A DNA stretch of 64,000 bases, taken from a bacterium MS4 (lineage in GTDB: Bacteria > Bacillota > Clostridia > Oscillospirales > Acutalibacteraceae). A model generated the notes under the pieces. That model saw only the letters and a list, made by a program, of their open reading frames with translations, was not told the origin of the DNA and ran no database searches. The translations under genes were made by a program, and so were the position numbers. The stretch lies in contig CCFG01000017.1 in assembly GCA_000752215.1 (NCBI GenBank), positions 744,001 through 808,000 on the forward strand. Direction: 5' to 3'. Positions 1 through 64,000 of the stretch are shown here, piece after piece (positions within the stretch are counted from its first letter, which is position 1; every line of letters starts with the position of its first letter).

Positions 1-308
1 ACCACGCGTACCGCCTTTTCAGGCGTCATTTTTACATAAGTCACTTTTTCCTGCCCGGGCGTCACAACTTCCACGACCGGCTCAAACTGGCAGATTCCGA
101 TACAGCCCGTCTGGGTGACCGTGACGTTGGCAAGGCCGCGCTTAGAGACTTCTTCCACCATAGCGCTCAAAACCGGGCGCGCCCCGGCGGCGATTCCGCA
201 GGTGGCCATACCCACCAGAACGCGGATCGCGTTGTCGTTGTTTTCGCGGAGAATAACCTGACTGCGGGCTCTATCCCTGATCGCCTGAAGTTCCGCTAAA
301 GACTTCAT
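1..308 (-). CDS. Thioredoxin-fold [2Fe-2S] ferredoxin-like protein (C-terminus outside window)
   Basis: The first 102 residues are visible; the gene runs off the left edge. Cys37 (in ATCGIAAGA) and the pair Cys69/Cys73 (GCIGIC followed by EPVVEV) fit the thioredoxin-like [2Fe-2S] ferredoxin family that accompanies NADH-dependent [FeFe]-hydrogenase flavoprotein subunits in Clostridia. A fourth ligand is not obvious in the visible part. An AAGGAGG sits 8 nt before the ATG at 308. The start lies inside the 3-prime end of the HATPase gene (38-bp overlap), so the two are probably translationally coupled. The expected downstream genes, a NuoF-like subunit and the catalytic hydrogenase, would lie outside the window; that is inference. 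Confidence 0.8.
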   Translation of the reverse strand, partial: MKSLAELQAIRDRARSQVILRENNDNAIRVLVGMATCGIAAGARPVLSAMVEEVSKRGLANVTVTQTGCIGICQFEPVVEVVTPGQEKVTYVKMTPEKAVRV

Positions 309-861
309 CTGTTGATTCCTCCTTAATGAATTGGGTTTCTTCACTGAGGCAGTTTTTGATCCACTGTATCACTTCCGGTGAATTCAGCCTGACCTCATTT
401 CCTAACACCGCGCGCAGTTCGCGCGTATCAAGGGTAAATTCGCGGGAATCCATTCTGTGATGAAAGACAAAATCCCTGTCTTCGTTGCAGGTGATCAACA
501 GCAGTACCGTGGAATTGATGTCCCCGAGCGGAATCATATCCACATGGGATGGTACAAACGCCGCGGTGATTGTGGTCCCTACACCCTTTTGGGAAGCGAC
601 GCCGAAGCTTCCGCCCGTCATCTCGGCTTCCATCTTAAAGAGCGGCACTCCCATCCCGATTTTGCGGGTAGTGCGGGTGGTAAAAAACGGGTCCGTCACA
701 CGAGCCGCCTGTTCGGCGGTCATACCGGCACCGTCATCCGAAATCCGGATGGTCAATCTGTCGGCCCTCGATTCTTCACACACGTCGATCTCAATCAGCT
801 TCGCACCTGCGGAAATTGAATTCTGTGCAATATCCATCACATTTAAAGACAATTCACGCAT
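271..861 (-). CDS. HATPase-domain protein of the hydrogenase operon
   Basis: A 196-residue protein with a GHKL/HATPase fold: N-box near residues 8-20 (MDIAQNSISAGA), G1 box SDDGAGM near 41-47, and a GMGVPLFK G2-like box near 69-76. No His-kinase dimerisation domain, receiver domain or membrane segment is seen, so it is not a complete sensor kinase. The roughly 85 C-terminal residues have no motif I recognise. The ATG is 1 nt after the stop of the NuoE-like gene and the 3-prime end overlaps the ferredoxin gene, so it belongs to that operon. HATPase genes of this kind recur beside clostridial NADH-dependent hydrogenases; their biochemical role is not established, and a kinase or regulatory role is inference. 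Confidence 0.75.
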   Translation of the reverse strand: MRELSLNVMDIAQNSISAGAKLIEIDVCEESRADRLTIRISDDGAGMTAEQAARVTDPFFTTRTTRKIGMGVPLFKMEAEMTGGSFGVASQKGVGTTITAAFVPSHVDMIPLGDINSTVLLLITCNEDRDFVFHHRMDSREFTLDTRELRAVLGNEVRLNSPEVIQWIKNCLSEETQFIKEESTDEVFSGTSGDQG

Positions 862-862
862 C

Positions 863-1357
863 TTATTCGTATTTTGCCAGTACCTGTTCCACTTCCTCCG
901 GGGTCATGCGTCCGTAAACATCCCCGTTCACCGTCAGTACCGGAGCCAGGCCGCAGGCACCCACGCAGCGGCAGGCAGTCAGCGAAAATTTACCGTCCGG
1001 AGTGCACTCCTCCGGCTGGATACCCAAAACGGAGGTCAATTTGTCCAGCACCGCCGCCGCCCCCTTGACATAGCAGGCTGTTCCCAGGCAGATCGACACG
1101 TTGTATTTTCCTTTAGGGGTAAGCGAAAACTGGGAATAAAAGGTGGAAACGCCGTATACTTCTTCCAGCGGTACGCCCAGTCCCTCGGCAATGATGCTCT
1201 GCACCTCTGCCGGAAGGTAGCCGTAAACCTCCTGTGCTTCCTGCAGAACAGGCAGTATGGCGCCTCTTTGCTGCTTGTGCCTTTCGATGATTTCGTCGAG
1301 CTTTTCCCGCTGCTCGGCGGTTCCCTGGAAAGGCAAACTGCTGATACGTTTTTGCAT
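863..1357 (-). CDS. NuoE/HydC-like [2Fe-2S] subunit of an NADH-dependent hydrogenase complex
   Basis: A 164-residue member of the 24-kDa complex I subunit family. The thioredoxin-like [2Fe-2S] ligands are visible as Cys90/Cys95 (CLGTAC) and Cys131/Cys135 (CVGAC), and the family signature YGVSTFYSQF is near residue 68. In clostridial bifurcating [FeFe]-hydrogenases this small subunit passes electrons between the NADH-binding flavoprotein and the catalytic subunit in the cytoplasm. It is the first gene of its operon, with a strong AGGAGG before the ATG at 1357. It lies behind an extended -10 promoter and a Rex-like operator, so NADH/NAD+ control is likely. Family is certain; partnership with a hydrogenase rather than a formate dehydrogenase is inferred from the neighbours. 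Confidence 0.87.
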   Translation of the reverse strand: MQKRISSLPFQGTAEQREKLDEIIERHKQQRGAILPVLQEAQEVYGYLPAEVQSIIAEGLGVPLEEVYGVSTFYSQFSLTPKGKYNVSICLGTACYVKGAAAVLDKLTSVLGIQPEECTPDGKFSLTACRCVGACGLAPVLTVNGDVYGRMTPEEVEQVLAKYE

Positions 1358-1437
1358 TCTTGTTCCTCCTTGCGGTTAATCAACGCAGGAAAAATGTCGT
1401 GGCGGCAACAAAAGTTTCCTGCAATCCATTGTTTTTT

Positions 1438-1446
1438 AGTATAGCA
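1438..1446 (-). promoter_or_regulatory. Extended -10 promoter of the hydrogenase-type operon
   Basis: On the minus strand TGC-TATACT forms an extended -10 element, about 80 bp upstream of the NuoE-like start. No good -35 hexamer is present at 16-18 bp. A 17-bp imperfect palindrome (1454-1470, ATGATA arms) occupies that region, which suggests activator or repressor dependence. Confidence 0.55.
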
Positions 1447-1472
1447 TACACCCATGATAAAATCTATCATTT

Positions 1473-1490
1473 TTGTTAAATAAGTCACAA
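1473..1490 (-). promoter_or_regulatory. Rex-like redox operator
   Basis: The plus strand reads TTGTTAAATAAGTCACAA, i.e. TTGTGAC-TTAT-TTAACAA on the transcribed side. This matches the known Rex consensus TTGT(T/G)AA-N4-TT(A/C)ACAA at all but one position. It lies about 30 bp upstream of the -10 element. Rex is an NADH/NAD+-sensing repressor of hydrogenase, fermentation and related operons in Clostridia. The match is seen; the regulation is inferred. Confidence 0.65.
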
Positions 1491-1534
1491 AAAATTATTG
1501 GTAACTATGATAATTTTAAGTTAAAATTGAGCTG

Positions 1535-1571
1535 AAAAACAGCCGGGCACTTTTCGGTGCTTCCGGCTGTT
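1535..1571 (-). terminator. Intrinsic terminator after the PHP gene
   Basis: AACAGCCGG (1538-1546) pairs with CCGGCTGTT (1563-1571), with a nested GCAC/GTGC stem in between. The minus-strand transcript continues as TTTTT. The stem begins at the stop codon of the PHP gene and separates the sensory cluster from the hydrogenase operon. Confidence 0.75.
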
Positions 1572-2310
1572 ATCCTCTGTTCCATTCAGTTTGTATTTCT
1601 CTGTTCAGTGCCGCGATGAGACATTCCGGCGACTTTTCGGGGAGCAGCACCGACGCGGACGGGTCGGGCATATTTTCCAGATAATGGGCATCCGAATTTT
1701 TCAAAAGGATCAAATCTCTCAGCTCGGGGTTTCTGTGAAGAAGGGTCTGCACGTCGCCTTTGGCGCTGATTTCCGCAGCGGTAAAATCCGCTTCCGGCGG
1801 AAGGGAACCGAGGCTGGAAAGGACGCTGTACGCGCTCCTGTCAACATGGGCGGGAAAGGCCGTCCCCCCGAAGCGGCACGCCAGCCTGTGCACATGGTTC
1901 ACGCTGACGGAAGCCGCGTTGAGCAGAAGGGTTTCTTCCTCTCCGATGACCGTATCCTGTTCGTCCATCACGGTCTGACAGCCAAAAATTTCCGGTCTGT
2001 TCCGGATTTTGGGGATTCTCTGTGCCACATACCGGTCAAAATCAAGCGCCGCTTCCACCGTCGGGAACAGGCAGATCACATGCGCCTCCTCCTGTGTGCA
2101 GAGCTCCATCCCCGGCACCACGGGCAGCCCGCGAGCCGCTCCGGCCCTGACCGCCGCGGGCACATTGCGGCAGGAATTGTGGTCCGTCAGCGCGATGATG
2201 TCGTAACCCAGCAGAAGTGCCATGTTCACAAGGTTGTTCGGCGTCATATCGCCGCTGCCGCAGGGCGACAGGCACGAATGGAGATGCAGATCATAAAATA
2301 CCCGTATCAT
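1570..2310 (-). CDS. PHP-domain metal-dependent phosphoesterase
   Basis: A 246-residue protein with the N-terminal PHP signature DLHLHSCLSPCG (residues 7-18), then LTDHN near 41-45, a further conserved acidic site near PGMEL, NHVHR near 135 and KNSDAHYL near 205. These are the His/Asp metal ligands of the PHP superfamily. The usual activity in the family is phosphoester hydrolysis; the substrate here is unknown. It is the last gene of the five-gene cluster and overlaps the preceding DRTGG gene by 4 bp (ATGA). PHP genes next to DRTGG, HATPase and [Fe] hydrogenase-like genes form a recurrent clostridial arrangement, which suggests a role in signalling or metal chemistry; that is inference. Confidence 0.85.
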   Translation of the reverse strand: MIRVFYDLHLHSCLSPCGSGDMTPNNLVNMALLLGYDIIALTDHNSCRNVPAAVRAGAARGLPVVPGMELCTQEEAHVICLFPTVEAALDFDRYVAQRIPKIRNRPEIFGCQTVMDEQDTVIGEEETLLLNAASVSVNHVHRLACRFGGTAFPAHVDRSAYSVLSSLGSLPPEADFTAAEISAKGDVQTLLHRNPELRDLILLKNSDAHYLENMPDPSASVLLPEKSPECLIAALNREIQTEWNRG

Positions 2311-2639
2311 CTGAGAAGCTCTGCAACTTTCAGGCCGAGCTCATAGCTGTTCTGTTCGGACAAAAGCACCGGGAAGTCGAGCTGGCGCGCTTTTTCCAGC
2401 GCCTCCTCGTCAAACGGCGCGGAATCGGTCAGAACGATACAGGCGGCGTCCTTCAGGGAAGCCACCGCCACCGCGTTGATGTTGCCCATGACCGTGAACC
2501 ACGCGGCATTTTCGGGCAGCCGGGACATGACCCAGCTGAGCAGGTCGCCGGTATACCCCCCCGTTACCTCCCGGTCCAGGCTTTCCCGCCCCGCTAAAAC
2601 CTTCAGTGAAAGCTTTTCTGCAAGCTCTTGTACCGTCAT
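2307..2639 (-). CDS. DRTGG-domain protein
   Basis: A 110-residue protein made almost entirely of one DRTGG-type domain: MTVQELAEKLSLKVLAG at the start, then VTGGYTGDLLSWVM near residues 25-38 and GNINAVAVASLKDAACIVLTD near 52-72. DRTGG domains are found with CBS domains in pyrophosphatases and in phosphotransacetylase-type proteins and are thought to bind small ligands, but no reaction is known for stand-alone versions. The start overlaps the end of the hydrogenase-like gene by 4 bp and the stop overlaps the PHP start, so translation is tightly coupled. A second DRTGG gene opens the same operon. Confidence 0.8.
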   Translation of the reverse strand: MTVQELAEKLSLKVLAGRESLDREVTGGYTGDLLSWVMSRLPENAAWFTVMGNINAVAVASLKDAACIVLTDSAPFDEEALEKARQLDFPVLLSEQNSYELGLKVAELLR

Positions 2640-3946
2640 GATTTTTTATCCTCCTCATCGCTCAGCAGCGGGAATGTTCCCATGGACGACAGGGCGTCGG
2701 CGACGTTTTTGATTTCTTTCCTCATAATGAAAATGCACTGGTTCTTCTTCGCAAAGCCGCGGACAATATCCTCCGCCAGCGCGCGGCAGGTCGGCGCGCC
2801 GCAGGAGCCGCAGTCCAGACCGGGCAGCTCCTCGCAGATTTCATCGATTTCCGCCATCATCCTGAGCGCCTCGTTCATATCGTCCGAAAGCTTCAGCACG
2901 GGGGTAAACAGCAGGTTTTTCCGCCACTTCATGCCGCCCGGGATCCGCCCGTCGATATGGTTCTGCGAAACGGGCAGATACCGGCGCAGACGCTGGAGCC
3001 TTGCCTTGGCGACATAGGCGTTTTCCACGCACAGCACGCCGCCGACGCATCCGCCCGAGCAGGCGTTCAGCTCGATAAAGTTCAGCTCGCGGATTTTTTC
3101 GTCCTCCAGCTCCTCCAGCACGCGGATAACGTTTTCGATTCCGTCCGCGGCCAGATATTTGTCGTTGAGCAGCGCGGAGGACTCTCCCCCGCTGGAAGCC
3201 CAGCCGACGCCGATAATTCCCGACCGGGCGAGGGGCTCCACGGTTTTCAGGTTTTCCATCGCGGCGGCCAGCTTCGCGAAGATTTCGCTGATGGCGATCG
3301 CGCCGTCCACCTCGGACTTTTTACAGCTGATCGGCATCCGGATGGCCGTGACCTTGGCCGGACAGGGCGTGATGAAAAAAGTGCCGATCTGGCTGCGGGG
3401 TAGCCCGGTCTTTTTCATCGCCTCGCGTTTCGCGATACGCGCGGCCGTCTCCATGGGCGAGTTGAGCTGGAGCACGTGGGAGCAGAGGTCGGGAAACCGC
3501 ACGCGGATGAGCCTGACCACAGCGGGACAGGCGGAGCTGATGACCGGTTTTTCCAGCTTCCCCTCCTGCATCAGCTTTCTGGTGACCTCGGAAACCAGCT
3601 CGGCGCTGCGCGAAACCTCAAACACCTCGTCGAACCCGATGTCCTTCAACCCGGTCAAAACGATGTCGATGTCGTCCAGATTGTTGAACTGGCCGTAAAG
3701 GGTCGGCGCGGGCAGGGCAATTTTGTATTGGAAATTCTGAATCATGTCGAGGCTGTCCGATTTCGCTTTTTTCGCGTGGTGCGGGCAGACCCGGATGCAC
3801 TCGCCGCAGTCGATGCAGCGTTGCGAAATGATCCTGGCTTTGCCGCCGCGCACGCGGATGGCCTCCGTCGGGCAGCGTTTGATGCAGTTGGTACATCCCA
3901 TGCATTTATCCCTATCCAGCGTAACCGAATGGAAAAACTGGTTCAT
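2636..3946 (-). CDS. [FeFe]-hydrogenase-like iron-sulfur protein, sensory (HydS / group D-like) type
   Basis: A 436-residue protein. The N-terminus has two [4Fe-4S] motifs (Cys15-18-21-25 and Cys44-47-50-54). Next is an [FeFe]-hydrogenase-like domain keeping the four H-cluster Cys: SSACP (Cys140), TPCPAK (Cys195), and NACSGGC (Cys296, Cys300). A C-terminal four-Cys FeS domain (Cys371, 379, 382, 387) follows. The Cys that normally precedes the first ligand (TSCCP in catalytic enzymes) is Ala, as in sensory-type hydrogenases where the proton-relay Cys is lost. The ATG at 3946 has GAGGTGG before it; an in-frame start at 3976 would lie inside the upstream gene and lacks a site. Neighbouring HATPase, DRTGG and PHP genes suggest signalling rather than bulk H2 turnover. 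Family is sure; the sensory role is inference. Confidence 0.8.
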   Translation of the reverse strand: MNQFFHSVTLDRDKCMGCTNCIKRCPTEAIRVRGGKARIISQRCIDCGECIRVCPHHAKKAKSDSLDMIQNFQYKIALPAPTLYGQFNNLDDIDIVLTGLKDIGFDEVFEVSRSAELVSEVTRKLMQEGKLEKPVISSACPAVVRLIRVRFPDLCSHVLQLNSPMETAARIAKREAMKKTGLPRSQIGTFFITPCPAKVTAIRMPISCKKSEVDGAIAISEIFAKLAAAMENLKTVEPLARSGIIGVGWASSGGESSALLNDKYLAADGIENVIRVLEELEDEKIRELNFIELNACSGGCVGGVLCVENAYVAKARLQRLRRYLPVSQNHIDGRIPGGMKWRKNLLFTPVLKLSDDMNEALRMMAEIDEICEELPGLDCGSCGAPTCRALAEDIVRGFAKKNQCIFIMRKEIKNVADALSSMGTFPLLSDEEDKKS

Positions 3947-3956
3947 GATTCCCACC

Positions 3957-4391
3957 TCACTGTTTCTTCTTCGCAAGCACCGTCATGCGCAGGGTGGTTC
4001 CCTTGCCCACCTTTGTATCAATTTCCATGGTATCGCTGCATTTTTTCATATTGCTCATGCCCATTCCGGCGCCGAAGCCCAGCGCGCGGACCTTGTCGGG
4101 CGCGGTGGAGTAGCCCTCGCGCATGGCAAGGTCAATGTCCCTGATGCCGGGGCCGTGATCGGCAAGGATCATCTCTATTTTTTCCGGGCTGATTTCCACA
4201 TGCGCCTTCCCTCCCCCCGCGTGGATCACCATGTTGATTTCCCCTTCATACATGGCAATGGCGACGCGGCGGATGGCGTCCGGGTCGTACCCGATCTGTT
4301 TCAGCTTATGTTTTACGTCGCTCGACGCTTCGCCCGCGCGGGTGAAATCATCCCCCGGCACAATGTAATCGAAAGAAAGGGTGTTGTTCAA
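3957..4391 (-). CDS. Anti-sigma-type HATPase (RsbW/SpoIIAB-like fold)
   Basis: A 144-residue single-domain HATPase. The N-box is EGEINMVIHA (about residues 49-58), the G1 box DHGPGI (about 79-84) and the G2 box GFGAGMGMSNM (about 104-114), with a final GTTLRMTV strand. The domain matches the serine-kinase/anti-sigma-regulator class rather than a sensor kinase, because there is no phosphoacceptor or dimerisation helix. No cognate sigma factor or STAS antagonist lies beside it; its partners are likely the DRTGG and hydrogenase-like proteins. It overlaps the upstream DRTGG gene by 4 bp, and the next gene starts 10 bp downstream. Function in H2-linked signalling is inferred from context only. Confidence 0.82.
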   Translation of the reverse strand: MNNTLSFDYIVPGDDFTRAGEASSDVKHKLKQIGYDPDAIRRVAIAMYEGEINMVIHAGGGKAHVEISPEKIEMILADHGPGIRDIDLAMREGYSTAPDKVRALGFGAGMGMSNMKKCSDTMEIDTKVGKGTTLRMTVLAKKKQ

Positions 4392-4735
4392 CTTTTACAG
4401 CCCCCACTCAAACCGTTTGCATACAGCAGGCCGCAGGCAGTAAACATCCTGTGCTGTGTTTTGAGCAGGGTGATGTCCTTTTGCCGGGCGAGCTCGACGA
4501 CGTCCGGCGCCGGCTGTTTTCCGCGGACAAAAACCACACAGCGCATATCCATCATCTCGGCGGTGCGGATGGCCTGGGGATTGTTCAGCCCGGTCAAAAG
4601 CACCGACTGGTCCTTGACGAACGCCAGCACGTCGCTCATCATATCGCTTCCGCAGGCCGTTTTTACTTCCGCGTTCAGATCTCCCGCCGTAATAATTTCC
4701 GCGTCAAGAATGGAAACCACATCGTTTACCGTCAT
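4388..4735 (-). CDS. DRTGG-domain protein, first gene of the sensory cluster
   Basis: A 115-residue protein similar in layout to the DRTGG protein at 2307-2639. It starts MTVNDVVSILDAEIITAGD, continues with TACGSDMMSDVLAFVKD near residues 26-42, and ends with Cys residues (GGCKS) that the paralogue lacks. The ATG at 4735 is chosen because AGGAG stands 8 nt upstream; an in-frame GTG at 4744 overlaps that site. It is the promoter-proximal gene of the cluster, with a strong extended -10 promoter 68-95 bp upstream. Ligand and reaction are unknown. Confidence 0.8.
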   Translation of the reverse strand: MTVNDVVSILDAEIITAGDLNAEVKTACGSDMMSDVLAFVKDQSVLLTGLNNPQAIRTAEMMDMRCVVFVRGKQPAPDVVELARQKDITLLKTQHRMFTACGLLYANGLSGGCKS

Positions 4736-4802
4736 TCGAATCACTCCTGAAAATTTATATTATATACAATAATTTCCGTCTCTCCATCTGATTTATAGGT
4801 AT

Positions 4803-4830
4803 ATTATAGCATAAATCATCCGTTTGGCAA
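4803..4830 (-). promoter_or_regulatory. Promoter of the DRTGG-HATPase-HydS-like-DRTGG-PHP operon
   Basis: On the minus strand TTGCCA, a 16-bp spacer and TGC-TATAAT give a near-consensus sigma-A promoter with an extended -10. The start is about 60 nt upstream of the first gene. No Rex-like site is seen here, unlike at the neighbouring hydrogenase operon. Confidence 0.75.
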
Positions 4831-4892
4831 CAAAAGAATCCGCCGCCCGCAAACCCAGTCACAGTGCGGGTTCATTTAATTTCCGCACATCA

Positions 4893-4921
4893 TTGACTTC
4901 AACTAACTAAAGCGATATAAT
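4893..4921 (+). promoter_or_regulatory. serC-serA promoter
   Basis: TTGACT (4893-4898), a 17-bp spacer and TATAAT (4916-4921) form a strong sigma-A promoter about 70 bp before serC. A perfect inverted repeat overlaps the -10 hexamer (see the operator at 4914-4934). Confidence 0.8.
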
Positions 4922-4934
4922 TATTAATTATATC
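4914..4934 (+). promoter_or_regulatory. Perfect palindrome over the serC -10 element, candidate operator
   Basis: GATATAATTA (4914-4923) and TAATTATATC (4925-4934) are exact reverse complements around a single T. The left arm contains the -10 hexamer, so a protein bound here would block the promoter. The regulator is not identifiable from this window. Confidence 0.5.
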
Positions 4935-4994
4935 TCAATATCCCTTTTCAAATGGCAGGACGCCATAAAATTTTAAATGGAGGTTGCGCTTAAA

Positions 4995-6080
4995 ATGAAA
5001 CGTGTCTACAACTTTTCCGCAGGTCCCTCAATGCTGCCTGAACCTGTACTGCGCCGTGCGGCTGCAGAAATGCTGGATTATGAGGGCAGTGGGCAATCCG
5101 TAATGGAAATGTCCCATCGATCTAAAATCTACGAGGGAATTATCGGTTCTGCGGAAAGTTTGCTTCGTGAAGTCATGAACATTCCCGGCAATTACAAAGT
5201 TCTCTTTTTACAGGGCGGTGCTTCCTCCCAATTCGCAATGGTCCCGATGAACCTGATGACAAAAAGCAACAAGGCCGACTTTGTCCTGACCGGCCAGTGG
5301 GCGACAAAAGCGTATCAGGAGGCGGCCCGCTACGGCACGGCCAACGTGATCGCTTCTTCCAAGGATAAAACCTTCAGCTATATCCCCGAACTGAATCCGG
5401 AAACCTTTACTAAGGATGCCGATTATTTTCATATCTGCTTAAACAATACGATTTACGGAACCAAATTCCACCGGCTGCCGGAAACCGGAAACGTTCCCCT
5501 CATTGCGGACATTTCCTCCTGCATCCTGAGCGAGCCGATCGACGTGAGCAAATTCGCGCTGCTTTACGCCGGCGCGCAGAAAAACATGGCCCCGGCGGGC
5601 CTGACCGTGGTGATCATCCGCGAGGACCTGATCGGCCGCGCCATGGACATTACCCCGACCATGTTCAACTACAAAACCCACGCGGACAACGACTCCATGT
5701 TCAATACGCCGCCGTGCTACTGCATCTATATGTGCATGCTGGTGCTCGACTGGATCAAAAACACCGTCGGCGGGCTGGAAGAAATGAAGAAGATCAATGA
5801 GAAAAAAGCGGGAATGCTTTACGATTTTCTGGACAGCTCAAAACTGTTCCGGGGGACTGTTGTCGCGAAGGACCGCTCCCTGATGAATATTCCCTTTATC
5901 ACCGGCAGCGACGAGCTGGACGCAAAATTCGTCAAGGAAGCCGCCGCGCACGACTTTGTCAATATCAAGGGGCACCGCTCCGTCGGCGGAATGCGCGCCT
6001 CGATTTACAACGCAATGCCTGTTGAGGGCGTCGAGAAGCTGGTTCAGTTCATGGGCGAGTTTGAAAAGAACAGCCTGTGA
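4995..6080 (+). CDS. serC: Phosphoserine aminotransferase
   Basis: SerC converts 3-phosphohydroxypyruvate and glutamate to 3-phosphoserine in cytoplasmic serine synthesis. The 361-residue protein opens with the diagnostic VYNFSAGPSMLP and has the PLP Lys196 in YAGAQKNMAPAG; QGGASSQFAMVP near residue 73 and RASIYNA near the C-terminus are also family features. The ATG at 4995 follows TGGAGG at 11 nt; an in-frame ATG at 4977 overlaps that site and would add six non-conserved residues. serA follows 42 bp downstream, so the pair forms an operon. A phosphoserine phosphatase gene is not nearby. Confidence 0.95.
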   Translation: MKRVYNFSAGPSMLPEPVLRRAAAEMLDYEGSGQSVMEMSHRSKIYEGIIGSAESLLREVMNIPGNYKVLFLQGGASSQFAMVPMNLMTKSNKADFVLTGQWATKAYQEAARYGTANVIASSKDKTFSYIPELNPETFTKDADYFHICLNNTIYGTKFHRLPETGNVPLIADISSCILSEPIDVSKFALLYAGAQKNMAPAGLTVVIIREDLIGRAMDITPTMFNYKTHADNDSMFNTPPCYCIYMCMLVLDWIKNTVGGLEEMKKINEKKAGMLYDFLDSSKLFRGTVVAKDRSLMNIPFITGSDELDAKFVKEAAAHDFVNIKGHRSVGGMRASIYNAMPVEGVEKLVQFMGEFEKNSL

Positions 6081-6122
6081 AGCGCTTCAGGCTCTCAAAA
6101 TACGAAATGTAGGTGAACAGAT

Positions 6123-7301
6123 ATGTATCAGATAAAATGCCTGAATAAGATTTCGGAGGTCGGCACCGGCCGCTTTGATGAAAATTACTGCTGCGGTGAA
6201 GCCGTGGAAAACCCGGACGCCATTTTGGTGCGTTCCGCTTCCATGCACGACATGGAGCTTCCGAAGGGCCTGCTCGCCATCGCGAGGGCGGGCGCGGGTG
6301 TCAATAATATCCCGCTGGACAAGTGCAGCGAGCGTGGCATTGTTGTGTTCAACACGCCCGGCGCAAACGCAAACGCGGTCAAAGAGCTTGTTCTGGCCGG
6401 ACTGCTTCTCTCCTCCCGCAGGATCGTTCCCGCCATCGAGTGGGCCAAAACGCTTAAGGGCAAGGGCGACGAAGTAGGAAAGCTGGTTGAAAAAGGAAAG
6501 GGCGCGTTTGTCGGCCCTGAAATCGGCGGAAAAACACTCGGCGTCGTCGGCCTCGGCGCAATCGGTATTCTGGTTGCCAACGCGGCCAGAGGCCTCGGCA
6601 TGGAGGTTTACGGCTACGACCCATACCTTTCCGTGGACGCGGCCTGGGGCCTTTCCCGCTCCATCCGGCACGCCCGCACTCTCGACGAAATTTACAGCTC
6701 CTGCGACTATATCACGGTGCATGTTCCGCTGACGCCGGACACAAAGAACATGATCAACTCGGAATCCATTGCGAAGATGAAGGACGGCGTACGGCTTCTG
6801 AACTTTGCGCGCGGGGATTTGGTACTGTCTTCGGATGTCCTTTCCGCGCTGGAATCCGGTAAAGTTTCGGCCTATGTGACCGACTTCCCGAGCGACGACA
6901 TGCTCGGCGCCGACGGCGTGATCGCCGTTCCCCATCTGGGCGCATCCACTCCGGAATCGGAGGACAACTGCGCGCGTATGGCCGCCGGAGAGCTGATGGA
7001 ATATCTGCAGAACGGCAACATCAAAAATTCTGTGAACATGCCCGCGGTCTCCATGCCGCGCGACTGCTCCTCCTGCTCTATCCGCATCTGCATCCTGCAC
7101 CGCAACATTCCAAACACCATCAGCCGCCTTTCCGGCGCGCTGGCGGAAAGCGGGATCAACATTGAAAACATGCAGAGCAAATCCAAGAAGGATTATGCTT
7201 ATACCATCCTCGACGTAACCGGAGACGTGAAAGAGACGACCGCCGAGCACATCGAGAATTTCCCCGAGATCATCCGGGTAAGGATTCTTCGGGAAGCCTG
7301 A
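6123..7301 (+). CDS. serA: D-3-phosphoglycerate dehydrogenase with C-terminal ACT domain
   Basis: SerA oxidises 3-phosphoglycerate with NAD+ as the first step of serine synthesis. The 392-residue protein has the hydroxyacid dehydrogenase fold: an N-terminal substrate domain, the Rossmann motif GVVGLGAIG near residue 140, the active-site region around FARGDLV near 229, and the catalytic VPHLGASTPES near 263. Residues from about 318 onward form a short ACT domain (NTISRLSGALAESGINIENM), a likely site for serine feedback. It is shorter than the 520-residue long-form enzymes because the intervening domain is missing. It is the second gene after serC and ends before a strong two-way terminator. 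Confidence 0.93.
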   Translation: MYQIKCLNKISEVGTGRFDENYCCGEAVENPDAILVRSASMHDMELPKGLLAIARAGAGVNNIPLDKCSERGIVVFNTPGANANAVKELVLAGLLLSSRRIVPAIEWAKTLKGKGDEVGKLVEKGKGAFVGPEIGGKTLGVVGLGAIGILVANAARGLGMEVYGYDPYLSVDAAWGLSRSIRHARTLDEIYSSCDYITVHVPLTPDTKNMINSESIAKMKDGVRLLNFARGDLVLSSDVLSALESGKVSAYVTDFPSDDMLGADGVIAVPHLGASTPESEDNCARMAAGELMEYLQNGNIKNSVNMPAVSMPRDCSSCSIRICILHRNIPNTISRLSGALAESGINIENMQSKSKKDYAYTILDVTGDVKETTAEHIENFPEIIRVRILREA

Positions 7302-7320
7302 CCGGAGGGAGTTTCACTCA

Positions 7321-7364
7321 AAAAGGGGCTGCCGCAAAACTTGCGTTTTGCGGCAGCCCCTTTT
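7321..7364. terminator. Bidirectional terminator between serA and nagA
   Basis: Exact 20-bp arms (7321-7340 and 7345-7364) surround a TTGC loop. Both ends carry A4 or T4 runs, so it can end serA transcription rightward and nagA transcription leftward. The GGCTGCCGC core recurs in two other terminators nearby. Confidence 0.9.
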
Positions 7365-7375
7365 CTATTTTGTTC

Positions 7376-8512
7376 TTACCGGTTATCCACCGCGATTTTG
7401 CCGCGGGCGACCACCATTTTAATATTCAACTCGGAATCCAGTACAACCAGGTCGGCGTATTTGCCCGCTTTGATGCTTCCGATCTTATCTTCTTCATGGA
7501 TTTCCCTCGCGGGGTTCAGGGTAGCCGCCTGAACGGCCTGCAGGAAGGGAATGCCGAAACCGACCAGATTTTTGACCTCCTGATGCAGGTTTGTGGTGGA
7601 GCCCGCCAGCGTGCCGTCCTCCAGTCTGGCCGCGCCGTTTTTTACATAAACCGTCTGCCCGCCGAGGTCGGACACCCCGTCCGGCTGACCCGCGGCGCGC
7701 ATGGAATCGCTGATAACGACAACGCGGTCTTTCCCGAGAATTCCGAACGTGATGCGAAGCACCGCAGGGTCAATATGCAGACCGTCGCAGATAATCTCCG
7801 CGGTGACGCGTCCGTCGTCGAACACGGCGCCGACCACACCCGGCTCCCGGTGGGTCAGCCCCGGCATGGCGTTGTAAAGGTGGGTAACGTGGGAAACGCC
7901 CAGCTCAAACGCGTGCCTCGCCGCCGCGTAGTCCGCGGTCGTATGGGCGATGGACACGGTGCAGAGCCTGGAAGCCCCGCGAATGAATTCCTCCGCGCCG
8001 GGACACTCGGGGGCAATATCCACCAGCTTGATGATCCCGCCGTATGTATCGTAAAGGTTTTTGAACTCTGTAAAGTCAGGGTTCTTTACATGCTCGCCCG
8101 CCTGCGCGCCCTTGCGGTGGATGGAAATATAGGGTCCTTCCATATTCACGCCGGCAATCGCCGCGCCCTCGGGCGGATGGACCATGCATTCCCGGACGCT
8201 TTCCAGCGCTTGGGCAATTCCCTCGTGGGAAACGGTCATCGTAGTCGGGCAGAAGGAAGTAACGCCCTCCTGCACCAGCTTCGCACACATTTTCGCAAGG
8301 CCGGCAGCGTCCGCGTCACAGGTGTCCGCGCCCACGCAGCCGTGGATATGGATATCGACAAAGCCCGGCACAATCACGCATCCGGAAAAATCATATTCCT
8401 CTTTTCCGGAAAAGCCCTGCCCGATGGAGGAAATTTTATCCCCTTCCAACGCAAGATCGGCATTGCACAAATGAAAACTGTCGTCCACAATTTTAGCATT
8501 TTTCAGAATCAT
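7376..8512 (-). CDS. nagA: N-acetylglucosamine-6-phosphate deacetylase
   Basis: NagA hydrolyses GlcNAc-6-phosphate to glucosamine-6-phosphate and acetate in amino-sugar and wall recycling. The 378-residue amidohydrolase has the metal HxH at His55/His57 (FVDIHIHG), NMEGPYIS near residue 124, later metal His residues in SIAHTTAD and HVTHLYNAMPG, ICDGLHIDP near 240, and the catalytic Asp in VVISDSM near 270. AGAGGTG precedes the ATG at 8512. nagB and a PTS transporter are not adjacent, so it stands as a single-gene unit with its own promoter and a shared terminator. Confidence 0.94.
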   Translation of the reverse strand: MILKNAKIVDDSFHLCNADLALEGDKISSIGQGFSGKEEYDFSGCVIVPGFVDIHIHGCVGADTCDADAAGLAKMCAKLVQEGVTSFCPTTMTVSHEGIAQALESVRECMVHPPEGAAIAGVNMEGPYISIHRKGAQAGEHVKNPDFTEFKNLYDTYGGIIKLVDIAPECPGAEEFIRGASRLCTVSIAHTTADYAAARHAFELGVSHVTHLYNAMPGLTHREPGVVGAVFDDGRVTAEIICDGLHIDPAVLRITFGILGKDRVVVISDSMRAAGQPDGVSDLGGQTVYVKNGAARLEDGTLAGSTTNLHQEVKNLVGFGIPFLQAVQAATLNPAREIHEEDKIGSIKAGKYADLVVLDSELNIKMVVARGKIAVDNR

Positions 8513-8556
8513 CGTATTACACCTCTGCTGTATTTATTTTCCGGCCCTGTCGGCGA

Positions 8557-8607
8557 GAAAAAATATTTTATCCTTTATCTGTATTATAAACCGAAAAAAT
8601 ATTTTAT
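8557..8607 (-). promoter_or_regulatory. Two 15-bp direct repeats at the nagA promoter
   Basis: The sequence GAAAAAATATTTTAT occurs at 8557-8571 and exactly again at 8593-8607, 36 bp apart (start to start). One copy overlaps the -35/spacer and the other lies just downstream of the expected start of transcription. The placement suits a repressor that binds two sites. Confidence 0.45.
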
Positions 8608-8611
8608 TCAA
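8583..8611 (-). promoter_or_regulatory. nagA promoter
   Basis: On the minus strand TTGAAT, a 17-bp spacer and TATAAT give a good sigma-A promoter about 70 bp before nagA. Confidence 0.75.
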
Positions 8612-8625
8612 GGTGTTTTGAAAGA

Positions 8626-8660
8626 ACAAAAGGGCCGCCGCAAAGCGGCAGCCCTTTCCA
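8626..8660 (-). terminator. Terminator of the secreted repeat-protein gene
   Basis: On the minus strand AAAGGGCTGCCGC and GCGGCGGCCCTTT form a stem with a 3-nt loop, followed by T-rich sequence. It lies between the repeat-protein stop codon and the nagA promoter. Confidence 0.75.
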
Positions 8661-8674
8661 TGCTGAAAAAATCT

Positions 8675-10921
8675 TTATGAGATGCTGACGACGCAAAGCT
8701 TTTGGCCCGTCTGGCCGAGAAGGGAAGCATAAATTCCCGACTGCTGGCCGGACTTGCCGATTGCGGTAATCTTGTAGAAGAAATCGTCGCCCGTGTGGCG
8801 CAGAAGCGTCACCTGGAACACGCCGCTTGTACCCGTGTTGAAGTTGATGGAAGAAGCGCCGGGGGCTGTGATTTTGAACTGATAGGACGCGTTCTTCGCA
8901 ATGCTGAAATTGTAGTTGGTGTCGGATTTCAGGGCAGTCGTTGCCGCCGCGCCGACCGTTACGACACAGACCTTTCTTCCTACTCCGTCGGCTCCCGTCA
9001 TATAGAAGCCTGAGGACTGGCCCGGCTGGCCGATCGCGGTGATTTTATAGAAAACATTGCTGCCTTCGGTTTTCACCTTCTCGGTCTTGAACACGCTGCC
9101 GGAACCCGGGTTAAAGCTGACCGCGTCGCTGATTTTGAAGGTATAGCTTGCACCCTGTTTTATCGTAAAGTCATTATTGGTATCGGATTTCGGCTCGGGA
9201 GCCGCACCGACCGTGACAACGCAAACTTTTTTTGCCGTCTGGCCCGCGCCAGCCATGTAGAAACCGGCGGATTGGCCCGGCTGGCCGATCGGGGTAATCT
9301 TGTAGAGGGCGTAATTGCTCCCGGTTCCTACCTTTTCGGTCTTGAACACGTTGTTGGAGCCCGCGTAGAAGCTGACCGCGTTGCTGATCTTAAAGGTGTA
9401 GCTTGCGCCCTGCTTCACGGTGAAGTCATAGTTGGTATCCGACGTCGGCTCCGTAGCCGACGCGATAGTGACAACGCAGACCTTCTTCGCCGGCTGGTCT
9501 TTTGCCGCCATATAGAAACCTGCGGACTGACCGGGGTTGCCGATTGCGGTGATTTTATAGTCGGTGTAGTTGCTTCCGGTTCCTACCTTCTCAGTCTTAA
9601 AGATGCCGTTGGAACCCGGATAAAAACTTTCCGCGTTGCTGATTCTGAAGGTATAGCTCTGTCCCGCCTTCAAGGAAAAATCAGAATTGGTATCCGATTT
9701 CGGCTCATGATCGCCCGGCTTGGCCGTGACGGTGCCGAACTGGTATGTATAGTCGCTGGCGTATTCGCTGTCAGGGAATGTAACGGACAGCTTGGTCTCT
9801 CCGCCGGTCGCGCTGACGGCCGTCACCTTGTAGTAATAATGGATGCCGTCCTTTTTCTCAAACTGTACGGAAACGATTCCGTCCGTATCCGCGGCGACTA
9901 CCGGTACGCCGCCCCCCATGACGGACAGATCGTAGGTGTAGGACTGCCCCTGCTCCAGCGTGATGTTCTCTTCATCTTCCGTTGAAACAACCGGGAAATC
10001 GTCGTCCTCATTGGCAGTCACATAGAAAGACGCCGTTTCTCCGCTGAAGCTGACGGTAATCAGGGTAGTCCCGGGCTCCAGTGCTTTTACCTTGTAGGTG
10101 GTCTGATTGCCGGTCTTTCCCAGAGGAGTGATCTCAACCGCACCTTCTCTGCTGGTTGTGATGCTGTGCTCAATATCGGGCAGATTGCAGGTAACCACAA
10201 AGGTGTATTCGTCGTTCACATTGCAGATGTATTGGCCGGAAGTATCGATATGCAGGATTTCGTTCTCAATCACGCTCACTGCGCAGAGCTTCTGGGGAAC
10301 GAATCCAACCGCGCCCGTGTAAAGATTCGCGGTGGTCCCGGCATCGCCAACGGCGTCCACACGGTAATAGAAATCGCCGTTCTCCTCGTCGTAATCCATC
10401 AGTTCCGCATGCAGGACCTTCTCGTTGTCGCTTGTCAGATAAGGGAAGGAGAAGGTATCGTTGTCCTCGTAATGCAGCTTGATGATGTTGCTGCTTCCCT
10501 TTGCAAGGGAATAATCTCCCTCCACATCCGTAGTAATCGTGTAGGGGAGCTCTCCGCTCCCTTCAACCTTCAGCGTTTTGCTGACCGTTGTGCCGTCGGA
10601 AGCCGTAAAGGTCAGCGTCGCTTCGCCGTTGCCCATGGCCCCAACGTCGAAATAATAGGTTCCGTTCTCCACGTCCTCCAGGAAAACTTCTACTACGGAC
10701 GGATCGCTGGATTCTCCGGTAAGCGTCAGCGCAGGATCGCTGACAGTCGCTTCCATCCCGTAATACATGGAATTGAGATTCAATGTATCCAATTCGTTGA
10801 AATCGTCTGAGAAGGTAATTTGTGTCTCTTCTTCCGCCGCAAAAGCCGCCGTATTTCCGAATACCGAAAACACAAGCGTAAGCGCCAGAATCATACTGAA
10901 CACCTGCAAGGTTTTTTTCAT
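8675..10921 (-). CDS. Secreted protein with tandem about 85-residue repeats
   Basis: A 748-residue protein with a clear signal peptide (residues 1-29: MKK, hydrophobic core, AFAA). The mature part is acidic, beta-rich and lacks an LPXTG motif, SLH domain or C-terminal membrane anchor, so it is likely released or loosely wall-bound. The C-terminal 340 residues are four repeats, each with SDTN, SYTFKI, YKITAIG, GQS(A/S)GFYM and KVCVVT; earlier segments look like degenerate versions. Each clear repeat ends with one conserved Cys in (K/R)(V/L)CVV, unusual in an extracellular Firmicute protein. I recognise no catalytic motif. Good SD (AAGGGAATGA) before the ATG at 10921. It is a monocistronic gene. 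Confidence 0.75.
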   Translation of the reverse strand: MKKTLQVFSMILALTLVFSVFGNTAAFAAEEETQITFSDDFNELDTLNLNSMYYGMEATVSDPALTLTGESSDPSVVEVFLEDVENGTYYFDVGAMGNGEATLTFTASDGTTVSKTLKVEGSGELPYTITTDVEGDYSLAKGSSNIIKLHYEDNDTFSFPYLTSDNEKVLHAELMDYDEENGDFYYRVDAVGDAGTTANLYTGAVGFVPQKLCAVSVIENEILHIDTSGQYICNVNDEYTFVVTCNLPDIEHSITTSREGAVEITPLGKTGNQTTYKVKALEPGTTLITVSFSGETASFYVTANEDDDFPVVSTEDEENITLEQGQSYTYDLSVMGGGVPVVAADTDGIVSVQFEKKDGIHYYYKVTAVSATGGETKLSVTFPDSEYASDYTYQFGTVTAKPGDHEPKSDTNSDFSLKAGQSYTFRISNAESFYPGSNGIFKTEKVGTGSNYTDYKITAIGNPGQSAGFYMAAKDQPAKKVCVVTIASATEPTSDTNYDFTVKQGASYTFKISNAVSFYAGSNNVFKTEKVGTGSNYALYKITPIGQPGQSAGFYMAGAGQTAKKVCVVTVGAAPEPKSDTNNDFTIKQGASYTFKISDAVSFNPGSGSVFKTEKVKTEGSNVFYKITAIGQPGQSSGFYMTGADGVGRKVCVVTVGAAATTALKSDTNYNFSIAKNASYQFKITAPGASSINFNTGTSGVFQVTLLRHTGDDFFYKITAIGKSGQQSGIYASLLGQTGQKLCVVSIS
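8678..9700 (-). repeat. Four tandem coding repeats in the secreted protein
   Basis: Units lie at 9446-9700, 9191-9445, 8930-9190 and 8678-8929 (255, 255, 261 and 252 bp). Each starts with the SDTN motif. The first two are closest to each other and the last is the most diverged, so the array probably grew by duplication within the gene. Confidence 0.8.
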
Positions 10922-11184
10922 GGTTCATTCCCTTTCATTCTGTAAATTATTTTCCCAATGTTGGCATTTCTGACTTCCATATTGTATAGGAGTCCGGATA
11001 CAGAATAAAATGAAAAGAAGAATAATTCTATATTGTAATTATTACCAGTTTTTATGCCGGTTTTAACCGATAAAATCCCCATGTGCTTCCTGAAAAAACA
11101 CCAGTATTTATTAGGTTTTTTGCCAGATTTAAGAAGACGTTCGCCCTCCCCCTGCGGGGGCCGACGAGCTATCGTTTCCTCTTC
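10922..11184. other. Upstream region of the repeat-protein gene; no gene seen
   Basis: This AT-rich stretch holds the 5-prime region of the secreted protein gene. TATACAAT occurs on the minus strand near 10983-10990 but has no convincing -35, so I do not call a promoter. Short reading frames here lack ribosome-binding sites. Confidence 0.4.
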
Positions 11185-11440
11185 TTTTAGCTCCCTTTTT
11201 TTGGAGGGTGAGGATTTGGCCCCCTCCTTGAGGGGGCTGGCAGGCATAGCCTGACTGGGGGAGTCCCCCCGCAGCTTACGGACTCCCTTCGACGCGCCGA
11301 GCGCGGACCATGCGGTCGGCACTCGCCTACGGCGGCGCTCTCAGACAGTTCCATGTTGAATTGGTCTCAGAGCACTCCGAAACACCTCCCTCTCAGAGGG
11401 AGGCTGAGGTTTGGCTTGACGGAAGGGAGCTATAGGCCGA
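11185..11440. repeat. REP-like intergenic repeat, long form
   Basis: About 255 bp of imperfect palindromes with CTCCC/GGGAG arms (for example 11190-11209 and 11385-11404) and a GC-rich centre CGCGCCGAGCGCGGACC near 11293-11309. A shorter relative occurs at 48405-48575. The general look matches the CTCCCTC...GAGGGAG intergenic repeats of Ruminococcaceae genomes. No coding potential is seen. Confidence 0.6.
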
Positions 11441-11442
11441 AC

Positions 11443-11474
11443 CAAAAAAAGGCCGCCGCAAAAGCGGCAGCCTT
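11443..11474 (-). terminator. Terminator of the ribosomal supercluster
   Basis: On the minus strand AGGCTGCCGC-TTTT-GCGGCGGCCT is followed by TTTTTTT. It lies 20 bp after the rplQ stop codon and ends the long S10-spc-alpha transcript. Confidence 0.9.
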
Positions 11475-11492
11475 GATCCGTAAACAATGAAA

Positions 11493-11834
11493 TTAAACCA
11501 GCTCGATAATTCCCATCTCGGCGGCGTCACCGCGGCGAGGGCCAAGCTTGCTGATGCGCGTATAGCCGCCGTTGCGGTCGGCATACTTCGGAGCAATCTC
11601 ATTGAACAGTTTATTCGCAACGTCTTCCTTTGTAACAAAGGCCAGAACGAGACGTTTGTTGTGCAGATTGTTTTCCTTCGCAATCGTTATCATCTTCTCG
11701 GTCATGGAGCGGACCTCCTTGGCGCGAGTCACTGTGGTTTCGATTTTGCCATTCTCTAAAAGAAAGGTAACCATCGCCCTTAACATGGCGGTTCTGTGGT
11801 CAGTGTCTCTTCCGAGCTTTCTGGTTCCGGGCAT
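11493..11834 (-). CDS. rplQ: 50S ribosomal protein L17
   Basis: A 113-residue L17. The N-terminal [20 protein letters not shown] is the family hallmark; the [10 protein letters not shown] stretch and the C-terminal [19 protein letters not shown] complete the domain. It binds 23S rRNA near the polypeptide exit region of the 50S subunit. As in most bacteria it follows rpoA (37 bp gap) and closes the alpha operon, with the terminator right behind it. Confidence 0.97.
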
Positions 11835-11871
11835 CGAAATATCACTCCTTTACCTTAGGTTGTTTGCGCAA

Positions 11872-12825
11872 TTATTCGTCATCCTTGCGCAGATTAAAAC
11901 CGAGAGAGGCCATCTTCCAGACAACCTCCTCAAGGGATTTGCGTCCGAGGTTGCGCACCTTCATCATATCCTCTTCGGATTTGTTGATAAGGTCTTCAAC
12001 CGTATTGATACCGGCACGCTTCAGGCAGTTGAAGGAACGGACCGAAAGGTCGAGCTCTTCAATCGTCATTTCGAGCACCTTTTCCTTGCCCTTGTCGTCC
12101 TTTTCGACCATGATCTCCGTGCTGCTGCCCTTATCGGACAGGTCAACAAACAGATTCAGATGCTCGGTGAGGACTTTCGCGGCCAAAGAAACCGCTTCCT
12201 GCGCGCCGATGGTTCCGTTCGTCCAAACTTCGAGTGTGAGCTTGTCAAAATCGATGCTCTGACCCACACGGGTTGGCTCCACATTATAATTCACCTTATA
12301 AACAGGAGTATAGATGGAATCAACCGGAAGCTCCCCGATCACGTTGGCGTTCATGTTTTGCTTGTTGCGCTCGGCAGATACATATCCGCGCCCCTTATCC
12401 AGGGTCAATTCCATATACAGTTTTGCTCCGTCGCCCAGAGTCGCAATGTGCATCTCCGGGTTCAGGATTTCAACCTCGCTGTCGCACTTGATAGAGTCGG
12501 CCGTTACATTGCACGGACCCTCCGCAGCGATTTCCACTGTCTTCGGTCCATCGCAATGGAGCTTGGCGGTCAATCCCTTAATGTTAAGCACGATCTCAGT
12601 GACGTCCTCTTTCACTCCGGGTATTGTTGAAAACTCATGAAGAACGCCGTCTATTTTGATAGACGTGACTGCAACGCCGGGCAGCGAAGATAAAAGAACA
12701 CGCCTCAGGCTGTTGCCCAGGGTTGTGCCAAAGCCACGCTCAAGCGGTTCCACAACAAATTTGCCATAGGTCCCGTCATTACTTAAAACTTCTGTCTCTA
12801 TTTTTGGCTTCTCAATCTCGATCAT
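11872..12825 (-). CDS. rpoA: RNA polymerase alpha subunit
   Basis: A 317-residue alpha subunit. The N-terminal dimerisation domain (about residues 1-230) contains [20 protein letters not shown], and the C-terminal domain (about 248-317) contains [22 protein letters not shown] and [11 protein letters not shown], which contacts UP-element DNA and activators. AAGGAGG stands 10 nt before the ATG at 12825. The gene lies between S4 and L17 in the alpha operon, the usual place. Length and all conserved blocks are normal. Confidence 0.97.
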
Positions 12826-12897
12826 TAGCGACCCTCCTTGACATATAGCGGATTAATTTATCAGCCATGATGTTTTTTATGCTGTCATAAAACGGCA

Positions 12898-13524
12898 TTA
12901 CTTGGAGTACAACTCAACGATGAGAGTCTCATCGACTGCAAGGTCAATATCCTCACGGGTTGGTAATGCAATGATCTTGCCTTCCAGAGTGTCACGATTG
13001 ATGTCAAGCCACTTCGAAACCGGACGTGCCGAGTTCGCTTCAATGACAGCCTTAATTTTTTCGCTCTGACGGCTCTTGTCTTTAATGGAGATCACTTCGC
13101 CCGGCTTTGTCAGGTAGGAAGGAATATCCACTCTTTTGCCGTCCACAGTAAAGTGCCCGTGAACAACCAGCTGACGGGCTTCCGCCCTGGAGTTGCCCCA
13201 GCCCAAACGGTAAACTACGTTGTCGAGACGGGATTCCAAAATTGCGAGCAGTTCGTCACCGGTTTTTCCTTCTTTGCGTGTTGCAAGGTCGTAGTAGCCC
13301 CTGAACTGGGACTCCAGTACACCATAGTAACGTTTTGTCATCTGTTTTGCGCGCAGCTGAAGGCCATACTCAGAGGTCTTTTTGCGGCCCTGACCATGCT
13401 GGCCCGGAGCATATGCCCGGCGGGTTACCCCGCATTTGTCCGTGTAGCATCTTGCGCCCTTCAGGAAAAGCTTCTGGCCTTCCCGGCGGCAAAGCTTGCA
13501 CACAGCGTCTGTATATCTTGCCAT
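12898..13524 (-). CDS. rpsD: 30S ribosomal protein S4
   Basis: A 208-residue S4 with the N-terminal zinc-finger-like Cys pattern (Cys9, Cys12 and Cys26, Cys31: CKLC, CYTDKC) and the S4 RNA-binding domain ([26 protein letters not shown] near residues 96-121). It nucleates 16S 5-prime domain assembly and in many bacteria represses its own operon. It lies between S11 and rpoA, in the common Firmicute order for lineages that keep rpsD in the alpha operon. Confidence 0.97.
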
Positions 13525-13557
13525 ATTATGGTTGCACCTCCTATATCGGTTTTGTTA

Positions 13558-13968
13558 CTATACGCGTCTTCTCTTCGGAGGACGGCATCCGTTGTGCGGA
13601 ATCGGAGTAACGTCTTTAATCATGCTGACTTCAAGGCCCGCGCCCTGAAGTGCGCGGATAGCCGCCTCACGGCCCGCGCCCGGTCCCTTTACAAAAACCT
13701 CAACCGTTTTCATACCGTGCTCCATCGCTGCTTTCGCGGCGGTTTCGGCGGCGGTCTGAGCGGCGAAAGGAGTGGACTTTCTGGAACCTCTGAACCCTAA
13801 TTCACCTGAACTTGCCCACGAAATTGCGTTGCCCTGCGTATCCGTAATGGTAACGATCGTGTTGTTGAAGGTGGACTGGATATGAGCGGCTCCGCGATCT
13901 ATATTTTTACGCTCACGGCGTCTACGAACTGCGGTGCCTTTTTTAGCTGCGCCTTTCTGTGCTGCCAT
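13558..13968 (-). CDS. rpsK: 30S ribosomal protein S11
   Basis: A 136-residue S11 with a basic N-terminal extension ([20 protein letters not shown]), the core [17 protein letters not shown] and the C-terminal [18 protein letters not shown]. It forms the 30S platform with S6, S18 and S21 and contacts the mRNA exit region. It follows S13 by 18 bp in the alpha operon. Confidence 0.97.
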
Positions 13969-13986
13969 CTTTTGAATCCCTCCCTA

Positions 13987-14355
13987 TTACTTCTTCTTGT
14001 TGGCCATGGTCTTTCTGGGACCTTTGCGTGTACGCGCATTGGTTTTGGAACGCTGGCCTCTTACCGGCAGGCCCTTGCGGTGACGGACACCACGGTAGCA
14101 GCCGATTTCAATCAGTCTCTTAATGTCAAATGCTACGTCGCGGCGAAGATCGCCTTCAACGCGGCAGTGATGGTCGATATACTCTCTGAGCTTTGCCGCA
14201 TCATCTTCAGTTAAATCCCTTACACGGATGTCCGGGTCGACGCCTGTTTCTGCACAAATATCCGTTGCAGTCTTGCGGCCGATACCGAAAATATAGGTAA
14301 GAGCAATTTCGATGCGCTTATCTCTGGGCAGATCAATACCTGCTATACGCGCCAT
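13987..14355 (-). CDS. rpsM: 30S ribosomal protein S13
   Basis: A 122-residue S13: [26 protein letters not shown] at the N-terminus and the basic tail [21 protein letters not shown]. It sits in the 30S head and forms bridges with the 50S subunit. It lies between L36 and S11, and the SD is GGAGG before the ATG at 14355. Confidence 0.97.
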
Positions 14356-14393
14356 ACTGGTTGCACCTCCACTGTTAATAGGTTTGCGCCAAA

Positions 14394-14507
14394 TTAGCCC
14401 TGGCGCTGCTTATGCTTCGGGTTTTCACAGATTACCATGACTTTACCCTTGCGTTTAATAATTTTGCATTTTTCACAAATTTTCTTGACAGAAGGTCTTA
14501 CTTTCAT
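14394..14507 (-). CDS. rpmJ: 50S ribosomal protein L36
   Basis: A 37-residue L36 reading [15 protein letters not shown] at its start. It keeps all zinc ligands Cys11, Cys14, Cys27 and His32 (CEKC...CENPKH), so it is the zinc-binding form. The ATG at 14507 has GGGAGGG at a good distance. It lies in the usual place between infA and rpsM. It is short, but its sequence is unmistakable. Confidence 0.96.
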
Positions 14508-14537
14508 TTGTGCGCCCTCCCTTAGCGAGTGTTTGTT

Positions 14538-14756
14538 TTACTTTGAACGCCACGTAATACGTCCGCGCGTCAGATCGTAAGGCGACAGTTCGATTGTGAC
14601 CTTATCCCCCGGCAGAATGCGGATGAAATTCATCCTGAGCTTGCCGGAAATATGCGCGAGTATTGTATGGTGGTTTGGAAGCTCTACCATAAACATTGCG
14701 TTAGGCAGCGCCTCGGTAACGATTCCTTCAGTTTCAATTACGTCCTGTTTCGACAT
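14538..14756 (-). CDS. infA: Translation initiation factor IF-1
   Basis: A 72-residue S1/OB-fold protein: [20 protein letters not shown], then [38 protein letters not shown]-1 binds the 30S A site during initiation. Its ATG overlaps the stop codon of the KOW-domain gene upstream (TAATG). Length is normal. Confidence 0.97.
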
Positions 14757-15025
14757 TACTTACCCTCCTCTTGTGGAAAACGGCCCCCGGCGTTGAACGC
14801 CCTGAGGGCACCTCGTATTTCACGGTTGGTCTGCATTGAACCTTCGGCCAATACGGTTCTGGTCGGACAAAGGTGTTTCAGCTTTTTCCTTTTCGGGTGG
14901 TCAAGGCTGCGGCGCCTTCCATCGCAGATCTGTGCGAATCCGGCGTCTGCCTTTAGCACCGTGAAAAAGCCGTCCTTGTCGCGTCCCGCGGCCGACCGGA
15001 CAACCAGTCCTCTGACAAAGTCCAT
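14756..15025 (-). CDS. KOW-domain RNA-binding protein (L14e/L6e/L27e-like)
   Basis: An 89-residue basic protein. The start [22 protein letters not shown] is a KOW motif, then [21 protein letters not shown] resembles the archaeal/eukaryotic L14e-type proteins. It is found between map and infA in many Clostridia but is not part of the standard bacterial ribosome. RNA binding is expected; whether it is ribosome-associated is not established. It overlaps infA by 1 bp (TAATG) and begins 12 bp after map, so it is fully embedded in the operon. Confidence 0.85.
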
Positions 15026-15036
15026 TGTCTACCCCC

Positions 15037-15789
15037 TTAATCCGGCAGCGTTAAGATAACCGGGCCGTCCGGAGTAATGGCAATGGAATGTTCGAAATGC
15101 GCGGAAAGCTTGCCGTCCGCGGTTACGGTCGTCCAACCGTCCGCAAGGGTTTTGACTTCCTTTACACCCTGGTTAATCATCGGTTCAATTGCAATGGTCA
15201 TGCCTGGCAACAGGCGCACGCCCCTGCCGGGTGTGCCGTAATTTGGAACACTGGGGTCTTCATGCATCTTCGCACCTACTCCGTGGCCGACGAAATCCCG
15301 TACCACCGAGTAACCGCGAGCTTCGGCATACCGCTGGACCGCGCTGCCGACATCGCCGATCCGGTGACCGGCTGTTGCGGCTTTAATGCCTTCAAACAGG
15401 CTTTCGCGTGTTGCATCCATAAGGGCCTGCGCTTCATGGCTTACGTCGCCGCATGGGAAAGTCCACGCGTTGTCTCCGACAAAGCCCTCGAAAGTCGCGC
15501 CTATGTCAATGCTGACAATGTCACCCTGCCTGATAATCGTGCCCTTATGTGGTATGCCATGGATAACCACGTCATTTACGGAAATACATGCGCTTGCCGG
15601 GAAGCCGCCATACCCGAGGAACGTGGGCTTCGCGCCCTGTTCCTCAATGTATCGGCGGACGGCACGGTCGATTTCCCAGGTGGAAACACCGGGTTCGACC
15701 ATCTCGCCGGCCAGCTTTAATGCTCTTGAAGATACCCTGCCCGCATCCCTCATAAAGCTGAGTTCACGGCTGGTTTTAAGCACTATCAT
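15037..15789 (-). CDS. map: Methionine aminopeptidase, type I
   Basis: A 250-residue MetAP-Ia that removes initiator Met from new proteins. Metal ligands are visible in VSIDIGATFEGFVGDNAWTF (two Asp), FVGHGVGAKMHEDP (His), AIEPMI (Glu) and AHFEHSIAIT (Glu). The ATG at 15789 (MIVLKTSRELSFM) with GAGGCG upstream is chosen; longer in-frame starts would run back into adk. It follows adk with a 2-bp gap. Being shorter than SH3-linker forms, it lacks the N-terminal zinc finger extension. Confidence 0.96.
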   Translation of the reverse strand: MIVLKTSRELSFMRDAGRVSSRALKLAGEMVEPGVSTWEIDRAVRRYIEEQGAKPTFLGYGGFPASACISVNDVVIHGIPHKGTIIRQGDIVSIDIGATFEGFVGDNAWTFPCGDVSHEAQALMDATRESLFEGIKAATAGHRIGDVGSAVQRYAEARGYSVVRDFVGHGVGAKMHEDPSVPNYGTPGRGVRLLPGMTIAIEPMINQGVKEVKTLADGWTTVTADGKLSAHFEHSIAITPDGPVILTLPD

Positions 15790-15791
15790 GA

Positions 15792-16424
15792 TTACGCCTC
15801 TAATGCGGCAAGAATCAGTTTTGTGGTGTGCCCGACATCCTCTTGCCCTTCTACTGTGCAAAGCTTGCCCTGTTTCAGATAGTAATCCTTCAGGGGCTCG
15901 GTTTGCTCGTGATATACATTTAAACGCTCTTTGACCGTATCCGGGTGGTCGTCCTTGCGCTGAACTAGGGTGCCGCCGCATTTGCTGCAAACGCCCTCCA
16001 CCTCCGGCTTTTTGTAAAGCAGGTGGTAGCTGGCCCCGCAGTTTTCGCAGACACGGCGTCCGGACATACGCTGCACGATCGTCTCGTCGGAGACCTCAAT
16101 GTTGAGGACCCTGTCAATGCGAACGCCCATTTTGTCCAGAGCCTCGGCCTGGGGAATCGTGCGCGGAAACCCGTCCAGAACGAATCCGTTTTTGCAGTCG
16201 TCATTGGCCAGACGCTCTTTGATAATGCCGATGACAACCTCGTCGGGAACAAGCTTGCCCGCGTCCACAAAGGACTTGGCGCGAACTCCCATCTCAGTGC
16301 CGCTCTTCAGCGCTTCACGAATAATATTACCCGTGGATATTGCAGGAATGTTATAACGCGAGCAGATGACTTCTGCCTGCGTGCCTTTACCGGCGCCGGG
16401 GGCGCCGAGAAGGATCAGATTCAT
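15792..16424 (-). CDS. adk: Adenylate kinase, zinc-lid type
   Basis: A 210-residue long-form adenylate kinase (ATP + AMP to 2 ADP). P-loop GAPGAGKGTQ at residues 7-16, DGFPRTIPQAEAL near 84-96, and a lid with four Cys in CENCGASYHL and VCSKCGG (structural zinc, typical of Firmicutes). It follows secY by 16 bp and is in the secY-adk-map block of the spc operon. Confidence 0.97.
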   Translation of the reverse strand: MNLILLGAPGAGKGTQAEVICSRYNIPAISTGNIIREALKSGTEMGVRAKSFVDAGKLVPDEVVIGIIKERLANDDCKNGFVLDGFPRTIPQAEALDKMGVRIDRVLNIEVSDETIVQRMSGRRVCENCGASYHLLYKKPEVEGVCSKCGGTLVQRKDDHPDTVKERLNVYHEQTEPLKDYYLKQGKLCTVEGQEDVGHTTKLILAALEA

Positions 16425-16440
16425 ATTCTCTCACTCCTTA

Positions 16441-17775
16441 TCAATCAAGGAAGCCTTTGTAATGGCGCATCATCATCTGCGACTCCATCTGCTTCACGGT
16501 TTCCAGCGCGACACCAACCAAAATCAGGATGGAGGTTCCGCCGATCGACATGTTGTGCATGCCGGTAGCGGCGCCGAAGCCGATGGGCAGCAGAGCGATA
16601 ACCGCAAGGAACAGCGCCCCGATTAAAGTGATCTTAGAAAGAATCTTCGCGATAAAGTCAGAAGTGGGTTTGCCCGGACGAATGCCGGGAATCGTGCCAT
16701 TGTTCTGACGAAGATTATTGGCCATCTCTATCGGATTATACTGAATTGTCACGTAGAAATAAGCAAACATGATAATCAGCAGGAAATACATCAGCGAATA
16801 GATCCATCCGGTAGAGGAGAAAGCTTCAAAAAAGCCCTTCCAGAATCCGGTTGTCACCTTGTTGCCAAGGAACAGCTGGATCGTACTTGGAATCGAGAGA
16901 ATGGAACTTGCGAAAATAATCGGCATAACGCCGGACATGGCAACCTTAATCGGAATATGGCTGCTCTGGCCGCCGTACATCTTCCTTCCGACCATACGCT
17001 TGGCGTACTGTACGGGAATACGGCGCTCCGAGTCATTCATAAACACAATGACCCAGATGACCACAAGGAAGATCAGCACAAACAGCGGAACGAAGAAATA
17101 GTACTTGCCGTAGGTGGACGCGTCCTCGTTGGCGGCCTGCAGATACTGTCCCAGCAAGCTGATTGTGTGCGGCATTCTCGCCACAATACCGGAAAACAGC
17201 AAAATGGAAATACCGTTTCCAATACCCTTTTGGTTGATCTGTTCGCCCAGCCACATCATCAGCGCGGTACCTGCGGTAAACGCCATGATGATGACAAAAG
17301 CGGCAAACACCTGCTCCCAGCCCTTGGTGTATTTCGCGATCGGAACACCCTGATAGGAGCTGTTGCGCAGATAGAAGAAATAAGCGGTGCCCTGAATCAA
17401 GCCAAGACCGACGGTGACGTAGCGGGTCATGGTGCCGATCTTCTTGCGGCCCTCTTCGCCTTCTTTTGCCAGTCTTTCCAGCGCCGGAATAGCAACTGTC
17501 AAAAGCTGCATAATAATGGAGCTGTTGATGTAGGGCGTAACGCTCATTGCAAACAGAGTACCGTTTGCAAAAGCGCCGCCGGAGAGCATATCAAGGTAGC
17601 TCAGTGCCGAACCGGTCTTGTCGACCGTGGTCATCAGTCCCTTCAATGCGACGACATTGAGGAACGGAACAGGAATGACCGCACCGAAGCGGAAAACCAT
17701 GATGATAAGCAGTGTAAACAGGATCTTTTTACGGAGATCCGGGATAGACCAGGCATTCTTTATTGTTTGAAACAA
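16441..17775 (-). CDS. secY: Protein translocase subunit SecY
   Basis: A 444-residue membrane protein with ten hydrophobic segments, the central channel of the Sec translocon. Family features include FRFGAVIPVPF near residue 26, the plug region near 60-70, and RIPVQYAKRMVGRKMYGGQSSHIP near 251 in the SecA/ribosome-contacting loop, then MPIIFASS. The ATG is 1 bp after the L15 stop codon, so it is strongly coupled to ribosomal protein synthesis. Confidence 0.97.
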   Translation of the reverse strand: MFQTIKNAWSIPDLRKKILFTLLIIMVFRFGAVIPVPFLNVVALKGLMTTVDKTGSALSYLDMLSGGAFANGTLFAMSVTPYINSSIIMQLLTVAIPALERLAKEGEEGRKKIGTMTRYVTVGLGLIQGTAYFFYLRNSSYQGVPIAKYTKGWEQVFAAFVIIMAFTAGTALMMWLGEQINQKGIGNGISILLFSGIVARMPHTISLLGQYLQAANEDASTYGKYYFFVPLFVLIFLVVIWVIVFMNDSERRIPVQYAKRMVGRKMYGGQSSHIPIKVAMSGVMPIIFASSILSIPSTIQLFLGNKVTTGFWKGFFEAFSSTGWIYSLMYFLLIIMFAYFYVTIQYNPIEMANNLRQNNGTIPGIRPGKPTSDFIAKILSKITLIGALFLAVIALLPIGFGAATGMHNMSIGGTSILILVGVALETVKQMESQMMMRHYKGFLD

Positions 17776-17776
17776 C

Positions 17777-18217
17777 TTAGATCACCTCTGCCTTCCCACC
17801 CGCGGTTTCTATCTTTTGCTTCGCAGCCTCGGAATAAGCAGTAACCTTTACTGTTAATTTTTTTGTCAGATTGCCGTTGGCAAGGATCTTCACCCCGTCA
17901 CAGCAGGTCTTTACAATGCCCGCATCGATCAGCGCCTGGGTGTCGACCACAGAGCCGTCTTCGAACTTGTCGAGTGTGCCTACGTTAACAGAAACGATGG
18001 TTTTAGCAAAAACATTGTTAAAACCTCTTTTCGGAATACGTCTCTGTAAAGGCATCTGACCGCCTTCAAATCCGGGACGCATGCCTCTGCCCGCTCTGGC
18101 CTTTTGACCCTTGTGGCCCTTGCCGGCAGTTTTTCCCTGACCTGAACCGTGTCCTCTGCCGATACGCTTCGGCTCTTTGGTGGAACCGGGTACAGCAGTT
18201 AGTTCATGCAACTTCAT
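17777..18217 (-). CDS. rplO: 50S ribosomal protein L15
   Basis: A 146-residue L15 with the glycine-rich N-terminus [25 protein letters not shown] and the [18 protein letters not shown] block. It binds 23S rRNA late in 50S assembly. It lies between L30 and secY as usual. Confidence 0.97.
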
Positions 18218-18235
18218 TTACTCGCACCTCCTTGC

Positions 18236-18415
18236 TTACGCTTTACTTACCTCGATGAGGTGGATTATCTTGGCCACCTTGCCTTTGGTCTGTTCATTTT
18301 CAGGCTGAACGGAAGTGTCGCCGATTTTAAAGAGACCAAGAGCCTGGGCGGTTGCAATCTGGTCCTTTTTGCTGCCGATAAGACTTTTTATCAGCTTTAC
18401 TTTCAGCTGTGCCAT
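18236..18415 (-). CDS. rpmD: 50S ribosomal protein L30
   Basis: A 59-residue L30 reading AQLKVKLIKSLIGSKKDQIA at the start and KVAKIIHLIEVSKA at the end. The ATG at 18415 has AAGGGGG upstream. It lies between S5 and L15. It is normal in length for a bacterial L30. Confidence 0.95.
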   Translation of the reverse strand: MAQLKVKLIKSLIGSKKDQIATAQALGLFKIGDTSVQPENEQTKGKVAKIIHLIEVSKA

Positions 18416-18430
18416 CTTGCTACCCCCTTA

Positions 18431-18928
18431 TTAAAGAATATCTTTTACCGACTTGCCGCGTGTTGCAGCGACTTCACCGGCAGTACGCAGCTTGGACATG
18501 CCGTCCAAGGTTGCTCTTACTACATTACATGGATTGTTGGAACGCAGGGCCTTTGTTCTGATGTCCCTGATTCCGATCGCTTCTACGACCGCACGGACCG
18601 GGCCGCCGGCAATGACACCGGTACCGGGAGCGGCAGGCTTCATCAAAACTCTGCCGGCACCGTACGCGCCGATAATTTCGTGCGGGATGGTGGAGCCGCG
18701 CATAGCAACCTTGATGAGGTTCTTTTTTGCGTCTTCAATTCCCTTGCGGATCGCGTCAGGAACTTCGCCCGACTTTCCGATGCCGAAACCGACTGTGCCG
18801 TTTCCGTCGCCAACTACCACAAGAGCTGCGAACTTGAAGATACGGCCGCCTTTTACGGTCTTGGATACACGATTAATAGCAACTACATGTTCTTTGAGTT
18901 CCATAGACGTTGCGTCAATTCTAGCCAA
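18431..18928 (-). CDS. rpsE: 30S ribosomal protein S5
   Basis: A 165-residue S5. The double-stranded RNA-binding domain shows [21 protein letters not shown] and [22 protein letters not shown], and the C-terminal domain has [21 protein letters not shown]. It works in decoding accuracy at the 30S body. It follows L18 by 15 bp. Confidence 0.97.
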
Positions 18929-18943
18929 AAGTATTCCTCCTTC

Positions 18944-19303
18944 TTAGAACTTGAGGCCGCCCTCACGGGCGCCTTCGGCCAGCTCTTTGACGCGGCCGTG
19001 GAAAATATAGCCGCCGCGGTCAAATACGACCTCGGTGATGCCCTTTTCGGCGGCACGTTTGGCAATAAGCTCGCCAACCTTACGTGCGGCGTCCTTGTTT
19101 CCGCCATTACCATTGAAATCCTTGTCCAGTGTGGAAGCTGCTGCAAGAGTAACTCCCTTTACGTCGTCGATAATCTGGGCGTAGATATTGGTGGTAGAGC
19201 GAAATACATTCAGGCGTGGGCACTCTGCTGTGCCGGAAATTTTACCGCGCACCCTGCGGTGACGGTTAAGCCTGGCTCTGTTTGTGTCAGTCTTATTCAC
19301 CAT
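18944..19303 (-). CDS. rplR: 50S ribosomal protein L18
   Basis: A 119-residue L18: [39 protein letters not shown], then [26 protein letters not shown]. It carries 5S rRNA into the central protuberance with L5. It lies between L6 and S5. Confidence 0.97.
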
Positions 19304-19321
19304 TTGTTATTCACTCCTTAC

Positions 19322-19870
19322 TTACTTCTTAGCGCCCTTGCCGGCCTTGCCTTCCTTATGGCGGACAAATTCACCGGTATAGCGGATACCCTTGCCCTTA
19401 TACGGCTCAGGCGGACGTTTCTCGCGCACTTCGGCGGCAAACTGACCAACCTGCTGCTTATCCGGGCCCGAGATCACGATTTTGTTTGCAGCTGGGCACT
19501 CGATGGAAATACCATCGATCTCAGGGACGATCACCTGATGAGAATAACCGAGATTCATCACAAGGTTCTTGCCCTGCTTCTGCACACGGTAGCCGACGCC
19601 CAAAACGTCAAGCTCCTTTTTGAATCCGTCCGTTACGCCGACAACCATGTTGTGGACCAGCGTGCGGGTCAGACCGTGCAGCGACCTGTTTTCTTTTTCG
19701 TCGTTGGGACGGGTGACGAGCACCTCGCTGCCTTCCACAGAAACGTTCATATTGTGATGAATTTTCTGGGTCAGCGTACCCTTCGGTCCCTTGACGGTGA
19801 CAACGTTGCCGTCAACCTGAACGGTGACGCCAGCGGGAATATTTATGGGTTTTCTTCCAATTCGCGACAT
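19322..19870 (-). CDS. rplF: 50S ribosomal protein L6
   Basis: A 182-residue L6: [15 protein letters not shown] at the start and the C-terminal signature [25 protein letters not shown]. It is a two-lobed protein near the factor-binding site of the 50S subunit. It follows S8 by 15 bp. Confidence 0.97.
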
Positions 19871-19885
19871 TACTGCACCCCCTTG

Positions 19886-20284
19886 TTACCAGATAAATGC
19901 GAGAACCTCTCCGCCGACATTCTCTTTGCGGGCCTGACGGTCGGTCATGATGCCCTTCGAAGTAGAAATGACAGCGATGCCCAGGCCCTTCATGACCTTT
20001 GGCAGATCCTCTGCGTTGGAATAGATACGAAGGCCTGGCTTACTGACTCTGCGCAGACCGTTGATGGCGGGGACTTTGTTCTCGCCATATTTGAGATTCA
20101 CTTTGATAATTCCCTGTTTGCCGTCCTCTGTTACCGTATAATTCTTTACATAGCCCTCGTCAACAAGAATTTGCACAATGGCCTTTTTCATGTTGGAAGC
20201 GGGAATGTCAACCGAATCGTGCTTTGCAGAAACTGCATTGCGAATACGGGTGAGCAAATCAGCAATTGTATCTGTAATTTGCAT
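19886..20284 (-). CDS. rpsH: 30S ribosomal protein S8
   Basis: A 132-residue S8: [33 protein letters not shown] and the C-terminal [31 protein letters not shown]. It binds the 16S central domain, and in E. coli it is the translational repressor of the spc operon. It lies between S14 and L6. Confidence 0.97.
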
Positions 20285-20307
20285 ACCGTTACCTCCTTTG
20301 CTAAGCT

Positions 20308-20493
20308 TTACCAGCTGGCCTTTTTCACGCCCGGGATCTCACCCTTGTGAGCAAGTTCTCTAAAGCATATACGGCAAATTCCGAACTTGCGAAGGTAGGC
20401 ATGCGGCCTGCCACAGATTTTGCATCTGTTGTATTCGCGAGACGAGAATTTCGCAACTCTCTGCTGCTTGATTTTCATAGAAGTCTTGGCCAC
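20308..20493 (-). CDS. rpsN: 30S ribosomal protein S14, type Z
   Basis: A 61-residue short S14 with intact zinc ligands in [20 protein letters not shown] (Cys24, 27, 40, 43). This zinc form is usual in Gram-positive spc operons; the longer zinc-free form is not seen here. It lies between L5 and S8. Confidence 0.97.
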
Positions 20494-20505
20494 AATATTC
20501 CCTCC

Positions 20506-21045
20506 TTATTTCGCAAACGGGGCGCCCATGAGTGTTAAGAGCTCTCTGGATTCCTCGTCGGTGTTTGCGGTCGTTACGAAACAAATATCCATTCCGCGGA
20601 CCTTATCGATTTTGTCGTAATCAATTTCAGGGAAAATCAGCTGCTCTTTGACGCCCATATTGTAGTTGCCGCGGCCGTCGAACGAGTTCGCGCTGATTCC
20701 TCTGAAGTCTCTTACGCGCGGGAGAGCAACATTGAAGAGCCTGTCTAAGAACTCGTACATTCTGTCGCCTCTGAGCGTTACCTTTACGCCGATGTTCATG
20801 CCCTCACGGAGCTTGAAGTTTGCAACCGATTTTTTCGCTTTGCAGATCACCGGCTTCTGGCCGGTAATCGTCGCGAGATCGGTTGTGATGGCGTCAATTA
20901 CCTTTGCGTTTTCCTTTGCTTCACCGGCGCCTACATTGATGACGATCTTCTCAAGCTTCGGAATCTGCATGACGCTCTTGTAAGAAAACTTTTTCATCAG
21001 TGCGGGTGCGACATCTTTTTGGTAAAATTCCTTCAGTCTTGCCAT
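20506..21045 (-). CDS. rplE: 50S ribosomal protein L5
   Basis: A 179-residue L5: KYNFKS-like start replaced by [21 protein letters not shown], then [23 protein letters not shown] and the C-terminal block [18 protein letters not shown]. It binds 5S rRNA and the P-site tRNA. It is downstream of L24 with a 16-bp gap. Confidence 0.97.
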
Positions 21046-21061
21046 GTCGTTTTATCCTCCC

Positions 21062-21382
21062 TTACAGCGCTTCGCCGCATTTTTTGCAAACGCGTTCCTT
21101 AGTGCCGTCCTCATAAAGCTTATGCGAGACACGTGTGGGTTTGCCGCAGCGGGGGCAAACGACCTGGACCTTGCAGGCGTACAGTGCGCCTTCGGCTTTC
21201 ACAATACCGCTCTGTTCACCCATTTTGCGGGCTTTAACATGCTTGGAAACCATGTTGCGGCCCTCAACGATGACCTTCCCCTCTTCGGGGCTTACGGCCA
21301 GAACTTTGCCCTTCTTGCCGCGTTCTTTGCCATTTAAAATGACGACGGTGTCACCCGTTTTAACATGAACCTTATTATTCAT
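21062..21382 (-). CDS. rplX: 50S ribosomal protein L24
   Basis: A 106-residue L24 with the KOW motif KTGDTVVILNGKERGKKGKV near the N-terminus and a C-terminal part with CPRCGKPTRV and CKKCGEAL, a likely zinc ribbon seen in Clostridia. The ATG at 21382 is chosen because GGGAGGTG stands just upstream; an in-frame upstream start at 21418 would overlap the L14 end and adds twelve non-conserved residues. It is an assembly initiator of the 50S subunit. Confidence 0.96.
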   Translation of the reverse strand: MNNKVHVKTGDTVVILNGKERGKKGKVLAVSPEEGKVIVEGRNMVSKHVKARKMGEQSGIVKAEGALYACKVQVVCPRCGKPTRVSHKLYEDGTKERVCKKCGEAL

Positions 21383-21398
21383 CAGTGAGCACCTCCCA

Positions 21399-21767
21399 TC
21401 ACAGCACTTCAGGGGCAAGACTTAAAATTTTCAAATAGTCTTTGTCACGCAGTTCTCTGGCCACGGGCCCGAAAATACGCGTTCCCCTCGGATTTTTATC
21501 GTCTTTGATGAGGACAGCCGCATTTTCGTCAAAGCGGATGTATGTTCCATCATCACGGCGGACGCCGAAAGCAGTGCGAACAATGACTGCCTTAACGACT
21601 TCGCCTTTTTTAACAGTGCCGCCCGGAGCCGCTTTTTTAACGGAAGCGACAACCACGTCACCTATATTGGCATACCTTCTGCCGGTACCGCCGAGAACGC
21701 GGATGCACATAAGCTGCTTCGCGCCGGTGTTGTCGGCAACGTTGAGGTAAGTCTGCTGTTGAATCAC
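21399..21767 (-). CDS. rplN: 50S ribosomal protein L14
   Basis: A 122-residue L14: [27 protein letters not shown] at the start and [28 protein letters not shown] at the end. It forms intersubunit bridges and is a docking site for RsfS. It is the first gene of the spc segment, 28 bp after S17, with no terminator between. Confidence 0.97.
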
Positions 21768-21795
21768 AGTGCGTTCCTCCTTTGCTTAAAGCCAA

Positions 21796-22053
21796 TTACT
21801 TGGCTTTCTCTATAATCTCGACGAGACGCCATCTTTTCTCTTTGCTGAGGGGACGGGTCTCCATCACACGCACGCGGTCACCGATTGTGCATTCATTGTT
21901 TTCATCATGTGCTTTCAGCTTCACGGTACGCTTGATAATCTTGTTGTAAAGCGGATGCTTTACTCTGTTTTCGATTGCAACCACAATGGTTTTATCCATT
22001 TTGTTGCTGACGACCTTGCCAATCTCTGCTTTTCTAATATTCCGATCGCTCAC
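21796..22053 (-). CDS. rpsQ: 30S ribosomal protein S17
   Basis: An 85-residue OB-fold S17: [36 protein letters not shown] and [23 protein letters not shown]. It binds the 16S 5-prime domain. It lies between L29 and L14. Confidence 0.97.
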
Positions 22054-22072
22054 AGATTAATCCTCCCTTCCG

Positions 22073-22279
22073 TTACGCATTGGCGCTGTCCTTGATTTCG
22101 ATCTCGCGCAAAATTGTTTTGACACGGGCGATATCCTTTTTGACAGCGGAGATACGCATCGGGTTATCGAGCTGATTAATGGCAAGTTGGAAACGCAGGT
22201 TGAAAAGCTCGGCCTTGAGGTCCTTAAGCTTACTTTCCAGTTCTGCTGTCGTTAATTCTCTGACTTCTGAGGCCTTCAT
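22073..22279 (-). CDS. rpmC: 50S ribosomal protein L29
   Basis: A 68-residue helical L29: [43 protein letters not shown]. It lies at the exit-tunnel rim next to L23 and helps to dock SRP and trigger factor. Its ATG overlaps the L16 stop codon (TAATG). Confidence 0.97.
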
Positions 22280-22704
22280 TACTGCTCACCACCCGTTTCT
22301 TCCTTCTTAACAAACTTGCACTTAATCGGCAGTTTGTTGGACGCCAGACGTAAAGCTTCTCTTGCAGTTTCTTCCGAAACTCCGCCGATTTCAAACATAA
22401 CTCTGCCCGGTTTTACAACTGCGACCCAGTACTCAGGGGAACCTTTACCGGAACCCATTCGGGTTTCAGCCGGCTTCTGAGTGATCGGCTTGTCTGGGAA
22501 AATCTTGATCCACACCTGACCGAATCTTTTGCAGTAACGTGTCATGGCGACACGGGCCGCTTCGATCTGGTTGGAGGTGATCCATGCCGGCTCTAAGGCC
22601 TGAAGGCCGAAATCGCCGTAAGTTACCTTATTTCCGCGGTAGCTCTTTCCGGTCATACGACCGCGATGCACTTTGCGGTATTTTACACGCTTAGGCAACA
22701 GCAT
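22279..22704 (-). CDS. rplP: 50S ribosomal protein L16
   Basis: A 141-residue L16: [19 protein letters not shown], then [26 protein letters not shown] and [24 protein letters not shown]. It organises the A-site tRNA-binding region of the 50S subunit. The ATG overlaps the S3 stop codon (TAATG), so S3-L16-L29 are chained by overlap. Confidence 0.97.
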
Positions 22705-23369
22705 TATTTACTGCCTCCTTCCTTACGAGGCTTGCGGTTGTCCACAAGGACTTCGCCTCTGTAAATCCAGACCTTTACGCCAATGCGGCCATAGGTTGTG
22801 GCGGCTTCGGCAAAACCGTAGTCGATGTCGGCACGGATGGTCTGAAGGGGAATGGTACCGTCGTGATACTGTTCGCGTCTTGCGATTTCAGCACCGCCCA
22901 GACGGCCGGACACCTGGGTTTTGATACCCTTGGCGCCGAGCTTCATGGCACGGCCGATGCACTGCTTCATCGCGCGGCGGAAAGAAATTCTCTTTTCGAG
23001 CTGCTGCGCAATGTTCTCAGCGACGAGCTGCGCGTTCAGGTCGGGGGATTTTACCTCTACAATATTGATTGTAACAGGTTTCTTGAGGATACTCTCGCAC
23101 TGAAGACGGAGCTTCTCAATTTCCGAACCGCCCCTGCCGATTACCATGCCCGGCTTGGCGCAGTGAATGTGAACGCGAACCTTAGATGCGTCACGCTCAA
23201 TTTCAATTTTCGGAATCCCGGCCGGATAAAGCTGCTTCTTCAGCACCTTGCGCAGATTGTAGTCTTCAACGAGAGTATCGCCGAAAACGCTGTCCTTCGC
23301 GAACCAGCGGGAATCCCAGTCTTTAATTACGCCCACGCGAAACCCGTGGGGATTGATTTTCTGGCCCAT
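22704..23369 (-). CDS. rpsC: 30S ribosomal protein S3
   Basis: A 221-residue S3: [23 protein letters not shown], a KH domain with [13 protein letters not shown] near residue 76, and the C-terminal domain [40 protein letters not shown]. It lines the mRNA entry channel. It follows L22 by 20 bp. Confidence 0.97.
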
Positions 23370-23389
23370 AGTTTACCTCCTCTTCCGCC

Positions 23390-23725
23390 TTATTCTTTTT
23401 CCTTGAGCACGAGGGTAACGTGCGAAGTTCTTTTTTCAATTCTGAACGCGCGACCCTGCGCCCTGGGACGAATGCGCTTGAGGATCGGGCCCGGACATAC
23501 GAAGCATTCCGCAACGTAAAGTCTGGAAACATCCATATTGTGGTTATTCTCAGCGTTAGCCATGGCCGACTTCAATAATTTCTGAAGATATTCCGTAGCG
23601 GCCTTTGGTGTATTCTTGAGGATAGCCATTGCAACGTCAGCCGGCTTGTTGCGAATGAGATCAAGCACGATCTGAACCTTGCGGGGTGAAATACGGGCGT
23701 ACTTTAAATAGGCCCTTGCTTCCAT
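23390..23725 (-). CDS. rplV: 50S ribosomal protein L22
   Basis: A 111-residue L22: [25 protein letters not shown], then the tunnel-lining loop and [24 protein letters not shown]. The ATG at 23725 has AAAGGAG at 8 nt; an in-frame GTG at 23734 overlaps that site. It lines the nascent-peptide tunnel with L4, where macrolide-resistance mutations occur in other species. Confidence 0.96.
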
Positions 23726-23746
23726 GCTATACACTCCTTTCGGCCG

Positions 23747-24028
23747 TTATCTTGTCGGCGATGATGTTTTGGAACCGGAATGTCCCTTGAAGGTTCTGGT
23801 TGGGGCAAACTCGCCGAGCTTGTGGCCGACCATATCTTCCGTTACATAGACCGGAACATGCTTGCGGCCGTCGTGGACCGCGATTGTATGACCAACGAAA
23901 TCAGGGAAAATAATGGAAGCCCTGCTCCATGTTTTGATGATTTTCTTTTCGCCGGCCGCGTTCATTTCTTGAATCCTTTTAAGCAGCACAGGCTGAACAT
24001 AAGGACCCTTTTTTATGCTTCTGCCCAT
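23747..24028 (-). CDS. rpsS: 30S ribosomal protein S19
   Basis: A 93-residue S19: [26 protein letters not shown] and [50 protein letters not shown] compressed in one domain. It sits in the 30S head beside S13. It is between L2 and L22. Confidence 0.97.
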
Positions 24029-24054
24029 AGATGATAAGCTCCTTTCTGTACGCC

Positions 24055-24888
24055 TTATTTGCCGTTTCTGCGCTTGACGATAAATTTATCGGAGCGGTTG
24101 TGGTGAGCGCGGGTCTTGTAGCCGAGGGCCGGTTTACCCCACGGGGTAACAGGTCCCGGACGGCCCACGGGGGATTTGCCTTCGCCGCCGCCGTGCGGAT
24201 GGTCGTTCGGGTTCATAACGGAACCGCGGACTGTCGGTCTCCAACCCATGTGGCGTTTCCGTCCGGCCTTGCCGAGCTTCACGTTCTCATGGTCGATGTT
24301 GCTGACCTGGCCGATGGTGGCCATGCAGTTGACCGGTACGTTGCGAAGTTCGCCGGAAGGCAGTCTCAGAAGAGCCATTCCGTTTTCCTTCGCCATCAGC
24401 TGAGCCATGTTGCCGGCAGCGCGTGCCAGCTGGGCGCCTTTGCCCGGGTAAAGCTCAACGTTGTGGATAAAGGTACCGGTTGGGATATTTTCAAGCGGAA
24501 GCGCGTTGCCGGGCTTGATATCCGCCGCGGCGCCGGATACAACAACGTCGCCGACCTTTAAGCCGTTGGGAGCGATGATGTATCTTTTTTCGCCGTCCTC
24601 ATACTGCACAAGGGCAATAAAGGCGGAACGGTTCGGGTCGTACTCAATGGTGAGAACGCTGCCCGGCGCGTCGAACTTCTGACGCTTAAAGTCAATGATA
24701 CGATACTTTTTACGGTTTCCGCCACCGCGGTGACGGACTGTAATTCTACCGTAGCTGTTGCGGCCGGATTTGTTGCTGATGGAAGTCAGCAGGCTCTTTT
24801 CCGGTGCAACCTTGCTCAGACCGGAATAGTCCGTAACGGACATATTGCGTCTGGAAGCCGTGGTAGGTTTAAAGTTAATAATAGGCAT
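24055..24888 (-). CDS. rplB: 50S ribosomal protein L2
   Basis: A 277-residue L2 with the signature [22 protein letters not shown] near residues 42-63 and, near the C-terminus, [16 protein letters not shown]-type sequence ([18 protein letters not shown]), which contains the conserved His of the peptidyl-transferase neighbourhood. It is essential for subunit joining. A 78-bp gap with a short GGGGAA/TTCCCC hairpin separates it from L23. Confidence 0.97.
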
Positions 24889-24966
24889 TCGGTTTCACAC
24901 TCCTCATGATGGCTTTGCGGGGAATGCCCTTTCCCCATCCTTGCCTCTGCGTTTTTCGGGCAGAGT

Positions 24967-25257
24967 TTACATCATGCCTTCAAAAAACTCGATGGTCTTG
25001 CTGTCGGCAGTAAGGGTAACGTAGGCTTTCTTCCAGGAAGGAGTGTAGCCTTCGTTTTTTCCCTGACGGCGGAACTGGCCTCTTACGTGCAGGGTGTTCA
25101 CCTTGCCGACCTTTACGCCGAAGAGGGTCTCAACCGCTCTTGCAATATCGATTTTTGTGGCATCCTTGGCAACTTCAAAGGCATATTTCTTCATGCCGAT
25201 GCCGGCCATGCTTTTTTCGGTGATAATGGGGCGGATAATAATGTCCTGTGCTGCCAT
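24967..25257 (-). CDS. rplW: 50S ribosomal protein L23
   Basis: A 96-residue L23: DIIIRPIITEKSMAGIGMKKYAFEV, then KVGKVNTLHVRGQFRRQGK and KKAYVTL. It forms the docking site for trigger factor and SRP at the tunnel exit. Its ATG overlaps the L4 stop codon (TAATG). Confidence 0.97.
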   Translation of the reverse strand: MAAQDIIIRPIITEKSMAGIGMKKYAFEVAKDATKIDIARAVETLFGVKVGKVNTLHVRGQFRRQGKNEGYTPSWKKAYVTLTADSKTIEFFEGMM

Positions 25258-25880
25258 TATGCGTACACCTCCTCGATCTGGGCTACGGCGTCCTTCAGCA
25301 CGATAAACCTGTCGGCGTTCAGGATGTCATAGACATTCAGGGTGTTGGCCATTGCCGTTTTCACGCCCGGGATATTCTTAGCCGAAGCGATCACCTTTTC
25401 GTTCACTTCCGGAAGAACGATGAGCGCCTTTTTCTCGGAGCCGATCGCCTTGAGCATTGCCGCGATGGTCTTTGTTTTATACTCGTCAAGTGAAACCCCG
25501 TCAAGCACGACCAGCTCGTTATCGATCACCTTGCTTGAAAGAGCTGACTTCATGGCAAGACGTCTTACCTTTTTGTTTAAGGAATAGCTGTAGTCGCGCG
25601 GCTTCGGAGCAAATACGATACCGCCGTGAGTCCACTGCGGTGAACGTGTGGAGCCCTGTCTTGCGTGACCGGTGCCCTTCTGTCTCCACGGCTTTCTGCC
25701 GCCGCCCGAAACTTCGGCGCGGGTCAGTGCCGACTGTGTGCCCTGGCGCTGGTTCGCAAGGTAGTTAACCACCATGTCGTGCAGAACCTTCGCATTGGGT
25801 TCAATTCCGAATATGGCTTCGGAAAGGTCGATTTTCTCTACTTCTTTACCGGCCATATCAAGTACTGCTACTGTAGGCAT
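25257..25880 (-). CDS. rplD: 50S ribosomal protein L4
   Basis: A 207-residue L4: FGIEPNAKVLHDMVVNYLANQRQGT, then the extended tunnel loop GGRKPWRQKGTGHARQGSTRSPQWTHGG split over residues about 58-90, and LVVLDGVSL. In E. coli L4 is the autogenous regulator of the S10 operon; whether it acts on the leader seen at 26912-27208 is unknown. Confidence 0.97.
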   Translation of the reverse strand: MPTVAVLDMAGKEVEKIDLSEAIFGIEPNAKVLHDMVVNYLANQRQGTQSALTRAEVSGGGRKPWRQKGTGHARQGSTRSPQWTHGGIVFAPKPRDYSYSLNKKVRRLAMKSALSSKVIDNELVVLDGVSLDEYKTKTIAAMLKAIGSEKKALIVLPEVNEKVIASAKNIPGVKTAMANTLNVYDILNADRFIVLKDAVAQIEEVYA

Positions 25881-25898
25881 TCCAAATTCCTCCTTCCC

Positions 25899-26531
25899 TT
25901 ACGCCTTAACGCTGTCATGGATTACTACGATTCCGCCGTTCGGTCCGGGAACTGCGCCCTTGATAGCAATCAGATTGTTTTCCGCATCCACTTTGGCAAC
26001 GGTCAGATTCTGAACCGTTACCTTCTCGGCGCCCAGGTGGCCGGCCATCTTAAGACCGGGGTACACTCTCGACGGGTCCGAGCAGGAACCGTTGGAACCG
26101 CCATGGCGGGCAACAGGGCCGGAACCATGGGTTTCCTTGAGTCTCTGGAAATTCCAGCGCTTGATAACGCCGGCGTATCCCTTACCTTTGCTCGTGCCGG
26201 TGACGTCTATCTTGTCGCCCGCCGCGAACGTGTCCGCCTTGACAAGATCACCCACGTTGTAAGCTTCGGTGTTTTCCACACGGAACTCTCTGAGGGTTTT
26301 CTTGGGAGCGACGTCCGCCTTTGCAAAGTGGCCCTTCAGGGGCTTCGTGACCTTGTTCGGTTTCAAATCGCCGTAGCCCATCTGGACTGCTGCGTAACCG
26401 TCGTTTTCAACCGTCTTTTTCTGTGAGATAACACAGGGGCCGGCCTGAACAACCGTTACGGGGATGACATTTCCCTTTTCGTCGAAAATCTGCGTCATGC
26501 CGATTTTCTTGCCGATGATACCTTTTTGCAT
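25899..26531 (-). CDS. rplC: 50S ribosomal protein L3
   Basis: A 210-residue L3: [27 protein letters not shown] at the start, then [17 protein letters not shown] and the conserved loop [30 protein letters not shown] near the peptidyl-transferase centre. It is one of the two initiators of 50S assembly. It follows S10 by 68 bp. Confidence 0.97.
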
Positions 26532-26599
26532 TATTTTACCTCCTATGCAGGTTATTGGTTGGCGTTTGCCAACTTGACCTCGGCCGCTGGTCGGTTAAA

Positions 26600-26911
26600 C
26601 TAGAGTTTGATCTCTATTTCAACACCGGCGGGGAGCTCTAGACCCATCAAAGCCTCTACGGTTTTGTTGGATGGTCTGAGAATGTCGATAAGTCTCTTGT
26701 GTGTTCTCATCTCGAATTGTTCACGGCTGTCCTTGTACTTGTGAACAGCGCGCAGGATCGTGATGATCTGCTTTTCCGTCGGGAGCGGAACGGGTCCGGA
26801 AACCCTTGCGCCCGTGCGCTTCGCTGTCTGTACAATCTTTTCAGCCGACTGATCAACCAACTGATGATCGTAACCCTTAATTCTTATCCTGATTTTCTCC
26901 TTGACTGCCAC
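26600..26911 (-). CDS. rpsJ: 30S ribosomal protein S10 (GTG start)
   Basis: A 103-residue S10: [46 protein letters not shown] and the C-terminal [31 protein letters not shown]. The start is a GTG at 26911 with AAGGAGG 9 nt upstream; the in-frame ATG at 26965 has no site and adds eighteen non-conserved residues. It is the first gene of the S10-spc-alpha supercluster. In addition to its 30S role, S10 binds NusB in antitermination. Confidence 0.95.
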
Positions 26912-27208
26912 TGTGAATCGCCTCCTTATTGTAGTTGGCGGGCGGCGTTTTTTAAATCCTAACACTGTGCCGGGTGTTCCCTCTTAACACATTGAAAAAC
27001 CGGATTCACTTTTACAAGTTAAATCCGGGTATAGGCATAAAAAACGTCTGAGCATAATAAGAGCATAGACGCGGAAATCCGCATACGAATCCTCTTATCG
27101 CACGCTCAAAGTATCTGTCGCCCGGTTTAAAATCGGACATACTCCACGGAAAAACCGGCCTGTTTCAGCCGCAACCTCCCGCTTCATCGCATATCTGTCG
27201 CAGTCGTG
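26912..27208 (-). promoter_or_regulatory. Structured leader of the S10 operon with attenuator-like hairpin
   Basis: About 300 nt separate the promoter from the rpsJ start. A hairpin with CCGGATT/AATCCGG arms (26999-27027) and an inner ACTT/AAGT stem is followed on the minus strand by TTTTTC, so it looks like an intrinsic terminator inside the leader. A GCGGA/TCCGC hairpin lies near 27073-27084. No reading frame with a ribosome-binding site is seen. The arrangement suggests autogenous or growth-rate attenuation; I cannot match it to a known r-protein leader class. Confidence 0.5.
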
Positions 27209-27215
27209 CTTGATT

Positions 27216-27244
27216 ATAATACCATAAAAGGGCCCGTTATGCAA
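27216..27244 (-). promoter_or_regulatory. S10 operon promoter
   Basis: On the minus strand TTGCAT, a 17-bp spacer and TATTAT (27216-27221), with TATAAT shifted 3 bp, give a strong sigma-A promoter about 305 bp before rpsJ. Confidence 0.75.
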
Positions 27245-27352
27245 TACTTATTTTCTCTTTATTGCAAGAAATTTATACACGATATTTGGTGATGTTGCCA
27301 AAATTTTTTTCAGCAATTAGCAAGAGAGGAATTTTTCTATCAAAAGCGCTTC

Positions 27353-27595
27353 CTATTTCTGCTTTCCGCGCCTGCGGAGCAGATAAAAAGCAGTGGCCGC
27401 AAGGATTGCAGCTCCAGCCAGTAAAATCAAAAGCCCGGCGTTAAAGGAGTGGAAAACCAAAATGGAAGTCGGGCCGTCCGCGCCGCCGATGACACCGGCC
27501 GACACGCCGTCCCCTCCGCCTGCAAGCAGATTGATTCCAGTGTAAAGCAATACCACCGCACAGATGCCGATCAGCGCCGCAAGAATCCGTTTCAT
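27353..27595 (-). CDS. Two-helix membrane microprotein carrying the OadB sodium-site motif
   Basis: An 80-residue protein with membrane segments at about residues 4-25 and 51-73, and a basic C-terminus (RRRGKQK). Between them is GVIGGADGPTSILV (about 34-47), which is nearly the same as GVIGAADGPTSILV in the full OadB at 32312-33451. In OadB that segment contains an Asp implicated in Na+ binding. The rest of OadB is absent, so it cannot be a working decarboxylase channel by itself. The ATG at 27595 has GGAGGGG upstream and a promoter (27637-27665), so it looks expressed, not a relic. Role unknown: partner subunit, regulator or decoy are all possible. Confidence 0.65.
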   Translation of the reverse strand: MKRILAALIGICAVVLLYTGINLLAGGGDGVSAGVIGGADGPTSILVFHSFNAGLLILLAGAAILAATAFYLLRRRGKQK

Positions 27596-27636
27596 CAAAA
27601 CGCCCCTCCGTTTCCATTTTCCGTATCATGTCAACC

Positions 27637-27665
27637 ATTATAGATGCATTTTCCGAAAAAAGCAA
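27637..27665 (-). promoter_or_regulatory. Promoter of the OadB-motif microprotein
   Basis: On the minus strand TTGCTT, a 17-bp spacer and TATAAT lie about 40 bp before the start codon. Confidence 0.6.
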
Positions 27666-27727
27666 ACAGAGGGGCCACGATTCAATTTTAGGCGAAACGG
27701 ACAAGGTCCTTCCTTTTCAAACGAGAC

Positions 27728-28576
27728 TTAGATAAAGTTCTTCCAGATCTCGTTGCTGGTAGCGTAGGGCTTCACCTGTGCATAGGTCAGGCTGAGCTTG
27801 ACCAGGCGCTTTTCCGGTTTTGTAATCTGGAAAGCAAAGCCAACGTCGTATTTCGTGAAATAAATCGCGCCGGAATCCAGAGCGGACTTGATTACGCTGG
27901 CCGTCACGGACGGGGCGATATCGGAACTCAGCTGCTGCTTCGCAGCGGTTTCCAGCAGCTTGTAAAGCGCGTCGTTTTTCGTGATCAGGTCTTTCATTTC
28001 CAGCGCGGTGCCGGTTTTCAGGTTAATGTTCATTGCCCGGAGCGTATGGACGTTCTCTCCCTTAGAGGAAAGCTTCACGTATTCGTTAAAGCCGAGGCTG
28101 AGGAAGCTGGTCCCCTCATAGGTGACGTCGCCGTTTACCTTGACCGTAGTCTTTTCGGTTTTGGCGCCTGTCCCCAAAGAATTGATCGTCTTCAGCGCGG
28201 AGGTTTTGATTGCCGTGTTTACCTTATCCGCGTTGCTGATTTTTCCGGAAAGAACCGGATAGGACGCGGAATAGGACATGTTGCCGTTCTTGTAGCTGTA
28301 TTTTTCATCCTTGACCGTATAGGTCCCGTTGTTTAATCCGGAAACCGCCTTGTTATTTTCCACCCTCGGTGCCTGACTCGGAACAGTCGGCTTGCTGGAA
28401 ACCGCTGCAGCGGAAGAGGACGGAGCCGTGGAAGTCACGCCGCTTTGTCCCGCATCCGAAACGGTCTGGCTGGAAACGCCGGACACATCGTTCTGGGTCG
28501 GAGCAGCCTGTCCTTTACAGGCCGACATGGCAAGTACCATGGCAAGTGCGCAGATCAGCGCCCATAATTTTTTCAT
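27728..28576 (-). CDS. Lipoprotein with DUF3298/RsiV-like domain
   Basis: A 282-residue protein with a lipoprotein signal peptide ending in AMSAC (lipid Cys20), then a Ser/Thr/Ala-rich linker (about 21-75) and a C-terminal domain that starts with SYKNGNMSYSASYPVLSG. Later it has LSLGFNEYVKLSSKGENVHTLRAMNINLKTGTALEMKDLI and AIYFTKYDVGFAFQ. This matches the DUF3298/DUF4163 layout seen in RsiV-type and other surface proteins that bind peptidoglycan or lysozyme. It is anchored outside the membrane. It has its own promoter (28713-28741) and leader. Binding partner is unknown. Confidence 0.75.
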   Translation of the reverse strand: MKKLWALICALAMVLAMSACKGQAAPTQNDVSGVSSQTVSDAGQSGVTSTAPSSSAAAVSSKPTVPSQAPRVENNKAVSGLNNGTYTVKDEKYSYKNGNMSYSASYPVLSGKISNADKVNTAIKTSALKTINSLGTGAKTEKTTVKVNGDVTYEGTSFLSLGFNEYVKLSSKGENVHTLRAMNINLKTGTALEMKDLITKNDALYKLLETAAKQQLSSDIAPSVTASVIKSALDSGAIYFTKYDVGFAFQITKPEKRLVKLSLTYAQVKPYATSNEIWKNFI

Positions 28577-28712
28577 GGATGATTCACTCCTTTTAAGTAT
28601 TTCTGTTTCTTCTTAATATCGGCAAACCGATGCATGTCTCCGTATGCCGCAACGTATCCGGCAAAGCCAGGATACATACGAAATTTTCTAAAACATCTGC
28701 CAACGTTTCCTA
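28577..28712 (-). promoter_or_regulatory. Structured 5-prime leader of the lipoprotein gene
   Basis: The leader carries two hairpins: GTATCC-TGGC-TTT-GCC-GGATAC (about 28647-28669) and ATCGG-TTTG-CCGAT (28621-28634). No U-run follows either one. It may be an RNA element or only stabilise the mRNA; I cannot match it to a riboswitch class. Confidence 0.3.
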
Positions 28713-28741
28713 ATGCTACCATATCCGGCCCAAAAAATCAA
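28713..28741 (-). promoter_or_regulatory. Lipoprotein gene promoter
   Basis: On the minus strand TTGATT, a 17-bp spacer and TAGCAT lie about 135 bp before the lipoprotein start. The rest of the gap up to 28924 is AT-rich with no gene seen. Confidence 0.5.
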
Positions 28742-28924
28742 ATGACAAACCCGTTATGAAAATGACAATAATCCGCTTGTTTGTTACCTTTTGGAGAATA
28801 TATTATACAGTATTTTCCACTTGAAACAAATTCATTCAGTTAAATGAAATAAATATATGAAAATAAGGAAGCGGAAGGCAAATGTCTTCCGCTTCGCAGT
28901 GGATATGCAGAAATCCGACGGGTT

Positions 28925-29986
28925 TCAGGAGCCTTTGTTCCAGTAAATATACTGGATAAGACTGTTCTGATATTTCTCGAGATCCGGAACCAGCACCGCC
29001 GTATTCGATTGCTGTATTGTAACCTGCTGCGCTGTGTACAGTTCCTCCGAGGGCCAGAAATAGCCGACCGGAAAGCTCCGGCATGCGTAAGCATCCGTCC
29101 CCAGCTTCAGCGCGGTTTCCGGATTCATGCCGGTTTTGACAAAGGGAAGCAGTTTTTCCGTAAGCCCGGCCAAAGAGTGCGCATCCACTGACTCCAGCCT
29201 GCTGATAATCCCCGCCGCCGCCGCCTGGATCCGCAGCAGCCTCGACTCCTCTCCGCCGATCTGGCGGATACGGGAATAGTACAGCGCCTGCCTGCCGGAA
29301 AGGGTCCGGTCCCCCGCGCTGATATCCCGCGCGGCGGGCTCGCCGGAATACCGGTTGACAAGATCGGCCTCCTGTGCGGTCACGTTCACGGGAATCCCGC
29401 CCAGAGAATCAACGGCCTTGACAAATCCGTTATAGTCGATCACCGCGTAATCATCCACATCGATCTTGAAATTCTGCTCGATCGTCTTTACGCTCAGTTC
29501 GGCGCCGCCAAACTGATAAGCGGCATTCAGTTTATTTTTCCCGTTCCCCGGAATCTCCACGTACAGGTCGCGCGGGAAAGGCGTCAGAATCCACCGCTCG
29601 CTGCCTTTCCGGCGGTCGATGGAGAGAAGCAGGATGCAGTCGCTGCGTCCACCGTCACCGCCCGCGTCATCCACGCCCAGCACCAAAAGGTTGCGCACTT
29701 CATCCTGATGATAAAGGCCGTTCACCAAACCCGGCTGCGCGTAAGAGGAGGGAGAGGCGGCGTTGACCGACGATTCCCCGTTCCGGACGGTACCGATGGG
29801 CTTTAACAGCTTTGGCACAAACGTAAACCCCAGTATCAAAACGGCCAGACAGGCTGCGCAGGCGGCAAGTGCCGGAAATCCGGACCGTTGTCTGTTCTGC
29901 GACGGCTTTCCGCTCATCACTTTATCCTTTAACTCTTCCCTTGCATGAATCCGGTTGACCGCATCGATAAAATTCTCTGTTTTCAT
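28925..29986 (-). CDS. LytR-CpsA-Psr family protein with anti-sigma-like N-terminus
   Basis: A 353-residue type II membrane protein: cytoplasmic residues 1-36, a membrane helix at about 37-57, and an extracellular LCP domain from about residue 96 (RNLLVLGVDDAGGDGGRSDCILLLSIDRR, then TPFPRDLYVEIPGNGKNKLNAAY and ALYYSRIRQ). LCP enzymes attach wall polymers to peptidoglycan; the key Asp and Arg residues are present. The N-terminus FIDAVNRIHAREELKDKV resembles the cytoplasmic sigma-binding segment of Firmicute anti-sigma factors. The start codon overlaps the stop of the ECF sigma gene (ATGA), the normal sigma/anti-sigma arrangement. An anti-sigma function is inference. Confidence 0.85.
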   Translation of the reverse strand: MKTENFIDAVNRIHAREELKDKVMSGKPSQNRQRSGFPALAACAACLAVLILGFTFVPKLLKPIGTVRNGESSVNAASPSSYAQPGLVNGLYHQDEVRNLLVLGVDDAGGDGGRSDCILLLSIDRRKGSERWILTPFPRDLYVEIPGNGKNKLNAAYQFGGAELSVKTIEQNFKIDVDDYAVIDYNGFVKAVDSLGGIPVNVTAQEADLVNRYSGEPAARDISAGDRTLSGRQALYYSRIRQIGGEESRLLRIQAAAAGIISRLESVDAHSLAGLTEKLLPFVKTGMNPETALKLGTDAYACRSFPVGYFWPSEELYTAQQVTIQQSNTAVLVPDLEKYQNSLIQYIYWNKGS

Positions 29987-30471
29987 GATATCAGCTCCTC
30001 TCTCATCTGCAGCTTCAGTTTCTCACGGCCCCGGTAAAGCGCCACCTTGACGGCATTTTCCTTCATCCCCAGAATGTCGGACATTTCCCTGATCTTATAG
30101 CCCTCAATATAATGAAGATACAAAACCGTTTTGTAGTTCGGCGGCAGCTCCATTAGCTGTTCCAGCACCTCGGTCTGCTCCGTGGTTTCGGCGTACTCGC
30201 CGATTTCCTCCAGCGATACGGTCTTCCTGAAAAAGAAGCCCCTTCTTTTGTCCCGACTGCCGTTTGTGGCCACCCGGATCAGCCACGCTTTTTCATGCTC
30301 CTCGCTGTGAAATTCGGGGCGCTTCTGCAGGTACTTCGCAAAGGTGTCCTGTACGACGTCCTCCGCGTCTTCCCGGTTGCAGAGAATGACCATGCAGAGC
30401 TTGAACAGCATATTCCCGTATAAATCATATTTCTCAGACAGGTCGTCCGGGCGCGTTCCCTGTTTCCCCAT
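29983..30471 (-). CDS. ECF-type sigma-70 family factor
   Basis: A 162-residue sigma factor with regions 2 and 4 only. Region 2 is YGNMLFKLCMVILCNREDAEDVVQDTFAKYL (about residues 18-48) and region 4 is LPPNYKTVLYLHYIEGYKIREMSDILGMKENAVKVALYRGREKL (about 110-153), separated by a short linker. The ATG at 30471 is chosen because AAAGGAG precedes it by 8 nt; earlier in-frame Met codons have no such site. It is followed by an LCP protein with an anti-sigma-like start. A candidate ECF promoter lies just upstream, which would mean autoregulation. Confidence 0.9.
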   Translation of the reverse strand: MGKQGTRPDDLSEKYDLYGNMLFKLCMVILCNREDAEDVVQDTFAKYLQKRPEFHSEEHEKAWLIRVATNGSRDKRRGFFFRKTVSLEEIGEYAETTEQTEVLEQLMELPPNYKTVLYLHYIEGYKIREMSDILGMKENAVKVALYRGREKLKLQMREELIS

Positions 30472-30495
30472 GGATTCATCTCCTTTCACGAATAA

Positions 30496-30522
30496 CACGT
30501 TTATAGTACCCAAAAGGTTACA
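30496..30522 (-). promoter_or_regulatory. Candidate ECF-type promoter of the sigma/LCP operon
   Basis: On the minus strand TGTAACC, a 16-bp spacer and CGT give the pattern of ECF promoters (AAC -35 and CGT -10). No good sigma-A hexamers are at this place. The site is about 25 bp before the sigma gene start. Confidence 0.4.
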
Positions 30523-30550
30523 GCATAAAATAATCATCATGGAGCACATC

Positions 30551-30580
30551 AAAAACAGCCGCGGAACGATTCCGCGGCTG
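30551..30580 (-). terminator. proS terminator
   Basis: On the minus strand CAGCCGCGGAA pairs with TTCCGCGGCTG around a 3-nt loop, and TTTTT follows. It is 20 bp after the proS stop codon. Confidence 0.9.
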
Positions 30581-30600
30581 CCGGCATTATTATTCTGTTA

Positions 30601-32037
30601 TCAGTATGCCTTGCCCCAGTAGACCATCGATTTCGCGGGCCTGCCGCAGCAGACGCAGGTGTCGGACAGATGCTCCTGCTCGAACGGCATGCAGCGGGAG
30701 GAAACGCCTGCGGCTTCCTTGAGCTTTTCCTCGCAGGCCGGGTCGCCGCACCACATGGCTTTGATAAAGCCCGGCTGATTGTCGGCAATGTTTGTAAGCT
30801 CCTCCAGAGTCCGGGCGGTATACGTCATGCTCTCGCGGCGGGCAAGCGCGTTTTCGTAAATTCCTTTGCGCACTTCCTCCAGCTGTTCCGCAATGGCGGC
30901 CTCCAGATTGTCCAGCGGCACGAAAATCTTCTCGCGGTCGCTGCGGCGGACCAGCACGCACTGATTCTTTTCGATATCTTTGGGTCCGATCTCCAGACGG
31001 AGCGGAACACCCTTCATTTCATACTGCGCGAATTTCCAGCCGGGGGTATTGTCCGAATCGTCCACGCGCACGCGGAAGCTCTTTTTGAGCCTCTCACGCA
31101 GCTCGTGCGCCTTTTCCAGCACGCCGGGCTTATGCTGCGCGACGGGCAGAATAATCACCTGGATGGGCGCGACGGCGGGCGGAAGCACAAGGCCGTTGTT
31201 GTCGCCGTGCGTCATGATGATGCCGCCGATGATGCGGGTGCTCATGCCCCAGGAGGTCTGGAACGGATGGCAGATGGAATTGTCCCTGCCCTGGAAGGTC
31301 ACGTTGAACGCTTTTGCAAAACCGTCCCCGAAGTAATGGCTGGTGCCGGACTGAAGCGCCTTGCCGTCGTGCATCATCGCCTCTATGGTATAGGTGGCCA
31401 CGGCGCCTGCAAATTTTTCCTTGTCGGTCTTGCGGCCCTTGATCACCGGAATGGCAAGATCGTTTTCACAGAAGTCGGCGTAAACCCGGAGCATCTGCTC
31501 CGTCTCCGCCTCGGCCTCCTGTGCGGTTTCGTGCATGGTGTGGCCCTCCTGCCAGTGGAATTCCACGGAACGCAGGAACGGGCGCGTGGTTTTTTCCCAG
31601 CGCACAACGGAGCACCACTGATTGTAGAGCTTCGGCAGGTCGCGCCAGGAATGGATCACCTTCGCGTAATGGTCGCAGAACAGGGTTTCGGAGGTAGGGC
31701 GCACGCACATTCTCTCCTGCAGCTTTTCACTGCCGCCCATCGTGACCCAGGCGACCTCGGGAGCAAAGCCCTCTACATGCTCCTTTTCCTTATTCAGCAG
31801 GCTTTCGGGAATAAACATCGGCATGGAAACATTCTCATGGCCGAGCTCCTTGAACCTTGTGTCGAGAATATGCTGAATATTTTCCCAGATGGCCCAGCCG
31901 TACGGCTGAATGACCATGCATCCGCGCACGCTGGTGTAATCCATCAGCTCCGCTTTTTTGACAATATCGGTATACCATCTGGCGAAATCCTCCTCCATGG
32001 GAGTGATCGCGTCTACCATCTTCTTCTGTTCCGCCAT
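30601..32037 (-). CDS. proS: Prolyl-tRNA synthetase, archaeal/eukaryotic type
   Basis: A 478-residue class II aminoacyl-tRNA synthetase without the bacterial editing (INS) domain. Motif 2 is near [22 protein letters not shown] (residues about 143-164); motif 3 is near [16 protein letters not shown]; the anticodon-binding domain starts near [10 protein letters not shown]; and the zinc-binding C-terminal domain has CGDPACEEK and CVCCGRP. It ends in the Tyr typical of this type (GKAY). It charges tRNA-Pro in the cytoplasm. The gene is monocistronic, with GAGGAG before the ATG, a TATAAT -10 about 25 bp upstream and a strong terminator. Confidence 0.95.
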
Positions 32038-32078
32038 TGAAATCTCCTCAATTCTGTTAGATTATACGGGATAAAGCA

Positions 32079-32110
32079 AACCCCCCGGCTCTTTGCAACG
32101 CCAAGGGGTT
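32079..32110 (-). terminator. Terminator of the oadB-oadG-like unit
   Basis: On the minus strand AACCCC-TT-GGC and GCC-GG-GGGGTT form a stem, followed by a weak T-rich stretch (TTTGCTTTAT). It is 12 bp after the small gene and overlaps the proS promoter area. Confidence 0.55.
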
Positions 32111-32121
32111 CATCGATCGTC

Positions 32122-32310
32122 TTACTTTGTATCTTTATTCGTACCGCTGGTTTTATTGAGTATGACAATCACGGCATAAATCAAAATCATGACGATAAAA
32201 ATGCCGAGCATGCCCTTCCCCATCAGTTCAAACGATTTTCCGATATCGGCACCGCTTACATCGCCCATAAGACTTTTAAACAAAACCGCCATTGCGTTTA
32301 ACTGCATCAT
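32122..32310 (-). CDS. OadG-like small membrane subunit of a Na+-pumping decarboxylase
   Basis: A 62-residue protein with one membrane helix (about residues 34-54, LGIFIVMILIYAVIVILNK). The residues before it, GKSFELMGKGMLGIF, match the OadG/gamma-subunit pattern, in which the helix joins the beta channel to the alpha subunit. It starts 1 nt after the oadB stop codon (TAA-C-ATG), so the two are coupled. The periplasmic or cytoplasmic metal-binding tail of longer gamma subunits is missing. A role in assembling the decarboxylase complex is inferred from family and position. Confidence 0.75.
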   Translation of the reverse strand: MMQLNAMAVLFKSLMGDVSGADIGKSFELMGKGMLGIFIVMILIYAVIVILNKTSGTNKDTK

Positions 32311-32311
32311 G

Positions 32312-33451
32312 TTATATCATCCCCCAAATTCTTGCAAGATTCAGGATAATGCCTCCCGCAACAACCGATCCGATCTGGCCGGCCACATTCGCGCCGACCG
32401 CGTGCATCAGGATGTGGTTCTGGTTGTCCTCTTTCAGAGCCATCTTCTGGATGACCCTCGCGGACATCGGGAACGCGGAAATTCCCGCGCCGCCGACCAT
32501 CGGGTTGATCTTTTTATCCTTCGGCAGGAACAGGTTCACGATTTTCGCAAAGACCACGCCGCCAATGGTGTCAAACACAAAGGCGAAAAGGCCCAGCGCC
32601 ATAATGATCAGAGTGCCGAGGGTAAGGAACTGCTCCGCCCGCATCTGATAGGCGATGGTGATTCCCAAAAAGATGGTAATCAGGTTTGCAAGCGGCCCCT
32701 GCGCGGTCTGGGAAAGCGCTTCCAGCTTGCCGCATTCCCGGATGAGGTTGCCGAACATCAAAAAGCCGACCAGCGCAACGGAATCCGGCGCGACCAGTCC
32801 CGCAATCAGCGTAACGATGATCGGGAACAGGATTTTCGTGGTTTTGGAAACCGCCTTCGGATTATAGGGCATATGGATCATCCGCTCATGCTTCGTCGTC
32901 ACAAGGCGGATCGCCGCGGGCTGGATAATCGGCACCAGCGCCATATAGGAGTAAGCCGCCACCGCAATCGCGCCGATGTAATTGCTGTGGAGTACCTGTG
33001 AAACCAGAATGGAGGTTGGGCCGTCCGCCGCGCCGATCACTCCGGCGGCCATTGCATCCTTGAGCGGGAACCCGAGCAGAACCGCCAGCACGACGGTAAG
33101 GAAGATGCCGAACTGGGCCGCGCCGCCGAACAGCAGCATGCGCGGGTTGGAAAGCAGCGGGCCGAAATCAATCATCGCGCCGATTCCCACGAACAATAAA
33201 AGAGGGAATGCTTCGGAAGCGACGATTCCCTTTTCAAACAGCCACTTCACAATGCCGGATTCCCCCACTACGCCGGGAAGCGGCAGGTTGACAAGGATTG
33301 CTCCAAATCCCATCGGTAAGAGCAGTGCCGGTTCGAAATCCTTTTCAATGGCAAGCCAGATCAGCAGTGCGCCGATCACCCACATGACCAGCATCTTGGG
33401 GTTCTGGGCCATGTATTGAATGCCGTTCGTTAAAAAGCTGAATTCACTCAA
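32312..33451 (-). CDS. oadB: Na+-translocating decarboxylase beta subunit (TTG start)
   Basis: A 379-residue polytopic membrane protein of the OadB/GcdB/MmdB family, which couples decarboxylation of a carboxybiotin to Na+ export. Seen are GIGAMIDFGPLLSNPRMLLFGGAAQFGIF near residue 90, the sodium-site segment GVIGAADGPTSILVSQVL near 138-155, and RECGKLEALSQTAQGPLANLITIFLGI near 240. The start is TTG at 33451, 9 nt after AAGGAGAG; no ATG is near. The alpha (carboxyltransferase) and biotin carrier genes are not in this window, so the substrate (oxaloacetate, methylmalonyl-CoA or glutaconyl-CoA) cannot be told. Confidence 0.9.
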   Translation of the reverse strand: MSEFSFLTNGIQYMAQNPKMLVMWVIGALLIWLAIEKDFEPALLLPMGFGAILVNLPLPGVVGESGIVKWLFEKGIVASEAFPLLLFVGIGAMIDFGPLLSNPRMLLFGGAAQFGIFLTVVLAVLLGFPLKDAMAAGVIGAADGPTSILVSQVLHSNYIGAIAVAAYSYMALVPIIQPAAIRLVTTKHERMIHMPYNPKAVSKTTKILFPIIVTLIAGLVAPDSVALVGFLMFGNLIRECGKLEALSQTAQGPLANLITIFLGITIAYQMRAEQFLTLGTLIIMALGLFAFVFDTIGGVVFAKIVNLFLPKDKKINPMVGGAGISAFPMSARVIQKMALKEDNQNHILMHAVGANVAGQIGSVVAGGIILNLARIWGMI

Positions 33452-33495
33452 CGACTTTAACTCTCCTTCTGTTAAAAAATGCGAAACTTAAAATT

Positions 33496-33524
33496 ATTAT
33501 ATCTGATACGCGGTGCTATTTCAA
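33496..33524 (-). promoter_or_regulatory. oadB promoter
   Basis: On the minus strand TTGAAA, a 17-bp spacer and TATAAT lie about 45 bp before the oadB start. Confidence 0.75.
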
Positions 33525-33563
33525 GTAAAAGCACAATAAAATTGCAGAAAAACAGAAGAAAAA

Positions 33564-33596
33564 TAAAAAACCGCCATGCCTGCGCACAGCGGTTTC
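33564..33596 (-). terminator. acpP terminator
   Basis: On the minus strand AAACCGC and GCGGTTT form the stem and TTTATTTTT follows. It is 16 bp after the acpP stop codon. Confidence 0.8.
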
Positions 33597-33611
33597 AGGA
33601 AGATGTGTCAC

Positions 33612-33839
33612 TCAGACATTATCTTCAATGTACTTGACCAGTTCCCCAACGGTTTTGATGTTGTCAATCTCTTCATCGGGAACTTCGATTTCAAACTCGT
33701 CCTCGATGGACATCAACAGGTCGACTACATCCAAGGAATCGGCGCCCAGATCGTCAGCAATGCTTGTTTCGGGAGTGATAGAGTCCTCCTCAACGTCAAA
33801 CTGTTCGCTGAGAATCGCCTTTACCTTCTCAAAAACCAT
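33612..33839 (-). CDS. acpP: Acyl carrier protein
   Basis: A 75-residue acidic helical protein. The phosphopantetheine Ser is in LGADSLDVVDLLMSIEDEFEIEVPDEE (Ser near residue 35, DSL motif). It carries acyl chains in type II fatty-acid synthesis. It stands alone with its own promoter about 155 bp upstream and its own terminator; no fab genes are next to it in this window. Confidence 0.95.
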   Translation of the reverse strand: MVFEKVKAILSEQFDVEEDSITPETSIADDLGADSLDVVDLLMSIEDEFEIEVPDEEIDNIKTVGELVKYIEDNV

Positions 33840-33911
33840 GTCGTATCCTCCTTAAAAATCTTGATTACAAATTTTGAAACATCGGCACGCGGAAAACGTT
33901 ATTGTTTATTG

Positions 33912-33941
33912 TGGACAAAAATATCTCTCGTGTGTTACAAT
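33912..33941 (+). promoter_or_regulatory. Possible promoter of the aroE-aroK gene
   Basis: TGGACA, an 18-bp spacer and TACAAT are present about 120 bp before the gene. The match is only moderate, and no better candidate is seen. Confidence 0.35.
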
Positions 33942-33992
33942 TGCCACAGAAAAAACCACATAAATCGCTCCGGACACTGATTGTATAACCAC

Positions 33993-34021
33993 ATATTATT
34001 AGCAAACCATGACTTTGTCAA
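33993..34021 (-). promoter_or_regulatory. acpP promoter
   Basis: On the minus strand TTGACA, a 17-bp spacer and TAATAT form a strong sigma-A promoter, giving a leader of about 145 nt before acpP. I see no clear FapR-type operator. Confidence 0.75.
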
Positions 34022-34062
34022 TATTTTTTTAACCTTTTTTTTAGAAAGCAAGAGGAAAGAAA

Positions 34063-35421
34063 ATGGCCGAGAATCATTTCGCCGTGATTGGGCATCCAAT
34101 TGCGCACACCATGTCCCCCTTTATTCATGAAAGACTTTTCGCCCTGAGCGGGAAAGCCGGCCGCTATGGAGTCCTGGACATCGCGCCGGAGGAACTGCCC
34201 GGCCGGATGGAGCTGCTTCGTACCCTGAGCGGCTTCAACATCACCATTCCCCATAAGCAGTCGATTATTCCGCTGCTGGACGGGCTGAATGAAAAATCGG
34301 AATTTTTTCATTCGGTCAACACCGTAAAAAATACGGACGGCCGTCTGACCGGCTTCACCACGGACGGCACGGGCTTCTGCAAAGCGCTGAAAGCCGGCGG
34401 CGCGTTCCTGGGCGGCCGTACGGTCGTACTCGGCGCTGGCGGCGCGGGCAGGGTGCTGGCGTTTGAAGCGGCCCTTGCCGGCGGCAGCGTGACCGTGGCC
34501 GTGCGCCCGCACGGGCTGGCGGCGGCGGAAAAGCTCTGTGCGGATATCCGCGCAAAAACGGCGGGCGCGCAGGCGGATTTCTGCCTGCTGGAGGACATCG
34601 GCGGAAAAATCGATTTACTGGCCAACGCCACGCCGGTCGGCATGTTCCCCCGCACCGGGGAATGCCCGGTTCCGGAGGAAACCATCCGGAAAACCGCCTG
34701 TGTTTTCGACGCGGTATACAACCCGGACGAAACACTTTTGATCAGAACCGCACGCAAAAACGGCGTGCGGGCCGTCGGCGGGATGAGCATGCTGGTCTGG
34801 CAGGCGGCCGCCGCACACGAAATCTGGTACGGGGCGAGCTTTGCCGCCGGCGATATTCAGGCGCTCTGCGCCGACGCCGTGGCGGAAATGAAAAGGAAAT
34901 TCGGCAATATCGTTTTATGCGGCTATATGGGCAGCGGAAAGACCTGCGTGGGAAACCGCCTTGCCCGGATCACGGGCCGTACCTTTGTGGATATGGACCG
35001 CTATATTGAGCAGAAGGAGGGCGTGACGGTCGCGGAAATTTTCTCCTCGCGGGGAGAAGCCGCCTTCCGCGCGATGGAACGCGCTGCGGCAAAAGAACTG
35101 TCCATGAAAAGCGGCCTGATCATCGCCACGGGCGGCGGGGCGCTGATGGACCCCGAAAACACGGCCGCCCTGAAAGGAAACGGCGTGATCGTACTGCTGG
35201 ACGCTTCGGTCGAGGCCATCCGGCAGCGCCTTTCCGGTGACTCCACCCGCCCGCTGCTCAGCGGGCCCGGCCGGGAGGAAATCATGCGCCGCCTTTACAG
35301 CGAGCGGACGGACAGGTACCGTGCCGCGGCGGATTTCACGGTGGACGCGGACGGCGGGGTGGAAACGGTTGCGGAAAAAATCCGGGAGACAGTAAAAATC
35401 CCGCTCATTCCAAACGAATAA
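34063..35421 (+). CDS. aroEK: Fused shikimate dehydrogenase - shikimate kinase
   Basis: A 452-residue two-domain protein. Residues 1 to about 275 are AroE: GHPIAHTMSPFIHE, catalytic Lys65 in FNITIPHK, the NADP Rossmann loop GAGGAGRVLAFE near 124, NATPVGMFP, and GGMSMLVWQAA. Residues about 283-452 are AroK: P-loop GYMGSGKTCVG, DMDRYIE, the shikimate-binding ATGGGALM and the lid Arg region STRPLLSG. It reduces 3-dehydroshikimate and then phosphorylates shikimate. There is no stop or frame change between domains, so it is one enzyme; the operon 1.8 kb downstream contains the other aro steps but no aroE or aroK. AAGAGGAAAG precedes the ATG. Confidence 0.93.
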   Translation: MAENHFAVIGHPIAHTMSPFIHERLFALSGKAGRYGVLDIAPEELPGRMELLRTLSGFNITIPHKQSIIPLLDGLNEKSEFFHSVNTVKNTDGRLTGFTTDGTGFCKALKAGGAFLGGRTVVLGAGGAGRVLAFEAALAGGSVTVAVRPHGLAAAEKLCADIRAKTAGAQADFCLLEDIGGKIDLLANATPVGMFPRTGECPVPEETIRKTACVFDAVYNPDETLLIRTARKNGVRAVGGMSMLVWQAAAAHEIWYGASFAAGDIQALCADAVAEMKRKFGNIVLCGYMGSGKTCVGNRLARITGRTFVDMDRYIEQKEGVTVAEIFSSRGEAAFRAMERAAAKELSMKSGLIIATGGGALMDPENTAALKGNGVIVLLDASVEAIRQRLSGDSTRPLLSGPGREEIMRRLYSERTDRYRAAADFTVDADGGVETVAEKIRETVKIPLIPNE

Positions 35422-35426
35422 GCGGG
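35395..35426 (-). terminator. Terminator of the diguanylate cyclase gene, at the 3-prime end of aroE-aroK
   Basis: CCCGCT (35400-35405) and AGCGGG (35421-35426) form the stem. On the minus strand ATTTTTAC follows, so it works best for the leftward gene. It overlaps the last codons of the fusion gene. Confidence 0.5.
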
Positions 35427-35432
35427 ACCCTG

Positions 35433-36776
35433 TTATTTATCCTGAAGCGTCATGTCGGCGTAGGTACGGTAAGCGTCCTTCCCGCTGTTTTTCGCGGCGT
35501 ACATGGCCGCGTCGGCCTTCGCAAACAGCTCGTTGTAGTTTTTTCCGTCGTCCGGGTAAAACGCGACCCCTATGCTGCCGGAAACCCTGAGCTCCGCGTC
35601 GTCCTGAGGATGGGCGTTGCGGAAAATGGTCTGCAGCACATCGGCTTTCCGCCTGACATCCCTGCGGGAAATATCCATCAGGAACACCACAAACTCGTCC
35701 CCGCCGATCCTGCCGATAATATCGTCCTCGCGGAATTTCTTCTTGATTTTGGAAGCAATATCGACAATCACTTCGTCCCCTACCAGGTGACCCAGATTGT
35801 CGTTTACATTCTTAAAATTATCGATATCGATGGTAAACAGAGCGTGGCGGCTCCCCGGGGAGCTTTGGCCGATCGCCTTGTCAATCAGCGCGTTGGTGGT
35901 CATCCGGTTGTAAAGGCCGGTCAGCTGGTCGTGCTCCGCCTTCTCCTTTAAGCTGATCGTTTCCCGTTTCTGCCTGTCGATATCGGAAATAAAGGCGATC
36001 ATCCGGAGCGGCTCCTTCTGCTCGTCCCGGATCACCGTGCTGCGCACCCGGTACCACCGGTAATTGCCGTTGACATCCTTGAACCGGTACTCGGGGCTTC
36101 TGGGATTGCTCCCGTTTAAAAAATCGTAGATATCGTTGAGGATGCGCGACTTGTCGTCGTCGAAAATAATATCCGAATGGTAGAGCTGGTCCAGAAGGCC
36201 GTCCGCGTTCACCTCAATGCCGAATTTTTCTTTGAATGGGGGCGAGCAGTAAAGCTCCTGCGTCTTGAAATTATAGTCGCAGATCGGGTCGGCCGCCTGT
36301 TCCATGATGATACGGTAGCGTTCCTCGCTGGCGGCAAGCTCCCGCCTGGCTTTTTTGATGATTTCAAGCTGTTCCCTTTCCCGCTTGATGGAATGCCTTC
36401 TCTTGGTAATATCCTCCAATACGCCGCAAAAATACTCAGAACCATCCCCCGCCGTCATAAGACGCAAACAGCAGATGGTCCAGATATAGTCCCCGTCTTT
36501 CCGAACCAGTTTCAGTTCCAGCTCGGCAAGGCCGCGTTTTTTTAAGCTTTCGGCAAGTCTACCCCAGTTGATCCGCTGGTCGCTGCTCAGCAGCCGGTTC
36601 GGCACCGGCCCGTTCAGCGCGGTGATTTCCCCTTCATTGTACCCAAACATCCTGTAAAAGGAAGCGCTTGCGTAGATAATCGTCAGGACACCATCGTTCT
36701 TACAGCAGAAAACACCGCCGCCGAGGTAATTGGCTATGTTTTCTATACCGAGCGTACTCATTGCCGTTTGGGGCAT
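35433..36776 (-). CDS. PAS-PAS-GGDEF diguanylate cyclase
   Basis: A 447-residue soluble protein. A first PAS domain (about residues 10-125) is followed by a coiled linker (SIKREREQLEIIKKARREL), a second PAS domain with a PAC tail (YRFKDVNGNYRWYRVRSTVI), and a GGDEF domain (about 285-445). The GGDEF motif is intact (GRIGGDEFVVFL) and the inhibitory I-site RxxD (REDD) lies five residues before it, so it should make c-di-GMP and be feedback-inhibited. No membrane helix is seen. I prefer the ATG at 36776 (AGAAAGAAG upstream) over the GTG at 36803, which has no SD. What the PAS domains sense is unknown. Confidence 0.88.
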   Translation of the reverse strand: MPQTAMSTLGIENIANYLGGGVFCCKNDGVLTIIYASASFYRMFGYNEGEITALNGPVPNRLLSSDQRINWGRLAESLKKRGLAELELKLVRKDGDYIWTICCLRLMTAGDGSEYFCGVLEDITKRRHSIKREREQLEIIKKARRELAASEERYRIIMEQAADPICDYNFKTQELYCSPPFKEKFGIEVNADGLLDQLYHSDIIFDDDKSRILNDIYDFLNGSNPRSPEYRFKDVNGNYRWYRVRSTVIRDEQKEPLRMIAFISDIDRQKRETISLKEKAEHDQLTGLYNRMTTNALIDKAIGQSSPGSRHALFTIDIDNFKNVNDNLGHLVGDEVIVDIASKIKKKFREDDIIGRIGGDEFVVFLMDISRRDVRRKADVLQTIFRNAHPQDDAELRVSGSIGVAFYPDDGKNYNELFAKADAAMYAAKNSGKDAYRTYADMTLQDK

Positions 36777-36833
36777 CGGCGTCACTTCTTTCTGTAAAGA
36801 CACTTGCTGATTCTCAGGTTGATATACTTATTG

Positions 36834-36862
36834 ATTATAGCAAATCAGTATAGAACAATCAA
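36834..36862 (-). promoter_or_regulatory. Promoter of the diguanylate cyclase gene
   Basis: On the minus strand TTGATT, a 17-bp spacer and TGC-TATAAT (extended -10) form a strong sigma-A promoter, divergent from the aro operon promoter 62 bp away. Confidence 0.75.
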
Positions 36863-36923
36863 GAAATTTCGGATGGATTTTCACGCTCTTTCTTCTTTAC
36901 GCCCAAATCCCCGCAATTTCATC

Positions 36924-36952
36924 TTGACACCGGCGGCATTCTGTATTATGAT
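36924..36952 (+). promoter_or_regulatory. Promoter of the aro operon leader
   Basis: TTGACA (36924-36929), a 17-bp spacer and TATGAT (36947-36952) form a near-consensus sigma-A promoter. It is about 255 bp before aroF and directs transcription of the leader peptide and attenuator. Confidence 0.8.
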
Positions 36953-36981
36953 ACGGAATAAGGTGAACGCAAAGGAGTTAC

Positions 36982-37104
36982 ATGATGAATTTGTCCGCAT
37001 ACACAACACGATTTACAGGTTTCGGTTATCCCCGCTATTTTATGGCGTGGGATTTTTGTGCATGCAGCAAAGTCAACTGTAAGCTTTTGTGTAAAAGGAT
37101 ATAG
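36982..37104 (+). CDS. Aromatic-rich leader peptide of the aro operon
   Basis: A 40-codon frame with a perfect AAAGGAG 4 nt before the first ATG. The first part is MMNLSAYTTRFTGFGYPRYF and then MAWDFCACSKVNCKLLCKRI. Tyr7, Phe11, Phe14, Tyr16, Tyr19, Phe20, Trp23 and Phe25 make eight aromatic residues in nineteen, far above chance. It is followed by an intrinsic terminator and then aroF. This is the layout of ribosome-mediated attenuation: stalling at Phe/Tyr/Trp codons when charged tRNA is scarce would let transcription pass. The four Cys at the C-terminal end are unusual for such a peptide. The frame and SD are seen; the mechanism is inferred. It overlaps no other credible gene. Confidence 0.65.
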   Translation: MMNLSAYTTRFTGFGYPRYFMAWDFCACSKVNCKLLCKRI

Positions 37105-37141
37105 CCGTATTTTATTGACTGTTAACGGGCTGATATTTTTG

Positions 37142-37172
37142 ACGGAGCTGACAGCAGCTCCGTTATTTTTTT
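37142..37172 (+). terminator. Attenuator terminator upstream of aroF
   Basis: ACGGAGCTG (37142-37150) pairs perfectly with CAGCTCCGT (37155-37163), and TATTTTTTT follows. It lies 38 bp before aroF and inside the transcribed leader. A GCCGT stretch at 37104-37108, overlapping the leader peptide stop codon, could pair with the 5-prime arm ACGG and act as an antiterminator strand; AGTCAA (37071-37076) and TTGACT (37115-37120) are another possible pair. Confidence 0.85.
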
Positions 37173-37209
37173 ACTCATTTTTACCGGCCCACATCAAAGG
37201 AGGAACATT

Positions 37210-38265
37210 ATGATTATCGTATTAAAACCCGAATGTACCCCGCAGCAGCTTTCAGAATTCACGGATTCGCTCACCAGGGAATACAGCGTGAAGGTCAACA
37301 CCTGGGTGGGAACGCAGAGCACCGTGCTTGGGCTGATCGGCGACACTTCCGCCATCGACATCGACTTCATTGCCGCGCAGGATTTCGTGGAAAGCGTAAA
37401 ACGGGTACAGGAGCCGTATAAAAAAGCAAACCGCAAGTTTCATCCGGACAACACGGTGATTACCCTGCCGACCGGCCAGACCATCGGCGACGGCGGGCTC
37501 GCGCTGATTGCCGGGCCGTGCTCGGTGGAAAACGAGGCCCAGATCTGCGGCGTGGCCGAACGGGTGAAAAAGGCGGGGGCGCAGTTCCTGCGCGGCGGCG
37601 CCTTCAAGCCCAGAACCTCCCCTTACGCCTTCCAGGGGCTGCGGGCCGAGGGACTGGAGCTTCTCAGGGAAGCGAAAAAGAAAACCGGCCTGCCGATCGT
37701 TACGGAGCTCATGAGCATTGGCCAGATCGACCTGTTTCTGAAGGAGAATGTGGATATCATCCAGGTCGGCGCGAGAAACATGCAGAATTTCGAGCTGCTG
37801 AAGGAGCTTGGAAAAATCAGAAGGCCCATCCTGCTCAAGCGCGGGCTTTCCAGCACGATCGAGGAGCTTCTGATGAGCGCCGAATACATTATGGCCGGCG
37901 GCAACGACAACGTGATCCTGTGCGAGCGCGGAATCCGGACCTACGAGACCTACACGCGCAACACCCTCGACATTTCCGCCATTCCGATTCTGAAAAAGCT
38001 CTCCCATCTGCCGGTGGTGGTCGACCCGAGCCACGCCTCCGGCATTGCCTGGCTGGTGGAGCCGCTGGCGCTCGCCGCGGTCGCGGCTGGGGCGGACGGA
38101 CTGATTATCGAGGTCCACAACAACCCCGCCAAGGCCCTGTCCGACGGCGCGCAGTCCCTGACGCCCGACCAGTTTGACAAGGTGGCGGCGCATGTGAAGG
38201 TCGCCGCGAAAGCTTTTGGAAGAAAAGTGGATTCCCCCGCCGATTTTTGCTATAATAAAGCTTAA
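37210..38265 (+). CDS. aroF: 3-deoxy-7-phosphoheptulonate (DAHP) synthase, type I-beta
   Basis: A 351-residue enzyme that joins phosphoenolpyruvate and erythrose-4-phosphate, the entry step to aromatic amino acids. The N-terminal ferredoxin-like regulatory domain (residues 1-70, MIIVLKPECTPQQLSEF) is the class found in Thermotoga and Bacillus-type enzymes. The TIM barrel shows AGPCSVENEAQ near 101, FLRGGAFKPRTSPYAFQG near 127, QVGARNMQNF near 189, LLKRGLSSTIEE near 214, and VDPSHASG near 275. The ATG has AAAGGAGG upstream. It is the first structural gene after the attenuator. Confidence 0.95.
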   Translation: MIIVLKPECTPQQLSEFTDSLTREYSVKVNTWVGTQSTVLGLIGDTSAIDIDFIAAQDFVESVKRVQEPYKKANRKFHPDNTVITLPTGQTIGDGGLALIAGPCSVENEAQICGVAERVKKAGAQFLRGGAFKPRTSPYAFQGLRAEGLELLREAKKKTGLPIVTELMSIGQIDLFLKENVDIIQVGARNMQNFELLKELGKIRRPILLKRGLSSTIEELLMSAEYIMAGGNDNVILCERGIRTYETYTRNTLDISAIPILKKLSHLPVVVDPSHASGIAWLVEPLALAAVAAGADGLIIEVHNNPAKALSDGAQSLTPDQFDKVAAHVKVAAKAFGRKVDSPADFCYNKA

Positions 38266-38292
38266 AAATACTGCGTACGGAGGGAAGCCTGT

Positions 38293-39129
38293 ATGAACAA
38301 GAAAATCGTGATCGTCGGCCTGGGCCTGATCGGCGGCTCGCTTGCGAAAGCCTTTCAGAAATACAGCGAATGCACCGTCGCCGGAATCGACCGGGACCCC
38401 GAAGTCCTGAAAGCCGCGCTGGGCTGCGGCGCGATCGACAAGGTCGGGGACGACGGGGACATCCGCGGCGCCGACCTGCTCTACCTTTGCCTGTACCCGC
38501 AGGCCGATATCGACTTTATCGCTTCGCACGCCCATCTGATTCCCGCGTCGTGCCTTGTCACCGACACCTGCGGCATCAAGTCGGAAATCTGCAGGCACCT
38601 CCCGCTTCTGGCGGAGAAGCACGGCTTTCCCTTCGTGGGGGGGCACCCCATGGCGGGCAAGGAACAGAGCGGCTTTGCGGCAAGCGACGCCGACCTTTTT
38701 CTGGACGCCAGCTATCTTATCGTTCCGTGCGGCGCGGCGCAGTCCGCTGTTGACATGCTCAAGGCGGTCGCCGTGGAGCTTCATTTCGGCGGCACGGTGG
38801 TCACCACGCCGGAGCACCACGACCAGATGATCGCGTTTACCAGCCAGCTTCCCCATGTGCTTGCCTGCGCCTATGTCATGAGCCCGCGGTGCCCGGAGCA
38901 CAACGGCTTTTCTGCCGGAAGCTACCGGGATGTTTCCCGTGTCGCGAATATCAACGAGCAGCTTTGGGCGGAGCTTTTCATCGACAACCGGAAGGCGCTT
39001 TCCGAGGAACTGGATACGCTCATCACGAATATCACCGATATCAAAGAGGCGGTCGCGAAAGGCGACGTCGAAGCCCTGCGCGCGCTTTTGCGCAAGGGCA
39101 GACTGATCAAGGAAAGGCTTGGTGAATAA
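38293..39129 (+). CDS. tyrA: Prephenate dehydrogenase
   Basis: A 278-residue NAD(P)-dependent enzyme of tyrosine synthesis: Rossmann motif IVGLGLIGGSLAKAF at residues 6-20, the catalytic His in VGGHPMAGKEQSGFAAS near 115-131, and HDQMIAFTSQLPHVLA near 177. There is no C-terminal ACT domain and no chorismate mutase domain. The stop codon overlaps the aroB ATG (TAATG). GGAGGGAAG stands before the ATG. Confidence 0.93.
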   Translation: MNKKIVIVGLGLIGGSLAKAFQKYSECTVAGIDRDPEVLKAALGCGAIDKVGDDGDIRGADLLYLCLYPQADIDFIASHAHLIPASCLVTDTCGIKSEICRHLPLLAEKHGFPFVGGHPMAGKEQSGFAASDADLFLDASYLIVPCGAAQSAVDMLKAVAVELHFGGTVVTTPEHHDQMIAFTSQLPHVLACAYVMSPRCPEHNGFSAGSYRDVSRVANINEQLWAELFIDNRKALSEELDTLITNITDIKEAVAKGDVEALRALLRKGRLIKERLGE

Positions 39130-40181
39130 TGGAACTGACGGTTCACACGTCCGGCGCCTACCGGATCATCATTGAGCGCGGCTGTATGGACGCGGCCGGC
39201 GCACGCGCCGGGGAGCTTTTCAATGCCGGCGCCAGAACGGTCGTCATCGGCGACAGCAACGTGCTCCCGCTGTACGGAAAGCGCGTGCTGGATTCTCTGG
39301 AAGCCGCGGGCTTTTCCGCTTCCCTGTTCTCTTTTCCGGCGGGCGAGGAGAGCAAGCGTCTTTCCTCCATTGAAGCCATGTACGCCGAGTGCGCGGCCCG
39401 GGGCCTTACCCGCAGCGACTTTATTGTCGCTCTCGGCGGCGGGGTAACGGGCGATATGGCGGGGTTCGCCGCGGCGACCTTTCTGCGCGGAATCCCGTTC
39501 ATCCAGATACCGACCACCCTTTTGGCGCAGATCGATTCCTCCGTCGGCGGAAAAACCGGCGTGGACCTGCCGCAGGGAAAAAATCTGGTTGGAGCGTTCC
39601 ACCAGCCCAGGCTGGTGCTGATTGACCCGGACACACTCTCCACGCTTCCCCCGCGGTACTTTTCCGACGGAATGGCGGAGGCGATCAAATACGGCTGCAT
39701 CAAAAGCCGGGTCCTGTTCGATATGATTGTCAGAGAAGAGATTTCTCAGAAGATAGAAGAACTGATTTTCCACTGTGTGGATATTAAGCGCGAGGTGGTC
39801 GAGCGGGACGAATTCGACACCGGCGAGCGCATGCTCCTGAACTTCGGCCACACCTTCGGCCACGCGCTGGAAAAGCTGTACGGCTTCAAGAAGCTTTCTC
39901 ACGGGGAAGCGGTCGGGATCGGCATGGTGATGATGGCAAAATGCGGCGAAAACGCGGGGATTACAAAGGCCGGAACGACCGATGAAATCATCGCCGCTCT
40001 GAAAAAATACAACCTGCCGGTAAAGGACGAAATGCCCGTAAACCGGATTTTGGAAGCTACCGCGCTGGATAAAAAGAGCAGCGGCGGCATGATCAGCCTG
40101 ATTATGCTCAGGGAAATCGGCGAAAGCTTTGTGGACCGCGTTTCCCGCGGCAGTCTTGCCGAGCTGACCGGGGTGCTGTGA
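39129..40181 (+). CDS. aroB: 3-dehydroquinate synthase
   Basis: A 350-residue enzyme that closes DAHP to 3-dehydroquinate with NAD+ and a metal ion. The cofactor and substrate loops are seen: GGGVTGDMAGFAAATFLRGIPFIQIPTTLLAQIDSSVGGKTGVD from about residue 104, EAIKYGCIK near 183, and the metal His in LLNFGHTFGHALEK near 238. It overlaps tyrA and aroA by 1-3 bp, so the genes are chained. Confidence 0.95.
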   Translation: MELTVHTSGAYRIIIERGCMDAAGARAGELFNAGARTVVIGDSNVLPLYGKRVLDSLEAAGFSASLFSFPAGEESKRLSSIEAMYAECAARGLTRSDFIVALGGGVTGDMAGFAAATFLRGIPFIQIPTTLLAQIDSSVGGKTGVDLPQGKNLVGAFHQPRLVLIDPDTLSTLPPRYFSDGMAEAIKYGCIKSRVLFDMIVREEISQKIEELIFHCVDIKREVVERDEFDTGERMLLNFGHTFGHALEKLYGFKKLSHGEAVGIGMVMMAKCGENAGITKAGTTDEIIAALKKYNLPVKDEMPVNRILEATALDKKSSGGMISLIMLREIGESFVDRVSRGSLAELTGVL

Positions 40182-41401
40182 TGGCAAATGTAACGATCTC
40201 CCCCTCCGTCCTGAGCGGAAGCATCCTCGTGCCCCCCTCCAAAAGCGCGGCGCACCGCGCGGCGATCTGCTCCGCGCTGGCGGGTGGAGCCCCTCTTTTT
40301 GACGGGGAAGCGATCAGCAACGACATTACGGCGACCTGCCGCGCTATGCGGGCGATCTGCGGCGGCGGGGACCCCGTGCGGATCGACTGCGGGGAATCCG
40401 GATCCACCCTGCGCTTTCTGATTCCCGTCGCGGCGGCGCTGGGGCTGAATGCGGAATTTACCGGCAGCGGGCGTCTGCCGGATCGGCCCATCGGCGTATA
40501 TCTGGACTGCCTGCCGCAGCACGGCGTTTCGTGCAAGACGCAGGGCGGACTTCCGCTTTCCGTCAGCGGGCGGATGACCCCGGGCCGGTTCGTGCTGCCG
40601 GGAAACGTCAGCTCCCAGTTCATTACGGGCCTTCTGCTCGCGCTTCCGCTTCTGGACGGCGACAGCGAGCTGATACTCTCCTCTCCGCTGGAAAGCGCGG
40701 GATACGTGGATATGACGGTCGAAATCATGCGCGAATACGGCGTAACGGCGGAGCCCACCGAAAACGGCTGGAACATTGCGGGACGCCAGAAATACCGCCC
40801 GTGCGAATACCGGGTGGAGCGGGACTGGTCGCAGGCGGCGTTCTTTCTCGCCGCGGGCGCTTTGGGCGGCAGCCTCCGTCTGGAGGGCCTGAACCGGGAT
40901 TCCTGTCAGGGCGACCGCGCGGCGGAGCGGCTCTTCCGGGAATTCGGCGCAAAGGCGGAGTGGCACGGTTCCGTTTTGTCCGTCTCGCCAAACGAGCTGA
41001 AGGGCATGGAAATCGACGCGTCCCAGATTCCCGACCTTGTGCCGGTTCTGGCGGCGACCGCCGCGCTCTGCCGCGGACGCACGCGGATTTACAACGCGCA
41101 GCGGCTGAGAATCAAGGAGAGCGACCGCCTTTTCGCCATGGCCGACGGGCTGACCAAGCTGGGCGGAAGGGTCGCGGAAACGGACGACGGGCTGATTATC
41201 GACGGCGTTCCGACGCTGCACGGCGGCAAAGCGGAGGGCTTTAACGACCACCGCATTGTGATGGCCCTTTCCGTTGCCGCGCTGAAAGCCGACGGCAGCG
41301 TCACAGTCACCGACGCGCAGAGCGTCCAGAAGAGCTATCCGGCCTTTTTTGAAGATTACAATCGGTTGGGAGGAAAAGCGAATGTCTTCCACATGGGGTG
41401 A
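40181..41401 (+). CDS. aroA: 3-phosphoshikimate 1-carboxyvinyltransferase (EPSP synthase)
   Basis: A 406-residue enzyme that adds phosphoenolpyruvate to shikimate-3-phosphate. The substrate Lys/Ser is in VPPSKSAAHRAA near residue 19, GESGSTLRFLIPVAAAL near 70, SQFITGLLLALPLL near 145, and RIKESDRLFAM near 308. The motif at the PEP site lacks the Gly-Asn-Ala-Gly-Thr of class I enzymes and has GESGST instead, so it is of the divergent class II-like type seen in Firmicutes. The start codon overlaps the aroB stop (TGATG). Slightly shorter than usual (about 430). Confidence 0.93.
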   Translation: MANVTISPSVLSGSILVPPSKSAAHRAAICSALAGGAPLFDGEAISNDITATCRAMRAICGGGDPVRIDCGESGSTLRFLIPVAAALGLNAEFTGSGRLPDRPIGVYLDCLPQHGVSCKTQGGLPLSVSGRMTPGRFVLPGNVSSQFITGLLLALPLLDGDSELILSSPLESAGYVDMTVEIMREYGVTAEPTENGWNIAGRQKYRPCEYRVERDWSQAAFFLAAGALGGSLRLEGLNRDSCQGDRAAERLFREFGAKAEWHGSVLSVSPNELKGMEIDASQIPDLVPVLAATAALCRGRTRIYNAQRLRIKESDRLFAMADGLTKLGGRVAETDDGLIIDGVPTLHGGKAEGFNDHRIVMALSVAALKADGSVTVTDAQSVQKSYPAFFEDYNRLGGKANVFHMG

Positions 41402-42479
41402 AACGGTAAAAATATCCATCTTCGGCGAAAGCCACGGAAAGGCGATCGGGGTGGTGCTGGACGGCCTGCCCGCCGGGGAAAAAATCGACCTCGACTCCGT
41501 AGCGCTGCAGATGAGCCGCCGCGCACCGGGCAGGGATTCCACGAGCACGCCGCGAAAGGAAAGCGACCTGCCGCAGATCGTCAGCGGGATGCTCAACGAC
41601 ACAACGACCGGCGCGCCGCTGTGCGCGCTGATTGAAAATACGAACACCCGGTCCGGGGACTACGACAACCTGAAGCTTGTCCCCCGTCCGGGACACGCGG
41701 ACTTCCCCGCGCACCTGCGTTACGGCGGATACAACGACGTGCGCGGCGGCGGGCATTTTTCCGGTCGGCTGACGGCCCCCCTCGTCTTTGCGGGCGCGGT
41801 GTGCCGCCAGATTTTGCAGCGCCGGGGCATTCTGATCGGCGCGCATGTTTTCTCGGTAAAGGACGTGACGGACGACCCGTTTGACCCTGTATATATTCCG
41901 GAGAATTTACTGGCTTCCTTATCCTCAGTTTATTTTCCCGTTATCAATGAAAATGCAAAACAGAAGATGAGGGATACCATCGAGGCCGCCCGGCTTGCCC
42001 AAAACAGCGTGGGCGGCGTGGTCGAATGCGCGGTGACCGGTCTTTCGGCGGGCGTCGGCGGCCCCCTGTTCGGGGGAATCGAGCCGGTGTTTTCCTCCAT
42101 CCTGTTCGGCATTCCGGCGGTCAAGGGCGTGGAGTTCGGCGCGGGCTTCGGCGCTTCGGCGCTTTTCGGCAGCGAAAACAACGACCCCTATTTCTGCGAC
42201 GGCGGCACGGTGAAAACAAAAACCAACCACGCGGGCGGAATCCTGGGCGGGATTTCCACCGGGATGCCGGTTCTTTTCCGCGCGGCGTTCAAGCCGACAC
42301 CCTCGATTTCGCTGGAACAGGACAGCGTGGACCTGACCGCAAAAGAGAACACAAAGCTCAGCGTACACGGGCGGCACGACCCCTGCATTGTTCCGCGCGC
42401 GGTCCCCGTGGTGGAAGCCGCGGCGGCAGTTGCGCTGATGAACCTGATCAATCTGCATACCGGAGGAATGAAAGCATGA
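41382..42479 (+). CDS. aroC: Chorismate synthase
   Basis: A 365-residue FMN-dependent enzyme that forms chorismate. Signatures: IFGESHGKAIGVVLDGLPAG near residue 12, RRAPGRDSTSTPRKESD near 46, RPGHADFPAHLRYGGYNDVRGGGHFSGRLTA near 104 (split here), and HDPCIVPRAVPVVEAAAA near the end. The ATG at 41382 has GGGAGG 8 nt upstream; an in-frame ATG at 41349 has none. It overlaps the aroA end by 20 bp, and its stop codon overlaps the pheA start (ATGA). Confidence 0.95.
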   Translation: MSSTWGETVKISIFGESHGKAIGVVLDGLPAGEKIDLDSVALQMSRRAPGRDSTSTPRKESDLPQIVSGMLNDTTTGAPLCALIENTNTRSGDYDNLKLVPRPGHADFPAHLRYGGYNDVRGGGHFSGRLTAPLVFAGAVCRQILQRRGILIGAHVFSVKDVTDDPFDPVYIPENLLASLSSVYFPVINENAKQKMRDTIEAARLAQNSVGGVVECAVTGLSAGVGGPLFGGIEPVFSSILFGIPAVKGVEFGAGFGASALFGSENNDPYFCDGGTVKTKTNHAGGILGGISTGMPVLFRAAFKPTPSISLEQDSVDLTAKENTKLSVHGRHDPCIVPRAVPVVEAAAAVALMNLINLHTGGMKA

Positions 42480-43600
42480 CCCTTGAAGAAATCAGACAGG
42501 AAATAGACCGGATCGATAAGGAGCTTCTTCCGCTGTTCGTCCGTCGCATGGACTGCGCGAAGCAGGTCGCCGCCGTCAAACAGGAGCAGAAGCTTCCGGT
42601 GTTCAACGGCGGGCGCGAGCAGGAAATTCTGGACCGCATCGTTCGTCAGGCCGGGGAATACGGCGGCGAAGCACGGCTCCTTTATTCCGGCATGATGGAT
42701 ATGAGCCGGGCGCTGCAGTACAACCTGCTCGGCGGGGGCGGAGAACTGCGGGAAACCATCCGCCAAGCCGGCGCCGCGCCGGAAAAGGCGGAAAAGATCG
42801 CCTGCCTTGGGGAAAACGGTTCCTTTTCCCACGAGGCGCTCAGCCTGCTGTACCCCAAAGCGGCTCCCCAGTTTTATCAGGGCTTCGGCGGGATTTTCTC
42901 GGCCGTCGCCAACGGGCAGGCGGACCTGGGAATCCTCCCGGTGGAAAACTCCTCCGCCGGTTCGGTCAGCGAGGTTTACGACCTCATTCTGAAATACCGG
43001 TTCTGTATTGTCAACGCGGCGACTCTGCACGTTCACCACTGTCTGGCGGCGGCCAAAAAAGTGGACGTCCGCACCATCGGCACGGTGTACTCCCACCCGC
43101 AGGCGCTGTCCCAGTGCTCGGAGTATATCACCAGAAACGATCTGCGCCCCCTGCCGTGCTCCAACACGGCCTCGGCCGCACAGATGGTCGCACAGCGGCA
43201 AGAGGCCGGGATCGCCGCCATCTGCTCCGAGCACGCGGCGAACGAATACAAGCTGCACATTCTGGAAAGGGATATCCAGAACAGCTCCAACAACTGTACG
43301 CGGTTTATCGTCATCAGCCGCAGCCTGTTTATCCCGGACCGCGCCCGGAAAATCAGCCTGTGCTTTTCGCTTCTCCACAAAACCGGCACGCTTTACAGTG
43401 TGCTCGCGCGCTTTGCAGCGCTCGGGCTGAACCTGACAAAAATAGAGAGCCGCCCGATTCAGGATAAAAATTTTGAATACGATTTTTATCTTGATTTTAC
43501 CGGCAATGTGCGGGAGGACGCGACGCTGAATCTGATCTGTTCGCTTTACGACGAGCTTCCCCGTTTCTCCTTTTTGGGAAACTACACGGAAAATGAATAA
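42476..43600 (+). CDS. pheA: Bifunctional chorismate mutase / prephenate dehydratase
   Basis: A 374-residue P-protein for phenylalanine synthesis. Residues 1 to about 85 are an AroQ chorismate mutase (EEIRQEIDRIDKELLPLFVRRM), about 105-280 the dehydratase (CLGENGSFSHEAL, ILPVENSSAGSVSEVYDL, and NNCTRFIVI containing the TRF motif), and the end an ACT domain (LLHKTGTLYSVLARFAALGLNLTKIESRP) for Phe feedback. The ATG at 42476 has GGAGG upstream and overlaps the aroC stop codon. It is the last gene of the aro operon, ahead of a strong terminator. Confidence 0.95.
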   Translation: MTLEEIRQEIDRIDKELLPLFVRRMDCAKQVAAVKQEQKLPVFNGGREQEILDRIVRQAGEYGGEARLLYSGMMDMSRALQYNLLGGGGELRETIRQAGAAPEKAEKIACLGENGSFSHEALSLLYPKAAPQFYQGFGGIFSAVANGQADLGILPVENSSAGSVSEVYDLILKYRFCIVNAATLHVHHCLAAAKKVDVRTIGTVYSHPQALSQCSEYITRNDLRPLPCSNTASAAQMVAQRQEAGIAAICSEHAANEYKLHILERDIQNSSNNCTRFIVISRSLFIPDRARKISLCFSLLHKTGTLYSVLARFAALGLNLTKIESRPIQDKNFEYDFYLDFTGNVREDATLNLICSLYDELPRFSFLGNYTENE

Positions 43601-43615
43601 CCTTGCCGATAGAAA

Positions 43616-43655
43616 GAACCCGCCGGGCTTTTCAGTCCGGCGGGTTCTCTTTTCT
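43616..43655. terminator. Bidirectional terminator after pheA
   Basis: GAACCCGCCGG (43616-43626) and CCGGCGGGTTC (43637-43647) form the stem with a 10-nt loop, and TCTTTTCT follows rightward. It also overlaps the 3-prime end of the small Cys-rich gene on the minus strand, so it serves both. Confidence 0.85.
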
Positions 43656-43808
43656 GTTCCTCGTACGCCTGACGCGCGGCTCGCGCTTGCAGTACGGCGG
43701 ATGTTTTTTATGGCTTTGATGATGCTCGAGACACTCGGCGCATTTTCCATGGCGCTCACAGTTGATTCTCGGACAACTGCAGGTGTCCGTCCCGTTTTCC
43801 AGTAGCAT
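43632..43808 (-). CDS. Small Cys-rich protein
   Basis: A 58-residue protein with a strong GGCGGAGGAG before the ATG at 43808. The pattern CSCPRINCERHGKCAEC and then LEHH...PPYC (Cys10, 12, 17, 23, 26, 40 with His20, His29, His30) is a small zinc-ribbon-like family recurrent in Clostridia, of unknown function. The C-terminal tail is very basic (REPRVRRTRNRKENPP). Its last codons are part of the terminator hairpin shared with pheA. It follows the XRE regulator gene by 21 bp. Metal binding is inferred; there is no other evidence of role. Confidence 0.7.
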   Translation of the reverse strand: MLLENGTDTCSCPRINCERHGKCAECLEHHQSHKKHPPYCKREPRVRRTRNRKENPPD

Positions 43809-43829
43809 ATTTTCTCCTCCGCCGCTTTC

Positions 43830-44048
43830 TCACAGACGCTCATCCTCTGGATTCGCAACATATAGAGCGATATCCTGAACCCTGCAATCCAGAATGCGGC
43901 ACAAATCATTGATTGTAACGGTCGAAAGCGGCTGATTGCGGCGCAGACGCGTCAGCGTACTGCTGCTGATATGATGACTTTTGATCAGGGCATAAGTAGT
44001 AACGCCCCGCTTTTTCAGCGTTTCCCAAAACGGAGTATACAAAATCAT
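43830..44048 (-). CDS. XRE-family helix-turn-helix regulator
   Basis: A 72-residue protein that is one HTH domain: FWETLKKRGVTTYALIKSHHISSSTLTRLRRNQPLSTVTINDLCRILDCRVQDIALYV. The recognition helix is near residues 29-38. Its ATG overlaps the prmA stop codon (ATGA), so it is expressed with prmA. No ligand domain is present. Target unknown. Confidence 0.82.
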   Translation of the reverse strand: MILYTPFWETLKKRGVTTYALIKSHHISSSTLTRLRRNQPLSTVTINDLCRILDCRVQDIALYVANPEDERL

Positions 44049-44971
44049 TTCGGCAATCTCCGTTTGGCCGCAAGGGCGACCCAGCCCTTTTCGGTTCTGC
44101 GGCTGACGATTGTAAACTTTTTCTCCACCTCGTCCAGAACGTCCTGCTCACGAGTGTCGATAATTCCGCTCATCAGATAAACCGTATCGGGATGCATAAA
44201 CCGCTCGATATCCTTTGTCAGCAGAATGATTACATCCGCGACGATGTTCGCGACCACGATGTTGTATTTTCCGCTGACCTTGTCGGTCAGGTCGCCGCAG
44301 ATGCCGGTAAAGCGGTCGGCCACCCGATTGATTTCGGCGTTCTGTTCGGCGGTCTTGACCGCAAGCGCGTCGATGTCCACGCCGACGGCCTTTTGCGCGC
44401 CCAGAAGCAGGGCCGCGACGGAGAGGATACCACTTCCGCAGCCGACGTCCAGCACCTCGCAGCCGGGCGTGACGCTTTCTTCCAGCAGCTCCATGCACAG
44501 GCGCGTCGTTTCGTGGGTACCGGTGCCAAACGCCAGCCCGGGCTCCAGATGGAGCACCTTACGGTCTCCGGCATCGTATTCCTCTTCCCAGGTGGGACGG
44601 ATCAAAAGCTTTTTGCCTACCGGAATCGGTTTAAAATATTTTTTCCAGTTGTTGATCCAGTCCTCTTCCACACAGTTTGCCGTGGTGATCGTATGCCGGA
44701 TGCCCTCCGCGTTGTAACGCTCGCTTAAAAAGGCGATGGCCTCTGCGGGGTTTTCCTCCGGGCTGATATAGACGTGCACCTTTGCCTTTGAGCGATCCTT
44801 TTTCAGCAGATCCTCGTCGATCAGGTCGATGTGCGCGATTTCCTCCACCTCTTCACACAGGTGCGAATAATCCTCAATATAAATTCCGTACGGCACCACC
44901 ATCTGGGCAATGTCCCCGGCTCTGTCAATCTCCTTTGCGTCCACCTCTGCCGTTACTTCCGTCCAGTCCAT
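44045..44971 (-). CDS. prmA: Ribosomal protein L11 methyltransferase
   Basis: A 308-residue SAM-dependent methyltransferase that modifies L11. The N-terminal L11-recognition domain (residues 1 to about 110) precedes the Rossmann domain with EPGLAFGTGTHETTRLCMELLE near residue 145, VLDVGCGSGILSVAALLLGA near 178, VGVDIDALAVKTAEQNAEIN near 202, and NIVVANIVADVI near 241. It heads a three-gene unit with the XRE regulator and the Cys-rich protein. A TATAAT -10 is at 45040-45045, without a good -35. Confidence 0.93.
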   Translation of the reverse strand: MDWTEVTAEVDAKEIDRAGDIAQMVVPYGIYIEDYSHLCEEVEEIAHIDLIDEDLLKKDRSKAKVHVYISPEENPAEAIAFLSERYNAEGIRHTITTANCVEEDWINNWKKYFKPIPVGKKLLIRPTWEEEYDAGDRKVLHLEPGLAFGTGTHETTRLCMELLEESVTPGCEVLDVGCGSGILSVAALLLGAQKAVGVDIDALAVKTAEQNAEINRVADRFTGICGDLTDKVSGKYNIVVANIVADVIILLTKDIERFMHPDTVYLMSGIIDTREQDVLDEVEKKFTIVSRRTEKGWVALAAKRRLPK

Positions 44972-45039
44972 TTTTTCCTCCTGAAGCCTTATTCTGCAGC
45001 AAACCGGGGAAGCAAAGCTTTCCCGGCTGTTTCCTTTTC

Positions 45040-45045
45040 ATTATA
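45040..45045 (-). promoter_or_regulatory. -10 element upstream of prmA
   Basis: TATAAT on the minus strand, 69 bp before the prmA start. No convincing -35 at 16-18 bp. Confidence 0.45.
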
Positions 45046-45070
45046 ACCCAGAATTCTGAAAATTTATAGA

Positions 45071-45098
45071 CTTATTTTGCAGGGCACGCGAATACATT
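45071..45098 (+). promoter_or_regulatory. Possible sigma-E promoter of the SpoVB-like gene
   Basis: AATACATT (45091-45098) matches the known sigma-E -10 consensus CATACANT at seven of eight positions, and CTTATTT lies 13 bp upstream in place of the -35. No sigma-A hexamers fit better. Weak, since it rests on a short pattern. Confidence 0.3.
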
Positions 45099-45131
45099 TG
45101 ATTAATGAAGTTTATTAAAGGTGTTAATCGA

Positions 45132-46505
45132 ATGAAAAAGCGCGTCTTTTACCTGAATGCGGTCATCCTGACCGCCAGCAGCGTCCTTCTGCGGCTGAGC
45201 AACCTCTGGTTCCGGGTGTTCATCTGCTCAAAAATCGGCGCGTCCGGCATGGGCCTGTATCAGCTGATTCTGTCGGTCTTTATTCTGGGCATCACCCTGA
45301 GCACCTCGGGCGTGGGCCTTGCCGTCACGCGCCTTGTGGCGGAAGGGCGCGGCACCAGGGACAGTATCCGGCGCTGTGTCTGCTACGCGCTTGTTTTGAG
45401 CCTGGTGGCAGCGGGGGCGCTATTTAACTGTGCGGATTTTATTTCCGTACATTTTATCGGCGACGCCGTCGCAGCGGCGCCGCTGCGGATTCTGGCGCCA
45501 AGCCTTCCCCTGATTGCGATCGGCGCCTGCCTGAAAGGTTATTTCCTTGCCATCCGCAACACGATCGTTCCCGCGTGCGGCGAGTGGCTGGAGCAGTTTG
45601 TCACCATCGGCGCTTCCATTTTCCTGTTCACCCGGCTCGCCGCACCGCTGGAGGCGCTGATGCTCGGCTCCACCATAGGCGAGGTCTTTTCCTGCGCGTA
45701 TATCGTCGTGCTGTATCTGATCTTCGCCGGCCGGCGCGGCCTTTCCAAAGCGAAAAGCAGCGGCGTTTTCCAAAGCGTCGTTCATATTGCGGCCCCGGTC
45801 CTGTTCGGTTCCTTTTTCCGCGGGCTACTGAGCAGCACCGAAAACATCCTCATTCCCCGCGGGCTGAGAAAATACGGCGCCGGGGACAGCGGCGCGCTGG
45901 CGCAGTACGGGACCATGCAGGGCATGGTGATGCCGATTCTGTATTTCCCCTCCGCCTTTCTCGCCGCCCTGTCCATGCTGCTGATTCCCGAAATGGCGGA
46001 GGCCAACGCGGGCGGAAAACGGGCGACGATTCAGAGATCGGTTGAAAAGGCGATGCGCTTTACCCTCACCTTTTCCTTTCTGATGACCTCGGTCCTCATC
46101 GTATTCGCGGACAGTATCGGAATGGCGTTTTATAAAAGCACACAGGTGGGAAATATTCTGCGTATTATGGCGCCGATTCTTCCGCTGATGTACCTTGACA
46201 GCGTGGTGGACGGAATGCTCAAGGGCCTTGACCAGCAGCTGTATTCCCTCAAATACAATTTCAGCGACTCGGTGATGCGCGTCCTCCTGATCGCGGGGCT
46301 GGTACCGATTTTTGGCATCCGGGCCTATATCGCCATCCTTTTTATGAGCGAGATTTACAACGCTTCCCTGAGCATCAACCGGCTGCTGAAGGTAACCGCC
46401 ATAGAGGTGGATGTGGTAAGCTGGATTCTTACTCCGGCGGTTCTGGCCGCCCTATTGTATTATTTGCTGCTTTTGCTTCAAAAAGCCCTTTGTTTTGCAG
46501 TTTGA
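45132..46505 (+). CDS. SpoVB-like oligosaccharide flippase (MOP superfamily)
   Basis: A 457-residue polytopic membrane protein with about 14 hydrophobic segments. The start FYLNAVILTASSVLLRLSNLWFRVFICSKIGASGMGLYQLILSVF is typical of SpoVB/MATE-like lipid-linked oligosaccharide flippases, and YFPSAFLAALSMLLIPEMAEA is near residue 273. In Bacillus, SpoVB is needed for spore cortex synthesis; close paralogues (YtgP/MurJ-type) act in vegetative wall synthesis, so the exact role is uncertain. The ATG at 45132 has AAAGGTG 8 nt upstream; the ATG at 45105 has no site. Divergent from prmA. Confidence 0.8.
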   Translation: MKKRVFYLNAVILTASSVLLRLSNLWFRVFICSKIGASGMGLYQLILSVFILGITLSTSGVGLAVTRLVAEGRGTRDSIRRCVCYALVLSLVAAGALFNCADFISVHFIGDAVAAAPLRILAPSLPLIAIGACLKGYFLAIRNTIVPACGEWLEQFVTIGASIFLFTRLAAPLEALMLGSTIGEVFSCAYIVVLYLIFAGRRGLSKAKSSGVFQSVVHIAAPVLFGSFFRGLLSSTENILIPRGLRKYGAGDSGALAQYGTMQGMVMPILYFPSAFLAALSMLLIPEMAEANAGGKRATIQRSVEKAMRFTLTFSFLMTSVLIVFADSIGMAFYKSTQVGNILRIMAPILPLMYLDSVVDGMLKGLDQQLYSLKYNFSDSVMRVLLIAGLVPIFGIRAYIAILFMSEIYNASLSINRLLKVTAIEVDVVSWILTPAVLAALLYYLLLLLQKALCFAV

Positions 46506-46530
46506 CAAATGGATGGTAAACAGTTAAACT
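46502..46530 (+). promoter_or_regulatory. Promoter upstream of the MITE-like element and CmpB-like gene
   Basis: TTGACA (46502-46507), a 17-bp spacer and TAAACT lie at the end of the flippase gene. Transcripts starting here would contain the whole 102-bp repeat in the 5-prime leader of the next gene. Confidence 0.5.
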
Positions 46531-46543
46531 TATACCTATTATC

Positions 46544-46645
46544 TATAGCAATTCCATTTCAGTTTGCGAGACAAAACACGTTTCTCCCCCGCCTTCGGCG
46601 GGGGAGAAACGCAGCCTTGTTACAGAATCAACTGGAAATGCTATA
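46544..46645. mobile_element. MITE-like element, copy 1
   Basis: A 102-bp element with terminal inverted repeats TATAGCA...TGCTATA, extended as TATAGCAATTCCATTTCAG on the left and TATAGCATTTCCAGTTG on the right (reverse complement). The centre is a perfect 15-bp stem (CGTTTCTCCCCCGCC/GGCGGGGGAGAAACG) with a TTC loop. It is about 85 percent like the copy at 53459-53562. It has no coding capacity. A flanking target-site duplication is not clear. Confidence 0.7.
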
Positions 46646-46667
46646 TGCTGCAAAATGAGGGAGAAAA

Positions 46668-47486
46668 ATGGATAATCTCTGGATCTTGTTTCTCGTTTTT
46701 ACCGTATACAGTTTTCTCGGCTGGCTGACCGAAAGTATTTTCTGTTCCGTCCCCGCCGGTAAATTCATCAACCGCGGATTTCTGAACGGACCGTTCTGCC
46801 CGATTTACGGCATAGGCGGTGTGGTCGTCGTGTCCGCCCTGACGCCCTTTAAGGAAAATCTTGTCGTCCTTTATCTGGCCGGAGTCATCATAACGACCCT
46901 GCTGGAATATGGGACTGGCTTCGCCCTTGAAAAAGTATTCCGTACAAAATACTGGGACTACTCCACCCATCGATATAATTTCCAGGGCAGGATCTGCCTT
47001 GAAAATTCGCTGCTGTTCGGCGTGATGTGTGTGGTCGGCATCCTTTTCATCCACCCGACGCTCCTGGATCTGCTGGAATCCATTCCCGAAACGGTTCTGC
47101 CCTGGGTGGCCGGTATTTTCGTGCTGTACTTTGTCTGTGACGCCACTTTGTCCGTCTACACCACCTTCAAGCTGAACGGAAAGCTGGACGAAATGCAGCA
47201 GGTGCTGGATGAAATCAGAGAAAGGGCCGCCGCCTTTAAAGCGGATAAAATTGAAACCATGCAGTCCGCGCTGGCGTGCCTGATCGATGAGGAAACAAAG
47301 GTGGCTTATCAGAAAGCCCTGAGCGGGCTTTACGAAAAGAAGGATAACATTGAAGCGGACGTCAAGTGCCTTCAATGCCGCATTATCAGCGCGTTCCCAA
47401 CCATGAAATCCATGCGTTCCAATGAATCCCTGCAGAGAATGAGAGAAATCATCCGGGAAAAGACGAAGAATATCCGCCGCGGATAA
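46668..47486 (+). CDS. Putative ABC transporter-like membrane protein (CmpB/ABC type IV family)
   Basis: A 272-residue protein with about five membrane segments in residues 1-165 and a cytoplasmic helical tail (about 166-272). The start ILFLVFTVYSFLGWLTESIFCSVPAGKFINRGFLNGPFCPIYGIGG is the hallmark of the PF06541-type family, annotated as putative ABC transporter permease (CmpB), although no ATPase gene is linked here. The tail looks like a coiled coil (DEMQQVLDEIRERAAAFK). Function is not established. GAGGGAG is 5 nt before the ATG. The MITE-like element ends 22 bp upstream. Confidence 0.75.
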   Translation: MDNLWILFLVFTVYSFLGWLTESIFCSVPAGKFINRGFLNGPFCPIYGIGGVVVVSALTPFKENLVVLYLAGVIITTLLEYGTGFALEKVFRTKYWDYSTHRYNFQGRICLENSLLFGVMCVVGILFIHPTLLDLLESIPETVLPWVAGIFVLYFVCDATLSVYTTFKLNGKLDEMQQVLDEIRERAAAFKADKIETMQSALACLIDEETKVAYQKALSGLYEKKDNIEADVKCLQCRIISAFPTMKSMRSNESLQRMREIIREKTKNIRRG

Positions 47487-47493
47487 ATCAGTC

Positions 47494-47527
47494 AAAAGGC
47501 CACCGACGTATCGGCGGCCTTTTTCTT
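47494..47527. terminator. Bidirectional terminator between two convergent genes
   Basis: AAAGGCC-A-CCGA and TCGG-C-GGCCTTT form a stem with CGTA loop, with TTTTCTTT on the right and TTTTG on the left-going strand. It serves the CmpB-like gene and the DUF6773 gene. Confidence 0.85.
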
Positions 47528-47532
47528 TCACT

Positions 47533-47973
47533 TTATGAGTTTCTTTTTACAAAATGTTTTACTGCAAAGACCAGCGCGATGATCGACCACATCACCGTAC
47601 AGGCCAGAGTAAGCGGCCCCCCGCTCCCGCCCGTCCCGGCCGAAAACTGATAGGAGGACCTTACAAGCCCGTATCCCGCGACAATCACCGCAGCGGCAGC
47701 AGCCACAATGATCACCGCGGCCGTTTTGGCGGTGACCCGACGGGGAGTTTCCTTCGGGCCTACCAGCGCGTCGCCCCAGATGCAGCGGCAGATAAAATAT
47801 GTGCACCCGGCCAGCAATAGAATAAAGGTGTTCATCGGAGGCTCCATCCACACAAAGCCCAGTCCGCTGACAAACGTATCCATGAGGATTAAAAACGATA
47901 ACAGAACAAAGGACTGGTAACCGTACCGGTAGCGTCTGCTTTGCTGCAATTCGTCAAATTCAATTTTTTTCAT
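47533..47973 (-). CDS. DUF6773-like four-helix membrane protein
   Basis: A 146-residue protein with four membrane segments (about residues 17-37, 43-63, 83-105 and 119-139) and a start MKKIEFDELQQSRRYRYGYQSF. The family is often encoded right after a short XRE regulator in Firmicutes, as here. The ATG at 47973 is used because GGGAGG lies 9 nt upstream; the ATG at 47982 overlaps that site. It overlaps the end of the regulator gene by 14 bp. Function unknown. Confidence 0.7.
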   Translation of the reverse strand: MKKIEFDELQQSRRYRYGYQSFVLLSFLILMDTFVSGLGFVWMEPPMNTFILLLAGCTYFICRCIWGDALVGPKETPRRVTAKTAAVIIVAAAAAVIVAGYGLVRSSYQFSAGTGGSGGPLTLACTVMWSIIALVFAVKHFVKRNS

Positions 47974-48175
47974 GATCGTCATCCTCCCAAAATAGCTGAT
48001 CCAATGTTTTCCCCAAAACCCTGCATATGGAAATGCACAGGTTTACCGACGGATTATAATCCCCGTTTTCGATGGCATTTAAGGTCTGCCGTGTGACCCC
48101 GACCGCCTCTGCGACTTCCTTCTGCGACATATCCAGCGCGGCCCTTGCGGATTTCAGGCGAAGATTTTTGCCCAA
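47960..48175 (-). CDS. XRE-family regulator (YozG-like)
   Basis: A 71-residue HTH protein: NLRLKSARAALDMSQKEVAEAVGVTRQTLNAIENGDYNPSVNLCISICRVLGKTLDQLFWEDD. It belongs to the short XRE type paired with membrane proteins in Firmicutes. It has a consensus promoter with a palindrome in the spacer, which suggests autoregulation. AAAGGAGG precedes the ATG at 48175. It overlaps and is coupled to the DUF6773 gene. Confidence 0.88.
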   Translation of the reverse strand: MGKNLRLKSARAALDMSQKEVAEAVGVTRQTLNAIENGDYNPSVNLCISICRVLGKTLDQLFWEDDDHEKN

Positions 48176-48208
48176 CCGAAATTCCTCCTTTGCACTTGCG
48201 ATACACGC

Positions 48209-48237
48209 AGTATATCATATAATATACATGATGTCAA
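48209..48237 (-). promoter_or_regulatory. Promoter of the XRE/DUF6773 pair with spacer palindrome
   Basis: On the minus strand TTGACA, a 17-bp spacer and TATACT. The spacer holds ATCATGTA...TATATGAT, a near-palindrome that an XRE dimer could bind to block the promoter. Confidence 0.7.
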
Positions 48238-48335
48238 ATATATATTACACAATATCCAAAATTAATGACTTTATCGAGATCTGTGCTTCATCGGCGCACC
48301 GACGTTTTGCTGCCATAAGCTGTCAAGTCAGGATA

Positions 48336-48366
48336 CAAAAAGGGGCCTGCCGGAAAGCAGGTCCCT
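48336..48366 (-). terminator. Terminator downstream of ridA
   Basis: On the minus strand AGGGACCTGC and GCAGGCCCCT pair (one mismatch) and TTTTTG follows. It is 210 bp after ridA; the REP-like repeat at 48405-48575 lies between, perhaps inserted there. Confidence 0.65.
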
Positions 48367-48404
48367 AAGTGATCGATTCGTCATGCGACGTTTTTTTGGC
48401 TCCC

Positions 48405-48575
48405 TCTTTTTTTTGGGGGCGGACAGACAAAGGCAACTCCTTCCGTCGCGCCGAACGCGGACCTGCCGGTCAGGAAGCGCCTACAGCGATGCTTCCAATC
48501 GATTAAACATTAAATCGAAGCCAGGGATTAGGCCCTTTAGGCTCCCTCTTTGAGAGAGGCTGGCTCAACCAATTT
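48405..48575. repeat. REP-like intergenic repeat, short form
   Basis: About 170 bp related to 11185-11440. Shared are CTCCCTCTTTTTTTTGGGGG-type ends, CGCGCCGAACGCGGACC (48447-48463) and the right-hand CTCCCTCTTTGAGAGAGGCTGG (48543-48564). No gene is seen. It separates ridA from its terminator. Confidence 0.55.
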
Positions 48576-48577
48576 TT

Positions 48578-48952
48578 TTACTTCACCGCAATGACTTCGA
48601 CTTCCACCAGCACATTCTTGGGAAGCTGCTTCACGGCGACGCAGGAACGCGCGGGTTTGCCTATAAAGTATTTTTCATAGACAGCGTTGAAGGCTGCGAA
48701 ATCAGCCATATCCGCCAAAAAGCAGGTGGTTTTTACCGCGTTTGTAAAATCGGCGCCCGCCGCCTTTAACACCGCGGCGATATTATGCATGACCTGTTCG
48801 GACTGCACAGTGATGTCGCCCTCGGCGATTTCCCCGGTCGCGGGAATGATCGGAATCTGCCCGCTGAGGTATACGGTATTGCCCGCCTCAATTGCCTGGG
48901 AATACGGGCCGATAGCGGCCGGTGCGTCTTTTGTTGAAATAACCTGACTCAT
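48578..48952 (-). CDS. ridA: RidA family reactive-intermediate deaminase
   Basis: A 124-residue YjgF/RidA protein that hydrolyses 2-aminoacrylate and related enamine/imines made by PLP enzymes such as IlvA. Motifs: APAAIGPYSQAIEAGNTVYLSGQIP at residue 10 onward, the Arg/Glu active-site region KPARSCVAVKQLPKNVLVEVEVIA. The ATG at 48952 has GGAGG 8 nt upstream; the ATG at 48967 overlaps that site. It follows ilvA by 15 bp, which fits detoxification of the IlvA by-product. Confidence 0.93.
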   Translation of the reverse strand: MSQVISTKDAPAAIGPYSQAIEAGNTVYLSGQIPIIPATGEIAEGDITVQSEQVMHNIAAVLKAAGADFTNAVKTTCFLADMADFAAFNAVYEKYFIGKPARSCVAVKQLPKNVLVEVEVIAVK

Positions 48953-48967
48953 GTTAACTTCCTCCAT

Positions 48968-50167
48968 TTACATATTTCTGATGTGATATCCCGCATCGAC
49001 AATCGCCCTGCGGATCTGCTCCAGATGCTCACGGTTTCTGGTCTCCATGCGGATGTGCAGGTAGCAGTCGTTGATGCCGGTATTTTCCCCGCCGCGGTCG
49101 TGGTGGACACTGACCACATTGGCGCCCAGATCGGCAATAATCGCGGAAACATCCTTCAGCTGGCCCGGCTTATCGACCATGGCGATCACAAGGTCGCCCG
49201 AGCGCCCGGCTTTCAGCAGGCCGCGGCTGATGACGCGGGATAGGATGGTTACGTCGATATTGCCTCCCGACAATAAGCATACCACTTTTTTACCCTTCAC
49301 ATCAACCTTATTAAACATAGCGGCCGCAACGGCCACCGCGCCCGCCCCCTCGGCAATCAGCTTCTGCTGCTCGATCAGTGTGAGAATCGCGGTGGCGATC
49401 TCATCGTCCGTAACCGTAACCACCCCGTCGACATACTTGCTGCAAAGGTCAAAGGTCGTGTCCCCCGGACATTTTACCGCGATTCCGTCCGCAAAGGTAG
49501 AAACGCATTTCAGGGCCTCCACCTGTTTGTCGGCGAGCGCCTGCACCATGCTGGGCGCGCCGCTGGCCTGTACGCCGTACACCTTGCAGTTGGGGTTCAG
49601 CGACTTGACGGCGTAGGCAACGCCGGAAATCAGCCCGCCGCCGCCGACTGGGACGATCACCGCGTCCACGTCCGGCAGCTGATCCAGAATTTCCAGCCCG
49701 ATGGTCCCCTGGCCGGCGATCACCTGCGCGTCGTCAAACGGGTGGATAAAGGTCGCGCCGCTTTCCTCCCGCAGCTCGCAGGCCTTCTGATACGCGTCGT
49801 CGTAGACTCCCTTGACCAGACAGACCTCGGCCCCGTAGCTTTTGGTCGCCTCCACCTTGGAAATCGGCGCGCTGTCCGGGATGCAAATCAGCGACCGGAT
49901 TCCGTTTTTCGCGGCGGCAAGCGCCACGCCCTGCGCGTGGTTACCGGCGGAGCAGGCGATCACGCCCTTTGCCTTTTCCTCCTCGGTCAGCTGAGATATT
50001 TTGTAGTATGCGCCGCGCACCTTGAACGAACCGGTTATCTGAAGATTTTCGGTCTTCAGGTAAATCTGGCTTTCCGGATTGATGAGCGGTGCGTGAATCA
50101 ATGCCGTCTCGCGGATGACTCCCTTTAAAACATAGGCGGCGTGGTAAACCTGATCTAACGTCAACAA
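48968..50167 (-). CDS. ilvA: Threonine ammonia-lyase with one ACT domain (TTG start)
   Basis: A PLP enzyme that makes 2-oxobutyrate from threonine for isoleucine. PLP Lys in GSFKVRGAYYK near residue 49, the substrate loop CSAGNHAQGVA near 74, PVGGGGLISG near 175, and a single C-terminal ACT domain of about 75 residues (VDKPGQLKDVSAIIADLGANVVSV). The short form with one ACT resembles the catabolic/TdcB-like group, but the ilv context suggests biosynthesis. No ATG is near; the TTG at 50167 (8 nt after GGGGG) is preferred over a TTG at 50182, which lies inside that site. It follows ilvN. Confidence 0.9.
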   Translation of the reverse strand: MLTLDQVYHAAYVLKGVIRETALIHAPLINPESQIYLKTENLQITGSFKVRGAYYKISQLTEEEKAKGVIACSAGNHAQGVALAAAKNGIRSLICIPDSAPISKVEATKSYGAEVCLVKGVYDDAYQKACELREESGATFIHPFDDAQVIAGQGTIGLEILDQLPDVDAVIVPVGGGGLISGVAYAVKSLNPNCKVYGVQASGAPSMVQALADKQVEALKCVSTFADGIAVKCPGDTTFDLCSKYVDGVVTVTDDEIATAILTLIEQQKLIAEGAGAVAVAAAMFNKVDVKGKKVVCLLSGGNIDVTILSRVISRGLLKAGRSGDLVIAMVDKPGQLKDVSAIIADLGANVVSVHHDRGGENTGINDCYLHIRMETRNREHLEQIRRAIVDAGYHIRNM

Positions 50168-50189
50168 GCTGATATCCCCCAACGTATTA

Positions 50190-50678
50190 TTATTTCATCA
50201 TGGCCATTGCGCCGGTGCGCAGGATTTTCAGAACATTGTACGGATTGTACAGTTCAATAAAAGAGTTGATGGTGTTCGCGTCGCCGGTCAGCTCCATAAT
50301 CATGGAATCCGGCTGTACATTTAAAATAGCGGCATGGAACACATTCGCGATTTCCACCAGCTTTTCGCTGTTCTGCAGGTTCCGCTCCACCTTCAAAAGC
50401 AGATGCTCGCGCACGACGGCCTCTTCCCGGTTGAGCACGGTCACTTCCTCAATGTCGACCAGCTTGCTCACCTGTTTATCCACCTGGCGGACAATGCGGT
50501 CGTCGCCCGAAACGACAATCAGGATGCGGGAGTATTCCGTGTTTTCCGTCTGAGCCGCGACAATGCTTAAAATGTTGTAGCAGCGGCGGCTGAACAGCCC
50601 GGCGATACGCAGAAGAACGCCCGGATTATTTCTGGCGAGTACGGACAAAACATATTCTTTATCGTTATCATGATTCAT
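50190..50678 (-). CDS. ilvN: Acetolactate synthase small (regulatory) subunit
   Basis: A 162-residue regulatory subunit for IlvB. The N-terminal ACT domain is EYVLSVLARNNPGVLLRIAGLFSRRCYNILSIVAAQT and the C-terminal ACT-like domain ends MELTGDANTINSFIELYNPYNVLKILRTG. It binds branched-chain amino acids for feedback. The ATG at 50678 with GAGGAG 12 nt upstream is used; longer starts run into ilvB. It lies 16 bp after ilvB. Confidence 0.94.
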   Translation of the reverse strand: MNHDNDKEYVLSVLARNNPGVLLRIAGLFSRRCYNILSIVAAQTENTEYSRILIVVSGDDRIVRQVDKQVSKLVDIEEVTVLNREEAVVREHLLLKVERNLQNSEKLVEIANVFHAAILNVQPDSMIMELTGDANTINSFIELYNPYNVLKILRTGAMAMMK

Positions 50679-50694
50679 TATAATCTGTCGCTCC

Positions 50695-52365
50695 TCACAT
50701 TTCAAGAATCGGATTTTCCACGGAGCCGCCCGCCGGTACCATGGGCAGCACATTGACGTCCGGATTGATATGGCAGTTGATCAGGACCGGTTCCCGCAGG
50801 GCGAGCGCCTGCTTCAGCACCGGTTCGATTTCGCTTCTGCGGCTGATGGTAAACGCCTTCACGCCGAACGCCTGCGCCAGCATTTCATAATTGGTGGTCC
50901 TGTCCAGCGTTGTCTGTGAAAAGCGGCTGCCGTAGAAAAGCTTTTGCCACTGGCGCACCATACCGAGCACCTGATTGTTGAAGACCAGCTCGATCACCGG
51001 GATATTGTACTGCGCTGCGGTGGAAAGCTCGTTGCAGTTCATATGGAAGCTTCCGTCGCCCGCGATGTTGACGACGTGTTTGTCGGGGTTTGCGACCTGC
51101 GCGCCGATCGCCGCGCCCAGGCCGAAGCCCATGGTCCCCAGCCCGCCGGAGCTGACGAAGTGCCGGGGGGTGCGGAACCGGTAGAACTGCGCCGTCCACA
51201 TCTGGTGCTGGCCGACCTCGGTAACGAGGATCGCTTCGGAATCTGTCAGGCGGTCAAGGGTTTCCAGCACCTCCTGCGGAAGGACCTCTTCCTCGGACGT
51301 GCTTTCCTGCACCAGCGGATACAGCGCTTGCCACTCCGCAATTTCTTCCATCCAGAGCTTGTGCTGGTGCTGGGGAAGCATTCCGTTGAGGTGCGCCAGA
51401 ATTTCTCTGGCGTCTCCCTTCATCTTCAAATCCACATCGATATTCTTGTTGAATTCCGCCGTATCGATCTCGATCTGGATAATCGGGCAGTGCCGCGCAA
51501 ACAGGTTCGGGTTGCACAGCACGCGGTCGGAAAAGCGTGTTCCCACGGCAATCAGCAGGTCGCAGTTTTTAATGGCAAGGGCCGCCGTGTTCGTCCCGTG
51601 CATGCCCAGCATCCCGATATAGCGCGGGTCGGTCTGGTCATAGCCGCCCTGACACATCAATGAAGAGGAAACGGGCGCGTCGAGAAGCTCCGCAAATTTT
51701 TTCAGCTCCCCGTAGGCTTCCGCGGCAATGACCCCGCCGCCCGTATAAATAAACGGCTTTTCGCTCGTGCGGAGCATCTCCAAAGCCTGCTCGAAGCGCT
51801 CCGCCCAGGGGAAGTCTCCCCTGGGCGCCGGAAGCGGCGGCTGCGGCGTATATTCATATTTCTGCGCCGTTACGTCCTTTGGAATATCTACAAGCACCGG
51901 CCCTTTCCGTCCCGTACCGGCAATCAGAAACGCTTTGCGGATCGTATCGGCCAGATCCTCGATATTTTTCACCAGATAATTATGTTTGGTGACCGGCATG
52001 GTGATACCGGTGATATCCACTTCCTGAAAGCTGTCCAGCCCCAGAAGGTCGCAGCTTACGTTGCCGGTAATCGCGACCATCGGGACCGAATCCATATAAG
52101 CGGTGGCGATCCCGGTGACAAGGTTGGTCGCGCCCGGGCCGGACGTTGCGATGCAGACCCCTGTTTTCCCGGTCGACCGTGCGTAACCGTCCGCCGCGTG
52201 GGCCGCGCCCTGCTCGTGGGCGGTGCGGATATGGCTGATCTTATTCCTGTACTCGTAAAGCGCGTCGTAAATATTCAGCACCGCCCCGCCCGGATAGCCG
52301 AAAACCGTATCCACACCCTGCTCCAGCAGACATTCCATAATGATCTGCGCCCCTGTTAACTGCAT
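50695..52365 (-). CDS. ilvB: Acetolactate synthase large (catalytic) subunit
   Basis: A 556-residue ThDP enzyme that joins two pyruvates (or pyruvate and 2-oxobutyrate). Seen are FGYPGGAVLNIYDAL near residue 22, the catalytic Glu51 in HEQGAAHAADGYAR, the FAD-region FQEVDITGITMPVTKHNY near 113, and the ThDP/Mg motif GDGSFHMNCNELSTAAQYNIPVIELVFNN near 430. AGGAGG precedes the ATG. It is the first gene after the T-box leader. Confidence 0.95.
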   Translation of the reverse strand: MQLTGAQIIMECLLEQGVDTVFGYPGGAVLNIYDALYEYRNKISHIRTAHEQGAAHAADGYARSTGKTGVCIATSGPGATNLVTGIATAYMDSVPMVAITGNVSCDLLGLDSFQEVDITGITMPVTKHNYLVKNIEDLADTIRKAFLIAGTGRKGPVLVDIPKDVTAQKYEYTPQPPLPAPRGDFPWAERFEQALEMLRTSEKPFIYTGGGVIAAEAYGELKKFAELLDAPVSSSLMCQGGYDQTDPRYIGMLGMHGTNTAALAIKNCDLLIAVGTRFSDRVLCNPNLFARHCPIIQIEIDTAEFNKNIDVDLKMKGDAREILAHLNGMLPQHQHKLWMEEIAEWQALYPLVQESTSEEEVLPQEVLETLDRLTDSEAILVTEVGQHQMWTAQFYRFRTPRHFVSSGGLGTMGFGLGAAIGAQVANPDKHVVNIAGDGSFHMNCNELSTAAQYNIPVIELVFNNQVLGMVRQWQKLFYGSRFSQTTLDRTTNYEMLAQAFGVKAFTISRRSEIEPVLKQALALREPVLINCHINPDVNVLPMVPAGGSVENPILEM

Positions 52366-52399
52366 TCGTATTCCTCCTTAAAGACATATCTTCCTCAGA

Positions 52400-52668
52400 T
52401 AAAATAAAAAAGCCTTCGCCTCTTCATAGAGGCGAAGACTTAACTTCGCGGTACCACTCTAAATTCGCCGGAGAACCGGCATCTCAGCATGCATCAAACA
52501 ATGCACTCCCCTGTAACGGTGGGACACCGGGCGTACTTACTTAGCGACTGTTCAGCTGCCTGCTCCGGGGTGATATCCTGCATTCACCGCACCGTCTTTC
52601 ACCTGCCGACGGCTCTCTGTGAGCGGAAAGGATGCATTCTGTCCCCATCTGCGCATTTTTGTTATTAG
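52400..52668 (-). ncRNA. T-box leader, probable isoleucine specifier
   Basis: A tRNA-sensing leader upstream of ilvB. The conserved T-box core AGAGTGGTACCGCG is at 52447-52460 (minus strand). The terminator stem is CTTCGCCTC/GAGGCGAAG (52414-52437) with a T-rich tail, and upstream is a long Stem I. The specifier loop likely reads AUC (52572-52574) within GGATATCACC, i.e. isoleucine, which fits the genes. Uncharged tRNA-Ile would stabilise the antiterminator and raise ilv expression. The T-box is certain; the specifier is my reading. Confidence 0.9.
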
Positions 52669-52673
52669 TTTAT

Positions 52674-52702
52674 AGCATATTATATTCCGACCTGCTTGTC
52701 AA
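52674..52702 (-). promoter_or_regulatory. ilv operon promoter
   Basis: On the minus strand TTGACA, a 17-bp spacer and TATGCT are just upstream of the T-box leader. Confidence 0.8.
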
Positions 52703-52757
52703 GTGTTTTATCAAGCCTTGTCTGTAAAAGAAAGAATCCTGCCTGCTTCGGGTAAAA

Positions 52758-53018
52758 TCATTTGACCGCACCGGCCGAACGCACGGCGGAATCTTTCCGG
52801 CCCGGTACAATGACCGGATCGACCTGTTGATCGGTGTGATAAGGCATGATGTCGGGACTTACGGGCTGATTGGTAAAGTACGGCATGACGGACGGTTCCA
52901 GACTTCCCACGGAAGCTGCACCGCTTTTCGTTACGCCCGGCACCGCGGCCGCAGAAACCGACCCGCAAATCGTCAGCATCACCGCCCACAGCATCAGAAT
53001 ACCCGCTGCCTTTTTCAT
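52758..53018 (-). CDS. Short secreted protein with twin MPY motifs
   Basis: An 86-residue protein with a signal peptide (residues 1-25, cleavage expected near SVSA). The mature 60 residues have two copies of a motif: PSVMPYFTNQPVSP and PDIMPYHTDQQVDP, followed by VIVPG. No Cys, no membrane anchor, no known domain. The ATG at 53018 has AAGGGATGAG nearby. It stands alone between the ilv promoter and the DUF2087 gene. I do not recognise it. Confidence 0.55.
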   Translation of the reverse strand: MKKAAGILMLWAVMLTICGSVSAAAVPGVTKSGAASVGSLEPSVMPYFTNQPVSPDIMPYHTDQQVDPVIVPGRKDSAVRSAGAVK

Positions 53019-53089
53019 ACGCTCATCCCTTCCAAAAGTATGTGCAACCTTACCAGTTGCAGAAAAACCGGCCTTACCGGTCTTTCTTT

Positions 53090-53380
53090 TTATTTAAGCC
53101 AATATTCGCTTCCGTCGCTTTCTCTGTCCATATATCCCAGATCAATCAGGCTGCGACGCAAGGTGGAATAATCTTCCGGATAAATCCCCTTTAAAATCCC
53201 GTTGACATCCATCTCCGTATAGTGTTTCCCCTTTTCAAACTGGCCCGCTATTTTTTTAAAAATAACCGCTTTTTTCTTCGCTTTGGAAGAAATCACCTTT
53301 AGTTTTAAGGGTTCTAACGAACTGAAAACATTATTTAATATTTTTTCTTCCTCTTCCGGCGTGACATCAATCGTTTCCAT
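53090..53380 (-). CDS. DUF2087-domain protein
   Basis: A 96-residue protein with the DUF2087 pattern at the C-terminus: HYTEMDVNGILKGIYPEDYSTLRRSLIDLGYMDRESDGSEYWL, a winged-helix-like domain often attached to regulators. The N-terminus is charged (DVTPEEEEKILNNVFSS, then KAKKKAVIFKKIAGQF). The ATG at 53380 has AGGAGG 6 nt upstream. DNA or RNA binding is plausible, not shown. Confidence 0.75.
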   Translation of the reverse strand: METIDVTPEEEEKILNNVFSSLEPLKLKVISSKAKKKAVIFKKIAGQFEKGKHYTEMDVNGILKGIYPEDYSTLRRSLIDLGYMDRESDGSEYWLK

Positions 53381-53458
53381 ATTGATCCTCCTGTTATATT
53401 TCCTATTATCAATTTTACCCTGCATTTTAAAAATGTCAAGCAGATATGATTTCTGAAT

Positions 53459-53562
53459 GATGGCAATTCCATTTCAGTTTGCAAGACAAAACACGTTCCT
53501 CCCCCGCCGAAGGCGGAGGAGGAACGTAACCCTGTTGCAGAATCAACTCCGGAAATGCTGTA
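53459..53562. mobile_element. MITE-like element, copy 2
   Basis: A 104-bp relative of 46544-46645. Same order: GCAATTCCATTTCAGTTTGC, AGACAAAACACGTT, a GC-rich hairpin, CAGAATCAACT and GGAAATGCT at the end. The hairpin keeps pairing though its sequence differs (CGTTCC/GGAACG here, CGTTTC/GAAACG in copy 1), i.e. a compensatory change. The terminal repeats are less exact than in copy 1 (GATGGCA against TGCTGTA). Confidence 0.65.
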
Positions 53563-53645
53563 GATGCATTGCTGTCCTGGCCGGAATTGCCGAAGTGAAT
53601 AAACAAGGGAAAAAGCGATCATAATAAAAAAAAGGAGTGAAAAAG

Positions 53646-53855
53646 ATGTTAGATAAAATCGCATTGCTTTTGGTTATCATCGGCGGTCTGAACTGGGGTT
53701 CCATCGGTATTTTCCAGTTCGACTTTGTTTCATGGATCGGCGGCGGTCAGTCCGGAATGTTCAGCCGGATCATCTATGTACTGGTTGCAATCGCTGCAAT
53801 CTGGTGTATTTCACTGCTGTTCAGAGACGACGAGGCCGTCCGAGAAACCACATAA
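53646..53855 (+). CDS. DUF378 (YuzA-like) membrane protein
   Basis: A 69-residue protein with two membrane segments: MLDKIALLLVIIGGLNWGSIGIF and FSRIIYVLVAIAAIWCISLLF. The GGLNWG signature defines DUF378. The ATG at 53646 has AAGGAG 8 nt upstream; the GTG at 53637 overlaps that site. Function unknown. A terminator follows right after the stop. Confidence 0.88.
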   Translation: MLDKIALLLVIIGGLNWGSIGIFQFDFVSWIGGGQSGMFSRIIYVLVAIAAIWCISLLFRDDEAVRETT

Positions 53856-53860
53856 TGGAG

Positions 53861-53893
53861 GCCCTCCCGAAAAAATGGGAGGGCTTATTTTTT
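53861..53893 (+). terminator. Terminator of the DUF378 gene
   Basis: GCCCTCCC (53861-53868) and GGGAGGGC (53877-53884) form the stem, and TTATTTTTT follows. Confidence 0.88.
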
Positions 53894-53894
53894 G

Positions 53895-54149
53895 CTATCT
53901 GTTGTTGTCCGGAATGTTGTCCTCAGGTGTGGCTTTGATATAATCTTTTCCTTCTCCGGCCGATGATCCGCTGGTTTTCCATTCGTCGGACGATGTTTTA
54001 TCATTTTTGGGGGAATCAGTGCTGTTAACATCCGACTGTGTATTTTTCTTATCCTGACCGAGACAATTTGCATCGGTCAAAAAGTTGCAGCTTTTTTCAT
54101 CGTTCTGTGTATCACCGTTCAGGTTTAGAAAACTGTATTTCTTACTCAT
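53895..54149 (-). CDS. Small hydrophilic protein of unknown function
   Basis: An 84-residue very hydrophilic protein (MSKKYSFLNLNGDTQNDEKS at the start) with two Cys (CNFLTDANC) and a Ser/Asp/Lys-rich, likely disordered tail. GAGGAG stands 6 nt before the ATG at 54149. No signal peptide, no membrane segment. The composition recalls small spore or stress proteins but I cannot place it. Its end meets the DUF378 terminator, which on this strand has no good T-run. Confidence 0.55.
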   Translation of the reverse strand: MSKKYSFLNLNGDTQNDEKSCNFLTDANCLGQDKKNTQSDVNSTDSPKNDKTSSDEWKTSGSSAGEGKDYIKATPEDNIPDNNR

Positions 54150-54275
54150 GAGTTTCTCCTCTTTTCCATAGCATTGTCCTCAGGGACATTTTTACTATTC
54201 CCAAAGCGGTTGGCTGTTATACCGCCCTTTCAGAAAAGCTGTTCCCGCAAAATCCGGAAAAACGCGCCGGAAAAC

Positions 54276-54314
54276 AACAAGCACACCGTTTCATGTCATA
54301 CGAAACGATGTGCC
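54276..54314 (-). terminator. Terminator of the glp-dha gene set
   Basis: On the minus strand GCACATCGTTTC and GAAACGGTGTGC pair (one G-U) around a 9-nt loop, and TTGTTGTTTT follows. It is about 60 bp after dhaM. Confidence 0.7.
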
Positions 54315-54371
54315 TGTTGCTATGGTGTGTGTCGAAACATGGAATAAGTAAAGGAGTAATCAAAATTAATT

Positions 54372-54752
54372 TCAGAGCTTTTTCTCTGAAGCGACATCCT
54401 GTGCGGACTCTGCGATCTCCTCCATGCTCTGATTGGCGCTGGAACCGACCGCGGCTACTACCGCACCCTCTACCAGGGGGCAGTCGAGCATCCGTATTTT
54501 TCGTTCGGGCATATTTTCAATCACCATCTCCGCCGTCATGACCGCGCTGCCCATATCTATCAGGATCACTACGCCGTCATCGGTATACACGGAGTCTATG
54601 GCTGTACTGATTTTTTCAAAGCTGGTACCAAAGGTACCGTCGTCAAGGCCACCCGCCGGAACAACCGGCGCGTCGGCCGCCATCATCTTTGCCAGCTCGG
54701 CAACGCCTTCGGCAAGCTTTTGGCTGTGGGATACAATGATAATTCCTACCAT
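54372..54752 (-). CDS. dhaM: PTS-dependent dihydroxyacetone kinase phosphoryl-donor subunit DhaM
   Basis: A 126-residue EIIA-mannose-type protein. The phosphorylated residue is His9 in GIIIVSHSQKLAEG, and VVILIDMGSAVMTAEMV is near residue 60. It passes phosphate from HPr to DhaL-ADP. It has the single EIIA domain, not the three-domain DhaM of E. coli, as in most Firmicutes. It is 26 bp after dhaL and is the last gene of the set. Confidence 0.93.
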   Translation of the reverse strand: MVGIIIVSHSQKLAEGVAELAKMMAADAPVVPAGGLDDGTFGTSFEKISTAIDSVYTDDGVVILIDMGSAVMTAEMVIENMPERKIRMLDCPLVEGAVVAAVGSSANQSMEEIAESAQDVASEKKL

Positions 54753-54778
54753 ATTTAACCTTTCCTGTCTAAAACAGC

Positions 54779-55402
54779 TTATAACATTCTGTTGATTACT
54801 TTCAGCATTAAGCAGGAAGAGGTTGCTCCCGGGTCCTGGTGCCCAAGGCTTCTTTCCCCAAGGTAGCTGGCCCTTCCCTTTGTTGCAATAATGGTTTTGG
54901 TATATTCAACGCCCTTTTCCGCGGCTTCCACCCCTCGGGTGAGCGCAGCCTTAAAGTCGTTATTTTCCGCATAGCTTTTTTTAATGGCATTCAGAGCGGG
55001 AATCAGGGCGTCCAGCATGGTCTTTTCGCCTTCGTGCGCCTTTCCCCTCATTTCGATTCCGCCGATGGCGGCTTCCAGCGCGGCAATAAAGTCGTTGCCG
55101 TCTATTTCGGTTTTCGCGCCGACGGCGACGCCGGCCCTCATAAACGCGGTTCCGTAAAGCGGGCCCGAAGCGCCCCCCACGGTGGAAACCAGTGACATGC
55201 CGACCGTTTTCAGAATAGACCCGATATCCTTCCCGGAGAGATCGGCCAGCTTCTTTTCTACTTCTTTGAATCCTCTGGCCATATTGATTCCATGGTCACC
55301 GTCACCAATGACATTGTCCAGTTCCGTTAAAAAATCTTTTTCCATCTGAATTTGCTCGCCGATCTGTTTCAGTATTTCTATTACTTTACTGCTGTCCGTC
55401 AT
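54779..55402 (-). CDS. dhaL: Dihydroxyacetone kinase ADP-binding subunit DhaL
   Basis: A 207-residue protein with the Mg-ADP site Asp residues in ELDNVIGDGDHGINMARGF near residues 26-44, TVGGASGPLYGTAFMRAG near 74, and LGERSLGHQDPGATSSCLML at the end. It transfers phosphate from the bound nucleotide to dihydroxyacetone on DhaK. A 114-bp gap with a GCGGCGG/CCGCCGC hairpin separates it from dhaK; the hairpin may tune relative expression. Confidence 0.94.
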   Translation of the reverse strand: MTDSSKVIEILKQIGEQIQMEKDFLTELDNVIGDGDHGINMARGFKEVEKKLADLSGKDIGSILKTVGMSLVSTVGGASGPLYGTAFMRAGVAVGAKTEIDGNDFIAALEAAIGGIEMRGKAHEGEKTMLDALIPALNAIKKSYAENNDFKAALTRGVEAAEKGVEYTKTIIATKGRASYLGERSLGHQDPGATSSCLMLKVINRML

Positions 55403-55516
55403 AATGATTTCCCTCTCTCAAAAGATATATCCATATCATTCAATAATAAATGATTTATATGCAACCAGATGAAAATTATGCGGCGGAACGGTGCGCCCCG
55501 CCGCACACAGCAAACC

Positions 55517-56506
55517 TTATTGTTTGAATGCAGGGGTATCGGCCTTTGCATCGAGAAGCTCCTTGAGCTCTTCGTCAAGGCGGAGCAGGGAAATGGAGAA
55601 GCCCGCCATTTCAATGGAGGTCATGTAATTGCCGACAAACGTCCTGTAAATTTTGATTCCCTTTTCCGTCAGGTAATCATGGACCTTATTGTTGGCAATG
55701 AAGAGCTCCATCAGGGGCGTCGCGCCGGAACCGTTGATCATAACCGCAACTTCCTTGCCGCTGTAATCAATGTCCGCTACGATCTTATCCAGAAGCATGG
55801 TGACGATTTCATCCGCGCTCCTGATTTTCTCCCTGTGGGTACCCGGCTCGCCGTGGATGCCGATGCCGATTTCCATTTCGTCCTCGCCGAGCTCGAAACC
55901 GGGCTTGCCGGCCGCGGGAACGGTACAGGGCGTAAGGGCCATGCCCATCGTCCTGACATTGTCGACGACCTTCTGCGCTACGCGGTGGACCTCGTCCAGG
56001 TCCGCCCCGGTTTCGGCCTTCGCGCCCGCAATCTTATGGACAAACACGGTTCCGGCAACGCCGCGGCGCCCGGTCGTGTAAAGGCTGTCCTTGACCGCCA
56101 CGTCGTCGTTAGTCACCACGTGTTTTACGCTGACCCCGTCCGCTTCGGCCATTTCCGCCGCCATTTCGAAGTTCATGACGTCGCCCGTGTAGTTTTTCAC
56201 TACCATCAGCACGCCCTTATCCGTGGCGATGGCTTTGATGCCCTCATAAATCTGATCAGGAGTGGGAGAAGTAAACACGGCCCCCGCTACGGCGCAGTCA
56301 AGCATTCCCTCGCCGACATAACCGCCGTGCGCAGGCTCGTGGCCGCTGCCGCCGCCGCTGATAAGCGCCACCTTGCCTTCTTTTTTGTGAGCCCTGACGA
56401 CTACGTTGCCGCAGTCCAGTTTTCTGACGTGATCCGGATACGCTTTTACCATGCCGACGATCATTTCCTGTTCCACATTGTCCACGCTGTTTATTAACTT
56501 CTTCAC
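55517..56506 (-). CDS. dhaK: Dihydroxyacetone kinase substrate-binding subunit DhaK
   Basis: A 329-residue protein that binds dihydroxyacetone covalently through a His. The substrate loop is SGGGSGHEPAHGGYVGEGMLDCAV near residue 50, and the hemiaminal His is in EIGIGIHGEPGTHREK near 213-228. The product, dihydroxyacetone phosphate, enters glycolysis. It lies 54 bp after the DUF1667 gene, so it may be cotranscribed with the glycerol-3-phosphate module. Confidence 0.95.
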   Translation of the reverse strand: MKKLINSVDNVEQEMIVGMVKAYPDHVRKLDCGNVVVRAHKKEGKVALISGGGSGHEPAHGGYVGEGMLDCAVAGAVFTSPTPDQIYEGIKAIATDKGVLMVVKNYTGDVMNFEMAAEMAEADGVSVKHVVTNDDVAVKDSLYTTGRRGVAGTVFVHKIAGAKAETGADLDEVHRVAQKVVDNVRTMGMALTPCTVPAAGKPGFELGEDEMEIGIGIHGEPGTHREKIRSADEIVTMLLDKIVADIDYSGKEVAVMINGSGATPLMELFIANNKVHDYLTEKGIKIYRTFVGNYMTSIEMAGFSISLLRLDEELKELLDAKADTPAFKQ

Positions 56507-56560
56507 AAAAAACGCCTCCTGTCATTTATTTTAATTTATCATTACGGTAACGCTCTTATC

Positions 56561-56914
56561 TTATTCCAGCTCTTTCGTCGCGATAATATTGACCGGCGTA
56601 CCGCACACATTTTTAATAAGGACTTCCCCGATATGGATCGGACGCATGACCGTGTGGCGGGAAATCTCTTTCAGGCAATCGAAAATTTTACTTTTTTCGA
56701 TTGGCTTGGAGGTTTTCACGGAAAGCGGCTGAGTGGTTCCGTACACCCTCATCAAAGCGGTCACCATTCTGGTCGGAAGCGTCAGCTCCTCCTGTGCATA
56801 TTTTTTACCGATATTGCAGGTATAGCCCTCGATGGATAAAATCTGATCGCCGTCCACCTCCGCAGTAATCCGGCAGCCCATCGGGCAGCCGATGCAGGTA
56901 ATTTCTTTTATCAT
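56561..56914 (-). CDS. DUF1667 protein of the glycerol-3-phosphate oxidoreductase module
   Basis: A 117-residue protein with ITCIGCPMGCRI (Cys7, Cys10, Cys14) at the start, then YTCNIGKKYAQEEL (Cys33), a likely Fe-S or metal site, and a C-terminal domain ending GEVLIKNVCGTPVNIIAT. In Firmicutes it always seems to follow two FAD proteins like those upstream, and may be the electron-carrying third subunit analogous to GlpC. That role is inferred. It overlaps the preceding gene by 4 bp. Confidence 0.82.
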   Translation of the reverse strand: MIKEITCIGCPMGCRITAEVDGDQILSIEGYTCNIGKKYAQEELTLPTRMVTALMRVYGTTQPLSVKTSKPIEKSKIFDCLKEISRHTVMRPIHIGEVLIKNVCGTPVNIIATKELE

Positions 56915-58179
56915 GACTGCTGCGCCTCCACTCTTACAGTGATTTTGTCAGCATTGGCATTTTTCTGCAGATATTCCGGAGTGAATTTCAGCGTTACCAT
57001 TTCGCCGGGGGTCAAAATCCGGCTCTTTTTCTCGGTTGCCTGAACGTCTCCGACATCTATACAAACCTTTGCATCCTTGTAAACGCCCCTCGGACGGAAC
57101 ATAATGGTGATCGGCTCATCCAGCTTCTTTGAGATATGCTGGGGAACCGCGCCGGACACGCCGAAGCCGTTGACCACTTCCAGCGTCTCTTCCTCCTTTG
57201 CAAGCTGGCCCTGTACATATTTGTAGGCGTTGGCGCCGGCTTTGGCGGATTCCTCGGATACGAAGTCGACCAGGTCATGCACATGCAGCACGTTCCCGCA
57301 GGAGAAAATTCCATCCACGGAGGTCTGGAGATTCTCGTTTACTTCTGCTCCGTTTGTCGCCGGGGAAATCTTTACGCCGGCCATGGTGGACAGCTCGTTT
57401 TCAGGAATCAGGCCGACGGAAAGCAGCAGGGTGTCGCACTCGTAATACTCTTCCGTTTCGGGAATGGGCTTGAGCGTTTTGGGATCGACCTCTGCAACCG
57501 TTACGCCTTCCAAGCGTTCCCTGCCGGCAATATCGGTTACCGTATGGCTGAGCAGGAGCGGAATATCGTAATCGTCAAGGCACTGTACAATATTTCTTTT
57601 CAGTCCGGCGGAGAAGGGCATCAGCTCCACGCACGCCAGAACCTTTGCGCCCAGGAAAGTCATTCTGCGCGCCATAATCAGCCCGATATCTCCGGACCCA
57701 AGAATGAGGACGCGCCTGCCGGGCATCAGGCCCTTCAGATTCGTAAATTTCTGTGCGGTTCCCGCCGTGTAAATACCGGAGCATCTCCAGCCCGGTGTGG
57801 CGAGGGACCCTCTGGGACGCTCGCGGCAGCCCATGGCAAGGATGACGGATTTCGCTTTGAAATGTTCCAGCCCCGCGCCCCTGCTGACCGCGGTCACCAC
57901 CTTGTCCGGGGTGATGTCGATGACCATGGTGTCGCACTGGGAGGGGATGCCGTACTCCAGCACCTTGTCGATATATCTCTGCGCGTATTCCGGGCCGGTG
58001 AGCTCTTCCTTAAAGGTGTGGAGCCCGAAGCCGTTATGGATGCACTGCTTCAGAATACCGCCGAGGTTCTCTTCTCTTTCGAGAATCAGAATGTCCCTCG
58101 CACCCGCTTCGTAGGCGGAAACCGCGGCCGCCAGACCGGCAGGTCCGCCGCCGATGATCAAAATGTCTACATTACGCAT
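56911..58179 (-). CDS. FAD/NAD-dependent oxidoreductase, GlpB-like partner
   Basis: A 422-residue flavoprotein with two nucleotide-binding folds: ILIIGGGPAGLAAAVSAYEAGA at the start and RVLILGSGDIGLIMARRM near residue 150. Between them is the CRERPRGSL stretch. The family resembles the alpha subunit of amino-acid and glycerol-3-phosphate oxidoreductases. It should accept electrons from the GlpA-like protein. The ATG at 58179 is 9 nt after AGGGG; alternative starts lie at 58185 and 58200 (TTG). It overlaps the GlpA-like gene by 8 bp. Confidence 0.85.
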   Translation of the reverse strand: MRNVDILIIGGGPAGLAAAVSAYEAGARDILILEREENLGGILKQCIHNGFGLHTFKEELTGPEYAQRYIDKVLEYGIPSQCDTMVIDITPDKVVTAVSRGAGLEHFKAKSVILAMGCRERPRGSLATPGWRCSGIYTAGTAQKFTNLKGLMPGRRVLILGSGDIGLIMARRMTFLGAKVLACVELMPFSAGLKRNIVQCLDDYDIPLLLSHTVTDIAGRERLEGVTVAEVDPKTLKPIPETEEYYECDTLLLSVGLIPENELSTMAGVKISPATNGAEVNENLQTSVDGIFSCGNVLHVHDLVDFVSEESAKAGANAYKYVQGQLAKEEETLEVVNGFGVSGAVPQHISKKLDEPITIMFRPRGVYKDAKVCIDVGDVQATEKKSRILTPGEMVTLKFTPEYLQKNANADKITVRVEAQQS

Positions 58180-59623
58180 CTTCATGATCCCCTTTCTCAA
58201 AAAGGTAACTGTCCAGATATTTGGAGTTTCCTCCGAACTTTGTCACTTCCAGCGGGGATATATGAAGCTCTTCACACAATATTTCCAGAGTCCTTGGGGT
58301 ACAGAAGCCCGCCTGGCACCGGCCCATTCCGGCTCTTGTCCTTCTCTTGATGCCGTCGACCGATCTCGCCCCGACCGGCCTGCGGATTGCTTCCCTGATT
58401 TCAGCTTCCGTTACGGTTTCACATCTGCAGACGACCTTTGCGTAATCCGGGTTGACGGAGATTGCCATCGCCCTTTCTTCGTCCGTCATCTCCCTGAACT
58501 TCGGTATCCCTTTTCTGATCGGATTGAAATCATCCTTTTTCTTTGCTCCGAGCTTGTCGGTGATCATATCCGCCAGATACACGGCAATCGCCGGGGACGA
58601 GGTCAGTCCCGGGGATTCCACGCCCGCCGCGTTGAAGAACATCGGCGCGTCCGGTGCTTCGCCGAGGACAAATTCATTTCTGTCGCAGTGCGCGCGCAGT
58701 CCGGAGAACGTTGTGATATAGTTTCTGGCGGGAATATGCTCCCAGGTAAGGGCAGCGAATTTCAGAACCTTTTCAAGTCCTTCAGGTGTGGTCCTTGTGT
58801 CCGTCTTATCGTCGATATCCTCTGCGGTCGGCCCGATCAGGATGGTTCCGTCCACGGTGGGGGTCACCAGGATTCCCTTGCCCATTTTGGTCGGCAGCTG
58901 GAAAATCGACGCGTGGAAGGCATCGCTGAATTTTTTGTCGACGATGTAATACTCGCCTCTGCGGGGGACAATGGTGATTTTATCCTCGGAAACCATATTG
59001 TTGATTACGTCGGAATAAAGTCCGGCACAGTTCACGACTGCTTTCGCTGTAAAGGTACCAGCCTTGCTTATAACTTTCCATCCGTCTTTTTCTTTTTCAA
59101 TCGCAGTAACTTCTGCTTCACGGTAGAAATTAACACCGTTCATCGCAGCGTTTTCGGCAAAGGCCTCGGTCAGTTCATAGGGGCAGACGATTCCGCCGTT
59201 GGTGACCAGGAGCGCCTCGCACGCCGTGCTGCCAATGTTCGGTTCTCTTTTTCTAAGTTCATCTTGTCCAATAATACTGAGTCCGGGAACTCCGTTTTCT
59301 GTTCCCTGCCTTTTTAAAGCTTCCAGGCTTTCATGATCTTCCGGGCTGAAAGAAACAACCAGGGAGGTATTCCATTTATGCGGAACATCCAGCTCTTCGC
59401 AGATCTGATCGTACATTTTGTTGCCGAGCACGTTGAACTTCGCTTTTTGGGTACCGGGATGCGCATCATAGCCGCCGTGAATAATCGCGGTATTTGCTTT
59501 ACTTTGGCCGTTGCTGATATCATCGGTCTTTTCCAGCAAGGCAATGTTCAGGCTGTATCTTGACAATTCTCTGGCCACCGCGCAACCCACGACACCTCCG
59601 CCGATGATGATTACATCTACCAT
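58172..59623 (-). CDS. glpA: FAD-dependent glycerol-3-phosphate dehydrogenase (GlpA-like, with BFD domain)
   Basis: A 483-residue flavoprotein. The FAD motif is VIIIGGGVVGCAVARELSRY, and TAIIHGGYDAHPGTQKAKFNV near residue 45 and TFSGLRAHCDRNEFVLGE are family features of DadA/GlpA enzymes. The C-terminal 90 residues hold a BFD-like [2Fe-2S] domain: VCRCETVTEAEI and GRCQAGFC. It oxidises glycerol-3-phosphate to dihydroxyacetone phosphate; the electron acceptor is unknown. It opens the module GlpA-GlpB-like-DUF1667, followed by dhaKLM. Confidence 0.88.
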   Translation of the reverse strand: MVDVIIIGGGVVGCAVARELSRYSLNIALLEKTDDISNGQSKANTAIIHGGYDAHPGTQKAKFNVLGNKMYDQICEELDVPHKWNTSLVVSFSPEDHESLEALKRQGTENGVPGLSIIGQDELRKREPNIGSTACEALLVTNGGIVCPYELTEAFAENAAMNGVNFYREAEVTAIEKEKDGWKVISKAGTFTAKAVVNCAGLYSDVINNMVSEDKITIVPRRGEYYIVDKKFSDAFHASIFQLPTKMGKGILVTPTVDGTILIGPTAEDIDDKTDTRTTPEGLEKVLKFAALTWEHIPARNYITTFSGLRAHCDRNEFVLGEAPDAPMFFNAAGVESPGLTSSPAIAVYLADMITDKLGAKKKDDFNPIRKGIPKFREMTDEERAMAISVNPDYAKVVCRCETVTEAEIREAIRRPVGARSVDGIKRRTRAGMGRCQAGFCTPRTLEILCEELHISPLEVTKFGGNSKYLDSYLFEKGDHEDA

Positions 59624-59664
59624 TTTGTGAACACCACTCTTTAATTTATTTGGAATTTTTTAAA

Positions 59665-59696
59665 ATAATGCAGGGGCAAATTTTATTCGCCCCTGC
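59665..59696 (-). terminator. Terminator after glpF
   Basis: On the minus strand GCAGGGGC and GCCCCTGC form the stem, and ATTATTTT follows. It lies between glpF and the glpA-like gene. It may only partly stop transcription, since no promoter is seen between it and the glpA-like gene. Confidence 0.7.
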
Positions 59697-59771
59697 AAAT
59701 ATTTTATCAATTCATCGCTAGGTACTTACAAGGCATATTAATTCTTTAATATAACCTGATACAATCATGAA

Positions 59772-60488
59772 TTACCACGGAATTGCCTGGAATACAAACG
59801 CAGCGACAAGAGCACCGATGATGGGCCCAATAATCGGAACGACAAGGCCGTAGCTCCAGTTGGAATCGCCTTTGCCCTTAATGGGGAGGATGGCGTGGGC
59901 GATACGGGGTCCGAGGTCACGGGCAGGGTTCAAAGCGTAACCGGTCAGCCCGCCTAAGGACATGCCGATGGATGTGATAATTCCGAATACATACAGGTTG
60001 GAAACGCCCACTGTGCCGGCACCGGCTACGTTGCCGAAGCCGAGGAGTGTAAAGACCAGCACGAAGGTAGCAACTGCTTCGCAGAAAATGTTACGGGGAA
60101 TATTGCGGATGGACGGACCCGTTGCGAAAACGCCCAGTTTCGTTCCGGCATCTTCTGTTGCGTCGAAATGATCCTTGAACATCAGATAGACAACGACAGC
60201 ACCGACAAAAGCGCCCGCTATCTGAGCAATAATATAACCGGGAACCATAGCCCAGCTGAACTTACCAATTGCCGCAAGAGAAATAGTCAGTGCCGGGTTG
60301 AAGCTCGCGCCGGAAGCAGCACCGAAAATGCACGCAGGAATCATAACAGCAAGGCCCCATGCAATACCGGTCTGGACACTGCCGCCGCCCTTTTGTCCGG
60401 ATTTATTCAAGCTTACGTTGCAGACGACACCGTCGCCCAGGATGATCAGCATCATTGTTCCCAAAAACTCCGCAAGATATGGTAACAT
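59772..60488 (-). CDS. glpF: Glycerol uptake facilitator
   Basis: A 238-residue aquaglyceroporin with six membrane helices. The two channel motifs are FNPALT near residue 66 and LNPARD near 191; the Asp after NPAR is typical of glycerol-conducting members. It lets glycerol enter by diffusion, and GlpK traps it. The ATG at 60488 has GAGGTG 8 nt upstream; a TTG at 60494 is less likely. It follows glpK by 119 bp. Confidence 0.94.
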   Translation of the reverse strand: MLPYLAEFLGTMMLIILGDGVVCNVSLNKSGQKGGGSVQTGIAWGLAVMIPACIFGAASGASFNPALTISLAAIGKFSWAMVPGYIIAQIAGAFVGAVVVYLMFKDHFDATEDAGTKLGVFATGPSIRNIPRNIFCEAVATFVLVFTLLGFGNVAGAGTVGVSNLYVFGIITSIGMSLGGLTGYALNPARDLGPRIAHAILPIKGKGDSNWSYGLVVPIIGPIIGALVAAFVFQAIPW

Positions 60489-60503
60489 TAACAATACACC
60501 TCA

Positions 60504-60560
60504 ATCTTTTTTAAATACCGGCCCCTTTCGATAGGAGGTTTCCCCTGCCGAGGGGCCGGC
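60504..60560 (-). terminator. Hairpin between glpK and glpF
   Basis: On the minus strand CCGGCCCCT and AGGGGCCGG form a 9-bp stem with a 24-nt loop, followed by TATTTAAAAAAG. The tail is poor in T, so it is likely a partial terminator or an mRNA processing/stability element. Confidence 0.4.
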
Positions 60561-60607
60561 CTGAATTTTAATCGTTTACTCGCTAACCGTAATGCAAAAC
60601 AGAAAAA

Positions 60608-62346
<1,739 letters not shown>

Positions 62347-62353
62347 AATTTTT

Positions 62354-62381
62354 CTATAAAGGATTCATGCTATTTAGCAAA
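62354..62381 (-). promoter_or_regulatory. glpK promoter, -35 inside a candidate operator
   Basis: On the minus strand TTGCTA, a 16-bp spacer and TATAGA. The -35 hexamer lies inside the palindrome at 62371-62387, so binding there would directly control the promoter. Confidence 0.5.
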
Positions 62382-62387
62382 AATGGA
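62371..62387. promoter_or_regulatory. Candidate DhaS-type operator, copy 1 (glpK)
   Basis: CTATTTAGCAAAAATGG on the plus strand. The same 17-mer, apart from the two A/T bases flanking the central GC, occurs at 63034-63050 before the TetR-family gene (as CTATTTTGCTAAAATGG on the minus strand). Confidence 0.55.
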
Positions 62388-62405
62388 TACACCATATTTC
62401 CGTAT

Positions 62406-62438
62406 AACAAAAAATCCCCGTACTGGATGTACGGGAAT
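62406..62438 (-). terminator. Terminator of the TetR-family gene
   Basis: On the minus strand ATTCCCGTAC and GTACGGGGAT pair around a 5-nt loop and TTTTTTG follows. It overlaps the last codons of the gene. Confidence 0.85.
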
Positions 62439-62443
62439 CAAAG

Positions 62444-63007
62444 TCATATTGCAATTCTTTTTTGTTTTTCCGTGCCGTGGTAAATCATCCGGAGCAGAGC
62501 CTTGATTTTTTTAATGACAAAATCCTCGTCCTCCTGCATTCCCCGGCTGACCCACTGGATGCCGTAATTTACAAATGCAGTGGTAAAAAAATCGACCAGA
62601 AAATCCGCATCCTCCTTGCTTATGTATTTGCAGTTTTCAAGATCGATCCCCAGCTTTTCCACCCAGGAGTGCACGACGGGCTGTAAAAACCCTTCCATAT
62701 ACTCTTTTTTGATGGAACGGATGGTATTTCTGCAGAACGCGCGATTGGCTTTGCAGTACCTCATGGCCTGCACGACCGCCGTTTCCCACTGCCCGTCCGG
62801 TACTTCCCCCATCTGGCTGACGATATCGTTCCGGTAAATCCAGCTTAACAGCTCGTACATATCTTTGAAATGGTAATAAAACGTCTGCCGGTTTAATCCG
62901 CAATTACTGGTTACATTCTGGACGGTGATTTTGTTGAATGGGGTCCGGCTCATCAGGTCCTTCAAAGAATTTGCAAGCTGCTGCTTGGTTTGCGATGCAT
63001 ATTCCAT
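62444..63007 (-). CDS. TetR-family regulator, DhaS-like
   Basis: A 187-residue regulator. The HTH is in KQQLANSLKDLMSRTPFNKITVQNVTSNCGLNRQTFYYHFKDMYELLSWIY (residues 8-58) and the C-terminal domain looks like the TetR_C_8 type of DhaS, the Firmicute regulator of dihydroxyacetone kinase genes. Its place next to glp and dha genes and the shared palindrome at 62371 and 63034 suggest it controls them and itself. Whether it activates or represses is not clear from sequence. GGAGG precedes the ATG at 63007. Confidence 0.82.
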   Translation of the reverse strand: MEYASQTKQQLANSLKDLMSRTPFNKITVQNVTSNCGLNRQTFYYHFKDMYELLSWIYRNDIVSQMGEVPDGQWETAVVQAMRYCKANRAFCRNTIRSIKKEYMEGFLQPVVHSWVEKLGIDLENCKYISKEDADFLVDFFTTAFVNYGIQWVSRGMQEDEDFVIKKIKALLRMIYHGTEKQKRIAI

Positions 63008-63033
63008 GTTTTTTCCTCCATTTTAACATTCAG

Positions 63034-63050
63034 CCATTTTAGCAAAATAG
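63034..63050. promoter_or_regulatory. Candidate DhaS-type operator, copy 2 (autoregulation)
   Basis: CCATTTTAGCAAAATAG on the plus strand. It lies about 25-40 nt downstream of the predicted start of the TetR gene transcript, in a roadblock position. Confidence 0.55.
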
Positions 63051-63078
63051 ATAAAACAAACACTCATCCATAATGTAT

Positions 63079-63108
63079 ATTATACTATATAACACGATTA
63101 TGATTCAA
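63079..63108 (-). promoter_or_regulatory. Promoter of the TetR-family gene
   Basis: On the minus strand TTGAAT, an 18-bp spacer and TATAAT, about 75 bp before the start codon. Confidence 0.7.
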
Positions 63109-63151
63109 GAGTAATTTTGCCATGGAGGAAAACGGGCCCGGCTGCCCAGGC

Positions 63152-63721
63152 TTATTTCCGCGCAAGGTGGCGCGGGCTTTTCCTTTCTGTCAGAACGGAA
63201 ACAATCAGACAGGCGATCCCCAATCCCAGCAGGATATCCCCCGCGCTGATAAAGCTGCCGATATACGGAGCCGGCACGGGGATCACGTCGCCCAGAAAAT
63301 AGAACCTCGCTCCATCGGTGGCAACGAAATAGTTGGCTTTTTTCGCATAGACGGCTTCCGGGGTCATGCCGGGGAACATCGCAAGCGCCGCAGGAGACAC
63401 CGGCATGCGAAAATTGTTGCACACAATGACAAGCAGGTTACAGAGCGTACCGGCTCCGGCAAGGATCACCGCGGTCAGCCGGCGCCGATTCAAAATTAGA
63501 AAGGCGATAATGCACAGATAGCTGATCCCCGTAAAAAGCCACGGAACCTTCGCGGCAAAATCGGGGAACCGGGAAAACGGAAGCTCCGCCAGCAGACCGG
63601 CCACAGGAAGCCACAGGCCGCGGACGGAGGAAAGATTGCCGTATTGGTTTTTTACGCCCCTTATATGGTTGACGGTAGCAGCAATCAGAAAACCCGCCAG
63701 CACAAAAACAAACAATACCAT
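63152..63721 (-). CDS. DUF5317 membrane protein
   Basis: A 189-residue protein with about five membrane segments. The part VCNNFRMPVSPAALAM near residue 100 and the later YFLGDVIPVPAPYIGSFISAGDILLGLGIACLIV are the DUF5317 signature. Function unknown. GGAGAT stands 5 nt before the ATG at 63721. It starts 15 bp after the HD-GYP gene, so the two are probably cotranscribed; no clear terminator follows it. Confidence 0.8.
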   Translation of the reverse strand: MVLFVFVLAGFLIAATVNHIRGVKNQYGNLSSVRGLWLPVAGLLAELPFSRFPDFAAKVPWLFTGISYLCIIAFLILNRRRLTAVILAGAGTLCNLLVIVCNNFRMPVSPAALAMFPGMTPEAVYAKKANYFVATDGARFYFLGDVIPVPAPYIGSFISAGDILLGLGIACLIVSVLTERKSPRHLARK

Positions 63722-63736
63722 TCTTTATCTCCGGTT

Positions 63737-64000
63737 CTATGAAATGACACCCTGCTCACGCAGGGCCTCCAGAAAAGCGCAAACCACCTTGGGGTGGAAC
63801 TGTTTTCCGCTCTCCTCTTTTAAAATTTCCACCACCCGCTCCACCGGCATGCTGGCGCAGTAGGGGCGGTCGCTGGTCATGGCGTCGTAAGCGTCCGCCA
63901 CGCCGATCACATAGACCGCGGTAGAGATCTCCGCGCCTTTCGTATGGTCCGGGTAGCCGCCGCCGTCATACCGCTCGTGATGATGCAGAATCGCTTCGCG
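63737..64000 (-). CDS. HD-GYP domain protein (N-terminus outside window)
   Basis: The last 87 residues are visible. HHHERYDGGGYPDHTKGAEI is the GYP half of an HD-GYP domain, and VADAYDAMTSDRPYCASMP and GKQFHPKVVCAFL follow. HD-GYP enzymes hydrolyse c-di-GMP, opposite to the GGDEF protein at 35433-36776. The HD metal-binding residues and any sensor domain lie outside the window. Confidence 0.9.
   Translation of the reverse strand, partial: REAILHHHERYDGGGYPDHTKGAEISTAVYVIGVADAYDAMTSDRPYCASMPVERVVEILKEESGKQFHPKVVCAFLEALREQGVIS

Follow-up and report, generated by a model that had tools for sequence, protein, structure and literature searches.

A candidate ribosome-mediated attenuator with Phe and Tyr codons upstream of the aroF operon in Clostridia

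Introduction

T-boxes are the expected regulatory device in Clostridia. In the pheL/pheA and trpL/trp systems of enterobacteria, the leader peptide contains many residues of the amino acid under control, and antiterminator and terminator are alternative structures. The window analysed here, a 64,000-nucleotide stretch of the genome of bacterium MS4 (Acutalibacteraceae, Oscillospirales; contig CCFG01000017.1, positions 744,001 to 808,000), carries a short frame rich in aromatic codons and a terminator upstream of an aro operon. Is this leader a classical attenuator, and if so, which amino acids does it read? The original prediction, made from the window alone, answered that it is one and that its peptide reads all three aromatic amino acids. 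Comparison of related leaders supports a classical attenuator before the aro operon, and we put the probability that the aroF leader is a ribosome-mediated transcription attenuator reading the charging of Phe- and Tyr-tRNA at roughly four in five. If true, classical attenuation would turn from an exception among Firmicutes into a common control of the aromatic entry enzyme in Clostridia.

Organisation of the leader and the aro operon

The aroF leader sits between a minus-strand PAS-GGDEF gene (35433-36803) and aroF, and its features and those of the operon are on the plus strand. A sigma-A type promoter (TTGACA-17-TATGAT, 36924-36952) matches 11 of the 12 consensus letters, and close relatives have similar sequence. 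The Shine-Dalgarno sequence AAAGGAG (36971-36977) precedes two ATGs, at 36982 and 36985, at the start of the leader frame. The frame had originally been given 40 codons by counting from the first ATG; the frame itself stands, but close relatives retain only the second ATG. A 39-residue peptide (MNLSAYTTRFTGFGYPRYFMAWDFCACSKVNCKLLCKRI) is therefore likely, encoded by 36985-37104 including the TAG stop (37102-37104). Its eight aromatic residues, Y6, F10, F13, Y15, Y18, F19, W22 and F24, are those first described. The cluster of their codons spans 37000-37056, with Phe and Tyr as the proposed control codons.

Several RNA elements share the frame with the peptide. CGATTT, encoding Arg-Phe, is at 37009-37014, and segment 1 (TTACAG, 37013-37018) is complementary to CTGTAA in segment 2. 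The hairpin P1 (37028-37053, with arms at 37028-37037 and 37043-37053) is followed by a U-run. Segment 2, CTGTAAGCT (37077-37085), is the putative 5' half of an antiterminator, and segment 2b, CCGT (37105-37108), stands directly 3' of the stop codon. The partner of both is segment 3, ACGGAGCTGACAG (37142-37154), which comprises the 5' arm and loop of the intrinsic terminator hairpin, ACGGAGCTG-ACAG-CAGCTCCGT (37142-37163). A U-run at 37166-37172 completes the terminator. Promoter, AAAGGAG and terminator hairpin with U-run had all been correctly recognised from the window alone. The window leader RNA folds with z = -4.2, equalled by none of 200 shuffles. The minimum free energy structure calculated for the window leader RNA by itself involves different parts of the 5' half in its pairs, and it was set aside as a working structure.

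A second Shine-Dalgarno sequence (37197-37203) precedes aroF, encoding DAHP synthase (37210-38265, ATG at 37210). Then follow tyrA (prephenate dehydrogenase, 38293-39129), aroB (39129-40181), aroA (EPSP synthase, 40178-41401), aroC (chorismate synthase, 41349-42479 from the listed ORF start, the true start probably being a little 3' of 41349) and pheA (chorismate mutase-prephenate dehydratase, 42479-43600). Pfam assignments bear out the six-gene order first proposed. The operon includes tyrA and pheA and is without any trp gene. The codon cluster before aroF-tyrA...pheA is for the operon's own amino acids, Phe and Tyr, as is expected of an attenuator.

Conservation of the leader frame

Related leaders were collected by several searches. 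Searching with DNA gave matches in 10 of 30 genomes, the window's own included, all of the same genus; with the peptide as query, 37 genomes matched among 200 of the family at E <= 0.1. A profile of 22 peptides matched 98 of 398 genomes at E <= 0.05, 48 of them below 1e-4; the weak tail of these matches is probably chance. A profile search of the order sample gave matches in 38 of 295 at E <= 0.05, mostly weak. A DNA pattern found 32 matches in named genomes, including Caproiciproducens, Clostridium sporosphaeroides, Faecalispora, Caproicibacter and Anaeromassilibacillus; three of the 32, in Pseudoalteromonas, Patescibacteria and Thermoflexus, are in unrelated phyla and were taken as chance. 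Fifty-seven distinct segments 5' of aroF were read. A leader is present in 54 and none was recognised within 450 bases in three (L038, L080 and L094), a ratio that is not a prevalence because the loci were picked by likeness to the leader. The related leaders come from many genera. Thinning to less than 92% likeness removed seven near-identical leaders and left 47. A further 21 loci without aroF, mostly weak matches, were left out, though L062, located at the edge of a contig, matches the profile strongly (3.1e-14).

The alignment suggested as a check of the original prediction finds the frame, the choice of Phe or Tyr and the terminator hairpin conserved in relatives. A short leader frame with its Shine-Dalgarno sequence, as an attenuator would have, is kept and is predicted to be translated. 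All 47 leaders have frame 0 open from its first codon through the motif, against 13 and 26 for frames +1 and +2, the leaders having been picked partly by frame 0. Four aromatic columns of the alignment hold 187 residues, of which 171 are F, Y or W. Exchange between Phe and Tyr, a T-A transversion, is common at these columns, and Ser, a transition from Phe, appears three times. The 20-codon motif holds 202 Phe, 120 Tyr and 38 Trp in 940 codons. Codon differences (9512, 11313 and 11371) show no excess at the third position, as might be anticipated where RNA structure limits change in the same letters. One-base deletions occur in L006 and L039, either within the motif or 3' of it. The deletion at L039 (within 1061-1240) is in the P1 loop and shifts the frame after the first aromatic codons; it may be real or a sequencing error.

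Whether Trp is read as well can be judged from one column. W22 is present in the window peptide, Trp is retained at its column in 28 of the 47 family leaders, and single Trp codons occur in some other leaders (e.g. L194, L199, L208 and L209). In the remaining 19 family leaders, however, the column is non-aromatic, with Arg, Asp, Gln, Gly, Thr or Ala, and the Trp codon falls in the 3' arm of the P1 stem. Only 2 of 19 leaders from other families in the order contain Trp, one codon each, and trpE has a T-box match of its own in the same genome. The claim that the peptide reads all three aromatic amino acids is not supported for Trp by this comparison: the Trp codon is probably incidental, and a trivalent attenuator is unlikely. 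The Cys-rich tail of the peptide had been suggested as a separate sensor. The same stretch serves as RNA segment 2. Its residues vary, the exception being a single Cys column conserved in 37 of the 47 leaders. Read as peptide, the tail is what segment 2 encodes, and it needs no sensor role.

The Arg-Phe pair is encoded almost invariably. CGA is the rarest Arg codon in 13 genes of the window (4 of 275) yet stands in 46 of the 47 leaders, with TTT after it in all 47, and the hexamer poses a concrete question on codon-level timing. In-frame CGATTT is present in only three of the 19 order leaders (L137, L139 and L149), and inspection of the leaders by eye found no conserved complement of it. TnaC is a precedent for an arrest peptide sensing a free aromatic amino acid, and the strong conservation of the Arg-Phe, Pro and Cys positions in the family type could point to a nascent peptide that arrests the ribosome by its sequence, sensing free aromatic amino acid and not tRNA charging. 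The Arg-Phe position overlaps the invariant hexamer, however, and the Pro position overlaps the P1 stem. Peptides of other families are mainly Phe/Tyr runs, often plain ones such as EYFYFYFYFYF and TAEYYYFYFYF, with little else in common, and we regard such an arrest peptide as very improbable.

Conserved RNA pairings

Applied to the 47 diverse rows, RNAalifold recovered only the terminator and three P1 pairs, so the pairings were tested by permuted duplexes and by counts on named structures. A terminator is found 3' of the frame in all 54 leaders (53 by script, one by eye), where an attenuator requires it, and in the set of 47 a double change is seen at 9 of its 11 pairs. P1 shows clear covariation, with 27 double-changed cells against 8.9 in shuffles (0/500 as high), and 88.1% of its cells are paired compared with 13-53% when it is slid. 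Cognate duplexes paired better than permuted ones, with z-scores of -11.0 for P1, -3.8 for segment 1:2 and -4.8 for segment 2:3. In a thinned set of 22, the energy of 1:2 was reached by 240 of 10000 permutations and that of P1 by none.

For the antiterminator, the original prediction named GCCGT at the stop codon and ACGG in the terminator arm. That pairing is found but forms the minor half; the main half is CTGTAAGCT (37077-37085) with AGCTGACAG (37146-37154). The proposed antiterminator is accordingly written as 37077-37085 with 37146-37154, extended by 37105-37108 with 37142-37145, and its covariation is moderate. There are 18 double-changed cells against 10.7 in shuffles (3/500 as high), and the covariation score was matched by 5/500. 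Paired cells make up 62.3%, a value reached by 27/500 shuffles, with one slid control at 54.1%. The other two of five measures do not exceed shuffles (250/500 and 54/500). In the distant leader L087 both partners differ yet still pair, as GCTCATGCACG with CGTGCCATGAG.

Segment 1:2 has 76.6% of its cells paired and keeps its complementarity. It shows no covariation beyond shuffles, and its cognate pairing beats the row mean in only 26 of 47 leaders, which makes the freeing of the terminator the weakest step of the proposed mechanism. Taken over related leaders, comparison supports the frame with its Phe/Tyr choice, P1 and the terminator, and moderately supports the antiterminator.

As P1 and CGATTT are conserved as nucleotides and a U-rich RNA could yield Phe codons, the leader might also be a riboswitch, a T-box or a protein-bound RNA in which the frame is incidental. 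No Rfam family matches over its cut-off at the leader, the best being L20_leader with 18.7 of 58.7 bits, and RF00230 (T-box) gives no match in 36900-37260. The exchange of F and Y, and the recurrence of Phe/Tyr clusters in leaders with different RNA sequence, also speak against an RNA element with an incidental frame, to which we assign only a few per cent.

Proposed mechanism and folding calculations

We propose that the aroF leader works as a classical attenuator in the following way (the start site, stalling, co-transcriptional timing, termination and pause are what we infer). RNA polymerase would start near 36959, and a ribosome would begin on the leader. When Phe- or Tyr-tRNA is scarce, the ribosome would stall within 37000-37056, covering segment 1 and P1. 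Segment 2 could then pair with the terminator 5' arm and loop, so that no terminator would form and the operon would be transcribed. When both tRNAs are ample, the ribosome would run on, first covering segment 2 and later moving past it. Once masked, or refolded with segment 1, segment 2 would leave the terminator to form, and transcription would stop before aroF. P1 may be an RNA polymerase pause hairpin that lets the ribosome catch up.

Folds of the RNA present just before the terminator 3' arm is made were calculated codon by codon, leaving out bases covered or already passed by the ribosome. These are equilibrium folds, not kinetics, and the ribosome is assumed to reach 15 bases from the A site. 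Averaged over the 47 leaders, the hold on the terminator 5' arm stays near 0.75 until the ribosome reaches the last aromatic codon, falls to 0.31 eight codons on, and returns to 0.5 thirteen codons past the cluster. In the window it is 0.85 with a stalled ribosome, 0.20 in free RNA and 0.56 with a ribosome parked at the stop codon. Because of the values of 0.56 at the stop in the window and 0.5 in the family, the stop position alone does not account for termination. In the 19 order leaders the modelled hold drops from 0.82, with the ribosome six codons ahead of the last aromatic codon, to 0.67 on that codon and 0.37 six codons beyond it. The hold is lower after the cluster than within it in 18 of these 19, the exception being L156, where it is higher. 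In the computation, an antiterminator that excludes the terminator can thus form on stalling in the cluster, a pairing for which covariation is moderate.

Most of this switching pattern is lost when the spacers are shuffled. With a stalled ribosome the hold is 0.741 for natural against 0.649 for shuffled spacers in the 47 family leaders, and 0.816 against 0.585 in the 19 order leaders; natural values exceed the shuffle mean in 36 of 47 and 17 of 19, respectively. The direction is reversed in free RNA (0.561 against 0.676) and with the ribosome past the cluster (0.408 against 0.585), natural values being not above the shuffle mean in 33 of 47 leaders without a ribosome and in 36 of 47 with the ribosome past the cluster. 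The 5' arm is held more firmly by a leader's own segment 2 than by one swapped in: of 10000 permutations 1 did as well, and in the thinned set of 22 the number was 172 of 10000. With segment 2 swapped in from other species, the hold on the 5' arm is still 0.67.

Relation to known leaders

The aroF leader would follow the same logic as pheL/pheA and trpL/trp; it differs in its proposed reading of both Phe and Tyr, in its common-pathway operon, in sequence and in lineage. Among Firmicutes, leader-peptide attenuation of the Staphylococcus aureus ilv-leu operon has been reported with reporter and mutant evidence (PMC5794164); that system concerns Leu (and Ile) and another operon. Predicted His leader peptides are described for hisS/hisZ in Bacillales, where T-boxes are usual (PMC2965389), and his attenuators have been predicted in Firmicutes (PMC9413887); both differ from the aroF leader in their amino acid, His.

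A parallel at aroF itself is uORFC-13-1, a predicted leader described in terms of Phe from 24 sequences, only of Acholeplasma and unknown environmental organisms (PMC8632094). It has a uORF with at least one Phe codon, a possible promoter, an RBS and a terminator, and its authors suggest attenuation (PMC8632094). By that published description, it resembles the Clostridia leader in its Phe-containing uORF, its terminator and its location exclusively 5' of aroF (PMC8632094), and the Clostridia leader differs in its clusters of both Phe and Tyr, a defined antiterminator, the in-frame hairpin and CGATTT. Two uORF candidates at shikimate genes, which encode Phe and Tyr according to one published figure (PMC6429828 Fig. 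6b), may or may not be related to the aroF leader. As leader-peptide attenuators of Firmicutes and uORFC-13-1 of Acholeplasma are known, the type of leader is already described. In the literature searched we found no description of a Phe/Tyr aroF attenuator in Oscillospirales or Clostridia, or of its exchange with a T-box, though an earlier mention is possible (Lopatovskaya et al. 2010, cited in PMC4833913). What appears to be new, judged from sequence, is a widespread Phe/Tyr leader at aroF of Clostridia.

Distribution before aroF and T-boxes

The spread of such leaders was assessed by a census that required at least 7 F/Y/W in 18 codons together with a terminator. In the family sample, which overlaps with the set of 54 leaders, 21 of 28 scorable aroF loci pass; the order sample gives 18 of 27 and the class sample 15 of 27, the latter including two near-identical pairs. 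These rates are biased because the loci are the best-matching aroF genes of each search. Any aroF match was found in 38 of 60 family, 41 of 59 order and 58 of 79 class genomes. L197 was not scorable. L162 passes the frame and terminator score but is a T-box and was excluded from the count, and L181 was counted as a miss, its known leader (as L025) starting outside the census's 300 bases.

Among 103 background genes, each with a clear gap 5' of it, none passes the census; aroF in the background's own records passes in 11 of 15, most of these records having been fetched for the leader motif. The background figure bears on the simplest alternative, a neighbouring transcript's terminator beside a small frame arisen by chance. 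Intergenic terminators are common, but the nearest 5' gene in the window, encoding the PAS-GGDEF protein, is on the opposite strand, and the joint occurrence of leader and terminator in 54 leaders, like the 0/103, contradicts chance. We give this alternative practically no weight.

T-boxes occupy the same position at other aroF genes. In the order and class samples, 21 loci did not pass or were set aside, and eight of them have a T-box, over the cut-off before aroF at L157, L158, L159, L160, L162, L233 and L234 and just under it at L221. Scans of the other loci, excluding L179-L184, L206, L210, L211, L218 and L227, found no T-box beside aroF. The window's own genome has 13 T-box matches, five over the family cut-off; those at tyrS and pheS are over it, and trpE is just under with 92.2 of 93 bits. 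With matches at these genes among the 13, leader attenuation and T-boxes would coexist in one genome. This bears on the remark in the original prediction that Firmicutes mostly use T-boxes. To our knowledge, a single T-box does not report two tRNAs, and one leader peptide can. A two-tRNA readout would suit an operon that supplies both Phe and Tyr, and the either/or with T-boxes at aroF makes an exchange of regulators directly testable.

A broader reading would make the leader an ancient, class-wide attenuator of Clostridia that combines Phe and Tyr charging in controlling the first committed step, with exchange against T-boxes in the course of evolution, the family version adding the in-frame pause hairpin and the invariant rare CGA before a Phe codon as a ribosome timer. 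We offer it tentatively, as a doubtful extension of the Phe/Tyr attenuator.

Some further observations concern individual loci. The window holds a T-box on the minus strand (52425-52660), 5' of an acetolactate synthase (ilvB-like) ORF (50695-52365) and about 15 kb from the leader, and an S10-Clostridia ribosomal protein leader (RF03136; 27115-27195, minus strand, 54.3 bits). A second aroF paralogue in the same genome (L177, 2636-3652, minus strand) is 50% identical and lies 3' of an apparent 5S rRNA gene; no leader was seen at it. L082 (G297:C1) and L081 (G139:C2) each carry two copies of the leader, separated by about 3 kb on the same contig, and at L082 each leader copy precedes an aroF copy. 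At L080, a leader and terminator (1380-1570, minus strand) are parted from aroF by an opposite-strand ORF (450-1331, plus strand), the start of which resembles an HTH regulator, and the attenuator there looks orphaned.
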